A stretch of DNA of 38,678 bases, taken from NCBI GenBank assembly GCA_902790495.1, contig CADASK010000009.1:1-38678 (forward strand). Reading direction: 5' to 3'. Source of the stretch: an uncultured Eubacteriales bacterium (GTDB lineage Bacteria; Bacillota; Clostridia; Christensenellales; Aristaeellaceae). Positions 1 to 38,678 of the stretch are shown piece after piece. Both the position numbers and the translations under genes were made by a program. The notes under the pieces were generated by a model that saw only the letters and a list, made by a program, of their open reading frames with translations, had not been told where the DNA came from and did not search any database. Positions within the stretch are counted from its first letter, which is position 1. Each line of letters starts with the position of its first letter.

Positions 1-610
1 GCCCGCGCTCCTTCTGCAGCTTGCTCATCAGGTTGAGCACCTGGGCGCGGATGGACACGTCCAGGGCGGAGATGGGCTCGTCGGCGATGATGAACTCGGG
101 GTTCATCACCAGCGCGCGGGCGATGCCGATGCGCTGCCGCTGGCCGCCGGAGAACTCGTGCGGGAAGCGGGTGGCGAACTCCGGCAGCAGGCCCACCGCG
201 TTGAGAGCGGCGTCCACGCGCTCGCGGATTTCCGCCCGGCTCAGGCCGCGGCCCAGAAGCCCCTCGGAGACGATATAATCGATCTTGGCGCGCTCGTTCA
301 GGCTGGCCATGGGGTCCTGGAAGATCATCTGAATCTTGTTGGTGATCTCCCGGTCCAGCTGGCGCGGGATACGCCCGGTGATCTCCTGGCCGTGGAAGCG
401 GATGGAGCCGCTGGACGTGGGGTAGACGCGGATGATGGCGCGGCCGATGGTGGTTTTGCCGCTGCCGCTCTCGCCGACGATGCCAAAGGTTTCCCCCTTG
501 AAGATGTCGAAGGAAACGCCCTTGACCGCCTTGAAGGGATGGCGGCGGGAGCCGAAGGTGACCTCCAGGTTGCGCACCGAAAGGATGACGTCGCGGTTTT
601 CACCGGCCAT
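1..610 (-). CDS. oppF: Oligopeptide/dipeptide ABC transporter ATP-binding protein, OppF/DppF type (3' end outside window)
   Basis: This is the second ATPase of the peptide importer and would power uptake on the cytoplasmic face. The visible 203 residues start at ATG 610-608 and show Walker [10 protein letters not shown]-loop [10 protein letters not shown], signature FSGGQRQR and Walker B FIIADEP followed by SALD. The C-terminal part lies beyond position 1. The start overlaps the last 11 bases of oppD, which fits translational coupling. The order A-B-C-D-F is the usual one for this family. The choice of oppF rather than dppF is by operon position only; substrate cannot be told from the ATPase. 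Confidence 0.93.
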
Positions 611-1703
611 GGCGCACACCTCCCAGCTCCCTCAGCTTGGCGATGACCGCCGGCGGCTCCAGCTTGGGCGCGCGGGGATCCAGCAGCCAGGTGCGCGCCT
701 TGTGCGTGGGGGAGATCTCGAAATAGGGCGGCTGCTCCAGCTTGTCGATGACCAGCGCCTGGGGATTGCGCGGGGCAAAGGCGTCGCCCTGCACCTCCTT
801 GAAGAGGTTCGGCGGCGTGCCGCGGATGGCGTAGAGATCCTCGCCGCGCTGGCCCAGCTGCGGGAGGGAGCTCAGCAGCGCCCAGGTGTAGGGGTGCTTG
901 GGCTCGTAGAAGATCTCGTCCACCAGGCCCAGCTCCACGATGTCGCCCGCGTACATCACGGCCACGCGGTCGGCGATGTTCGCCACCACGCCCAGGTCGT
1001 GGGTGATGAAGATGATCGTCAGGTGGTACTTCTCCTTCAGCTCGCGCAGCAGGGTCAGCACCTGGGCCTGGATGGTCACGTCCAGGGCCGTGGTGGGCTC
1101 GTCACAGATGAGGATGCGCGGCTGGCACGCGATGGCGATGGCGATCACCACGCGCTGGCGCATGCCGCCGGAGAGCTCGTGGGGGTACTGCTTGTAGCGC
1201 CGGGCAGGGTCGTCGATGCGCACGTCCTGCAGGATGCGCAGGGTCTCCTCCTTCGCCATGCGCCCGGTCATGCCGTGGTGCAGGCGCAGGGCCTCGCTGA
1301 TCTGCCAGCCGATGGTCTTCAGCGGGTTCAGGCTGGTCATGGGATCCTGGGGGATCATGCAGATCTCGCTGCCGCGGATGCGCAGCCACTCGTCCTTGCG
1401 CCTGAAGGCCGCCAGGTCGACGTAAGGGCCGTTCTCGTCCTCGCCGGCGCAGGTGCCGTAATTGCGCATCTTGTCGCCCATGCCGTAGTAGCGGATGGAG
1501 CCCTCGGGGATGAAGCCGTTCTGGTCCAGCAGGCCGATGAAGTTCTTGTTCAGCACGGACTTGCCGCTGCCGCTCTCGCCCACGATGGCGAGGGATTCGC
1601 CGTCCAGCACGTCCAGGTCGATGCCGCGCAGGGCGTGCAGCTCGCGGCCGCGCAGGGTGAATTTCACATGCAGGTTTCTGACGGAAAGGATGGGCTTGCT
1701 CAT
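600..1703 (-). CDS. oppD: Oligopeptide/dipeptide ABC transporter ATP-binding protein, OppD/DppD type
   Basis: A 367-residue ATPase of the peptide importer. Walker A GESGSGKS lies at about 42-49, the Q-loop in [12 protein letters not shown] near 116-127, signature LSGGMRQR at 177-184 and Walker B ILICDEPT at 197-204. The C-terminal tail, including [13 protein letters not shown], is the oligopeptide-transporter C-terminal extension typical of OppD/OppF. Between Walker A and the Q-loop it carries a slightly long, acidic segment (about residues 75-100, GEDENGPYV) compared with E. coli OppD. The start lies 16 bases after the oppC stop and the 3' end overlaps oppF. Peptide substrate specificity is not predictable here. 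Confidence 0.95.
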
Positions 1704-1719
1704 GCGTACACTCCTTTCC

Positions 1720-2733
1720 TCACAGGTGGTTCTTGGGATCGGCGGCGTCGGAGAAGGCGTTGCCGATCATGTAGAAGGAGACGGTGACGATGGAGAGGAT
1801 CAGGGTCGGATAGATCAGCTGATAGCGCTTGGAGGGCGAGGCCAGCAGCTTGCGCCCCTCGGTGATCAGCTTGCCTAGGCTGGGAATATCCGCCGGGAGA
1901 CCAAGGCCGATGTAGGTGATGAAGACCTCCGAGCCGATGGCGCCCGGGATCGACAGCGCCATGCGCAGCATGATGACGGAGACCAGGTAGGGCAGGAGGT
2001 TGCGCACGATGATGCGCCAGGTGGAGGTGCCCAGGCAGCGGGAGGCCACGTTGTAGTCGCGGTCGCGAATGATGAGCACCTGGTTGCGCACGAAGCGCGC
2101 CATGCCGATCCAGCCCGTGACGCACATTGCGAAGATCAGCGTGGACATGGCCGGGCGCAGGATGAAGGAGATCAGGATCAGCACGATGGTGGTGGGGATG
2201 TTGTCCAGCACGTTGTAGATCTCGGTGAAGAAGAAATCCAGCTTGCGCACATAGCCCCACAGCACGCCCATCACGATGCCGACGAAGGCCTCGATGAGGG
2301 CGACCATCACGCCGATGAAGAGGGAGTTGCGGGTGCCGGCCCAGAGCCTGGCCCAAAGATCCTGGCCGATGGCGTTGGTGCCCAGCCAGTGCACGCTGTC
2401 GGGCCGGGAATTCTTCAGGGGCTTGGACTGGCCGGTGGCGGTCACCTCGAAGGAGGCCGCGTTGGGGTCGAACTGCCCCGGCAGATGGGGCTGGATGAAA
2501 GTGAACAGCACGATGATGACCAGCAGGATCAGCAGGAACATCGCGACCCTGTTCCGGCGGAAGGCGCGCAGGGTGGAGCCCCAGTAGGAGTAGCTGCCCG
2601 CGCCGGTGCGCTCGGTCTCGGCTTCGTCGAAGGGCGCGATGGAGAACAGCTCCTCCTGGGAAAGCTGCTGCTTGAGGGCGTCCGTGACATTCTGCTCGAG
2701 CCTGTCAACCTGGGGATGTTTGAGGACGGACAT
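1720..2733 (-). CDS. oppC: Oligopeptide/dipeptide ABC transporter permease, OppC/DppC type
   Basis: A 337-residue inner-membrane permease. A cytoplasmic N-terminal stretch of about 80 residues precedes a first membrane segment (VAMFLLILLVIIVLFTFI). The usual OppC signature of DSVHWLGTNAIGQDLWARLWAGTRNSL (seen in pieces) follows, then the BPD_transp_1 helices and an EAA-like loop near GTSTWRIIVRNLLP. The start is ATG 2733-2731, chosen because it overlaps the oppB stop as TGATG; a longer open frame upstream is out-of-frame oppB coding sequence. It pairs with OppB to form the channel. Confidence 0.95.
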   Translation of the reverse strand: MSVLKHPQVDRLEQNVTDALKQQLSQEELFSIAPFDEAETERTGAGSYSYWGSTLRAFRRNRVAMFLLILLVIIVLFTFIQPHLPGQFDPNAASFEVTATGQSKPLKNSRPDSVHWLGTNAIGQDLWARLWAGTRNSLFIGVMVALIEAFVGIVMGVLWGYVRKLDFFFTEIYNVLDNIPTTIVLILISFILRPAMSTLIFAMCVTGWIGMARFVRNQVLIIRDRDYNVASRCLGTSTWRIIVRNLLPYLVSVIMLRMALSIPGAIGSEVFITYIGLGLPADIPSLGKLITEGRKLLASPSKRYQLIYPTLILSIVTVSFYMIGNAFSDAADPKNHL

Positions 2734-3689
2734 CAGCGCTCGCCTCCCTTCTTGGCCAGGCTGATCCGGGGATCCATGAACACCATCAGCAGATCGCCCA
2801 GCAGCAGGCCGATGATGCCGACCGTGGCGAAGAGCAGCACGATGGCTTGCACCATGGCGTTGTCCTGGCGCTTGACCACGTCCACCAGCAGGCCGCCCAT
2901 GCCGGGGATGGAGTAGAGGGATTCCACGTAGATGGAGCCGATGACCGTGTTGAGGAAGGAGGTCGGAATGTACTGCACCATGGGCACAAAGGCGTTCTTG
3001 AACACGTGCAGGAACATGATGCGCGTCTCGCTGGCGCCCTTGATGCGCGCGAGGGTCACGTAGTCCTTCATGCTCTCGTCCACCATGTAGCGCCGCAGCC
3101 ACATGGCGTAGTAGGTCATGTTGCCCAGGGACATGCTCAGCACGGGCAGGATCCAGTAGACCGGGTTGTGCAAATCGGCCTCGGAGAACATGGTCATGCC
3201 GATGCCCAGGGCGCTGGTGCCGTAGAACTGCAGGAAGAGGTAATACACGGCGGCGGGCACGGCCTCGATCAGCACGATGATGGCCGTGCCCAGGTGGTCC
3301 AGGAACCGGCCCTTGTACTTTGCCATCACCAGGCCCATGGGCAGGCCGAGCACGAGGGACACCAGCAGGGACAGGGTGCCCAGGCGCACGGAGACGGGGA
3401 TCTTGGGCGCGAGAATCTCCGCCACCGGCACGCCGGCGCGGTAGATGCGCGAGGTACCCAGGTCGCCGTGCAGCACCAGGTTCTTGAAGAAATCGAACAG
3501 CTGCACAAAGATCGGCCGGTCCAGGCCCATCTCATGCAGGCCGTTCTGGATCTGCGCCTCGTTGAGCTTCTCAAAATTCTGGAAATAGCCGTCGATGGGC
3601 ATCTGCCGCACGAGGATAAAGACGATGGACAGAATGATGATCAGCGTGATGAAGGAGCGCAGAAAGCGTTTGACAAGGTAAGATGCCAA
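2733..3689 (-). CDS. oppB: Oligopeptide/dipeptide ABC transporter permease, OppB/DppB type
   Basis: A 318-residue inner-membrane permease. It begins with the family's membrane segment SYLVKRFLRSFITLIIILSI, followed by a periplasmic loop containing GDLGTSRIYRAGVPV and the BPD_transp_1 helices with an EAA-type loop (ARIKGASETRIMFLHVFKNA). The proposed start is TTG 3689-3687, because a GAAGAGG ribosome site sits about 5 bases upstream and translation from there matches the family N-terminus. The open frame continues upstream to 3848 but that part is Arg/Pro-rich and unlike any OppB. The gene is separated from oppA by a 226-base hairpin-rich gap and overlaps oppC by one base. Confidence 0.93.
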   Translation of the reverse strand: MASYLVKRFLRSFITLIIILSIVFILVRQMPIDGYFQNFEKLNEAQIQNGLHEMGLDRPIFVQLFDFFKNLVLHGDLGTSRIYRAGVPVAEILAPKIPVSVRLGTLSLLVSLVLGLPMGLVMAKYKGRFLDHLGTAIIVLIEAVPAAVYYLFLQFYGTSALGIGMTMFSEADLHNPVYWILPVLSMSLGNMTYYAMWLRRYMVDESMKDYVTLARIKGASETRIMFLHVFKNAFVPMVQYIPTSFLNTVIGSIYVESLYSIPGMGGLLVDVVKRQDNAMVQAIVLLFATVGIIGLLLGDLLMVFMDPRISLAKKGGER

Positions 3690-3915
3690 GGAGCCTCTTC
3701 CTCTCTGTGTGGGATGAAGGATACCGTGGATGGCGCAGGGCCGTGCGCGGCCGTGCAACCTCAGCTGGAGCCGGCTGAGGGCCGGTGCCAATTGAGATGG
3801 CGCGGAGGAGCGCCGGATCGGGGAGCGGCGCTTCAAATAAACACGCATGGGGGAAACCCTGCCTGCGCAGAGTTTCCCCCGGAAAAATGGAGTCTTGAAG
3901 CGGCGGGAGGTGGGC
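3690..3915 (-). promoter_or_regulatory. Hairpin-rich oppA-oppB intercistronic region
   Basis: The gap holds at least three inverted repeats: 3849-3857 with 3872-3880 (GGGGGAAAC/GTTTCCCCC, 9 bp, nearest the oppA stop), 3810-3815 with 3826-3831 (GCGCCG/CGGCGC) and 3759-3765 with 3774-3780 (CCTCAGC/GCTGAGG). None is followed by a U-run on the minus strand, so they are not classic terminators. Stem-loops after the binding-protein gene commonly protect its mRNA and raise its level over the permeases; that role here is inferred. Confidence 0.6.
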
Positions 3916-5757
3916 TTACAGACCCATCGCCTCGCGCCAGGCCTCGGCGGCCGCCTCGCTCTCGGCGGTGGTCACGAAGCTCTCGTTCAGGTGCTGATAC
4001 TTCCAGCGGATGTTGGTCACACCGAACACGGCGTACTCGCCCTCGTAGACGTTCAGCTTGGTGATCTGATAGTCGGAGGTGCTCACCATGTAGGGGATCA
4101 CGATGGCGTTGTTGATCAGCATCGCCTCGGCGGCGGCAAACTTGTTGTAGCGGTCGGCGGTGTCGGTCACGGAAGCCTTGGCCTCGGCCACGGCGGCATA
4201 GTAGGCGTTCAGGACTTCCTTGGTCTCGGCATAGTCGGTGTCGAGCATCATGTCCATCTTGTTGTAGCTGTTGCCGGTGTGCTTGCCGGTGTCCGCGTCC
4301 AGCTTCTCCACGAAGGGATCGGTCCAGGTCTCGGGATCGGCATAGTCAGCGCCCCAGTTGCAGCGCATCAGGCTGTACTTGCCGGCGCGGCGGGTGGCGG
4401 AGAGGAAGTTCTCGGAGGGGCCGGCATAGAGCACGACGTTGATGTAGTCGGTGCCCAGCACGCTCTCCAGCTGCTGCTTGACCAGCTGGCACTCGCTCTC
4501 CCAGTCGCTCATGTCGGAGCGGTAGGTCAGCACCACCTGCACCGGGAACTTGCAGCCGGCCTCGGTCAGCTCGGCCACGGCGGCCTCCTTGTAGGCCAGG
4601 GCCTTCTCGGTGTTGAAGTAGTTCTCAGACACGCCGGCGAAGGCGGGCAGGGCGGAGAAGTCGGTGCCGTCCACGGAGACGAAGGTCGCGGGGGTCACGG
4701 TGCTCTGCAGCACGGACTCGGGATCGTCGGGGTCGATGGCGTACAGGGAGAACACGCGGTCGAACGCGCTCATGATGGAGTGGCGGAAGTTCGCGTTGTT
4801 CACGGCGATCAGCCAGTTGGCGGGGTCATACTCAGCCTCGTACTGGGGATCAAAGTTGAAGCAATAGAAGTAGCTGTAGTCCACGGAGGGGCGGTCCTTG
4901 GTCACGAAATCGTACATGTCCTTGTAGTCATCCACGATGTCGTTGCTCAGGGAAGCGCTGTCGATCTCGCCGCGCAGGGCCATCTCGGGGGAGATGGTGG
5001 CGGACTCGCTGTTGTAGCTCTGCACGATCTTGTCGATGTAGACGTGCTCGGCGTCCCAGTTGTTCACATTCTTCACGAAGACGTGCTGGCTCTGGGGCAC
5101 GAAGCTCTGCAGGATGAACGCGCCGTTGTAGAGCATGGTGTCGGCGGAGGTGGCGGTGCCGAAGTCAGCGCCCATCTTCGCCAGGAACTCGCCGTTGGCG
5201 GGCATGAAGCAGCCGTAGGTCAGGCAGGAGAGGAAGTAAGGCACGGGGGACTCGCAGGTGTATTCCACCGTGTACTTGTCCACAGTCTTCACGCCGACCT
5301 CGTTGAAGTCGGTGACCTCGCCGCCGTAATAAGCGCTGGCGTTGACGATCTTGGCGGTCTCGACCGCGTACTCCACGCCGGAGTCGTTGGCGGCGGTCAG
5401 CACCCACTTCAGGCCGTCCACGAAGTCCTGGGCCACAACCTCGGCGTACTCTTCGCCGGCGCTGGTGTACCACTTCTGGCCCTCGCGGAGCTTGAAGGTC
5501 CACACGGTGGCGTCGTCGTTGACCGTCCAGCTCTCGGCCAGGCCGGGGATGACGTTGCCGTAGCTGTCGTATTCCACCAGCGTGTCGATCACGTTGGCGC
5601 CGACGGTCTGCTCCCACTGGGCGCCGGCGGTCAGATAATTCAGGGTAGACATCTCACTGGCGTAGAGCGTGGTGTAGACCGCTTCGCCGTCAGCCATGGC
5701 GGGCAGGCAGCCCATCAGCATGGTCAGACACAGCAGTGCAGCAAACACTTTCTTCAT
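3916..5757 (-). CDS. oppA: Peptide ABC transporter substrate-binding protein, OppA/DppA family (SBP family 5)
   Basis: A 613-residue extracellular binding protein that delivers peptides to OppBC. The N-terminus is an export signal (MKKVFAALLCLTMLMGC); the LMGC stretch could be a lipobox giving a membrane-anchored lipoprotein, although AMA-DG a few residues on could be a signal peptidase I site. The mature part has the SBP_bac_5 pattern: LAESWTVNDDATVWTFKLRE near residue 75, DFVDGLKW after it, then repeated lobes with many aromatic residues. The start ATG has an AGGAGG site 8 bases upstream and a consensus promoter behind it. First gene of the operon. Oligopeptide versus dipeptide preference is not resolved. 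Confidence 0.95.
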   Translation of the reverse strand: MKKVFAALLCLTMLMGCLPAMADGEAVYTTLYASEMSTLNYLTAGAQWEQTVGANVIDTLVEYDSYGNVIPGLAESWTVNDDATVWTFKLREGQKWYTSAGEEYAEVVAQDFVDGLKWVLTAANDSGVEYAVETAKIVNASAYYGGEVTDFNEVGVKTVDKYTVEYTCESPVPYFLSCLTYGCFMPANGEFLAKMGADFGTATSADTMLYNGAFILQSFVPQSQHVFVKNVNNWDAEHVYIDKIVQSYNSESATISPEMALRGEIDSASLSNDIVDDYKDMYDFVTKDRPSVDYSYFYCFNFDPQYEAEYDPANWLIAVNNANFRHSIMSAFDRVFSLYAIDPDDPESVLQSTVTPATFVSVDGTDFSALPAFAGVSENYFNTEKALAYKEAAVAELTEAGCKFPVQVVLTYRSDMSDWESECQLVKQQLESVLGTDYINVVLYAGPSENFLSATRRAGKYSLMRCNWGADYADPETWTDPFVEKLDADTGKHTGNSYNKMDMMLDTDYAETKEVLNAYYAAVAEAKASVTDTADRYNKFAAAEAMLINNAIVIPYMVSTSDYQITKLNVYEGEYAVFGVTNIRWKYQHLNESFVTTAESEAAAEAWREAMGL

Positions 5758-5817
5758 CTTGAAGTCCTCCTCATTCTCTTTTTTGTGAGCGGGCTCGCAC
5801 CCGTCTCAGGCTTCATT

Positions 5818-5846
5818 AGCATACAGGAAGGAAGCAGGTTTGTCAA
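5818..5846 (-). promoter_or_regulatory. Sigma-A type promoter of the opp operon
   Basis: On the minus strand TTGACA (5846-5841) is followed after exactly 17 bases by TATGCT (5823-5818), about 60 bases before the oppA start. Just upstream, 5845-5861 reads on the minus strand AATGCATTCTTTGCATT, a perfect 6-bp inverted repeat around TTCTT that touches the -35 box and could be an operator. Promoter consensus is seen directly; regulator binding is inferred. Confidence 0.8.
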
Positions 5847-5932
5847 TGCAAAGAATGCATTTTCAATGTTTTGGCTTGCATTCGATGATTTGCCAGAATC
5901 AGGGTTTAATAGATTTGTAACAATTATGACGC

Positions 5933-5970
5933 AAAAATTCTGCAAGTTCCGGTGTGAAAACTTGCAGAAT
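5933..5970 (-). terminator. Intrinsic terminator after the secreted-protein gene
   Basis: Perfect 12-bp inverted repeat, 5937-5948 (ATTCTGCAAGTT) with 5959-5970 (AACTTGCAGAAT), loop of 10, with a run of five T on the minus strand at the 3' side (5937-5933). It ends the transcript of the gene at 5992-6831 and insulates it from the opp promoter just downstream. Confidence 0.85.
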
Positions 5971-5991
5971 GCGCTAATTCAGTGAGGGCTG

Positions 5992-6831
5992 TCAGCCGTT
6001 GCCGGCCAGGTTGGATTCAAAGTGCACATCCTCCACGACGCCCGTGTCCAGGCGGATGAGCACATGGTAGCCGCCGTCCATGGGGGTGTACTCGTCGCTG
6101 CCCTGCCAGAGCCAGTAGTGCAGCCCCAGCTTGGGCACGCCGTCCTCCATGCGATAGCCGCCGTTGTTCATGACCTCGTCGTCCTGCCACTCGATCAGCG
6201 TCATCTGGTCCTCGTTCAGGCCGTAGACCTCGCGGATGGCCGCGCGGGCGGTGGCCTCGGCGTCCTCCAGGGAGACCTTCGCCAAAGCCTGGGCCTCGTC
6301 GGCGCCGGAGACCGTCTCGGTGTCGTCGCCCTCGGGGGCCTCCTCCTCGTAGGGAAGACCCATCACGGTGAGGGGCTTTTCGCCGGCCGCGTCCATGATC
6401 TCCCGGGCGCGCAGCCACTCGTCGGAATAGTCGTGGGCCGTGCCGACCTTCTCCATCATGGCGGTCAGCTGGCGGCTGTCCCAGACGCTGCTGCCGTAGG
6501 TGCCGTCGTTCGGCTTGCCGTCATGGCTCCAGGTCACCTTGGCCTGGCCGCCGCTGACGGTGGCCGTGTAGACGCCCAGGGCGGTGATGAACACGTCGTC
6601 GCCCGTCCAGGTGACGCGCCACGCGCCGTTTTCCGCCGGGGCGACGGTGCGGCAGAAGTAGACCAGCATCTCGGGGGTGATGCCGTAGGACGCCTCCAGG
6701 GCCTTCGCGGCGATCCGCACGGCCTGGAAGGCTTCAGCGTAGACCGGCGTGACCGCCTCGGCGGAAGCGGCGAGGGGCAGCGCCAGGGTCAGGAGAAGAA
6801 GAGAAAGGATCAAAGCAGTGATTCTGCGCAT
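5992..6831 (-). CDS. Secreted protein of unknown function with PepSY-like C-terminal half
   Basis: A 279-residue protein not recognised as a named family. Residues 1-25 (MRRITALILSLLLLTLALPL then AASAEA) are a clear signal peptide with an ASA cleavage site. The rest is hydrophilic and tryptophan-rich. The segment SLEDAEATARAAIREVYGL and the final strand pattern resemble PepSY-type repeats found in secreted Firmicutes proteins; this is a weak resemblance. The start ATG 6831-6829 is chosen because GGAGGT lies 5 bases upstream and it gives the signal peptide directly; an upstream in-frame start adds an unlikely 15 residues. It is transcribed alone, between a radical SAM gene upstream and a strong terminator downstream. 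Confidence 0.8.
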   Translation of the reverse strand: MRRITALILSLLLLTLALPLAASAEAVTPVYAEAFQAVRIAAKALEASYGITPEMLVYFCRTVAPAENGAWRVTWTGDDVFITALGVYTATVSGGQAKVTWSHDGKPNDGTYGSSVWDSRQLTAMMEKVGTAHDYSDEWLRAREIMDAAGEKPLTVMGLPYEEEAPEGDDTETVSGADEAQALAKVSLEDAEATARAAIREVYGLNEDQMTLIEWQDDEVMNNGGYRMEDGVPKLGLHYWLWQGSDEYTPMDGGYHVLIRLDTGVVEDVHFESNLAGNG

Positions 6832-6919
6832 GGGGCACCTCCTTACAAAGCACGCAGGCAAGGGCCTGTCTGCCAAGAAAACGATGGCCGGGGCCGCTTT
6901 CTTCCCGCGGGACGTTTTT

Positions 6920-8044
6920 TCACCAGACCGGGTCGGTGGGACGGTAGCCCTTGGGCAGCGGCTCCTCCTCGGCGAAGACGACCTCCGGGTCGCTCAGGGC
7001 CGGCAGGAAGGCCTCCACCGGGATTTCGGGGAACTCCAGCCCGTAGGAGGACGCGCCAAACCAGCCGCCCTCCACGGCGCGCAGATGCAGGTCGCGGGCG
7101 AACTTGGTCATGTTGGAGCAGTCCTGCACGCACACGGGCCAGCCCTCGCGGTCGGCGATGGCCATCATCCGCAGGGTCAGTTCCCGGCTGATCATCGGGG
7201 AGATGTAGCCGCCCCGGCAGCAGTAGAGACTCTCGTCGGCATAGTTCTGCAGATTGTTTTCGTTCAGGTGCAGCTCGGCGAAATTGATGAACTCGATGCC
7301 CGTGCCGAGGATCGCGTCCTTCTTTTCCAGGAAGGCGTCGAACAGCTCCCGGGTCATGGGCGTCTCGATGCCCACGTGGGGCAGGAGCTTCGCCGCCAGG
7401 GCGATATTGGCGATGACTTTGTCGGAGCAGTCGGTGGCGCCGAGGTTGAAACGCAGTTCATCCAGACCGGAGTCTGCCAGCGCGCGCAGGTTTTCCTCGG
7501 TGCAGAGGGTGCCGTTGGTGTACATGTGCTGCCACACGCCCTCCTGGTGGAAACGGCGGATGACGGGGTAGTACAGCTCGATCTCCATGAAGGGCTCCAG
7601 GTACACGTAGCACACACCGCTGGGCTTCTTGTCCACGGAGAAGAGCAGGTCGAGGTCGCGGTCGTAGAAGCGGGTGCCGCCGATCTCCCAAAGCCCCTCG
7701 CCGACGGGCTCCTGGCTATGCAGCTGGCCGAAGTCGTAGCAGAAGGGGCAGCGCAGGTTGCACTTGTTGGTGCGGCGGATGGCGCCCAGCCCCGTGCCGA
7801 ACAGGCAGGACTTGCAGCCGCGCGGGAATTTCTTCTCGTCCCCGACGAAGGCGGTGCGCCCCGCGAGGGTTTTCAGACCGGGAATCTGCGCGGCGAGGGC
7901 GTCTCGGCGGGCCTCGGCGGCGCTCTCCAGCTGGGCCAGCACCGCCCAGACGATCTCCTGCTGGCGGGGCGTGAGGGGCTGATCCTCCGGCAGGGAGGAC
8001 AGCAGGGTGAACCACTGCAGGGCTTCGGCTTTGGATATCTTCAT
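6920..8044 (-). CDS. Radical SAM protein of the pyruvate-formate-lyase-activase-related (COG2108-like) type
   Basis: A 374-residue cytoplasmic radical SAM enzyme. CNLRCPFC (C95, C99, C102) is the CX3CX2C motif binding the SAM-ligated 4Fe-4S cluster. A CKSC pair (C77, C80) lies shortly before it, and Cys pairs further on (YCCRGG near 290, CVQDCSN near 320) may hold another metal site. The order CxxC, radical SAM core, then a C-terminal extension resembles the uncharacterised COG2108 group; this assignment is from memory of the motif pattern. No substrate protein or peptide gene lies next to it. The start ATG has AAGGAAG upstream and a good promoter at 8098-8126. Its reaction is unknown. Confidence 0.8.
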   Translation of the reverse strand: MKISKAEALQWFTLLSSLPEDQPLTPRQQEIVWAVLAQLESAAEARRDALAAQIPGLKTLAGRTAFVGDEKKFPRGCKSCLFGTGLGAIRRTNKCNLRCPFCYDFGQLHSQEPVGEGLWEIGGTRFYDRDLDLLFSVDKKPSGVCYVYLEPFMEIELYYPVIRRFHQEGVWQHMYTNGTLCTEENLRALADSGLDELRFNLGATDCSDKVIANIALAAKLLPHVGIETPMTRELFDAFLEKKDAILGTGIEFINFAELHLNENNLQNYADESLYCCRGGYISPMISRELTLRMMAIADREGWPVCVQDCSNMTKFARDLHLRAVEGGWFGASSYGLEFPEIPVEAFLPALSDPEVVFAEEEPLPKGYRPTDPVW

Positions 8045-8097
8045 GGCTGCTTCCTTTTTCTTATTATCAGGATGAGCCGCGCGCGGCGGCTGGTCTC

Positions 8098-8126
8098 ATT
8101 GTACCATAGGCCGGGGGCGAAAACAA
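8098..8126 (-). promoter_or_regulatory. Promoter of the radical SAM gene
   Basis: Minus strand TTGTTT (8126-8121), 17-base spacer, TACAAT (8103-8098), with TGG directly before the -10 box (extended -10). It lies about 55 bases upstream of the ATG at 8044 and faces away from the recD2 promoter. Confidence 0.7.
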
Positions 8127-8195
8127 GCGCGTGGCGGACAGCGGAAAAAGATGAGCGAACAGCATGCCGCGGCGCTTTTCGCGGGCGAAGATTTA

Positions 8196-8204
8196 TGCTA
8201 TACT
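8196..8204 (+). promoter_or_regulatory. Extended -10 promoter element for recD2 operon
   Basis: TGCTATACT, a full extended -10 (TGn plus TATACT at 8199-8204), lies 36 bases before the recD2 TTG start. No convincing -35 box was found at 17 bases upstream, which is common for extended -10 promoters. Confidence 0.6.
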
Positions 8205-8239
8205 ACCGTTGTTATGCAGCGGAGAAGGGAGGCAGCGGA

Positions 8240-10453
8240 TTGGAAACCATCGAGGTGATGATTTCGGGCATTGTGTACCGCAATGACGAGAACGGCTACA
8301 CGGTGATGAGCTGCCAGATGGGCCGCAGGGAGATCACGGCGGTCGGCGCGCTGCCCGGGCTGCGGCGCGGGGAGCAGGTGCGCCTCCACGGCGACTGGGT
8401 GGATCACCCGCAGTACGGCATGCAGTTCAAGATCATGGGCTTCGAGCTGGTGATGCCCACGACGGTGCTGGGCATCGAGCGGTATCTCGCCGGCGCGGGC
8501 ATCCGGGGCATCAAGGCCAGCACAGCCCATAGCATCGTGCACCGCTTCGGCGAGGAGACGCTGACTATCCTCAGCGAGCATCCGGAGCGGCTGATGGAGA
8601 TCCCCGGCATCGGCCGGAAAAAGTACGTCGCCATCGCCGAGAGCTTCCGCGAAAAGCAGCAGGAGCGCGGGGCCGTCATCTTCCTGCAGAGCTACGGCAT
8701 CCCGCCCAAGTTAGCGGTGAAGATCAGCAAGCTCTACGGCGACAGGACGGAGACGGTCGTCCGGGAAAATCCCTACAGGCTGTGCGAGGACATCGAGGGC
8801 GTCGGCTTCCAGACCGCGGACCGCATCGGCGCAGCGATGGGCGTGGCGCAGGACAGCGATTTCCGCCTGCGGGCGGCCGTGAAATACGTGCTGCAGGAGG
8901 CCGCCGCCGGCAGCGGCCACTGCTACCTGCCCAGAACCCTGCTGGAGCAGAAGACCCAGGAGCTGCTGCGGGTGGACATCGAGGGCATCCGCGCCCAGAT
9001 CACGGCGCTGCTGCTGGAGCGGGAGCTGACCTCGGAGGCGGGCGAGGAGGACGACCGCATCTACCTGCGCGCCTACGCCCGGGCCGAGAAGGAGGTGGCC
9101 CAGCGACTGATGGAGCTGATGGCCGCCCTGCCGGCCCAAAGCCATCCCGGGCTGGCGGCCCGCATCGACCGCTTCGAGCGGCGCAGGGGCATCACCTTCA
9201 GCCAGCTGCAGCGGGAGGCGCTGGTGCGGGCGATGGACACGGGTGTCTTCGTGGTGACGGGCGGCCCCGGCACCGGCAAGACGACGCTGATCCAGTGTCT
9301 GATCGAACAGATGCAGACCGAGGGCGACGTGCTGCTGTGCGCGCCGACGGGCCGGGCGGCCAAGCGCATGTCCGAGGCCAGCGGCATGGAGAGCCGCACG
9401 ATCCACCGCCTGCTGGAATACAGCGGCGAGATGGGCGGCTTTTCCAGGGACGAGGAGAATCCGCTGGAGGCCTCCTGCGTGATCGTGGACGAGGTGTCCA
9501 TGGTCGACCTGATGCTGATGCGCTCGCTGCTCAGGGCCATCGAGCCGGGCACGCGGCTGGTGCTGGTGGGGGACAGCGACCAGCTGCCAAGCGTCGGCGC
9601 GGGCAACGTGCTGGGCGACATCCTGCACAGCGGTGTGATTCCGGCGGTCTGCCTGCACGACATCTTCCGCCAGAGCGAGACGAGCCGCATCGTGGTCAAC
9701 GCCCACCGCATCAACGAGGGCGAGATGCCCCTGCTCAACGAGAAGGGTACCGACTTCTTCTTTGAGCGCACGGACTCGGCGATGGCCACGTCGGAGACGG
9801 TGGTGCGCCTGGTGACCCAGCGCCTGCCGGGCTTCCTGAAGATGAAGCCGGAGGAGCGGGTGCGGCGCATCCAGGTGCTCGCGCCGATGCGAAAGAGCGA
9901 GTGCGGGGTCGAGGTGATCAACCTCCGCCTGCAGCAAGCGCTGAATCCGCCCGCGCCCGGCAAGCCGACGCTGACCTGGGGCGACAGCGTGTTCCGCCTG
10001 GGTGATAAGGTGATGCAGACCCACAACGACTACAACCTCGCCTGGCGGCAGATCCGGGACGGCGAGGAGGGCTCAGGCGTCTTCAATGGGGACGTGGGCT
10101 TCATCACACGGGTGGATGAGGCGGAGAGCGAATTGACCGTGCTTTTCGACGAGGAGCGGGAGGCGGTCTACAGCGCCCAACAGCTGGAAAACCTGGAGCT
10201 GGCCTACTGCCTGTCGGTGCACAAGAGCCAGGGCAGCGAGTTCCCGGTGGTGGTGATGCCGGTCTTTGGCGGGCCGCAGATCCTGCTGACGCGCAACCTC
10301 TTCTACACGGCCCTGACCCGCGCGAAGGCCCTGGTGGTGCTGGTGGGCCGCGAGGAGACGATCCGCATGATGGTGGAGAACAACCAGATTCTCAGACGCT
10401 GGACGGCCCTGGACGAGAGGCTGCGAAAGACCGCGGAGATGATGATGCCATGA
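8240..10453 (+). CDS. recD2: ATP-dependent DNA helicase RecD2
   Basis: A 737-residue superfamily 1B 5'-3' DNA helicase acting in DNA repair and replication-fork maintenance in bacteria that lack RecBC. The N-terminal domain has the family start VMISGIVYRNDENGYTV. A helix-hairpin-helix stretch (IPGIGRKKY) sits near residue 121. Walker A GGPGTGKTT is near 340, Walker B IVDEVSMVD near 414, GDSDQLPSVGAGNVLGDIL near 451 and the C-terminal UvrD-like motif SVHKSQGSEF near 658. TTG 8240 is taken as start because GGGAGG lies 7 bases upstream and the product has the usual RecD2 length; the open frame upstream runs antisense through other genes. Its stop overlaps the comF start by four bases. Confidence 0.95.
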   Translation: METIEVMISGIVYRNDENGYTVMSCQMGRREITAVGALPGLRRGEQVRLHGDWVDHPQYGMQFKIMGFELVMPTTVLGIERYLAGAGIRGIKASTAHSIVHRFGEETLTILSEHPERLMEIPGIGRKKYVAIAESFREKQQERGAVIFLQSYGIPPKLAVKISKLYGDRTETVVRENPYRLCEDIEGVGFQTADRIGAAMGVAQDSDFRLRAAVKYVLQEAAAGSGHCYLPRTLLEQKTQELLRVDIEGIRAQITALLLERELTSEAGEEDDRIYLRAYARAEKEVAQRLMELMAALPAQSHPGLAARIDRFERRRGITFSQLQREALVRAMDTGVFVVTGGPGTGKTTLIQCLIEQMQTEGDVLLCAPTGRAAKRMSEASGMESRTIHRLLEYSGEMGGFSRDEENPLEASCVIVDEVSMVDLMLMRSLLRAIEPGTRLVLVGDSDQLPSVGAGNVLGDILHSGVIPAVCLHDIFRQSETSRIVVNAHRINEGEMPLLNEKGTDFFFERTDSAMATSETVVRLVTQRLPGFLKMKPEERVRRIQVLAPMRKSECGVEVINLRLQQALNPPAPGKPTLTWGDSVFRLGDKVMQTHNDYNLAWRQIRDGEEGSGVFNGDVGFITRVDEAESELTVLFDEEREAVYSAQQLENLELAYCLSVHKSQGSEFPVVVMPVFGGPQILLTRNLFYTALTRAKALVVLVGREETIRMMVENNQILRRWTALDERLRKTAEMMMP

Positions 10454-11172
10454 AGCTGGAGGGTCTGAAGCGATTCCTGCGCTCGGCGGATACGGCCCTG
10501 CTGGACACGGTCTATCCGCTGAACCTCGAGTGCCTGAGCTGCCGGGGGCCTTCCCTGGGGCACCCGCTGTGCGCCGACTGCGCGCAGATGCTGGAGGACT
10601 GCCGCATCCCGGCGCCGATCTGTCCGGTGTGCGGGCACCCGCTGCAGGGGGACGCGCCCTGCGCCTTCTGCGCTGGGGACGGTCTCGTGCTCCGCTCCGC
10701 CTACACCCACACTGGCGTGGCGCGGGATCTGGTGCACACACTGAAATATGAAGCCATCAGCGCGCCGGCGGCCGTGCTGGCGGAGGAGATGGCGCGCGCC
10801 GTGGAGTCCCTCGGGCCCTTCGACACGGCGACGTGGGTCACCATGCCGGCGCAGCGCAGGCGGGAGCGCGGCATCGACCACGGCAGGCTTTTGGCGGAGG
10901 CGGTGGCCCGGCGGCTGGGCATCCCCTGCGAAGAGCTGCTGACACGCGACGAGAAGAAAAAACTGCAGACCCAGGCGGGACTGGGCCGCGAGGAGCGTCT
11001 GCGCAACCTGAGGGACGTGTTCTCCTGCGAAAGGCCGGTGCGGGGCAGCATCCTGCTGGTGGACGACGTGATGACCACGGGCTCCACGGCGCGGGTCTGC
11101 CGGGACGCGCTGATGGCGGCGGGCGCTTCGGCGGTGACGGTGGTCACGGCGACGCAGGCCGGTTCAAAGTGA
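10450..11172 (+). CDS. comF: ComF family amidophosphoribosyltransferase-like protein
   Basis: A 240-residue protein of the ComF family, linked in other bacteria to DNA uptake and competence. The N-terminus carries two zinc-ribbon-like Cys sets (CLSC..CADC and CPVC..CAFC). The C-terminal half is a PRTase type I domain with the PRPP-binding signature ILLVDDVMTTGST near residue 200 and the family motif RRRERGIDHGRLLAEAVA near 137. It overlaps recD2 through ATGA. The pairing of recD2 with comF is common in Clostridia, so the gene is likely in the same transcript. Its precise biochemical role in ComF proteins is not established. Confidence 0.92.
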   Translation: MKLEGLKRFLRSADTALLDTVYPLNLECLSCRGPSLGHPLCADCAQMLEDCRIPAPICPVCGHPLQGDAPCAFCAGDGLVLRSAYTHTGVARDLVHTLKYEAISAPAAVLAEEMARAVESLGPFDTATWVTMPAQRRRERGIDHGRLLAEAVARRLGIPCEELLTRDEKKKLQTQAGLGREERLRNLRDVFSCERPVRGSILLVDDVMTTGSTARVCRDALMAAGASAVTVVTATQAGSK

Positions 11173-11199
11173 TTGATTGCGACACAGGACGGTGACGGA

Positions 11200-12474
11200 A
11201 TGAATTGGAAACGATGGCTGACGGGATGGCTGCTGGCGGTGTGCCTGTTGCCCTGCCTCGCGGGGGGCTCCCGCGCGGAGGGAACGGCGGGCCATGAACC
11301 CCAGGACATCACCAAGCGCGTGGATGTGCACCTGCTGACCAGCAAGAAGAAGCTGACCGAGCTGCGCGACCGCAAGTACAAGACCTACCTGACCCTGCGC
11401 GCCGGCGGCGTCATCGAGATCGACGGCAAGGGCCAGGCCCTCGGCGGCGTATTCCTGCAGTACTATGACCGCACCGCGCCTTGCTCGGTGGAGGTCTGGC
11501 AGGGCGACGCCTGGCAGAAGATCGCCGACTGCGGTACCTACCTCACCGAGTGGGTGGCGTTCCCCGAGGGAACCGGGAAGGCGCGGATCCAGAACGGGGA
11601 CGGCGCGCGGCTGATGCTGGCGGAGCTGACGGTCTACGAGCCCGGCGGCCGCCCGGCGCGTGCTACGGAATGGACGGAGACAGACAAGGCGGACATCATG
11701 CTGCTGGTCTGCCACCCGGACGACGAGCTGCTGTGGTTCGGCGGTCTGCTGCCAACCTACGCGGGGGAGCGCGGCCTGCGGGTGCAGGTGGTCTACGCGG
11801 TGCCCTCCACGCCCAACCGGCGGCTGGAGCTGCTGGACGGCCTCTGGCACTGCGGTGTCCATATCTACCCGCAGTTTTTGGGCATGCGGGACGCCCACTC
11901 CTACACCCTGACCAAGCAGTACAAGCTGTGGCGGAAGAGCACGCTGCAGAGCCGCATCACCGAGATGATCCGCCGCTTCAAGCCGGAGGTGCTCGTCACC
12001 CACGACATGAAGGGCGAATACGGCCACGGCGGGCACAAGGCCATCGCGGACTGCGCGACCCAGTGCGTGGGCATCGCCGCCAACCCGGAGAAGTACGCGG
12101 AGTCCGCCCAGGCCTGGGGCGCCTGGCAGGTGAAGAAGTGCTATGTGCACCTCTGGGACCAGGGGAAGCTCCAGTTTGACTGGCACCAGCCTTTGGCAGC
12201 CTTCGGCGGAAAGGACGGCATGACGGTGGCCAAGGAGGCCTTCGCCTTTCACCGCAGCCAGACGGGACACGGCTGGGAGATGGAGGAGGGCGGCCCCTGC
12301 GACAACAGCCTGTTCGGCCTCTACAGCACCACCGTGGGCGCGGACGAGGCCAGGGACGACCTGATGGAGCACATCGGCGCGGAAGCTGAGACGGAGAGCG
12401 CCCAGGAGGAGACCGTGCCGGGGGACGCGCTGGAGATCGAGGAGATACTGCTGGAGGGGGATGACACGCTGTGA
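11200..12474 (+). CDS. Secreted PIG-L (LmbE-type) deacetylase
   Basis: A 424-residue exported protein. Residues 1-28 form a signal peptide (MNWKRWLTGWLLAVCLLPCL, then AGGSRAEG). Residues of about 35-155 are beta-rich and may be a carbohydrate-binding or discoidin-like module. The PIG-L domain follows: HPDDE near residue 172 gives the zinc ligands His and Asp and the catalytic Asp, and HDMKGEYGHGGH near 268-276 supplies the third ligand. Family members deacetylate N-acetylglucosamine-containing substrates; the substrate here is unknown. ATG 11200 is preferred because it begins the signal peptide; an in-frame TTG at 11173, next to the comF stop, is an alternative. Its stop overlaps the next gene. 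Confidence 0.88.
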   Translation: MNWKRWLTGWLLAVCLLPCLAGGSRAEGTAGHEPQDITKRVDVHLLTSKKKLTELRDRKYKTYLTLRAGGVIEIDGKGQALGGVFLQYYDRTAPCSVEVWQGDAWQKIADCGTYLTEWVAFPEGTGKARIQNGDGARLMLAELTVYEPGGRPARATEWTETDKADIMLLVCHPDDELLWFGGLLPTYAGERGLRVQVVYAVPSTPNRRLELLDGLWHCGVHIYPQFLGMRDAHSYTLTKQYKLWRKSTLQSRITEMIRRFKPEVLVTHDMKGEYGHGGHKAIADCATQCVGIAANPEKYAESAQAWGAWQVKKCYVHLWDQGKLQFDWHQPLAAFGGKDGMTVAKEAFAFHRSQTGHGWEMEEGGPCDNSLFGLYSTTVGADEARDDLMEHIGAEAETESAQEETVPGDALEIEEILLEGDDTL

Positions 12475-13007
12475 CGCTGACGGGCAAGCGGGTGCGTCTG
12501 CGCGCCTTTGAATCGGAGGATCTGCAGGCGGAGCACGCGATGATGAACGAGGAGGAGACCCTGCGCGCCATGCTGCGGGGCATCCCGTTTCCCACCTCCA
12601 TGGCGGATGAGCAGCAGTGGCTCGGCGGGCAGTCCAGCTACACCCGGGGCGAGTACCAGTTCGCCGTGGAGAACGAGGACGGCGAGCTGATCGGCCGCTG
12701 CGGGCCGACGAAGGTGGACTGGAAGAACCGCGTGGGCGAGCTGGGCATCGTGATCGCCGGGCGATGGCGCGGTCAGGGCTATGGCAGCGAGGCCATGGAG
12801 CTGCTGTGCGGCTTCTGCTTTGGGGAGATGAACCTGCGCAAGCTGAAGGTGGCTGTGCTCGCCACCAACACGGCGGCCCTCCGCTGCTATGAGGCCAACG
12901 GCTTCCGGCACGAGGGCACGCTGCGCGGGGAGGTCTTCCGCGGCGGCAGGTATGTGGACGTCGAGCTGCTGGCCCGGTTCGCCGAGACAGATATGACGGA
13001 AGAATGA
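12471..13007 (+). CDS. GNAT family N-acetyltransferase (RimJ/RimL-like)
   Basis: A 178-residue acetyl-CoA-dependent acetyltransferase of the Acetyltransf_3 type. It starts with the family pattern TGKRVRLRAFESEDLQ. The acetyl-CoA pyrophosphate loop appears as RWRGQGYGSEAMELLC (Q/RxxGxG/A) near residues 98-113, followed by NLRKLKVAVLATNTAALRCYEANGF, which is typical of protein or small-molecule acetylases related to RimJ/RimL. The start is GTG 12471, overlapping the PIG-L stop as GTGA, with GGAGGGGG about 10 bases upstream. The substrate cannot be inferred. Last gene of the recD2 operon. Confidence 0.9.
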   Translation: MTLTGKRVRLRAFESEDLQAEHAMMNEEETLRAMLRGIPFPTSMADEQQWLGGQSSYTRGEYQFAVENEDGELIGRCGPTKVDWKNRVGELGIVIAGRWRGQGYGSEAMELLCGFCFGEMNLRKLKVAVLATNTAALRCYEANGFRHEGTLRGEVFRGGRYVDVELLARFAETDMTEE

Positions 13008-13120
13008 CAAATTGTAACAGATCGGATACATTCTCTGTGCCCGGCTCCGGCGACCGCCGCTGCCGGGCGAAAAAATCCGCAAAAATTTTACAAATGTGAA
13101 GAAAAAACACGGAAAATCGC

Positions 13121-13149
13121 TTTACAAGACGGGAAAAGAGTGCTAATAT
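13121..13149 (+). promoter_or_regulatory. rpsMp: Strong promoter of the alpha ribosomal operon
   Basis: TTTACA (13121-13126), 17-base spacer, TAATAT (13144-13149), with TGC before the -10 box (extended -10). Upstream, 13070-13120 is rich in short A- and T-tracts, unlike the surrounding GC-rich DNA, and could act as an UP element. The 408-base interval 13008-13415 holds this promoter and the leader but no gene. Confidence 0.85.
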
Positions 13150-13155
13150 TTAGTG

Positions 13156-13415
13156 GTTAACGTGTAGGTTCGACTGCTGGGCGGCTGCACGCGCATCCCC
13201 GCGCGTGTTCCATCGGTCTGCCGATACATCCGCGACGATTCTCCGCACCTTCCTTCAGCGGGAATCTCGCCGTCGGCGCTTGCTTTCACCAGGCGCTGGC
13301 AAAAAGCTGCGGCACGCGCAGGCTCCGGGGTGGGTTGCCCCTGAGAAGACGCAGCCGCGTCTTTCCGGTCTTTTGGAGAGAACGGGCCAACAACATTTGG
13401 AGGTGCAAGAAACAC
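13156..13415 (+). promoter_or_regulatory. Long structured 5' leader of rpsM
   Basis: About 260 nt lie between the predicted transcription start and the rpsM ATG. Hairpins seen include 13188-13194/13201-13207 (CACGCGC/GCGCGTG) and 13346-13352/13357-13363 (AAGACGC/GCGTCTT), the latter followed by a T-rich stretch. No short coding gene such as infA or rpmJ could be read. A ribosomal-protein autoregulatory leader is a reasonable inference, with S4 or S13 as possible effectors, but the sequence does not match a leader I can name. Confidence 0.55.
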
Positions 13416-13793
13416 ATGGCACGCATTGCGGGCGTTGACCTGCCCAGAGAAAAGCGCGTGGAGATCGGCCTGACCTATATCTACGGTATCGGTCTGACCA
13501 CCTCCCAGAAAATGCTCGCGGATGTCGGCATCAATCCCGATACCCGTGTGAAGGACCTGACCGAGAACGACATCAGCAAGCTCCGTGATTACATCGAACA
13601 TCACCTGAAGGTGGAAGGCGATCTGCGCCGCGAGGTGTCTATGAACATCAAGCGCCTGGTCGAGATTGGCTCCTACCGCGGTGTCCGTCATCGTCGTGGC
13701 CTGCCCGTTCGCGGACAGAACACCAAGACGAATGCTCGTACCCGCAAGGGCCCCAAGCGCACCATCGCGGGCAAGAAGAAGGCCGGCAAGTAA
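13416..13793 (+). CDS. rpsM: 30S ribosomal protein S13
   Basis: A 125-residue S13, a head protein of the small subunit that contacts the P-site tRNA and the 50S bridge. The start [21 protein letters not shown] and the basic tail [18 protein letters not shown] are characteristic. The helix-two-turn-helix region ([19 protein letters not shown]) is intact. The GGAGGT ribosome site is 11 bases before ATG 13416, rather far. It is the first gene of the operon; map, infA and rpmJ, which often precede rpsM in Firmicutes, are absent here and are replaced by a GNAT gene and a dedicated promoter. Confidence 0.98.
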
Positions 13794-13808
13794 GCCGCTC
13801 CTCGCGAA

Positions 13809-13910
13809 GGAAACCCGCCGGGCAGCGTGAGGCCCCGACCCGGGCCAAAGAATATGCCGCGGCATAGGTTTCCCGATGATGATCAACCCGTTTGCATACG
13901 GGTACGGAGG
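13809..13910 (+). promoter_or_regulatory. Structured rpsM-rpsK gap, possible three-way junction RNA
   Basis: In this 126-base gap GGAAACC (13809-13815) pairs with GGTTTCC (13867-13873) and encloses two further stems: CCGGG/CCCGG (13818-13822 with 13839-13843) and the palindrome ATGCCGCGGCAT (13854-13865). A separate hairpin ACCCGT/ACGGGT (13886-13891 with 13898-13903) ends three bases before the GGAGG of rpsK, so it could influence ribosome access. Pairings are read directly; regulation is inferred. Confidence 0.55.
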
Positions 13911-13919
13911 TAAGATACA

Positions 13920-14321
13920 ATGGCACCCAAGTCCAAGCTGAAGAAGGTCGTGCGCAAGCGCAAGGAGCGCAAGCTTGTCGAGCGCGGCGCCGCCCATATC
14001 ACTTCTTCTTTCAATAATACAATCGTCACCATCACGGACACGCAGGGCAATGCCCTGTCCTGGGCCAGCGCCGGCGGCCTCGGCTTCCGCGGAAGCAAGA
14101 AGTCCACGCCCTTCGCCGCCCAGATGGCCGCCGAGACTGCCGCCAACTCCGCCAAGGAATATGGCCTCAAGTCTGTGGAAGTGTTCGTGAAGGGCCCCGG
14201 CTCCGGCCGTGAGGCTGCGATCCGCTCCCTGCAGGCCGCCGGCCTGGACGTGAGCATGATCAAGGACGTGACGCCCATTCCGCACAATGGCTGCCGTCCA
14301 CCCAAGCGCCGCCGCGTGTAA
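13920..14321 (+). CDS. rpsK: 30S ribosomal protein S11
   Basis: A 133-residue S11 of the small-subunit platform. The diagnostic segments are [18 protein letters not shown], then [30 protein letters not shown] and the C-terminal [13 protein letters not shown]. The ATG has GGAGG 9 bases upstream. A structured gap of 126 bases separates it from rpsM, longer than usual for this operon, and 26 bases lie before rpsD. Confidence 0.98.
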
Positions 14322-14347
14322 GGTATGTTGAAGGAGGACAATGAATC

Positions 14348-14944
14348 ATGGCAGTGAATAAACAGCCCATCGCCAAGAAGTGCCGGAGCTTTGATATCTC
14401 CCCGGCCGTCATGGGCTATGGCAATAAGAAGTCCAACCGCAATCCCGGCGGCAACCGCCGCAAGAAGGTTTCCGAATACGGCGCCCAGCTAAAGGAAAAG
14501 CAGAAGGTCAAGTTCGTGTATGGCATCCTGGAGAAGCAGTTCCATCACTACTTCCTCAAGGCTTCCAACATGAAGGGCATCACCGGCGACAACATGCTCC
14601 GTCTGCTGGAGCAGCGCCTGGACAATGTGGTGTATCGTCTCGGCCTGGCCAAGACCCGCCGCATGGCCCGTCAGGTTGTGGTGCATGGCCACATCCGCGT
14701 CAACGGCGTGAAGGTGGACATCCCCTCCTACCAGGTGAAGGTGGACGACGTCATCACCCTGCGCAAGCGCAGCGAGGAGATGGAGATGTTCAAGAGCCTG
14801 CGCGAGGGCACCAGCATCGTGACCCCCAAGTGGCTCTCCTTCGACGCTCCGAACCTGACCGGCAAGGTGGTCGCCCTGCCCGCCCGCGAGGACATCGACC
14901 TGCAGCTGCAGGAGAACATGATCGTCGAGTATTACTCCCGTTAA
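14348..14944 (+). CDS. rpsD: 30S ribosomal protein S4, zinc-free form
   Basis: A 198-residue S4, a primary 16S rRNA-binding and assembly protein, and in several bacteria a translational repressor of its own operon. The S4 domain is visible as NMLRLLEQRLDNVVYRLGLA, with HGHIRVNGVKVDIPSYQVK. The N-terminus lacks the paired zinc cysteines (only one Cys, in KKCRSF), so this is the C-minus type common in Clostridia. ATG 14348 is preceded by GAAGGAGG. It lies in the order rpsK-rpsD-rpoA, typical of Gram-positive alpha operons. Confidence 0.98.
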   Translation: MAVNKQPIAKKCRSFDISPAVMGYGNKKSNRNPGGNRRKKVSEYGAQLKEKQKVKFVYGILEKQFHHYFLKASNMKGITGDNMLRLLEQRLDNVVYRLGLAKTRRMARQVVVHGHIRVNGVKVDIPSYQVKVDDVITLRKRSEEMEMFKSLREGTSIVTPKWLSFDAPNLTGKVVALPAREDIDLQLQENMIVEYYSR

Positions 14945-14969
14945 TCCTGACGGGGTTCGGAGGGCGAAA

Positions 14970-14992
14970 CGCACGGCGGGCAACGCTGTGCG
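14970..14992 (+). promoter_or_regulatory. Hairpin in the rpsD-rpoA gap
   Basis: CGCACGGCG (14970-14978) pairs with CGCTGTGCG (14984-14992) across a 5-base loop, nine pairs with one G-U. It stands in the 104-base gap between rpsD and rpoA, flanked by a longer imperfect pairing of CTGACGGGGT just after rpsD with ACCCCATCAG just before the rpoA ribosome site. There is no U-run, so it is not an intrinsic terminator. Confidence 0.55.
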
Positions 14993-15048
14993 CATGACCC
15001 CACTGACGCAGCCCTTTGGCACGACCCCATCAGAGGAGGGTAAACGAA

Positions 15049-16002
15049 ATGATCGTAGAAATCGAAAAGGCCCGCATCGAGTGCGTCAATGTCGATCAGA
15101 ACGGCATGCACGCCACATTCGTTGTGGAGCCCCTGGAGCGCGGCTTCGGCCACACGCTGGGCAACTCTCTGCGGCGTGTGCTCCTCTCCTCTCTTCCCGG
15201 CGCGGCCGTCTCCTCGGTGCACATCGAGGGCGTGCAGCATGAGTTTTCCACGGTTCCCGGCGTCAAGGAGGATGTCACGGAGATCATCCTGAACCTCAAG
15301 TCGCTGGCCGTGAAGCTCTACAGTGACGGGAACGAGACCAAGACGATCTCCGTGGACGCGCAGGGTCCCTGCGAGATCACCGGTGCGGACATCAAGGTGG
15401 ACGACGAGGTAGAGATCGTCAATCCCGAGCTGCACATCGCCACGCTGAACGAGGACGCGCACCTGCAGATGCAGATGACCGTCGACCTCGGCCGCGGCTA
15501 TGTGAGCGCGGACAAGAACAAGAATCCCGCGATGCCGATCGGCGTGATTCCGATCGACAGCATCTTCACCCCCATCCGCAAGGTCAACTACACGGTGGAA
15601 GACACCCGTGTGGGCCAGATGACGGACTTCGACAAGCTGACGCTGGAGATTTGGACCAACGGCACGCTCAAGCCGGAGGAGGCCATCAGCGGCGCGGCGA
15701 AGATCCTCTCCGAGCACCTCTCCCTGTTTGTGTCCCTGACCGATCAGGTGATGCCGGTGAGCATGGTGCCCCAGGAGGACGACCGCAAGGAAAAGGTGCT
15801 GGAGATGACCATCGAAGAGCTGGATCTCTCCGTCCGCGCCTACAACTGCCTCAAGCGCGCCAACATCAACACGGTCGCGGAGCTTGTGACCCGCAACCAG
15901 GAGGACATGATGAAGGTGCGCAACCTGGGCCGCAAGAGCCTTGAGGAAGTGGAGCAGAAGCTGCAAGCCCTCGGCCTTGGCCTGAAACCGAACGAAGAAT
16001 AA
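15049..16002 (+). CDS. rpoA: DNA-directed RNA polymerase subunit alpha
   Basis: A 317-residue alpha subunit, the scaffold for RNA polymerase assembly. The N-terminal domain shows [20 protein letters not shown] near residues 35-54, the dimer and assembly region. The C-terminal domain (from about 250) shows [21 protein letters not shown] and [21 protein letters not shown], the helix-hairpin-helix that binds UP elements and activators. The start is ATG 15049, with GAGGAGGG upstream; an in-frame upstream start would add 11 non-homologous residues. Confidence 0.98.
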
Positions 16003-16061
16003 ACCTGTATGTATCGCGCCTGCAGCCAAGCTGCAGACCATCCGTGAAGGAGGAAAACCCC

Positions 16062-16574
16062 ATGGCATACAAACGCAAGCTGGGTCGCACCGCTGATCAG
16101 CGGAAAGCCCTGCTCCGCAATCAGGTGACCAACCTCATCTGGTATGGCCGCATTCAGACCACGGAGGCGAAGGCCAAGGAAGTGCGCCGCATCGCTGACC
16201 GCATGATCACCCTGGCCATCAAGGAATGCGACAACACGGTGAACACCACCAAGGAGACGCACAACGACAAGGGCCAGCTGATGACGCTGGAGGTTGTCAA
16301 CGACGCGCCGTCCAAGCTGCATGCCCGCCGCATGATGATGGCTTATCTGTATGATATTCCCCAGGCCCGCCTGTCCGAGGAGAAGAAGGCCGAGTTCAAG
16401 GCCCGCGTGAAGGACAACAAGCATCCCGTGGTGGAGAAGCTGTTCCGCGAGATCGGCCCCAAGTACAAGGCCCGCAATGCGGAGAAGAACTGCGCCGGCG
16501 GCTACACCCGCATCGTGAAGGTTGGCCCCCGCCGCGGCGACGCTGCCGAAATGGTCATTCTGGAGCTGATCTGA
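16062..16574 (+). CDS. rplQ: 50S ribosomal protein L17 with internal insertion
   Basis: A 170-residue L17, located near the exit of the peptide tunnel. The family N-terminus [21 protein letters not shown] and the C-terminus [19 protein letters not shown] are intact. Between them is about 50 residues more than in the 120-residue B. subtilis protein (roughly residues 60-125, charged and Lys-rich), a feature also seen in some other Clostridia. ATG 16062 has GAAGGAGG 8 bases upstream. Last gene of the operon; a strong terminator follows 50 bases later. Confidence 0.97.
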
Positions 16575-16623
16575 GCTGATCGCTTCAACGTAACATAAAA
16601 CACTCGCACATCAAAGCAAAAAT

Positions 16624-16653
16624 CCCGTCCTGATGCACACAGGGCGGGTTTTT
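16624..16653 (+). terminator. Intrinsic terminator of the alpha operon
   Basis: CCCGTCCTG (16624-16632) pairs with CAGGGCGGG (16640-16648), nine pairs with one G-U, followed by TTTTT. It lies 50 bases after rplQ. The rest of the gap to the next gene (16654-16862) holds a palindromic repeat and a promoter. Confidence 0.9.
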
Positions 16654-16692
16654 CTGTACAAACTATCTTGCTCCCCTGTGAAGAAAAGACGG

Positions 16693-16753
16693 GCGAAGGG
16701 GTGCAGGGGGCGATCGCAAAGCCCCCTGCCCGCGCCCGCAGGCTCGGAATCCC
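16693..16753. repeat. 61-bp palindromic dispersed repeat, copy 1
   Basis: Positions 16693-16743 are identical to 22777-22827, and the next ten bases differ at two sites. The core is a hairpin: GCAGGGGGC and GCCCCCTGC around GATCGCAAA. It lies between the rplQ terminator and the MFS promoter. It encodes nothing obvious and has no U-run. It resembles REP-like intergenic elements in its behaviour. Confidence 0.85.
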
Positions 16754-16796
16754 GCACTGTGATTTTAGAGAATAACTGTTCAATTCCATGCTTCCG

Positions 16797-16805
16797 TGGT
16801 ATAAT
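16797..16805 (+). promoter_or_regulatory. Extended -10 promoter of the MFS gene
   Basis: TGGTATAAT: a perfect TATAAT at 16800-16805 preceded by TGG. The -35 region (TGTTCA at 16777-16782, 17-base spacing) is weak. It lies 58 bases before the start codon, just after the palindromic repeat. Confidence 0.7.
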
Positions 16806-16862
16806 GACATCAGATCAACATATCAAAGCGAGTTTTTGCCAAACTCGAACAGGGGGATACCT

Positions 16863-18176
16863 ATGAAGCTGAATGTCAAGCGGACGACGCTGGTGGGCCT
16901 CGCCTTCATGACGATCTGCGCCTTCTGGCAGATGTACGATTTCACCGTGCCGCTGGTGCTGAAGAACACCTTCCACCTGGGCGACACCTGGGCCGGCGTG
17001 GTGATGGCGATGGACAACGTGCTGGCGCTCTTCCTGCTGCCGCTCTTCGGCACGCTGAGCGACCGCTGCCATACGAGCATCGGCAGGCGGATGCCCTTCA
17101 TCCTCTTCGGCACCTTCGCCGCGGCCATGCTGCTGTGCTGCCTGCCGATGGTGATCGCCGCCGGTTCGCTGACGTTGTTCCTGGTCTGCCTTGGGGCGTT
17201 GCTGCTGGCGATGGCGGTCTACCGTTCGCCCGCCGTGGCGCTGATGCCGGACGTGACGCCCAAGCCCCTGCGCTCCAAGGGCAACGCCATCATCAACCTG
17301 ATGGGCGCGGTGGGCGGCATGATCGCCCTGGGTCTCATCCGCGTGGCGGTGGTGCACCGCCTGAATCCGGCGACGGGGGAGACGGTCTCCGACTACGCCT
17401 ACCTCTACTGGATCATCGCGGCCGTCATGATGGCCAGCGTGGTCGTGCTGGCGCTCACCATCCGCGAGCCGAAGCTGGTGGCGGAAATGGAGGCCATCAA
17501 CTACGGCGAGACAGCGGAGGAGTTAAAGAAAAACGAGGTGCGCGAGAAGGGCACCGGCCGCCTCAACAAGGATGTCTTCAAATCGCTGATGATGATCCTG
17601 TGCTCCATCTCCCTGTGGTTCATGGGCTACAACGCCGTGACCACGGCCTTCAGCAAGTACGCGATCACCGTGTGGGGCACCGCCGAGGGCGACGCTGCCT
17701 TCTGCGTGATGATGGCGACAGTGGCCGCCATTCTCAGCTACTGGCCGGTGGGCATCCTCTCCTCGCGGGTTGGGCGCAAGCGGATGATCCAGACGGGCAT
17801 CCTGATCCTGACCGGCTGCTTCCTGGCGACGGGCTTCTTCCAGGGCATGAGCCCGTTCCTCTACGTGATCTTCGCACTGCTGGGTTTTGGCTGGGCGTCC
17901 ATCAACGTCAACTCCTTCCCGATGGTGGTGGAGATGGCCTCCGGAGCCGATACGGGCAAGTACACCGGCTATTACTACACCTTCTCCATGGCGGCACAGG
18001 TGCTGACGCCGATCCTCTCCGGCGCGCTGATGGAGCACGTGGGCTATCACACGCTGTTCCCCTACGCGGCGGTGATGGTGTTGGGTTCCTTTATCACCAT
18101 GTTGTTCGTGCGCCATGGCGACAGCAAGCCCGAGGCCAAGCGCGGCCTCGAGGCGCTGGATGTGGATGAGGAGTGA
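16863..18176 (+). CDS. Major facilitator superfamily transporter, GPH/SLC45-like
   Basis: A 437-residue inner-membrane protein with about 12 hydrophobic segments in two halves split by a charged loop (about residues 205-240). The first half has the motif GTLSDRCHTSIGRRMPFIL after helix 2, the MFS motif A in the form seen in sugar:cation symporters of the GPH and SLC45 families; the second has SSRVGRKRM. The start ATG 16863 has AGGGGG upstream. Substrate is not evident; a disaccharide or glycoside is the usual one for such proteins. The neighbouring glycerophosphodiester phosphodiesterase, 6 bases downstream, suggests one transcript but not necessarily one pathway. Confidence 0.88.
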   Translation: MKLNVKRTTLVGLAFMTICAFWQMYDFTVPLVLKNTFHLGDTWAGVVMAMDNVLALFLLPLFGTLSDRCHTSIGRRMPFILFGTFAAAMLLCCLPMVIAAGSLTLFLVCLGALLLAMAVYRSPAVALMPDVTPKPLRSKGNAIINLMGAVGGMIALGLIRVAVVHRLNPATGETVSDYAYLYWIIAAVMMASVVVLALTIREPKLVAEMEAINYGETAEELKKNEVREKGTGRLNKDVFKSLMMILCSISLWFMGYNAVTTAFSKYAITVWGTAEGDAAFCVMMATVAAILSYWPVGILSSRVGRKRMIQTGILILTGCFLATGFFQGMSPFLYVIFALLGFGWASINVNSFPMVVEMASGADTGKYTGYYYTFSMAAQVLTPILSGALMEHVGYHTLFPYAAVMVLGSFITMLFVRHGDSKPEAKRGLEALDVDEE

Positions 18177-18182
18177 TTTGTC

Positions 18183-19013
18183 ATGCAGTTTCTTCTCTGG
18201 GCGCTCGTGGTGCTGTGCGTCCTGTTTCTCGGCTATGTCTTTCTGTGCCTGCCGCACCTGCCGCGCCGCCCGATGGATCCGCTGATGGGCTGGGACTATG
18301 CCCACCGCGGCCTGTGGAACCGTGAGCTGCCTGAAAACAGCCTGGCGGCGTTCCGCAACGCGGTGGCCCATGGCTTCGGCATGGAGATGGACGTTCACCT
18401 GACCGCCGACGAGCAGCTGGTGGTCTTCCACGACGACGACCTGCAGCGCATGTGCGGGGACAGCCGGCGCATCTCCGCCTGCACCCTGGCCGAGCTGCAG
18501 CAGCTGCGTCTGCTGGACACGAACGAGGGTATCCCGACCTTCGATGCCTTCCTCAATACGGTTAACGGGCAGACGCCCCTCATCATCGAGCTGAAGAGCG
18601 ACCAGAAGATGGAGCGCCTGTGCGAGCTGGTGGAAGAGCGCCTGCGGAGCTATCCGGGCGTGTACTGCGTCGAGAGCTTCAACCCGACGGCTGTGCGCTG
18701 GTGGCGGAAGCACCGGCCCGACGTCATCCGCGGACAGCTGACCCTCGGCCTCGTGAAGCCCGGCAAGACGAAAAAGACCACGGAGACGAGGCTCCTCGCC
18801 AGCATGATGATCAACGTGCTGGGCAGGCCGGACTTTGTGGCGATGGAGACCATCACGGATCACAGCCTGCCCATGCGCCTGCAGCGGCTGCTGCGGCCCT
18901 GGCTGGTGGCATGGACGGTGCGCAGCCGGGAGGAGATGGACCGCCTGCGCGGGCGGTACGATTTGCAGATCTTCGAGGGCTTCGTGCCGGAAAAGACGAA
19001 GAAGAACGTTTGA
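18183..19013 (+). CDS. Membrane-anchored glycerophosphodiester phosphodiesterase family protein
   Basis: A 276-residue protein with one N-terminal membrane segment (FLLWALVVLCVLFLGYVFLC) and a GDPD TIM-barrel domain. Catalytic landmarks are HRG at 41-43, E68 and D70 in GMEMDVHLT, and H83 in VVFHDDDLQRM. Such enzymes cleave glycerophosphodiesters to an alcohol and glycerol 3-phosphate, often releasing phosphate and glycerol from lipids or wall teichoic acids. The catalytic domain follows the anchor directly; its side of the membrane is not certain. It is followed by an intrinsic terminator and is probably cotranscribed with the MFS gene. Confidence 0.9.
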   Translation: MQFLLWALVVLCVLFLGYVFLCLPHLPRRPMDPLMGWDYAHRGLWNRELPENSLAAFRNAVAHGFGMEMDVHLTADEQLVVFHDDDLQRMCGDSRRISACTLAELQQLRLLDTNEGIPTFDAFLNTVNGQTPLIIELKSDQKMERLCELVEERLRSYPGVYCVESFNPTAVRWWRKHRPDVIRGQLTLGLVKPGKTKKTTETRLLASMMINVLGRPDFVAMETITDHSLPMRLQRLLRPWLVAWTVRSREEMDRLRGRYDLQIFEGFVPEKTKKNV

Positions 19014-19021
19014 AACGATGA

Positions 19022-19050
19022 AGCCGCGGCGTGACAAACCGCGGCTTTTT
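19022..19050 (+). terminator. Intrinsic terminator after the GDPD gene
   Basis: AGCCGCGG (19022-19029) and CCGCGGCT (19039-19046) form a perfect 8-bp stem with a 9-base loop, followed by a run of five T. Confidence 0.9.
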
Positions 19051-19142
19051 GAGTCCTGGAAACCGCTTCCTGTTCAAGGGATTTTCATAAGAAAAGAAAG
19101 TTTACGATTCTGTGTTTTTGACGTGAAATCGCACAAAGTGCC

Positions 19143-19171
19143 TTGCGAAAGCACAAAACATTTGCTATAAT
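19143..19171 (+). promoter_or_regulatory. Promoter of rho
   Basis: TTGCGA (19143-19148), 17-base spacer, TATAAT (19166-19171), with TGC before the -10 box. A leader of about 120 nt follows, holding a small hairpin (CTTCC/GGAAG near 19182-19196). Rho often represses its own gene through its leader; that is possible here but not shown. Confidence 0.8.
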
Positions 19172-19298
19172 TGAACCGATCTTCCGAAGAGGAAGCTGGA
19201 TCGAACGTATGTTGCTTTGTATGTACGGCAAATTCGTGTGATGATGAACCGTCAGGCACTTTTTGTTTCATACATTCACTTATCGTGGAGGTGCTGCT

Positions 19299-21236
19299 TT
19301 GTCTATTGATTTCAGCGCAATGACAGTGATTGAGCTGCGCAAGATGGCCAAGGAGATGGGTGTCAAGCTGGGCGCCGGCGTCAACAAGGCGGATATCGTC
19401 GACAAACTGACCCTGGCGGAGAAGGCTCGGGAGAGCGTGACCGGCACGGCGGACAGCGCAGAAGCGCAGCCGGAGACCGAGCAGTTCTCCATGGAGCTGC
19501 CGCTTCTGCGCGCCGAGCCTGCCCAGGAGCAGGAACCGGCCCGGCAGGAGGAGGCCCGGCCCGCGCGTTCGGAGGAGGGCACTCAGAGCGGCTTCCGGGC
19601 CGCCTGGCACAATCCCTCGAGCGGAAGCCGCTTCACCGCCCAGCGCAGCTCGGGCTTTGGTCCTGCCGCGCGCACCGGCTTCGGCCCCCAGCGCCGCTAT
19701 GACGCCCAGGAAAACCGGCAGGGCATGAACCAGGGCCAGCAGGCGAGCCGGGGCTTCGGCCCGCGCTTTGGCCCGGCCGCGGCCGAGGAGCGCCCCGCCC
19801 AGGAGCAGGAGAGCGGCTATGCGGGCGGCAGCGTTTATGCAAACCGCTCGTCCCGGCAGGATTCCGCTCCGTCTCCGCGCTACAGGAGCTATATCAGCCG
19901 CGAGGAGAACGACGACCGCGCCGGCTACAGCGGAAGCTACAACAGCCGCGAGGGCGGAACCGGCGCGTCCAACTACAACAGCGGCAACCGGTATTATCAG
20001 CACCAGCGGACGGGGGCATATCCCCAGACGACCCAGCGGCGCGAGCTGCCGCCGGATCCCGATCCCAACGCGCTGGTCACCCCCGCGGAGCTCAGCGAGG
20101 GCGCGGGCTATGTGGAATTCCATCCCGACGGCTACGGCTTCATGCGCACAACCGGCTTCACTCCGAGCAGCCGTGACATCTATGTGGCGGCATCGGTGAT
20201 CCGCCGCTATGGCATCCGCGCGGGCGATTATGTCGAGGGCCGCTGCAGGCCCCAGCGCGAGGGCGACCGCTACGGGACGCTGCTCCTGGTGGATAAGATC
20301 AACGGCAGCGAGCCGTCCGATGAGCCCGGCGTCCGTCCGGCCTATGACGCGCTGACGGCCGCCTACCCGACCCGCCGCATCCAGATCAGCTCCCAGCCCG
20401 GCGTGGCGCAGGCCGTGCGCCTGGCGGATCTCTTCGCACCCATGGGCTTCGGCCAGCGCGCCATCATGCTCTGCCCGCCGGAAACCGGCAAGACGATGCT
20501 GATCTGCGACTACGCCAACGCGATCCGCCAGGCCCATCCGGACGTGGAGATCTTCATCATCCTCCTGGACGAGAACCCGGAGGAGGTCACGCTGATGCGC
20601 GACCGCTCCAACTGCACGGTGGTGGCGTCGACCTTTGATCAGCCGCCGGAGACCCACCTGCGCATGGCCGATCTGGTGCTCGAGCGCGGGCAGCGGCTGG
20701 TGGAGCAGGGGAAGGACGTCGTGCTCTTTGTGGACAGCCTGACTCACCTGGCCAAGACCCATACCACCGCCTCCGTGCAGGCGGGCCGCAGCATTCCTGG
20801 CATGGTGAATCCCGCGAGCCTGTACCGCGCCAAGAAGATGTTCGGCGCGGCGAGGGCGGTGCGCGAGGGCGGCAGCCTGACGATCATCGGCGCGATGAAC
20901 ATCGAGGGCACCAACAAGGTGGACGACACCCTGGTGGAGGAATTCCGCTCCGCCGCCAACATGGCGCTGGTGCTGGACACCGCGGTGGCGCGCACGGGCA
21001 TGGTCCCCGCCATCAACATCCAGATGAGCGGCACACGCCGCGCGGAGCTGCTGCTGGACGACAAGCAGAAGAACCGCCTGCGCCTGCTGCGGCAGACCTT
21101 CTCGGGTCAGCCGGCGGCGACGGTGGGCACCCAGATCTGCCAGATGATCGAGCGCACCTCCACCAACGACGAGCTGCTGGACAAGCTGCCCGACTGGCTG
21201 GAGCTGATGCGCAACGCCAAGGCGGTCAAGAACTGA
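19299..21236 (+). CDS. rho: Transcription termination factor Rho with long disordered N-terminal region
   Basis: A 645-residue Rho, the hexameric RNA helicase that ends transcription. An N-terminal SAP-like segment (MTVIELRKMAKEMGVKLGAG) covers about residues 6-50. Residues of about 55-250 are low-complexity, rich in Arg, Gly, Gln, Ser and Tyr. The RNA-binding OB fold (GYGFMRT, DIYVA) is near 275-300, Walker A PPETGKT near 391, and SGTRRAELLL carries the Arg finger region. The Q- and R-loop regions differ clearly from E. coli Rho (ASVQAGRSIPG, ARTGMVPAINIQM). The start is TTG 19299 with GGAGGT 6 bases upstream. Length exceeds the usual 420 residues because of the insert. Confidence 0.93.
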   Translation: MSIDFSAMTVIELRKMAKEMGVKLGAGVNKADIVDKLTLAEKARESVTGTADSAEAQPETEQFSMELPLLRAEPAQEQEPARQEEARPARSEEGTQSGFRAAWHNPSSGSRFTAQRSSGFGPAARTGFGPQRRYDAQENRQGMNQGQQASRGFGPRFGPAAAEERPAQEQESGYAGGSVYANRSSRQDSAPSPRYRSYISREENDDRAGYSGSYNSREGGTGASNYNSGNRYYQHQRTGAYPQTTQRRELPPDPDPNALVTPAELSEGAGYVEFHPDGYGFMRTTGFTPSSRDIYVAASVIRRYGIRAGDYVEGRCRPQREGDRYGTLLLVDKINGSEPSDEPGVRPAYDALTAAYPTRRIQISSQPGVAQAVRLADLFAPMGFGQRAIMLCPPETGKTMLICDYANAIRQAHPDVEIFIILLDENPEEVTLMRDRSNCTVVASTFDQPPETHLRMADLVLERGQRLVEQGKDVVLFVDSLTHLAKTHTTASVQAGRSIPGMVNPASLYRAKKMFGAARAVREGGSLTIIGAMNIEGTNKVDDTLVEEFRSAANMALVLDTAVARTGMVPAINIQMSGTRRAELLLDDKQKNRLRLLRQTFSGQPAATVGTQICQMIERTSTNDELLDKLPDWLELMRNAKAVKN

Positions 21237-21280
21237 GCAAATCGTCCGGACAAAAAACCGAGCAAATACAAAATAACCTC

Positions 21281-21309
21281 TTGACAGCATGCAGGATCTG
21301 GTGTATGAT
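21281..21309 (+). promoter_or_regulatory. Promoter of the T-box/trpXYZ operon
   Basis: TTGACA (21281-21286), 17-base spacer, TATGAT (21304-21309). It lies about 45 bases after the rho stop and just before the T-box stem I. Confidence 0.85.
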
Positions 21310-21336
21310 TGCACCAACCTCATACGAAACCGCAGA

Positions 21337-21587
21337 GGGAGAAGAGTATCTCTTCTGACAGCACGGCAAAGGGAGTCGCTGAGAGTGGGACGGCGATGCG
21401 CGCGGGAAGAGTGAATGGGCTCCTGAGGGTCTCTCCGAAGCATCAGTAGGGGAGAACGGGTTCCGCACCCGTGATCAGAGCGGCGCATATCATGTGTATG
21501 CGGCAGAGCGCATCCGTTTCGGATGAAGCTGAGTGGCACCACGGGAATACCGCCTCAGTCGACCTGACAGGTCGATTGAGGCGTTTT
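21337..21587 (+). promoter_or_regulatory. T-box leader, probable tRNA-Trp specificity
   Basis: Stem I closes as GGGAGA (from 21337) with TCTCC (to 21436) and carries the AGTA motif at 21345-21348. The likely specifier is TGG at 21416-21418, followed by the purine G. Stem III is ACGGGT/ACCCGT (21456-21472). The T-box sequence GAGTGGCACCACGG lies near 21531-21544, and its TGGC can pair with a tRNA ending GCCA, as tRNA-Trp does. The terminator is a 15-bp stem, 21551-21565 with 21569-21583, then TTTT. Uncharged tRNA would favour antitermination and expression of the importer. The 21588-21723 remainder shows no further structure that I can support. Confidence 0.88.
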
Positions 21588-21723
21588 CTATACTAGGAAT
21601 CCCAAGCCTCCCGGAGGCGAGGTCCAGCGCGCGGACCGAACCGACGGAGAGTCACCCTGACGTATGACCCATCCTTCGCATCATAGGCTGCCCAAAGGGC
21701 ACGAGAGAGAAAGGAGCTTCCCC

Positions 21724-22731
21724 ATGAAGAAACTGATCGCCATCGTTATCGCTATGCTGGTTGCACTGTCCCTCGTCAGCTTTGCCTCCGCCGAGCAGCA
21801 GACCTTCAAGGTCGGCATCTGCAACTATGTGGACGACGCCTCCCTGAACCAGATCGTGGACAACATCAAGCAGAAGCTGGCCGCCGTGGAAGCGGAGAAG
21901 GGTGTCAAGATCGAGATCCTCGACGCCAACTGCATGGCTGACGCCTCCATCATGAGCCAGATCATCGCGGACTTCATCGCCGAGAAGGTGGACGTCATGA
22001 TCGGCGTGGCGACCCCCGTGGCTATGGCGATGCAGGCCATGACCGAGGACAACCAGATCCCCGTGGTCTTCGCCGCTGTGTCCGACCCGCTGAGCGTCGG
22101 CCTGGTGGAAAGCCTGGAAAAGCCCGGCGCGAACGTGACCGGCACCTCCGACTTCCTGGACACCAACGCGGTGCTGAACCTGATCTTCGCCCAGAATCCT
22201 GAGGCCAAGCAGATCGCCCTGCTCTACGACGTGGGCCAGGACGCCTCCACCACCCCCATCGCGGCCGCCAAGGCCTACCTGGAGGCCAAGGGCGTGAGCT
22301 ACAAGGAGTACACCGGCAGCAACGTCTCCGAGGTCATCCTGGCCGCCCAGGCCATCGCCACGGACAAGGCGGACGCCGTGTTCACCCCCACCGACAACAC
22401 CATCATGACCGCCGAGCTGTCCATCTATGAGGTCTTCGCCGAGGCGGGCATCCCGCACTACACCGGTGCGGACTCCTTCGCCCTCAACGGCGCCTTCCTG
22501 GGCTACGGCGTGGACTACGCCAACCTGGGCCAGGTGACCGGTGAGATGGCCGTGGACGTGCTGGCTGGCGCTGCCACCGCGGACATGGCCGTGCGCACCT
22601 TCGACAACGGCATCGCGACCATCAACACGGAGACCTGCGAGGCCATCGGTCTGAACTACGACGACGTGGCCGCGGCCTTCGCACCCCTGTGCACCCAGGT
22701 CCAGTCCGTGCAGACCGCGGAGAGCTTCTAA
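21724..22731 (+). CDS. trpX: ABC transporter substrate-binding protein, TrpX-like (ABC_sub_bind family)
   Basis: A 335-residue exported binding protein. A signal peptide (MKKLIAIVIAMLVALSLVSF, then ASA-EQ) precedes a two-lobed periplasmic-binding fold: KVGICNYVDDASLNQIVDNI, DVMIGVATPVAMAMQ, PVVFAAVSDPLSVGLV, GTSDFLDTNAVLNLI. This pattern is that of PF04392 proteins, which in Firmicutes occur with a permease and ATPase under T-box control as predicted tryptophan or other amino-acid importers. The start ATG 21724 has AAGGAG 7 bases upstream and gives the signal peptide directly. The Trp substrate is inferred from the T-box and the neighbours, not from binding residues. Confidence 0.85.
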   Translation: MKKLIAIVIAMLVALSLVSFASAEQQTFKVGICNYVDDASLNQIVDNIKQKLAAVEAEKGVKIEILDANCMADASIMSQIIADFIAEKVDVMIGVATPVAMAMQAMTEDNQIPVVFAAVSDPLSVGLVESLEKPGANVTGTSDFLDTNAVLNLIFAQNPEAKQIALLYDVGQDASTTPIAAAKAYLEAKGVSYKEYTGSNVSEVILAAQAIATDKADAVFTPTDNTIMTAELSIYEVFAEAGIPHYTGADSFALNGAFLGYGVDYANLGQVTGEMAVDVLAGAATADMAVRTFDNGIATINTETCEAIGLNYDDVAAAFAPLCTQVQSVQTAESF

Positions 22732-22776
22732 GCATCTTCTATCAGACACGATTCACGAAGCAATCGTTCATGCGAC

Positions 22777-22837
22777 GCGAAGGGGTGCAGGGGGCGATCG
22801 CAAAGCCCCCTGCCCGCGCCCGCAGGCGCGGAACCCC
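22777..22837. repeat. 61-bp palindromic dispersed repeat, copy 2
   Basis: Second copy of the element at 16693-16753 (first 51 bases identical), in the same orientation. It lies in the 213-base gap between the binding-protein and permease genes of the trpXYZ-like operon. Its hairpin would be part of the operon mRNA. In this copy the 3' part also contains GCGCC/GGCGC. Confidence 0.85.
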
Positions 22838-22880
22838 TGCTACCATCTTAACAAGTCTCAAGGAAAAACGGTGACGTTTT

Positions 22881-22917
22881 GCCGAACCGCCAGAAGCCGA
22901 AACCCTGGCGGTTCGGC
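22881..22917 (+). promoter_or_regulatory. Strong hairpin upstream of trpY
   Basis: GCCGAACCGCCAG (22881-22893) pairs perfectly with CTGGCGGTTCGGC (22905-22917) around an 11-base loop. It ends 14 bases before the AAGGAG ribosome site of the permease gene and has no U-run, so it may limit mRNA decay or ribosome loading rather than terminate. Confidence 0.65.
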
Positions 22918-22944
22918 GCATGTTTGCCACAAGGAGCGACCTTC

Positions 22945-23883
22945 ATGTCATTTGCGGATATTCTCGGCCTTGGCCAGACAGCGCTGGAGCTGGCGCTCTT
23001 CAACTCGCTGACCGTTCTGGCGCTGTTCCTCAGCTACTCCATGCTGAACGTGTGCGATCTTTCCACGGACGGCTGCTATGCCTTCGGCGCGGCGGTCGGC
23101 GCGATGGTGGCGCTGGCGGGGCACCCGCTGCTGTCCATCCCCGCGGCGATGCTGGCCGGTGTGGCCTCGGGCTTCTTCACCGCGCTGCTGCAGACGCGGA
23201 TGGGCATCAACAGCCTGCTGGCCGGCATCATCGTCAACACGGGCCTGTACTCCATCAACATCGCGGTGATGGACGGCGCGGCCCTGCAGAACATGTTCAA
23301 GACCCCCACCGTGTTCACCATGGTGAAGGACGCCCTGAAGGGCACGGCCCTCGCGCCCTACTCGGCGCTGCTGATCGGGCTGGCGGCGGTGGCGGCGGTC
23401 ATCGTGTTCCTCTGCATGTTCCTGCGCACGCGCCTGGGCATGGCCATCCGCGCCACGGGCAACAACCCGGACATGGTTCGCTCCTCCTCCATCAATCCCG
23501 TCTTCACCACCACGGTGGGCCTGATGATCTCCAACGCCTTCACGGCCCTCTCCGGCTGCCTGCTGGCCCAGAGCCAGAAGTCCGTCACGGCGGATATCGG
23601 CAGCGGCATGGTGACCGTGGCGCTGGCCTCGCTGCTGATCGGCAACGCCTTCTTCGCGCGGCGGTCGATCCCGGTGCGGGCGGTGGGCACGGTGCTGGGC
23701 ACCTTCATCTTCCGCCTGGTGTACACCATCGCCCTGCGCTTTCACCTGCCGGCCTTCATGCTCAAGCTGGTCTCGTCGATCATCGTCATCCTGGCCATCT
23801 TTGTGCCCTACATGCAGGGCCAGATGCCCACGATCCGCCGCAGGATGGGCTGGTCGAAGGGCGCTGTTCGGGAGGTGAAATGA
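22945..23883 (+). CDS. trpY: ABC transporter permease, TrpY-like
   Basis: A 312-residue inner-membrane permease of the branched-chain-type (BPD_transp_2) family with about eight to nine hydrophobic segments. The family pattern MLNVCDLSTDGCYAFGAAVGA is near residues 33-53, with TRMGINSLLAGIIVNTGLYS and LRTRLGMAIRATGNNPDMVR (the ATPase-contact loop) further on. ATG 22945 is chosen because AAGGAG lies 8 bases upstream and it starts at the first membrane segment; the open frame extends upstream through a hairpin. It lies after trpX and one base before trpZ. Confidence 0.87.
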   Translation: MSFADILGLGQTALELALFNSLTVLALFLSYSMLNVCDLSTDGCYAFGAAVGAMVALAGHPLLSIPAAMLAGVASGFFTALLQTRMGINSLLAGIIVNTGLYSINIAVMDGAALQNMFKTPTVFTMVKDALKGTALAPYSALLIGLAAVAAVIVFLCMFLRTRLGMAIRATGNNPDMVRSSSINPVFTTTVGLMISNAFTALSGCLLAQSQKSVTADIGSGMVTVALASLLIGNAFFARRSIPVRAVGTVLGTFIFRLVYTIALRFHLPAFMLKLVSSIIVILAIFVPYMQGQMPTIRRRMGWSKGAVREVK

Positions 23884-23884
23884 T

Positions 23885-24679
23885 ATGCTGAAGATGGAGC
23901 ATCTGAGCAAGGTTTTCAATCCCGGCACGGTGGACGCCAAGCTGGCCCTGGACGACCTGAGCCTCGACGTGCGCGATGGGGATTTCATCTCCATCATCGG
24001 CGCGAACGGTGCGGGCAAATCCACCCTCTTCAACGCCATCGGCGGCAGCTTCCTGGTGGACTCGGGGCGCATCCTGCTGGGCGATGAGGACATCACCCTG
24101 AAGGCGGAGCACAGGCGCGCCAAGGACATCGGGCGACTGTTCCAGGACCCGATGCGCGGCACGGCCCCGGAGATGAGCATCGAGGAGAACCTGGCCCTGG
24201 CCGCGGGCAGCGGCGGCTGGCTCTCGGTGATGCGCAAGAGCGACCGCAGGCAGTTCCGCGACAAACTGGCGCTGCTGGACATGGGCCTGGAGGATCGCAT
24301 GACCCAGCCGGTGGGCCTGCTCTCCGGCGGCCAGCGCCAGGCTTTGACCCTGCTGATGGCCACCTACCACATCCCGAAGGTGCTGCTGCTGGACGAACAC
24401 ACGGCGGCCCTGGACCCCGGCACGGCGGAGAAGGTGCTCAACCTGACGCGCAGCATCGTGGGGGAGAATCACATCACCTGCCTGATGGTCACCCACAACA
24501 TGCAGACCGCCCTGGATCTGGGCAACCGCACCATCATGATGGACAACGGCCGCGTGATCTACGACGTGGAGGGCGAGAAACGCAGCAGGCTGACCATCCA
24601 TGACCTGACGGAGCGCTTCCGCGTGGCCTCGGGTCATCAGATGAACAACGACCGCATGCTGCTCGGCGTGGCAGATTGA
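23885..24679 (+). CDS. trpZ: ABC transporter ATP-binding protein, TrpZ-like
   Basis: A 264-residue ATPase of the same importer. Walker A GANGAGKST is at 39-47, Q-loop in LFQDPMRGTAPEMSIEENL near 85-103, signature LSGGQRQ at 146-152, Walker B VLLLDEHTAALDP at 166-178 and H-loop in MVTHNM. The gene starts one base after the permease stop and closes the operon before a bidirectional terminator. The three genes plus the T-box make a complete importer without a separate regulator gene. Confidence 0.9.
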   Translation: MLKMEHLSKVFNPGTVDAKLALDDLSLDVRDGDFISIIGANGAGKSTLFNAIGGSFLVDSGRILLGDEDITLKAEHRRAKDIGRLFQDPMRGTAPEMSIEENLALAAGSGGWLSVMRKSDRRQFRDKLALLDMGLEDRMTQPVGLLSGGQRQALTLLMATYHIPKVLLLDEHTAALDPGTAEKVLNLTRSIVGENHITCLMVTHNMQTALDLGNRTIMMDNGRVIYDVEGEKRSRLTIHDLTERFRVASGHQMNNDRMLLGVAD

Positions 24680-24690
24680 ATCAAACAATA

Positions 24691-24738
24691 AAAGACGAAT
24701 GAGCTTCCTCTCAACAGGGAAAACTCATTCGTCTTTTT
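24691..24738. terminator. Bidirectional terminator between trpZ and the Y-family polymerase gene
   Basis: AAAGACGAATGAG (24691-24703) pairs with CTCATTCGTCTTT (24724-24736), 13 pairs. T-runs follow on both strands. The polymerase stop codon at 24725-24727 lies inside the right arm, so the stem serves two convergent operons. Confidence 0.9.
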
Positions 24739-26179
24739 CGTCGTCCTTCAGCTCGGCCTGATGCCCGCCGATCTGCCGGCTGCGCTCCATCGCGGTGGCG
24801 CCCTGCTGCAGGTTCATCCCCTTGATGATGGCGTTCTTGCCGTAGCGGTTCTTGATCCGCAGCATGGCCTCCTGCACGCGGCGCTCCTTCTGCTCCGCCT
24901 CGCGGTCGGCCTCGGTGACCTCCGGCGGCGCGAAGAGGCTCAGCTGCTCGCCGCCGGCGTCCTCCGCCTCGTCGCGGCCGGGCATGATGAAGTCGAGGTA
25001 CAATCGGCGCACGGGCAGGCGGCGATCCACGGTGCGGTCGAAGATCGCAAGCGTCGCGGCGATCAGTCTCCTGGCTGAGGCGGTCGGGGAGACCGCGCCT
25101 GAGGCGTCCGTCAGGCGCTGCACGCCGTGGGCGGGCTTGGGAATGCGGCCGGCATAGCGGCTCTCCACCATCTCGCCCCGGTAGTCCTCCGGTGGCTTGT
25201 CGTAGACGACGGTCAGCGAGACAGAGGCCGCGGTCAGCTGCTTGTCCACCAGCTCCAGCGCCATCTGGTCGGCCATCTCCTGGGTGACGATCCGCGCCGT
25301 GCCAAAGGGATAGGGCTCGGGCAGTACCTGTCCCTGGGAGATGGAGCGGGCCTCCGGCTCGAAGCTCTTGATGTCCGCCATGGTGCAGGTCTCGATGCCC
25401 CAGGCGTGATCGATCAGCAGCTCCGCGTCCACGCCGAACTCGCGGTAGAGCGTGTCCGCGCTGTAGAGGCTCATGCGGGCGACGTCGCCCATGGTGTACA
25501 GCCCGTAGCGCTCCAGGCGCCGGGCAATGCCCCGGCCGGTGCGCCAGAAATCGGTGATGGGCCGATGGGGCCACAGCTCCTCGCGGAAGCGGCGCTCGTC
25601 CAGCTCCGCGATGCGCACGCCGTCGCTGTCCGCCTCCACATGCTTGGCCAGGATGTCCATGGCGATCTTCGCCAGGTAGAGGTTGGTGCCGATGCCGCCG
25701 GTGGCGGTGATGCCGGTCTCCCGCAGGATGGTCTGGATCACCCGGCGCACCAGCTCATGCGGGGCGCAGCGGTACAGGCGCAGGTACTTCGTCAGGTCGA
25801 TCATGACCTCGTCGATGGAATAGACGTGGATATCCTCCGGGGCGAAGTAGCGCAGGTAGAGATCATAGATGTGGCGGCTGGTCTCCATGTAGACCCGCAT
25901 CCGCGGCGGAGCGACGATGTAGTCCAGCTTCCTTCCGGTCTGGGCCTCCACCTCGCGGGCCTTCTCCACCACCTCGAACAGGCGGCAGCGGCCGGGCAGG
26001 CCGTAGGCCTTCATCGCCGGGGAGACGGCCAGGCAGATGGTCTTCTCTGTGCGGCTCTCGTCGGCCACCACCAGCCGGGCGGTCAGCGGGTCCAGCCCGC
26101 GGGCCACGCACTCCACCGAGGCGTAGAAGCTCTTCAGGTCGATGGCGGCAAACCAGGTGCCGTCGCCGCGCGTGCTCAT
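24725..26179 (-). CDS. Y-family DNA polymerase (UmuC/ImpB/UvrX-like)
   Basis: A 484-residue translesion polymerase. Metal-binding acidic residues are D14 in AAIDLKSFYASVEC and D123-E124 in YSIDEVMIDLT. GIGTNLYLAKIAMDILAKH is the next palm/finger motif. QLSLF at about 412-416 is a standard beta-clamp binding motif. The C-terminal IKNRYGKNAIIKGMNLQQGA and IGGHQA are typical of the Firmicutes UvrX/UmuC-like group and absent from classical DinB. ATG 26179 overlaps the decarboxylase stop by four bases. No LexA-type box lies directly before it. Its presence in a phosphonate operon is unexpected; a functional link cannot be read from the sequence. Confidence 0.9.
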   Translation of the reverse strand: MSTRGDGTWFAAIDLKSFYASVECVARGLDPLTARLVVADESRTEKTICLAVSPAMKAYGLPGRCRLFEVVEKAREVEAQTGRKLDYIVAPPRMRVYMETSRHIYDLYLRYFAPEDIHVYSIDEVMIDLTKYLRLYRCAPHELVRRVIQTILRETGITATGGIGTNLYLAKIAMDILAKHVEADSDGVRIAELDERRFREELWPHRPITDFWRTGRGIARRLERYGLYTMGDVARMSLYSADTLYREFGVDAELLIDHAWGIETCTMADIKSFEPEARSISQGQVLPEPYPFGTARIVTQEMADQMALELVDKQLTAASVSLTVVYDKPPEDYRGEMVESRYAGRIPKPAHGVQRLTDASGAVSPTASARRLIAATLAIFDRTVDRRLPVRRLYLDFIMPGRDEAEDAGGEQLSLFAPPEVTEADREAEQKERRVQEAMLRIKNRYGKNAIIKGMNLQQGATAMERSRQIGGHQAELKDDEKDE

Positions 26180-27315
26180 GCTTCCGCTCCGTCCGCCGGT
26201 ACGCCGAGATGGCGCATGAAGGCGGCCTTGTTCTCCTGGGGCGTGGTGGTGGGCCGGCCCAGATCGGCGCGCGCGCCGAGGGCGCACTTGATCTCGATGA
26301 GGGTCAGCTCCCGCGCGGCGGCGGTCTCCGACAGGGCGGCATCAAGGGCTTCGGCCCCGCTGACGCTGCAGGCGCGATCGTAGCCGCAGGCCTTCGCGAG
26401 GGCGGGCACGTCCAGGGCGGTCACGGCCGTCGGCATGCCGCCGACCGTCTCGTGGGCCTCGTTGTTGAGCACGATGTGCACGAAATTCTCCGGGTGATGG
26501 CGGCCGATCACCGCCATCGCGCCCATGTGCATCAGCAGCGCGCCGTCGCCGTCGACGCACCACACGCGGCGCTCGGGCCGCTGCAGGGCGATGCCCAGGG
26601 CGATGGAGCTGGCGTGGCCCATGGAACCCACCGTGATGAAATCCCGCTCATGGCCCTGACCGGCGGCGGCGCGCAGCTCGTACAGCTCGCGGCTGGCCTT
26701 GCCGGTGGTGCAGACGATGGGATCATCCCCGGTGTGGGCGGCGATGTGGCGCAGGGCGTTCTCCCGGGTGAGCGTGTAGGCGTTGTGGTAGACGGCCTTG
26801 CTGTCGCAGGTGAGGGCGCCCTTGCGGACGACGAAGGCGGCTTGACGTCCCTGGGCGAGCAGTGGCCGGAAGCGGCGCATGGCTTCCGCCACGTCCTCCT
26901 CCGTGGTCTCCGGGCTGATGACAAAGCTCTCGATGCCCATGTCCTCCAGCAGGCGGAGGGTCACCTCGCCCTGGTAGATGTGCTGGGGCTCGTCATGCAC
27001 GCCGGGCTCGCCGCGCCAGCCGACGATGAAGAGCATCGGGATGGCGTAAACCTTCTCGTGCAGCAGGCTGGCGACGGGGTTGATGATGTTGCCCTCGCCG
27101 CTGTTCTGCATATACACCACGGGCACGCGGCCTGTGGCGAGATGGTACCCGGCCGCGAGGGCTGTGCAGTTCCCCTCGTTGGCGGCGATGACGTGGTGCT
27201 TCGGATCGATGCCCCAGCGGTTCATCAGGCAGTCGCACAGCGACCTGAGCTGGCTGTCCGGCACGCCGGTGTAGAAATCCGCGCCGAGGATGTCCATCAA
27301 TGCTTCCGCGCGCAT
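26176..27315 (-). CDS. ppd: Phosphonopyruvate decarboxylase
   Basis: A 379-residue thiamine-diphosphate enzyme converting phosphonopyruvate to phosphonoacetaldehyde, the step that pulls the unfavourable PEP mutase reaction forward. The cofactor-binding motif runs from GDG at 256-258 to LNN at 283-285, and E47 in ANEGNC is the conserved catalytic-site Glu. TGVPDSQL and MQNSGEGN in the first half, and GRPTTTPQENKAAF near the end, are characteristic of phosphonopyruvate decarboxylases rather than sulfopyruvate or acetolactate enzymes. The gene starts 6 bases after the reductase stop and overlaps the polymerase start. It lies with PEP mutase in one cluster, which makes the assignment firm. Confidence 0.92.
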   Translation of the reverse strand: MRAEALMDILGADFYTGVPDSQLRSLCDCLMNRWGIDPKHHVIAANEGNCTALAAGYHLATGRVPVVYMQNSGEGNIINPVASLLHEKVYAIPMLFIVGWRGEPGVHDEPQHIYQGEVTLRLLEDMGIESFVISPETTEEDVAEAMRRFRPLLAQGRQAAFVVRKGALTCDSKAVYHNAYTLTRENALRHIAAHTGDDPIVCTTGKASRELYELRAAAGQGHERDFITVGSMGHASSIALGIALQRPERRVWCVDGDGALLMHMGAMAVIGRHHPENFVHIVLNNEAHETVGGMPTAVTALDVPALAKACGYDRACSVSGAEALDAALSETAAARELTLIEIKCALGARADLGRPTTTPQENKAAFMRHLGVPADGAEA

Positions 27316-27321
27316 GGGCTG

Positions 27322-28461
27322 TCAATCCACCTTTTCCGTGTTTTCAGATAGAATCTCGTGGTAGAGGGCTTCGATGTCTTCGGCTGTCAGGGCGACGGGA
27401 TGGTTCTTCAGCCGCTCAGGGTTCACCGAGGCGCACAGGACGGGGAAGTCCTCCGCCTTCGCCCGGGGCACGGGAAGCCCCAGCTCGTCGTACAGATCGC
27501 TGAAGCGCTGCGCCGCGGCCTCGGCGGTGCTGCAGCCCATCGCGGCGGCCAGGCGGTCGAAGGCGTCCTTCAGGTAGGTCTCGCCCCGGGGATCGATGCA
27601 GCGATCGAGGTGCCGCAGCGTCCAGGGCCAGAGCTTCCGGTTGACCAGAGCGGCCGCGTGGCCGTGGGCCGCGCCGTAGAGGCTCGTGATCTTGTAGCAC
27701 ATGGCGTGGCCGGCCGTGGTCTTGGTCAGGTTGATGGCCTGGCCCGCCTTGTGGGCCGCCCAGAGCATGCCGCTGTTGGCCTCGGGCTCATTGCACAGGT
27801 AACCGTCCTGATAGCGCAGCACGTCGCCGATGGCCTCAGCGGCATAGCGCTGGCTCTCCTCCGTGCTGTTCACGTTCCAGAAGGACTCGACGGCGTGGCT
27901 CAGGGCGTCCAGCATGGTGGCGCGCCGCTGGTAGTCCGGCAGGGTGTCCAGCACGCTGGCGTCCATCAGCACAGCCTCGGGCAGGATGCTGTCGTGGGCG
28001 ACGGACTGCTTGACACTGTTCAGGTAGATGACCGCGAAGCGCGTGGCCTCGGAGCCGGTGCCCGCGGTGGTCGGCACGGCGAGGAGGGGAATGCGGTTCG
28101 CCGTGGCCTCGCGCTTCACGAAGGGGACATCGCCCGGCTCCATGTCCGCGTAGAGCTTCACGCACTTGGCCACGTCCATGGCGGAGCCGCCGCCGACCGC
28201 CAGCACGGCGTCACAGCCGGCCTCGCGGAAGAGGCGCACGCCGGCCTCGATGGATGTATAGCGCGGGTTGGGCTGCAGATCGTTGAAAGATGTCACCGCG
28301 ATGCCGCAGGTCTCCGGCAGGCGCTCGATGACAGACTGCACCTGCAGGTGCGGATAGGCGCCGTCGTGCACCACGAGGAGATGACGCACGCCGATGGCGC
28401 GCAGATAGGCGGTCAGCTCGCTGTACCCGTTTTCGGGGGAAAGAATCTTCTGCTCACCCAT
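27322..28461 (-). CDS. Iron-containing alcohol dehydrogenase, predicted phosphonoacetaldehyde reductase
   Basis: A 379-residue group III (Fe-ADH) dehydrogenase. The NAD(P)-binding motif GGGSAMDVAK is at 90-99, PTTAGTGSEAT at 130-140, and iron ligands include D185 and H189 in MLDALSHAVES with two more histidines in TTAGHAMCY and AAHGHAAAL. Placement between PEP mutase and phosphonopyruvate decarboxylase predicts reduction of phosphonoacetaldehyde to 2-hydroxyethylphosphonate, as in known clusters with PhpC/FomC-type enzymes. ATG 28461 follows the fusion-gene stop by five bases, with AGAGGAG upstream; the open frame upstream is out-of-frame coding. No 2-aminoethylphosphonate transaminase is present in the window. 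Confidence 0.87.
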   Translation of the reverse strand: MGEQKILSPENGYSELTAYLRAIGVRHLLVVHDGAYPHLQVQSVIERLPETCGIAVTSFNDLQPNPRYTSIEAGVRLFREAGCDAVLAVGGGSAMDVAKCVKLYADMEPGDVPFVKREATANRIPLLAVPTTAGTGSEATRFAVIYLNSVKQSVAHDSILPEAVLMDASVLDTLPDYQRRATMLDALSHAVESFWNVNSTEESQRYAAEAIGDVLRYQDGYLCNEPEANSGMLWAAHKAGQAINLTKTTAGHAMCYKITSLYGAAHGHAAALVNRKLWPWTLRHLDRCIDPRGETYLKDAFDRLAAAMGCSTAEAAAQRFSDLYDELGLPVPRAKAEDFPVLCASVNPERLKNHPVALTAEDIEALYHEILSENTEKVD

Positions 28462-28466
28462 GGGCT

Positions 28467-30473
28467 TCACTCCTCTGGGATCAGGGTAATGATGTCCTTG
28501 ATGGACATGCACTTGTCGTCGCACTCCTTGGCGCGGTGGCAGCGGAGAATGGTCTCGGCCGCGTCGCGCATGGCCGGAAAGCCCGTGCGGGTCAGGTGAT
28601 TGGCGTAGATGATGATGTTCGCGCCGAGCGCCTTCCACTCCTCCTCGGTCACGGTGTTGAAGGAGGTGGGCACCAGCACGACGGGCGTCACGGCGTCCTC
28701 CGCGCGGAAGCGCCGCAGGAATTCAATGATCTCCGCGGGATCCTTCTTGCGGCTGTGGATCATGATGGCGTCGGCCCCGGCGTCCCGGAAGGCGAAGGCG
28801 CGCGTCAGGGCGTCCTCCAGTCCCTTCTCGAGGATGAGGCTCTCGATGCGGGCGCAGATCATGAAGTCGCGGCTCTTCTGGGCCGCCTTGCCCGCGCGGA
28901 TCTTCTCGCAGAAGTGCTCGATGCTGTCCTGGGTCTGGGGCACGTCGGTGCCGAAGAGGCTGTTCTTTTTCAGCCCGGTCTTGTCCTCGATGATGACCAT
29001 GGAGACGCCCATGCGCTCGAGGCTCCGCACCGTGTAGACAAAGTGCTCCACCAGGCCGCCGGTGTCCCCGTCAAAGATGACCGGCTTGGTGGTGACCTCC
29101 ATGATGTCGTCCACCGTGCGGAAGCGGCTGGTCATGTCCACCAGCTCGATGTCGGGCTTGCCCTTGGCCGTGGAGTCGCACAGGGAGGAAACCCACATGG
29201 CGTCAAACTGGCGGGAGCCGCCGTTCTCGTGCACCACGGTCTTCTCCACAATCAGGCCGGTGATGCCGCTGTGAGCTTCCAGGGCGGTGACGAGGCCCTT
29301 CATCTCCAGCACGCGCCTCAGGCGGGAGCGGCGGATATCGGGCAGGGAGAGCTCGGCCCGGGCGCGCTTCTCCAGCGCGGCGTATTTGGGATCGGAGGCG
29401 TAGGGGTATTCCACCAGCTTTCCGCCGTAGGAGGCCAGCACGGCCTGCACCTCGTCGCGGATGGGCTTCTGGTAGCCGGTGACCCAGTCGTCGCCGTGCA
29501 CCACGATATCGGGCCGGTAGCGCTCCAGATTTTCGCGGTAGGAGAGGGTGCGCTGCTCCACCACGCGGCTCACGCCCGCCAGCTGGGAGAACATGGCCCG
29601 GCGCTCGGAGGCGGGCACCAGGGGAAAACGCTTGTAGGAGGCCACGGCCTCGTCCGACAGCACGCCGATGGTGAGCCGGCCCAGCCGCGCGGCCCTGCGG
29701 ATGAGGGCGATGTGGCCGCTGTGGAGGATGTCCGTGGCGAAGCACATGTACACGGTGCGGCGCTCCACCTCGTGCAGCTGGGCGGAGACGTGGCTGAGAT
29801 CCTCCGGGTTGTCGATCTCCGCGCAGAGCCGGGCGCCCACGTCCAGGGGCATAAGGTGCATCCCGCCGCTGACCTCGTTGAGGGCCTTCTCGGCGTAGCA
29901 GCGGTCGTCCCCGGCCTCGCAGAAGCGGTGGATGGCCTCGAGCCACACGGCCGCGTCGGCCCGGGTCAGCTTGTAGAGGGGCTGAGCGGCCAGGGCATGG
30001 TCGAAGAACTCGATGCCGACCTTGCGGATGCGGCCATCCTCGATCACAGCCTTGAAATCCTTCTGGGGCAGCGGCACGGCGGAGGAGACCGCCATGCAGG
30101 AGGCCTCGGAGGCCAGGACGTCGTCCAGCACGGTGTTCTCAAAGACGAGGTCGCCGTGCATCAGCAGCAGGTCGTCATCCAGCAGATCGCGGGCGAGGTC
30201 GATGCTGTAGATATAGTTGGTCTCGCGGAAGCGCGGGTTGTGGACGAAGTGGATCGTCAGCGGCAGGTCGAGGGTGGCGCAGTACGCCCGCAGCACATCC
30301 TCCATCAGGCCGGTGGTGATCACCGCCTCGCGGATGCCGACGCCGCAGAGCTGGCGCAGCTGGCGGGAGAGGATGGTTTCCGTGGGGCTGATCTCCGTCA
30401 TGCACTTGGGATGCTCGGAGGTCAGCACGCCCATCCGCGTCCCGAGACCGGAGTTGAGGATCAGCGCTTTCAT
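28467..30473 (-). CDS. pepM: Three-domain phosphonate enzyme: nucleotidyltransferase + cytidylyltransferase-like + PEP mutase
   Basis: A 668-residue fusion. Residues 1-235 form a LicC/sugar-phosphate nucleotidyltransferase domain (NSGLGTRMG at 7-15, MHGDLVF at 105-111, EIDNPEDL at 219-226). Residues 238-375 form a TagD-like cytidylyltransferase domain with HSGH at 251-254. Residues 388-668 form phosphoenolpyruvate mutase: MWVSSLCDSTAKGKPD at 426-441, DGDTGG at 468-473 and the diagnostic EDK-x5-NS motif at 496-505. PEP mutase makes the C-P bond of phosphonopyruvate; the other domains probably activate the finished phosphonate as a CMP ester. ATG 30473 overlaps the SCIFF maturase stop by four bases. 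Confidence 0.9.
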   Translation of the reverse strand: MKALILNSGLGTRMGVLTSEHPKCMTEISPTETILSRQLRQLCGVGIREAVITTGLMEDVLRAYCATLDLPLTIHFVHNPRFRETNYIYSIDLARDLLDDDLLLMHGDLVFENTVLDDVLASEASCMAVSSAVPLPQKDFKAVIEDGRIRKVGIEFFDHALAAQPLYKLTRADAAVWLEAIHRFCEAGDDRCYAEKALNEVSGGMHLMPLDVGARLCAEIDNPEDLSHVSAQLHEVERRTVYMCFATDILHSGHIALIRRAARLGRLTIGVLSDEAVASYKRFPLVPASERRAMFSQLAGVSRVVEQRTLSYRENLERYRPDIVVHGDDWVTGYQKPIRDEVQAVLASYGGKLVEYPYASDPKYAALEKRARAELSLPDIRRSRLRRVLEMKGLVTALEAHSGITGLIVEKTVVHENGGSRQFDAMWVSSLCDSTAKGKPDIELVDMTSRFRTVDDIMEVTTKPVIFDGDTGGLVEHFVYTVRSLERMGVSMVIIEDKTGLKKNSLFGTDVPQTQDSIEHFCEKIRAGKAAQKSRDFMICARIESLILEKGLEDALTRAFAFRDAGADAIMIHSRKKDPAEIIEFLRRFRAEDAVTPVVLVPTSFNTVTEEEWKALGANIIIYANHLTRTGFPAMRDAAETILRCHRAKECDDKCMSIKDIITLIPEE

Positions 30474-31864
30474 GCCTCTTGCACCTCCCGCATTTCCTCT
30501 TCCTTCACCTTCATCATGATGGCGCACTCGATGCGCTTGCGGAACAGCTCGCAGCCAGGCTTGTACACGCCCTGGATGGAGCCGGAGGCGTGGTAAGCGT
30601 TGGCCGCGCAGCCGCCGGAGCAGTACAGCCGCGCCCAGCAGTCGTTGCACTCGGGCCGGGCGTAGGCGTTGCAGGTGCGGAACTGCTCGCGCAGCTCCGT
30701 GTTCGTGACGCCCTGCCAGATGTCGCCCAGCTTGTAGCTCTCCTCGCCCACAAACTGGTGGCAGGGGTAGAGGTCGCCCCAGGGGGTCACGGCCATGTAC
30801 TCCGTGCCGGAGCCGCAGCCGGAGATGCGCTTGTAGATGCAGGGGCCGCCGGTCAGGTCGATCATGTAGTGGTAGAAGGTGATGGGATGGCCCTCGGCCT
30901 TGCGGCGCAGCATATCCTTGGCAAGGATCTCGTACTGCTCCTTCACGATCTCGATGTCCTCGGGCGTGAGAGCGGCGGGATCATCCGGCGCGCAGACCAC
31001 CGGCTCCATGCTCAGCTCGGTGAAGCCGAGGTCGGCCATGTGGAAGACATCCTTCGTGAAGTCCGGGTTGCGGTGGGTGAAGGTGCCGCGCATGTAGTAC
31101 TTCGTACCGCCGCGGGCGTCCACCAGCTTCTTAAACTTGGGCACGATGCGGTCATAGCTGCCGTTGCCCGCGTAGTCCACGCGCAGGGCGTCATGGATCT
31201 CCTTGCGGCCGTCCAGGCTCAGCACGACGTTGCTCATCTCCCGGTTGCAGAAGTCGATCACGTCGTCGTCGATCAGCATGCCGTTGGTGGTCAGGGTGAA
31301 GCGGAAGTTCTTGCCGCGCTCCTTCTCCACAGAGCGGGCGTAGCACACCAGGTCCTTCACCACCTGCCAGTTCATCAGGGGCTCGCCGCCGAAGAAGTCG
31401 ACCTCGAGGTTGCGGCGGGTGCCGGAGTGCTCCATCAGGAAATCCAGCGCGCGCTTGCCGACCTCGAAGGACATCAGCGCCCGGTCGCCGTGATACTTGC
31501 CCTGGCTGGCGAAGCAGTAGGAGCAGTTGAGGTTGCAGGTGTGGGCCACGTGGAGGCACAGCGCCTTCACCACGTCGCCGGAGCGCTCCTTCAGCACGCC
31601 CGCCATGGGCGCGAAGGTGTCCGGGGTGAAGAGCTTGCCGGCCTTCTCCAGGGCGGCCACATCGGCGACGCAGGCGCGCACGTCCTCCTCGGTCACGTCG
31701 GGGCGGCCTGCGTATTTTGCCAGCATCTCCGCCACGATCTCGTCCTCCGTGCGCTCCTTGTACAGGGCGATGATGTCATAGGCGACCTCGTCCACGGCAT
31801 GGATGGATCCGGAGCAGGAGTCGAGCACGATGTTGCACCCGTTGAGCTTGTATTGATGAACCAT
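30470..31864 (-). CDS. scfB: SCIFF peptide maturase, radical SAM/SPASM thioether-forming enzyme
   Basis: A 464-residue radical SAM enzyme that makes thioether cross-links in the Cys-rich SCIFF peptide. Residues 1-90 form a RiPP-recognition-type N-terminal domain. CNLNCSYC (C110, C114, C117) binds the SAM cluster. The SPASM region holds further cysteines: SGCGSGTEYMAVTPWGDLYPCH, then CNAYARPECNDCWARLYCSGGC (in parts) and PGCELF, for auxiliary clusters. The characterised C. thermocellum homologue is CteB. The start ATG has GGAGG 10 bases upstream. The precursor gene lies 190 bases upstream, separated by a terminator hairpin; the stop overlaps the phosphonate fusion gene by four bases. Confidence 0.95.
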   Translation of the reverse strand: MVHQYKLNGCNIVLDSCSGSIHAVDEVAYDIIALYKERTEDEIVAEMLAKYAGRPDVTEEDVRACVADVAALEKAGKLFTPDTFAPMAGVLKERSGDVVKALCLHVAHTCNLNCSYCFASQGKYHGDRALMSFEVGKRALDFLMEHSGTRRNLEVDFFGGEPLMNWQVVKDLVCYARSVEKERGKNFRFTLTTNGMLIDDDVIDFCNREMSNVVLSLDGRKEIHDALRVDYAGNGSYDRIVPKFKKLVDARGGTKYYMRGTFTHRNPDFTKDVFHMADLGFTELSMEPVVCAPDDPAALTPEDIEIVKEQYEILAKDMLRRKAEGHPITFYHYMIDLTGGPCIYKRISGCGSGTEYMAVTPWGDLYPCHQFVGEESYKLGDIWQGVTNTELREQFRTCNAYARPECNDCWARLYCSGGCAANAYHASGSIQGVYKPGCELFRKRIECAIMMKVKEEEMREVQEA

Positions 31865-31971
31865 GCGAGAAAGCCTCCGTTATGGAATGATAGGCAGGCG
31901 GGCGCGGAATCCTCCGCTGGCCGCCGATATGCAGCAAAGAAAAGAACAGGGAAGAATACGAGAAGAATACG

Positions 31972-32001
31972 AAAAAAGTGCCGCCTGAGAATGCAGGCGG
32001 C
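31972..32001 (-). terminator. Intrinsic terminator between SCIFF precursor and maturase
   Basis: On the minus strand GCCGCCTG (32001-31994) and CAGGCGGC (31987-31980) form a perfect 8-bp stem with a 6-base loop, followed by AC and TTTTTT. It lies 53 bases after the precursor stop and 108 bases before the maturase start. Partial read-through would give much more precursor than maturase mRNA. The rest of the gap has no clear promoter. Confidence 0.85.
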
Positions 32002-32054
32002 AGCTTTCTGTCAACAATTGACTGCCTCAGGCGCTGTCCGTTGCTGAGCGGTCC

Positions 32055-32201
32055 TTATTTCGCGGTGTTCTCGCACTGCTGATTGGCAACGCCGCAGCTG
32101 GTCTTGCAGGCGGACTGGCAGGAGGTCTGGCATTCGCCGCAGCCACCGTTCTTCGCGCTGGCGCACAGATCCCGCGTCTCCAGGGTCTTGATCCTGGTCA
32201 T
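32055..32201 (-). CDS. scfA: SCIFF (six-cysteines-in-forty-five) RiPP precursor peptide
   Basis: A 48-residue peptide, too short for most gene callers. It starts MTRIKTLETRDLCASAKNGG and continues with the hallmark CGECQTSCQSACKTSC (residues 21-36), then GVANQQCENTAK. Six cysteines (21, 24, 28, 32, 36, 43) are the canonical set; C13 in the leader part is an additional one. The ribosome site AGGAGA lies about 10 bases upstream of ATG 32201. A consensus promoter sits at 32255-32283. The maturase follows downstream. The role of SCIFF in Clostridia is unknown. Confidence 0.95.
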   Translation of the reverse strand: MTRIKTLETRDLCASAKNGGCGECQTSCQSACKTSCGVANQQCENTAK

Positions 32202-32254
32202 GTTCCATCTCTCCTATTCTCGTGGAATTGGACGGTTGCCCGCCCGACTTACCA

Positions 32255-32283
32255 AGTATACCATAGCGGAAAAGGGAAGTCAA
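32255..32283 (-). promoter_or_regulatory. Promoter of the SCIFF/phosphonate operon
   Basis: Minus strand TTGACT (32283-32278), 17-base spacer ending TGG, TATACT (32260-32255). It is the only strong promoter seen upstream of the whole minus-strand block down to 24725. Confidence 0.85.
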
Positions 32284-32338
32284 GGAAAGAATCGCCGTTT
32301 GAACCAGACCGGGGCGGCGTGCGGCTGAAATCTCCTCG

Positions 32339-32367
32339 TTGCATTTCCGGCGCGCTTGCGCTATAAT
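32339..32367 (+). promoter_or_regulatory. Promoter of the aminopeptidase P operon
   Basis: TTGCAT (32339-32344), 17-base spacer, TATAAT (32362-32367). The leader then holds a 10-bp hairpin, CCGAAGTCGG/CCGGCTTCGG (about 32388-32419), before the AGGAGG of the first gene. It is divergent from the SCIFF promoter about 55 bases away. Confidence 0.85.
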
Positions 32368-32443
32368 AGAACCGCAGTCGAATTGTACCGAAGTCGGTTC
32401 CAAACCGGTCCGGCTTCGGATGAAACAGGAGGTTGTATGTACC

Positions 32444-34231
32444 ATGCGGGAACAACTCATCAAGCTTCGTGAGGCGATGCAGCGCCACGGCGTGGATATC
32501 TGCTACATCCCCACGGACGATTTCCACTCCTCGGAATATGTCGGGAGCTACTTCAAGGCCCGCGCCTATGTGTCCGGCTTCACCGGCAGCGCGGGCACCC
32601 TGATCGTGACGAAGGACTGGGCCGGCCTGTGGACCGACGGCCGGTATTTCCTGCAGGCCTCCATGCAGCTGGAGGGGTCGGGCATCGAGCTGTGCAAGAT
32701 GGGCGAGCCCGGCGTGCCCACCATCGAGGAGTACCTGGAGAAGGAGCTGGGCAAGGGAACGAAGCTCGCCTTCGACGGGCGGACGGTCAACACCAAGCAG
32801 TACCAGCACTTCAAGGAACTGGCCGAAAAGAAGGGCGCCGCCCTGGTGACGGATGTGGATCTGGCCGGGGAGATCTGGACGGATCGCCCAGCGCTCTCCG
32901 CGGAGCCTGTGTTTGAGTTCAGCGCCGAGCTGGTGGGCAAAAGCCGCGCGGATAAGATGGCGGACGTGCGCGAGGCCCTGAAGAAGGAGGGCGCGGACTG
33001 CCTGATTCTCGCGTCCCTGATGGACATCTGCTGGCTGATGAACATCCGCGGCAACGACGTCGCCTGCACGCCGGTGGTGCTGTCCTTCGCAGCAGTGACG
33101 GCGGACGAGGCGGTGCTGTTCATCAACCCCGACGTCCTGTCGGAGGAGATCCGCGCCCATCTGAGCGCCGACGGCGTGACCTTCCAGCCCTATGAAAACA
33201 TCTACCGCTATGTGCGCGCGCTGCCCTCCATGTGCACGGTGATGATGAACCTGCATGTGGTCAACAGCGCCATCTACACCGCCGTCCCGGCGAACGTGAC
33301 GGTGCTCGACCGCAAGGATCCCACCGAGCTGCCCAAGGCGGCCAAGAATCCGACTGAAGTCGAGAATATGCGCAAGGCCCACATCAAGGACGGCGTCGCG
33401 GTGACCCGCCTCATGTACTGGCTGAAGCATCAGATCGGCAAGGAGCCGATGACGGAGCTGTCCGTGGCGGAGAAGCTCGAAGGCCTGCGCAGGGAGCAGG
33501 AGGGCTACATCGAGCCGAGCTTCAGCCCCATCGTCGGCTGGGGTCCCCACGGCGCGATCATCCACTACAGCGCCACCGAGGAGAGCAACGTGCCGGTGCA
33601 GCCCTCCTCCTTCCTGCTGGCGGATACGGGCGGACACTACATGGAGGGCACGACGGACATCACCCGCACCTTCGCCATGGGCCCGCTGACGGACGAGGAG
33701 AAGAAATTCTACACCATGGTGCTCCGCTCCCACCTGCGCCTGGGCAACGTGCACTTCCGCTACGGCTGCACCGGCGCGAACCTGGACTACGCGGCCCGCG
33801 AGCCCTTCTGGGCGGAAAACCTGGACTACAACCACGGCACCGGCCACGGCGTGGGCTACGTGCTGGGCGTGCACGAGGGGCCGCAGGCCTTCCGCTGGCG
33901 GAAGACGGACAAGTCGTCCACCGCGGTGCTGGAGCCCGGCATGATCACCAGCGACGAGCCGGGCATCTACCTGGAGGGCAAATTCGGCGTGCGGCTGGAG
34001 AACCTGACGGTGGTGGTGGAGGGCGTGACCAACAGCTACGGCCGCTTCCTCCATCTGGAATACCTTACCATGGTGCCCTTCGACCTGGACGCCATCGACT
34101 TGAGTCTCATGAGCCCGGAGGAGATTCGGCTGCTGAACGCCTATCACGCCCAGGTGCGGGAGAAGCTGCTGCCTTACTTCTCGGGCGACGAGGCGGAATG
34201 GCTCAAATACGCGACCCGCGAGGTCGGCTGA
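32444..34231 (+). CDS. Xaa-Pro aminopeptidase (M24B family)
   Basis: A 595-residue cytoplasmic metallopeptidase that removes N-terminal residues before proline, three-domain long form. Two creatinase-like N-terminal domains (IPTDDFHSSEYVGSYFKAR; DICWLMNIRGNDV) precede the M24 domain with metal ligands in LADTGGHYMEGTTDITRTF, HGTGHGVGY, TSDEPGIYLEG and VRLENL. The length fits the eukaryote-like, approximately 600-residue aminopeptidase P group frequent in Clostridia. ATG 32444 has AGGAGG 11 bases upstream and matches the family N-terminus MREQLIKLREAM. First gene of a four-gene plus-strand set. Confidence 0.93.
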   Translation: MREQLIKLREAMQRHGVDICYIPTDDFHSSEYVGSYFKARAYVSGFTGSAGTLIVTKDWAGLWTDGRYFLQASMQLEGSGIELCKMGEPGVPTIEEYLEKELGKGTKLAFDGRTVNTKQYQHFKELAEKKGAALVTDVDLAGEIWTDRPALSAEPVFEFSAELVGKSRADKMADVREALKKEGADCLILASLMDICWLMNIRGNDVACTPVVLSFAAVTADEAVLFINPDVLSEEIRAHLSADGVTFQPYENIYRYVRALPSMCTVMMNLHVVNSAIYTAVPANVTVLDRKDPTELPKAAKNPTEVENMRKAHIKDGVAVTRLMYWLKHQIGKEPMTELSVAEKLEGLRREQEGYIEPSFSPIVGWGPHGAIIHYSATEESNVPVQPSSFLLADTGGHYMEGTTDITRTFAMGPLTDEEKKFYTMVLRSHLRLGNVHFRYGCTGANLDYAAREPFWAENLDYNHGTGHGVGYVLGVHEGPQAFRWRKTDKSSTAVLEPGMITSDEPGIYLEGKFGVRLENLTVVVEGVTNSYGRFLHLEYLTMVPFDLDAIDLSLMSPEEIRLLNAYHAQVREKLLPYFSGDEAEWLKYATREVG

Positions 34232-34264
34232 TGCCGCCCTGCGAGGAAATGGAGTGCGCTGCTG

Positions 34265-34993
34265 ATGCGTAAGGGCGAGGAAAAGAAACAGGAAATACTC
34301 AGCGTGGCGGAGCAACTGTTCTGCACACGCGGCTATGAGGAGACGAGCGTCCAGGATATCCTGGATGTGATCCACGGCAGCAAGGGTGGGTTCTACCACT
34401 ACTTCGTCAGCAAGGAGGACGTGCTGCGCCAGATCTGTGCGGCGCGGGCCCAGGCCTCCGGCGCGCTGGCGCTGGAGCGGCTTCAGGGCGTCGCCGAGCC
34501 GATGGAGAGGCTGAATCTCGCGCTGCGCATGGCGATCCCGCTGCGCGCGGAGGAGCAGACCTTCCTGGCGATGCTGATCCCACAGCTGGGCAGGCCGGAG
34601 ACGATCTCCGTGCGCACGGTGTACCAGGAGGCCATCGCCGAGGTTTTCGCGCCGCTGATCGCGGACGAGGTGCGTCAGGCGGCTGCCGCAGGTGCTGTCT
34701 ACCCCGTGACAGAGGGGCTGGAGCAGGTGGTGCTGGCGCTGCTCAACCAGTGCTGGCTTCGCGCCGCGCTGCTGCTCTACGAGCGGGTGCAGCGCCGGCG
34801 CAGGCCAGACGCGGGCGAGCTGCTTGACATCCTCAAGCCCTACAGGAAATCCATTGAGACGCTGCTGGACGCGCCTTACGGAAGCGTGGAGCTGATCCAG
34901 CTGCAGGAATGGGATCAATTGGCGGAATGGCTGCAGGCGCGCATGTCCGCCGTTGCTTACAGGACACCCCCCACCGAACAGAAAAGGAGATGA
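34265..34993 (+). CDS. TetR/AcrR family transcriptional regulator
   Basis: A 242-residue repressor-type protein. The N-terminal helix-turn-helix is classical: KKQEILSVAEQLFCTRGYEE, TSVQDILDVI and KGGFYHYFVSKEDVLRQI (residues 7-57). The C-terminal ligand domain is Ala/Leu-rich and not assignable. It starts 33 bases after the aminopeptidase gene and its stop lies 6 bases before deoD, whose AAGGAG overlaps the tetR 3' end. No palindromic operator was identified near its own start; its target is unknown. Ligand and regulon cannot be predicted. Confidence 0.92.
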   Translation: MRKGEEKKQEILSVAEQLFCTRGYEETSVQDILDVIHGSKGGFYHYFVSKEDVLRQICAARAQASGALALERLQGVAEPMERLNLALRMAIPLRAEEQTFLAMLIPQLGRPETISVRTVYQEAIAEVFAPLIADEVRQAAAAGAVYPVTEGLEQVVLALLNQCWLRAALLLYERVQRRRRPDAGELLDILKPYRKSIETLLDAPYGSVELIQLQEWDQLAEWLQARMSAVAYRTPPTEQKRR

Positions 34994-34999
34994 CAGACC

Positions 35000-35704
35000 A
35001 TGGCAGTACCTACGGCTCACATCAACGCGAAGGCGGGCGATTTCGCGCCTACCGTTCTGATGCCCGGCGATCCCCTGCGTGCGCGCTTCATCGCTGAGAA
35101 CTACCTCCAGGATGCGCGCCTGGTCAACAACGTGCGCGGCGTGCAGGGCTTTACCGGCCTGTACAAGGGCAAGCCGGTGTCCGTCATGGCCTCCGGCATG
35201 GGCATCCCGTCGATCGGCATCTATTCCTACGAGCTGTTCAATTTCTACGGCGTGGAGAGCATCATCCGCGTGGGCACCGCCGGCATGCTCAACGAGAAGC
35301 TGAAGGTGCGCGACGTGGTGATCGGCATGAGCGCCTACTCCAATTCCAACTATGGCGCGCAGTTCGGCTTCCAGGGCAACATGGCGCCCTGCTGCTCCTA
35401 CGACCTGCTCGCGAAGGCGGTGGAGGCCGCGGGCAGGCTTGGGATGCACGCCGTGCCCGGCCCGGTTTTCTCCTCCGACACCTTCTATGATCCCACCACG
35501 CCCACAAAGAAGCTGCAGGCGCTGGGCGTGCTGGCAGTGGAGATGGAGGCCTTCGGCCTGTACCTGAACGCCGCGCAGGCCGGCAAGCAGGCGCTGGCCA
35601 TCTGCACGATCTCCGACAATCCCTTCACGGGCGAGGAGCTCTCCGCGGAGGAGCGCCAGAACAGCTTCACCCAGATGATGGAAATCGCGCTGGAAATCGC
35701 GTAA
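35000..35704 (+). CDS. deoD: Purine nucleoside phosphorylase, DeoD type
   Basis: A 234-residue trimer-of-dimers phosphorylase for salvage of purine nucleosides to free base and (deoxy)ribose 1-phosphate. The family start is MAVPTAHINAKAGDFAPTVL. GDPLRARFIAENYL binds phosphate, and VTNGMGIPS-like ASGMGIPSIGIYSYEL, RVGTAGML, and VEMEAFGLYLNA (with the ribose-contacting Met/Glu) are present. TISDNPFTGEELSAEERQNSF near the end is the catalytic Asp loop. ATG 35000 has AAGGAG upstream. All expected active-site motifs are intact. Confidence 0.96.
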   Translation: MAVPTAHINAKAGDFAPTVLMPGDPLRARFIAENYLQDARLVNNVRGVQGFTGLYKGKPVSVMASGMGIPSIGIYSYELFNFYGVESIIRVGTAGMLNEKLKVRDVVIGMSAYSNSNYGAQFGFQGNMAPCCSYDLLAKAVEAAGRLGMHAVPGPVFSSDTFYDPTTPTKKLQALGVLAVEMEAFGLYLNAAQAGKQALAICTISDNPFTGEELSAEERQNSFTQMMEIALEIA

Positions 35705-35734
35705 GCGTTCACCTGCGGCAGCGCGGAAAGGAGC

Positions 35735-36481
35735 ATGCCTTTGTATACGGGATATGGATACGGTACCAACGGCTATGGCTACGGCATGAGCTCGGCCAAT
35801 CTCCTCTACATCGCGGTGATCGTGCTGATGTTTGTCGGCATGTGGGCGCAGGGCCATGTGAGCCGCGTCTTCCAGGCCTACAGCGGCATCCGCGCCAAGG
35901 ACGGCCGCGCGGCGGGCGAGGTGGCGATGGAGCTGCTGCGCCGCGAGGGCAACAACAACGTGAGTCTGGCCCGCATCAGCGGCACGCTGACGGACAATTA
36001 TGACCCGCGGACGGAGACCCTGAACCTGTCCGACGCGGTCTACGCCTCCAACAGCGTCTCGGCGCTGGCGGTCGCCGCCCACGAGGCGGGACACGCGATG
36101 CAAAAGTACACGGGCTATGCGCCCCTGGTGCTGCGCTCCGCCGCGGTGCCGGTGTGCAACTGGGGCTCCAGGATGTCCATGCCGATCTTCATCGCCGGGC
36201 TGATCTTCTCCTTCCGGCCCCTGGTCTATGTGGGCATCGTGCTGTTCGCCTTTGCGGTGGTGTTCTCTCTGATCACCCTGCCGGTGGAGTTCGACGCCAG
36301 CCGCCGCGGTCTGCAGATGCTGACCAGCGGGGGCTACCTGAGCATGGAGGACGAGATCGGCGCGCGCAAGGTGCTGCGGGCGGCCGCGCTGACCTATGTG
36401 ATCTCCGCGCTCTCCGCGGTGGTGCAGCTACTGAGGCTGATTGCCATCGCCAATTCGGGGAATAACCGCAGGCGGAGATAA
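35735..36481 (+). CDS. Membrane zinc metallopeptidase, YugP type
   Basis: A 248-residue membrane protein of the Zn_peptidase_2 (PF04298) family. A Tyr/Gly-rich N-terminus (YTGYGYGTNGYGYG) precedes the first membrane segment (residues 22-38). The zinc motif HEAGH is at 116-120, followed by three to four membrane segments; the downstream Glu in LPVEFDASRRG is the likely third ligand. Family members cluster with cell-wall and housekeeping genes and have no defined substrate. ATG 35735 has GGAAAGGAG upstream. Last gene before a bidirectional terminator. Confidence 0.93.
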   Translation: MPLYTGYGYGTNGYGYGMSSANLLYIAVIVLMFVGMWAQGHVSRVFQAYSGIRAKDGRAAGEVAMELLRREGNNNVSLARISGTLTDNYDPRTETLNLSDAVYASNSVSALAVAAHEAGHAMQKYTGYAPLVLRSAAVPVCNWGSRMSMPIFIAGLIFSFRPLVYVGIVLFAFAVVFSLITLPVEFDASRRGLQMLTSGGYLSMEDEIGARKVLRAAALTYVISALSAVVQLLRLIAIANSGNNRRRR

Positions 36482-36503
36482 GGCTGAAGACATCCATACA
36501 GAA

Positions 36504-36539
36504 AAGCCACGATCCAAATCATCGGACCGTGGCTTCTTT
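36504..36539. terminator. Bidirectional terminator between YugP-type peptidase and phosphohexomutase genes
   Basis: AAGCCACG (36504-36511) pairs with CGTGGCTT (36528-36535), with further TCC/GGA pairing inside. T-rich tails lie on both strands (CTTTTG on plus, TTTTCTG on minus), so it serves both convergent genes. Confidence 0.85.
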
Positions 36540-36550
36540 TGATGCAATAA

Positions 36551-38062
36551 TCAGGCGTTCAGGGCTTTTTCGAGCGGGGAGAGGTCGATGCCCTCCGCGC
36601 CGTCCAGCACGTCGTACAGGGCCTTGAGCATGGTCTTCACACCGCCCGGCACGTCGCTCTCGCAGTTGAGCGGCAGCACCGGATCGTGCACGGAGAGGCG
36701 CAGCAGGAACCAGCCGTTGTCCATGCCGCCGTCCAGGTCGAAGGAGATACGCACGCCCTCCCGGTTGTCCGGCGCGATGTGCCAGTTGGTCACGGCGTTG
36801 GCGTAATCCATCACGCGGGCGATGGCGCGGCGGCCGTATTCCCGGAAATCCTCGGCGGTGATGGCCAGGCGGATCTCCGTGCTCTCCGCCGGCTCCTGCA
36901 GGTCGGCGATCAGGGAGCCGAGGGTCTGGCCCTGCTGCTTGAGCTTCATGGCCTTCACGATCAGCACGGTGACCAGGTACATGCCGTCGTCGAGGAAGTG
37001 GTTCTCGCGCAGGGCGGCATGGCCGCTGGTCTCAATGGCCAAGGGGCAGTCGATGCCCTCCTCGTTGAGGCGGATGGCCTCGTCGATCACGTTGCGGTAG
37101 CCGCGCTTGTAGCGATAGTGCTCGCCGCCCCAGTCGTTGATGAACTTGCGCAGGCCGGAGGAGGTGACGGAGTCGGTCACGATGGTCTGGCCGGGCTGCT
37201 CATCCAGCAGGATGGCCGCCATCAGCGCGATGAGTCGGTTGCGGTTGATGGCCTTGCCGTCCGCGTCCACCACGGCCGCACGGTCGCAGTCGGCGTCGAA
37301 GATCACGCCGAGGTCGGCCTGGGCCCTGGTCACCGCGCCGGTGATGGAGGCCATGGCGGTGGGATCCTCCGGGTTGGGGATATGGTTCGGGAAATGGCCG
37401 TCCGGCTCGAGGAACTGGCTGCCCTCGATCCACGCGCCGAGGCTCTCCATCAGCTCGGCGTAGAAGCCGCCCGCGCCGTTGCCGGCATCCACCACGACGT
37501 GCAGACCCAGCAGCGGCTTCTCAATGTCGGTGTCCAGGCCGCGCCGGATGCGGTTGGCCAGCTGCTCCATGTAGGTGGGCAGGAAGGGGCGTTGGCGGAT
37601 GGGCCCGGCGATGGCCAGGCTCTCCTCGGAGACGCTCTGCGCTGCCTCCAACAGGCCCAGCACCTCCTTGGAACTGAGGCCACCCTGGGCCGTGATGAAC
37701 TTCAGGCCGTTGCGGTCCATCGGCTGATGGCTCGCGGTGATCATCACGGAGCCGTCCGGCTCAAAACCGGGGGTGATGGTCGCCATGAACATGGCGGGCG
37801 TGGTGCACAGACCGTATTCCTCCACCGCCGCGCCGGAGGCGGACACGCCTTCCGCGGTGGCCTTGAGCAGGGCCGGGCCGGTCAGACGGCTGTCCCTGCC
37901 CAGCGCGATGGTGATCTGGCTGGGGGTCTTGCCGTTCTTCTCGGCCACGTACCTGGCGAAGGCGAAGCCGAGGGCCCGGGCGATGTCGGGTGTCAGAGTC
38001 GGGTGCTCGCCGTAGGCTACGCCGCGCACGTCACTGCCGCTGATGAGCTTTTTCCAATCCAT
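36551..38062 (-). CDS. Phosphomannomutase/phosphoglucomutase family protein
   Basis: A 503-residue alpha-D-phosphohexomutase interconverting hexose 1- and 6-phosphates for cell-envelope sugar synthesis. The active-site serine loop reads TASHQPMDRNG with S111; the usual sequence is TASHNP, so the Asn is replaced by Gln. The metal loop is DADCDRAA with D256, D258 and D260. The sugar-binding loop is ETSGH at 344-348. The C-terminal phosphate-binding domain shows NREGVRISFD. Start ATG has GGGAGA upstream. It is 46 bases after the DUF2461 gene, so perhaps cotranscribed. Substrate (mannose or glucose phosphate) is not settled. Confidence 0.9.
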   Translation of the reverse strand: MDWKKLISGSDVRGVAYGEHPTLTPDIARALGFAFARYVAEKNGKTPSQITIALGRDSRLTGPALLKATAEGVSASGAAVEEYGLCTTPAMFMATITPGFEPDGSVMITASHQPMDRNGLKFITAQGGLSSKEVLGLLEAAQSVSEESLAIAGPIRQRPFLPTYMEQLANRIRRGLDTDIEKPLLGLHVVVDAGNGAGGFYAELMESLGAWIEGSQFLEPDGHFPNHIPNPEDPTAMASITGAVTRAQADLGVIFDADCDRAAVVDADGKAINRNRLIALMAAILLDEQPGQTIVTDSVTSSGLRKFINDWGGEHYRYKRGYRNVIDEAIRLNEEGIDCPLAIETSGHAALRENHFLDDGMYLVTVLIVKAMKLKQQGQTLGSLIADLQEPAESTEIRLAITAEDFREYGRRAIARVMDYANAVTNWHIAPDNREGVRISFDLDGGMDNGWFLLRLSVHDPVLPLNCESDVPGGVKTMLKALYDVLDGAEGIDLSPLEKALNA

Positions 38063-38108
38063 ACTGATCTCCCTTTTTCATGGTAGATGATACACTGAGG
38101 GGGTACAT

Positions 38109-38678
38109 TCAGGCCCGCGCGTCGTCCGCGAAGCCGATCAAGAGCTTATAGATGGGGGAGAGTGCCCTGTAATCCGCGCTGACCAGCTTCAGCAGCTTGT
38201 CGCTGCGGACAGCGCCCCGGTCAGGCCGGGTCTGCTCGATCCCGATGTGCTTGGCTGTGTACCAGCTGCGCAGGTGCTCCGGCACGCTGGGCGGCACCTC
38301 CATGCGCTTCCAGTTGTCCCCGAAGGTCATCAGGTGGCGCTCCGGCAGGCCGCAGCTGTGGATGATGCCCGACACGCGCTCCGGGTGCGCGGCAATCTCC
38401 CGGCGGAACAGCTCCATCATCGGCTTGCAGTCGCCCCAGGTGCCCAGGCCCCAGCTCAGCGAGGACAGGCCGAACTCGAACCAGAAGCCGAGGGAATCCT
38501 CCCGGGGCTCGCCGGCCCGGTGAAACCAGACCCAGAGGTGATCCCGGTAGGGCGTCTTGTCCTTGGTGAAGCGGGTGTCGCGGCGGATGCGCGCCAGGGA
38601 TTTGTAGGGCCGCTGCTCCATCTGCGGGTCGATCTCCGTCAGGACGGGCAGTATATCGGTGATGAAGGCGTAAAACGG
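38109..38678 (-). CDS. DUF2461 (TIGR02453) family protein, N-terminus outside window
   Basis: The last 190 residues of a conserved protein of unknown function. The characteristic RIRRDTRFTKDKTPYRDHLW is present, followed by LGFWFEFG and the C-terminal KRMEVPPSVPEHLRSWYTAKHIG. The reading frame is open to the right edge of the window, where FYAFITDILPVLTEIDPQM precedes the first internal Met, so the start lies outside. It would be upstream in the same transcript as the phosphohexomutase. No function can be inferred. Confidence 0.88.
   Translation of the reverse strand, partial: PFYAFITDILPVLTEIDPQMEQRPYKSLARIRRDTRFTKDKTPYRDHLWVWFHRAGEPREDSLGFWFEFGLSSLSWGLGTWGDCKPMMELFRREIAAHPERVSGIIHSCGLPERHLMTFGDNWKRMEVPPSVPEHLRSWYTAKHIGIEQTRPDRGAVRSDKLLKLVSADYRALSPIYKLLIGFADDARA

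Follow-up and report, generated by a model that had tools for sequence, protein, structure and literature searches.

Among phosphonate gene clusters, the Pnt clusters include a triple fusion, PF12804-PF01467-PEPM, that accounts for 42 proteins, or 2.8% of PEP mutases (PEPMs), in the excerpted text of Rice 2019 (PMC6697681); the same excerpts give CMP-hydroxyethylphosphonate as the product of Fom1. For SCIFF peptides, a quorum-sensing role has been reported (Chen 2020, as cited in excerpts of PMC8102284 and PMC8326336), so a preliminary description of the present DNA is outdated in giving SCIFF no known function. In the window (i.e., the whole stretch of 38,678 nucleotides analyzed here), genes of both kinds form a string of six, arranged head to tail on the minus strand in the order SCIFF, scfB, PEPM fusion, iron-dependent alcohol dehydrogenase (Fe-ADH), phosphonopyruvate decarboxylase, and Y-family DNA polymerase. 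Rearrangement has probably assembled this string into a composite operon specific to the lineage.

The SCIFF gene (32055..32201) encodes a precursor peptide of 48 amino acids with 7 cysteines (PF13165), and the adjoining scfB gene (30470..31864) encodes its radical SAM/SPASM maturase (PDB 5wgg, E value of 7.6e-162); both exceeded the curated cutoffs of their models (TIGR03973, 77.9 bits versus 50; TIGR03974, 761 bits versus 425). They are followed by genes for the PEPM triple fusion (28467..30473; TIGR02320, 395.9 bits versus a cutoff of 319.55; PF12804 and PF01467), Fe-ADH (27322..28461; PF00465), and phosphonopyruvate decarboxylase (26176..27315; TIGR03297, 457 bits versus a cutoff of 312.5). 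The string ends with the polymerase gene (24725..26179; Pfam IMS PF00817 and PF11799). All junctions of the preliminary description were confirmed: an ATGA overlap between scfB and PEPM (30473-30470), gaps of 5 and then 6 bases, and an ATGA overlap leading into the polymerase gene (26179-26176). Its proposal that the six genes form one operon agrees with the gene order and with the run from scfB to the polymerase gene, but a terminator-like element, described below, cuts SCIFF off from the rest. In the right flank, the name TrpX reflects a match below the cutoff, and the name Rho was given by eye.

GC content per 1-kb bin was 0.61 to 0.70 in the string and 0.57 to 0.69 in the remaining window, and neither a tRNA gene nor an Rfam match at the gathering threshold was found in the window; on these grounds, a foreign island was rejected. 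Duplication was also rejected because the window's genome contains a single copy each of PEPM, ScfB, and SCIFF, so that relocation fits better than copying.

The PEPM fusion is composed of an N-terminal MobA/LicC-like NTP transferase domain, a cytidylyltransferase-like domain (residues about 236 to 360), and a PEP mutase domain (residues 385 to 667). The PEP mutase catalytic motif EDKXXXXXNS, as defined in the excerpted text of PMC6697681, is present as EDKTGLKKNS at residue 496. The Pnt nucleotidyl activation motif GXG(T/S)RX4-8PK is present as GLGTRMGVLTSEHPK at residue 9, together with the fused nucleotidyltransferase (PF12804 and PF01467) and an HSGH motif. The gene that follows had been described as a reductase. 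Its product is a general member of the Fe-ADH family; the best phosphonate model, TIGR03405, gave 159.2 bits against a cutoff of 423.7, and the putative role as phosphonoacetaldehyde reductase is assigned from position only. Of 89 PEPM loci, 78 had Fe-ADH relatives; this set includes at least four duplicates of a record already in it (the pairs L059/L090, L006/L089, L012/L091, and L025/L092). The product of the cassette is probably CMP-2-hydroxyethylphosphonate, for glycan decoration. The PEP mutase domain would convert PEP to phosphonopyruvate, the decarboxylase would yield phosphonoacetaldehyde, Fe-ADH would produce 2-hydroxyethylphosphonate, and the cytidylyltransferase domain would form the CMP adduct, which a LicD-type transferase encoded elsewhere may use to decorate a surface glycan. 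Such a cassette would work on its own.

A LicD-family search of the genome detected no CMP-phosphonate transferase within the cluster; the single LicD match lies outside the window, on contig C3. In a family sample of 200 genomes, with counts read off match tables, LicD relatives (E value of ≤1e-40) were found in 41 of 60 PEPM-positive genomes versus 8 of 140 PEPM-negative genomes (odds ratio of 36), and the whole LicD family was found in 49 of 60 versus 52 of 140, kinship being ignored in both comparisons. Identity was only 38 to 49% in 10 of the 49 matches at an E value of ≤1e-40. The distant LicD gene, which tracks the phosphonate cassette, is a candidate transferase that can be tested for this step.

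The preliminary description had offered two readings of the string, namely, that the SCIFF peptide is tied to phosphonate production or that phosphonate genes were placed behind a housekeeping RiPP locus. Among 12 genomes of the window's genus, PEPM was found in 10, ScfB (≥81% identity) in 9, and both in 8. The two genes were linked only in the window's genome (G000) and a second species (G138), i.e., in 2 of the 8, and were on different contigs in the other 6. The SCIFF peptide is identical in both linked species, with the same core as in unlinked members of the genus; elsewhere in the genus, one locus (L085) has ScfB and lacks SCIFF. Relatives of the Y-family polymerase were located on other contigs in 9 of 10 unlinked members of the genus, the tenth (G188) giving no match. 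When the flanks of nine genus loci were compared (36 pairs), a gene within 6 kb of SCIFF-scfB was common to the two linked species only, some flanks being shorter than 6 kb at contig ends.

Linkage was similarly rare on a wider scale. Among the best 80 of 574 PEPM-fusion matches, SCIFF/ScfB was found beside the G138 locus (L002) only, within flanks of up to 10 kb, contig permitting. The family sample contained 60 PEPM-positive and 154 ScfB-positive genomes, and 49 with both, as independence predicts (Fisher P = 0.36); PEPM-positive genomes missing from the first ScfB match list were searched again. With 29 more genomes from a class sample of 391, 78 genomes were above both cutoffs. Match tables placed the two genes within 10 kb in 3 of these (G000, G138, and G149) and adjacent in 2, with about 0.6 expected by chance (P of 2 or more, 0.11). 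Since the assemblies are fragmented and the genes lie on different contigs in 67 of the 78 genomes, linkage across contig ends is possible.

These distributions bear on the notion that the SCIFF peptide serves as a carrier, signal, or tailoring target of the phosphonate. Adjacency alone speaks for it. Against it, ScfB and PEPM do not co-occur above expectation, the genes are apart in six of the eight genus members having both, linkage is accompanied by no change in the SCIFF core, and PEPM tracks a LicD gene instead. We consider such a shared pathway extremely improbable, and the first reading, given the six genomes with separate contigs and the P value of 0.36, found no support. The second reading fits. 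Because relatives have the SCIFF and phosphonate genes apart, the string looks like a product of local rearrangement in the genome and not like a pathway common to both sets of genes. The linkage is not restricted to one strain, a case that the preliminary description had taken as telling against it; the same string occurs in the second species, although the two count as one evolutionary event. There, the string, placed by tblastn matches (the ORF caller took antisense frames in places), is kept with its overlaps. With dS values of 0.6 to 1.1 for the five larger genes, the string does not seem to have arisen by accident very recently, and it may be selected as a unit.

In a PEPM tree of 89 rows, the sequence nearest to the linked pair was that of G149 (SH-aLRT of 94, on a branch that was not starred). 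In that genome, PEPM lies 6.1 kb from SCIFF, on its upstream side, with five ORFs between, and no match to the reductase or phosphonopyruvate decarboxylase was found at the locus; for these reasons, and with SCIFF downstream, G149 was not counted as another instance of the linkage. None of 12 G149 neighbor genes had a match of ≥35% identity around PEPM or ScfB in four further genomes from the genus of G149. One further ORF behind the G149 ScfB gene is common to G149 and G026. The genus label required 6 changes on the tree, 5 of them forced by starred branches, so purely vertical inheritance of PEPM in the genus was rejected; transfer or loss has taken place, and the tree points to no source. 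An aminopeptidase (M24) gene and a TetR gene lie beside SCIFF in the window, and their relatives lie directly before PEPM in G074, which may be a coincidence or a trace of an earlier order.

Scans for sigma-70 consensus sites and terminators covered positions 24500 to 32600. Two minus-strand sigma-70-like sites were found (1.2 expected from shuffles), one before SCIFF (32283-32255; TTGACT-N17-TATACT, with TG ahead of the second hexamer) and one behind the polymerase gene (24714-24685). The consensus scan detected none between the SCIFF promoter site and the polymerase end, including the SCIFF/scfB gap and the region before PEPM. This result agrees with the earlier view that the genes follow without a new promoter, but that view overlooked the terminator-like element. 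Of 25 loci parsed for this purpose out of 50 given, 20 had TTGACN-16/18-TANNNT no more than 200 nt ahead of SCIFF (a raw count). SCIFF and scfB are 190 nt apart, and this gap, not mentioned in the preliminary description, contains an intrinsic-terminator-like hairpin (31979..32002, minus strand) with a 9-bp stem, 7 G-C pairs, and a following CTTTTTT. The scanned region had 5 terminator-like sites versus 3.5 expected, which is no proof by itself. However, among 50 loci (the window, L002, 8 more, and 20 plus 20 hand-picked from two ScfB match tables), of which 48 were parsed (L085 and L124 were left out), 44 gaps, that of the window included, contained such an element, compared with 1.8 expected from shuffles and 3.1 from random stretches of equal length. 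The scanner is lenient; the four gaps without an element were those of L121, L126, L127, and L140. The evidence for the element is this recurrence rather than the single-region scan, and SCIFF and the phosphonate genes would therefore not simply form one transcript. No literature joining SCIFF, a terminator, and the maturase was present among the matches listed. A recurrent element at this position would account for peptide in excess of enzyme.

The string might instead consist of two abutting transcription units, in which transcription of scfB and everything behind it would begin separately, beyond the terminator and without reliance on the SCIFF promoter. The recurrence of the element and the separate contigs of SCIFF and ScfB in G099 favor this arrangement, which is a variant of the composite operon and compatible with it; as the scan found no sigma-70-like site in the gap, we regard it as possible but somewhat doubtful. 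It is unlikely that the linkage reflects regulatory coupling, in which surface phosphonate would be tied to SCIFF expression (e.g., at a given cell density) with no chemical link. The string and its ATGA overlaps are the same in two species at the dS values given, the scan found no promoter-like site before PEPM, and quorum-sensing action has been reported for SCIFF peptides; yet only two of eight genus members with both genes have the linkage, the terminator-like element should uncouple expression levels, and the polymerase is carried along without an evident part. That surface phosphonylation is under control of the SCIFF locus, a peptide of reported cell-density signaling and a surface C-P decoration being made together, appears very unlikely.

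For the composite operon, we envisage SCIFF-scfB as a small unit in which a promoter, the peptide gene, a leaky terminator, and the maturase gene follow one another and whose neighbors change readily in the genus. In an ancestor of the two species, this unit would have come in front of the phosphonate cassette and the Y-family polymerase gene. Transcripts would start at the SCIFF promoter and many would end at the terminator; read-through, or a weak start that escaped detection, would allow scfB and the downstream genes to be expressed in a coupled manner but at a lower level. Points against this view are the maintenance of the string and its overlaps at the dS values given, the lack of a promoter-like site before the phosphonate genes in the scan, the proximity of PEPM and SCIFF in G149, the fragmented assemblies, the four gaps without an element under a lenient scanner, and LicD counts that ignore kinship and include matches of low identity. 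As the peptide, phosphonate, and polymerase units are apart in relatives and in one string here, close packing of genes in a single genome says little about whether they share a pathway.

The window's fusion has the same PF12804-PF01467-PEPM architecture as that of Pnt clusters (Rice 2019, PMC6697681). In the excerpted text of that study, LicD-like phosphotransferases are among the neighbors of Pnt genes and SCIFF is unmentioned; in the window's genome, LicD is on another contig, and the cassette has a putative reductase in place of the AEP transaminase. Unlike Fom1 of fosfomycin biosynthesis, the fusion has an extra LicC-like domain in front. Its cytidylyltransferase domain aligned over 125 residues (E value of 3.7e-39) with PDB 5x3d ("Phosphoenolpyruvate phosphomutase"), which we take to be the corresponding domain of Fom1. 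The window's ScfB matched PDB 5wgg ("Radical SAM domain protein"), presumably the maturase CteB, over its full length, as in the SCIFF/ScfB ranthipeptide system; the difference is that in this lineage, phosphonate and polymerase genes come behind.

Between 32201 and 24725, the minus strand carries six genes arranged head to tail, which encode the SCIFF ranthipeptide precursor (32055-32201), its radical SAM maturase ScfB (30470-31864), a PEP mutase fusion (PEPM; 28467-30473), an iron alcohol dehydrogenase (27322-28461), phosphonopyruvate decarboxylase (26176-27315), and a Y-family polymerase (24725-26179). Precursor, maturase, PEP mutase, and decarboxylase exceeded curated profile cutoffs; the polymerase and the dehydrogenase were assigned by Pfam. 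The preliminary description, which placed the SCIFF and phosphonate genes in one operon, gave the gene order and junction lengths correctly, as re-reading of the sequence confirmed, but overlooked a 190-nt spacer between SCIFF and scfB that contains a stem-loop and a T run (31979-32002). The phosphonate genes are located downstream of this terminator-like element. A consensus scan of the minus strand placed a promoter-like site ahead of SCIFF (32283-32255) and no further one from there to behind the polymerase; the scan total (two sites versus 1.2 expected) was not in itself significant. A site of similar form preceded SCIFF in 20 of 25 parsed loci (50 given; raw count).

Because terminator-like sites were not in excess in the region alone (5 found versus 3.5 expected), SCIFF-scfB spacers of relatives were compared. 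The set comprised 50 loci (window, L002, L082-L088, L097, and L102-L141), namely, the window, the locus of a second linked species (L002, genome G138), genus loci and the G149 locus from a second genus, and 20 loci each chosen from the family and class tables; SCIFF was parsable in 48. Using a lenient scanner, we detected a terminator-like hairpin in 44 of the 48 spacers (window included), compared with 1.8 expected from mononucleotide shuffles and 3.1 from equal-length random stretches of the same loci. The hairpins were unlike one another in sequence. Given this excess, the SCIFF gene as a rule precedes a presumably leaky terminator, likely a device giving more peptide than enzyme. The window's SCIFF peptide has seven cysteines rather than six; seven were found in 28 and six in 20 of the 48 parsed loci (window included).

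Linkage of SCIFF/ScfB to PEPM did not prove general. Among the best 80 of 574 PEPM-fusion matches from about 85,000 species genomes searched, SCIFF and ScfB adjoined PEPM in one locus, L002, whose coordinates are those of G138 from the genus search. Of 12 genus genomes, 10 carried PEPM, 9 carried ScfB (at least 81% identity), and 8 carried both, linked in the window's genome (G000) and G138 and on separate contigs in the other 6. In a family sample of 200 genomes, PEPM (60), ScfB (154), and both (49) exceeded cutoffs at frequencies matching independence (p 0.36). With 29 genomes added from a 391-genome class sample, 78 carried both; the genes were less than 10 kb apart in 3 (adjacent in 2), at least 64 kb apart on the same contig in 8, and on separate contigs in 67. 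About 0.6 genomes within 10 kb were expected by chance (P for two or more cases, 0.11). A tie between the SCIFF peptide and phosphonate production is thus unsupported, co-occurrence being as by independence and linkage rare; insertion of phosphonate genes behind the SCIFF locus fits. Room is left for regulatory coupling of the two, since the scan found no internal promoter, two diverged species have retained the string, the closest PEPM in the phylogeny (that of G149, SH-aLRT 94) is likewise near SCIFF, at 6.1 kb, and most assemblies leave linkage across contig ends possible.

Nine genus scfB loci were compared, one without SCIFF and some with flanks shortened where contigs end; G000 and G138 were the only two with a common gene within 6 kb, and with five second-genus loci added, 6 of 91 pairs had one. 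G000 and G138 have a common right flank (ABC transporter genes, TrpX-like protein, and Rho-like protein) and dissimilar left flanks. Polymerase relatives were on contigs other than those of ScfB and PEPM in 9 of 10 other genus members, with no match in the tenth, G188, and PEPM, ScfB, and SCIFF are each single copy in G000. These flanks, polymerase locations, and copy numbers indicate that three separate units were joined, a single event being simplest. The string has persisted for some time, since between G000 and G138 dN is well under dS for all six genes, SCIFF shows zero amino acid changes, and the ATGA overlaps are retained in L002, where both short gaps are 3 nt each. SCIFF dS was only 0.067, versus 0.6 to 1.1 for the other five genes, a large contrast, though the SCIFF gene is short. 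Elsewhere, the G074 PEPM cassette (L090, same region as L059) lies directly behind relatives of the window's SCIFF-adjoining aminopeptidase and TetR genes. SCIFF and its maturase gene are split between contigs C21 and C70 in G099; the ScfB locus of this genome, L085, has no SCIFF ahead of ScfB.

PEPM was associated much more strongly with LicD than with ScfB, in raw genome counts that ignore kinship. The neighborhoods of 89 PEPM loci, at least 4 being second copies, contained members of a LicD cluster in 23 cases and of a glycosyl transferase cluster in 11, with both clusters identified by Pfam from one representative each. The only LicD match in the window's genome, on contig C3 (L143:8718-9467), is a candidate phosphonyl transferase gene that co-occurs with PEPM. 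It is flanked by a metallo-hydrolase gene on one side and by two transketolase halves and then a sugar transferase on the other, an order that is the same in G138 and G074. Among the 200 family genomes, its relatives (E value of 1e-40 or better) were present in 49, comprising 41 of 60 with PEPM and 8 of 140 without; identity was 64% or more in 39 (33 with PEPM and 6 without) and 38 to 49% in 10. The LicD family overall occurred in 49 of 60 versus 52 of 140 genomes, respectively (p 5e-9). Within the family sample, which excludes G200, all nine genus members with PEPM had a relative of the C3 gene, and both members lacking PEPM, one of them 66% complete, had none.

The PEP mutase domain of the fusion contains the catalytic motif, and the N-terminal nucleotidyltransferase part carries a LicC/PntC motif. 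The fusion also has a cytidylyltransferase domain, nearest to PDB 5x3d (E value of 3.7e-39), which we take to be the Fom1 domain. The adjoining decarboxylase and reductase let the cassette be interpreted as a pathway leading to CMP-2-hydroxyethylphosphonate, in which we infer the reductase step from gene position. Neither reductase nor decarboxylase matches (at least 35% identity) occurred in the stretches fetched around the second-genus PEPM fusions of G149, G185, G195, G112, and G026 (L097, L147, L148, L150, and L152). According to PMC6697681, the Fom1 domain product is CMP-hydroxyethylphosphonate, and the tally of triple fusions with this composition is 42.
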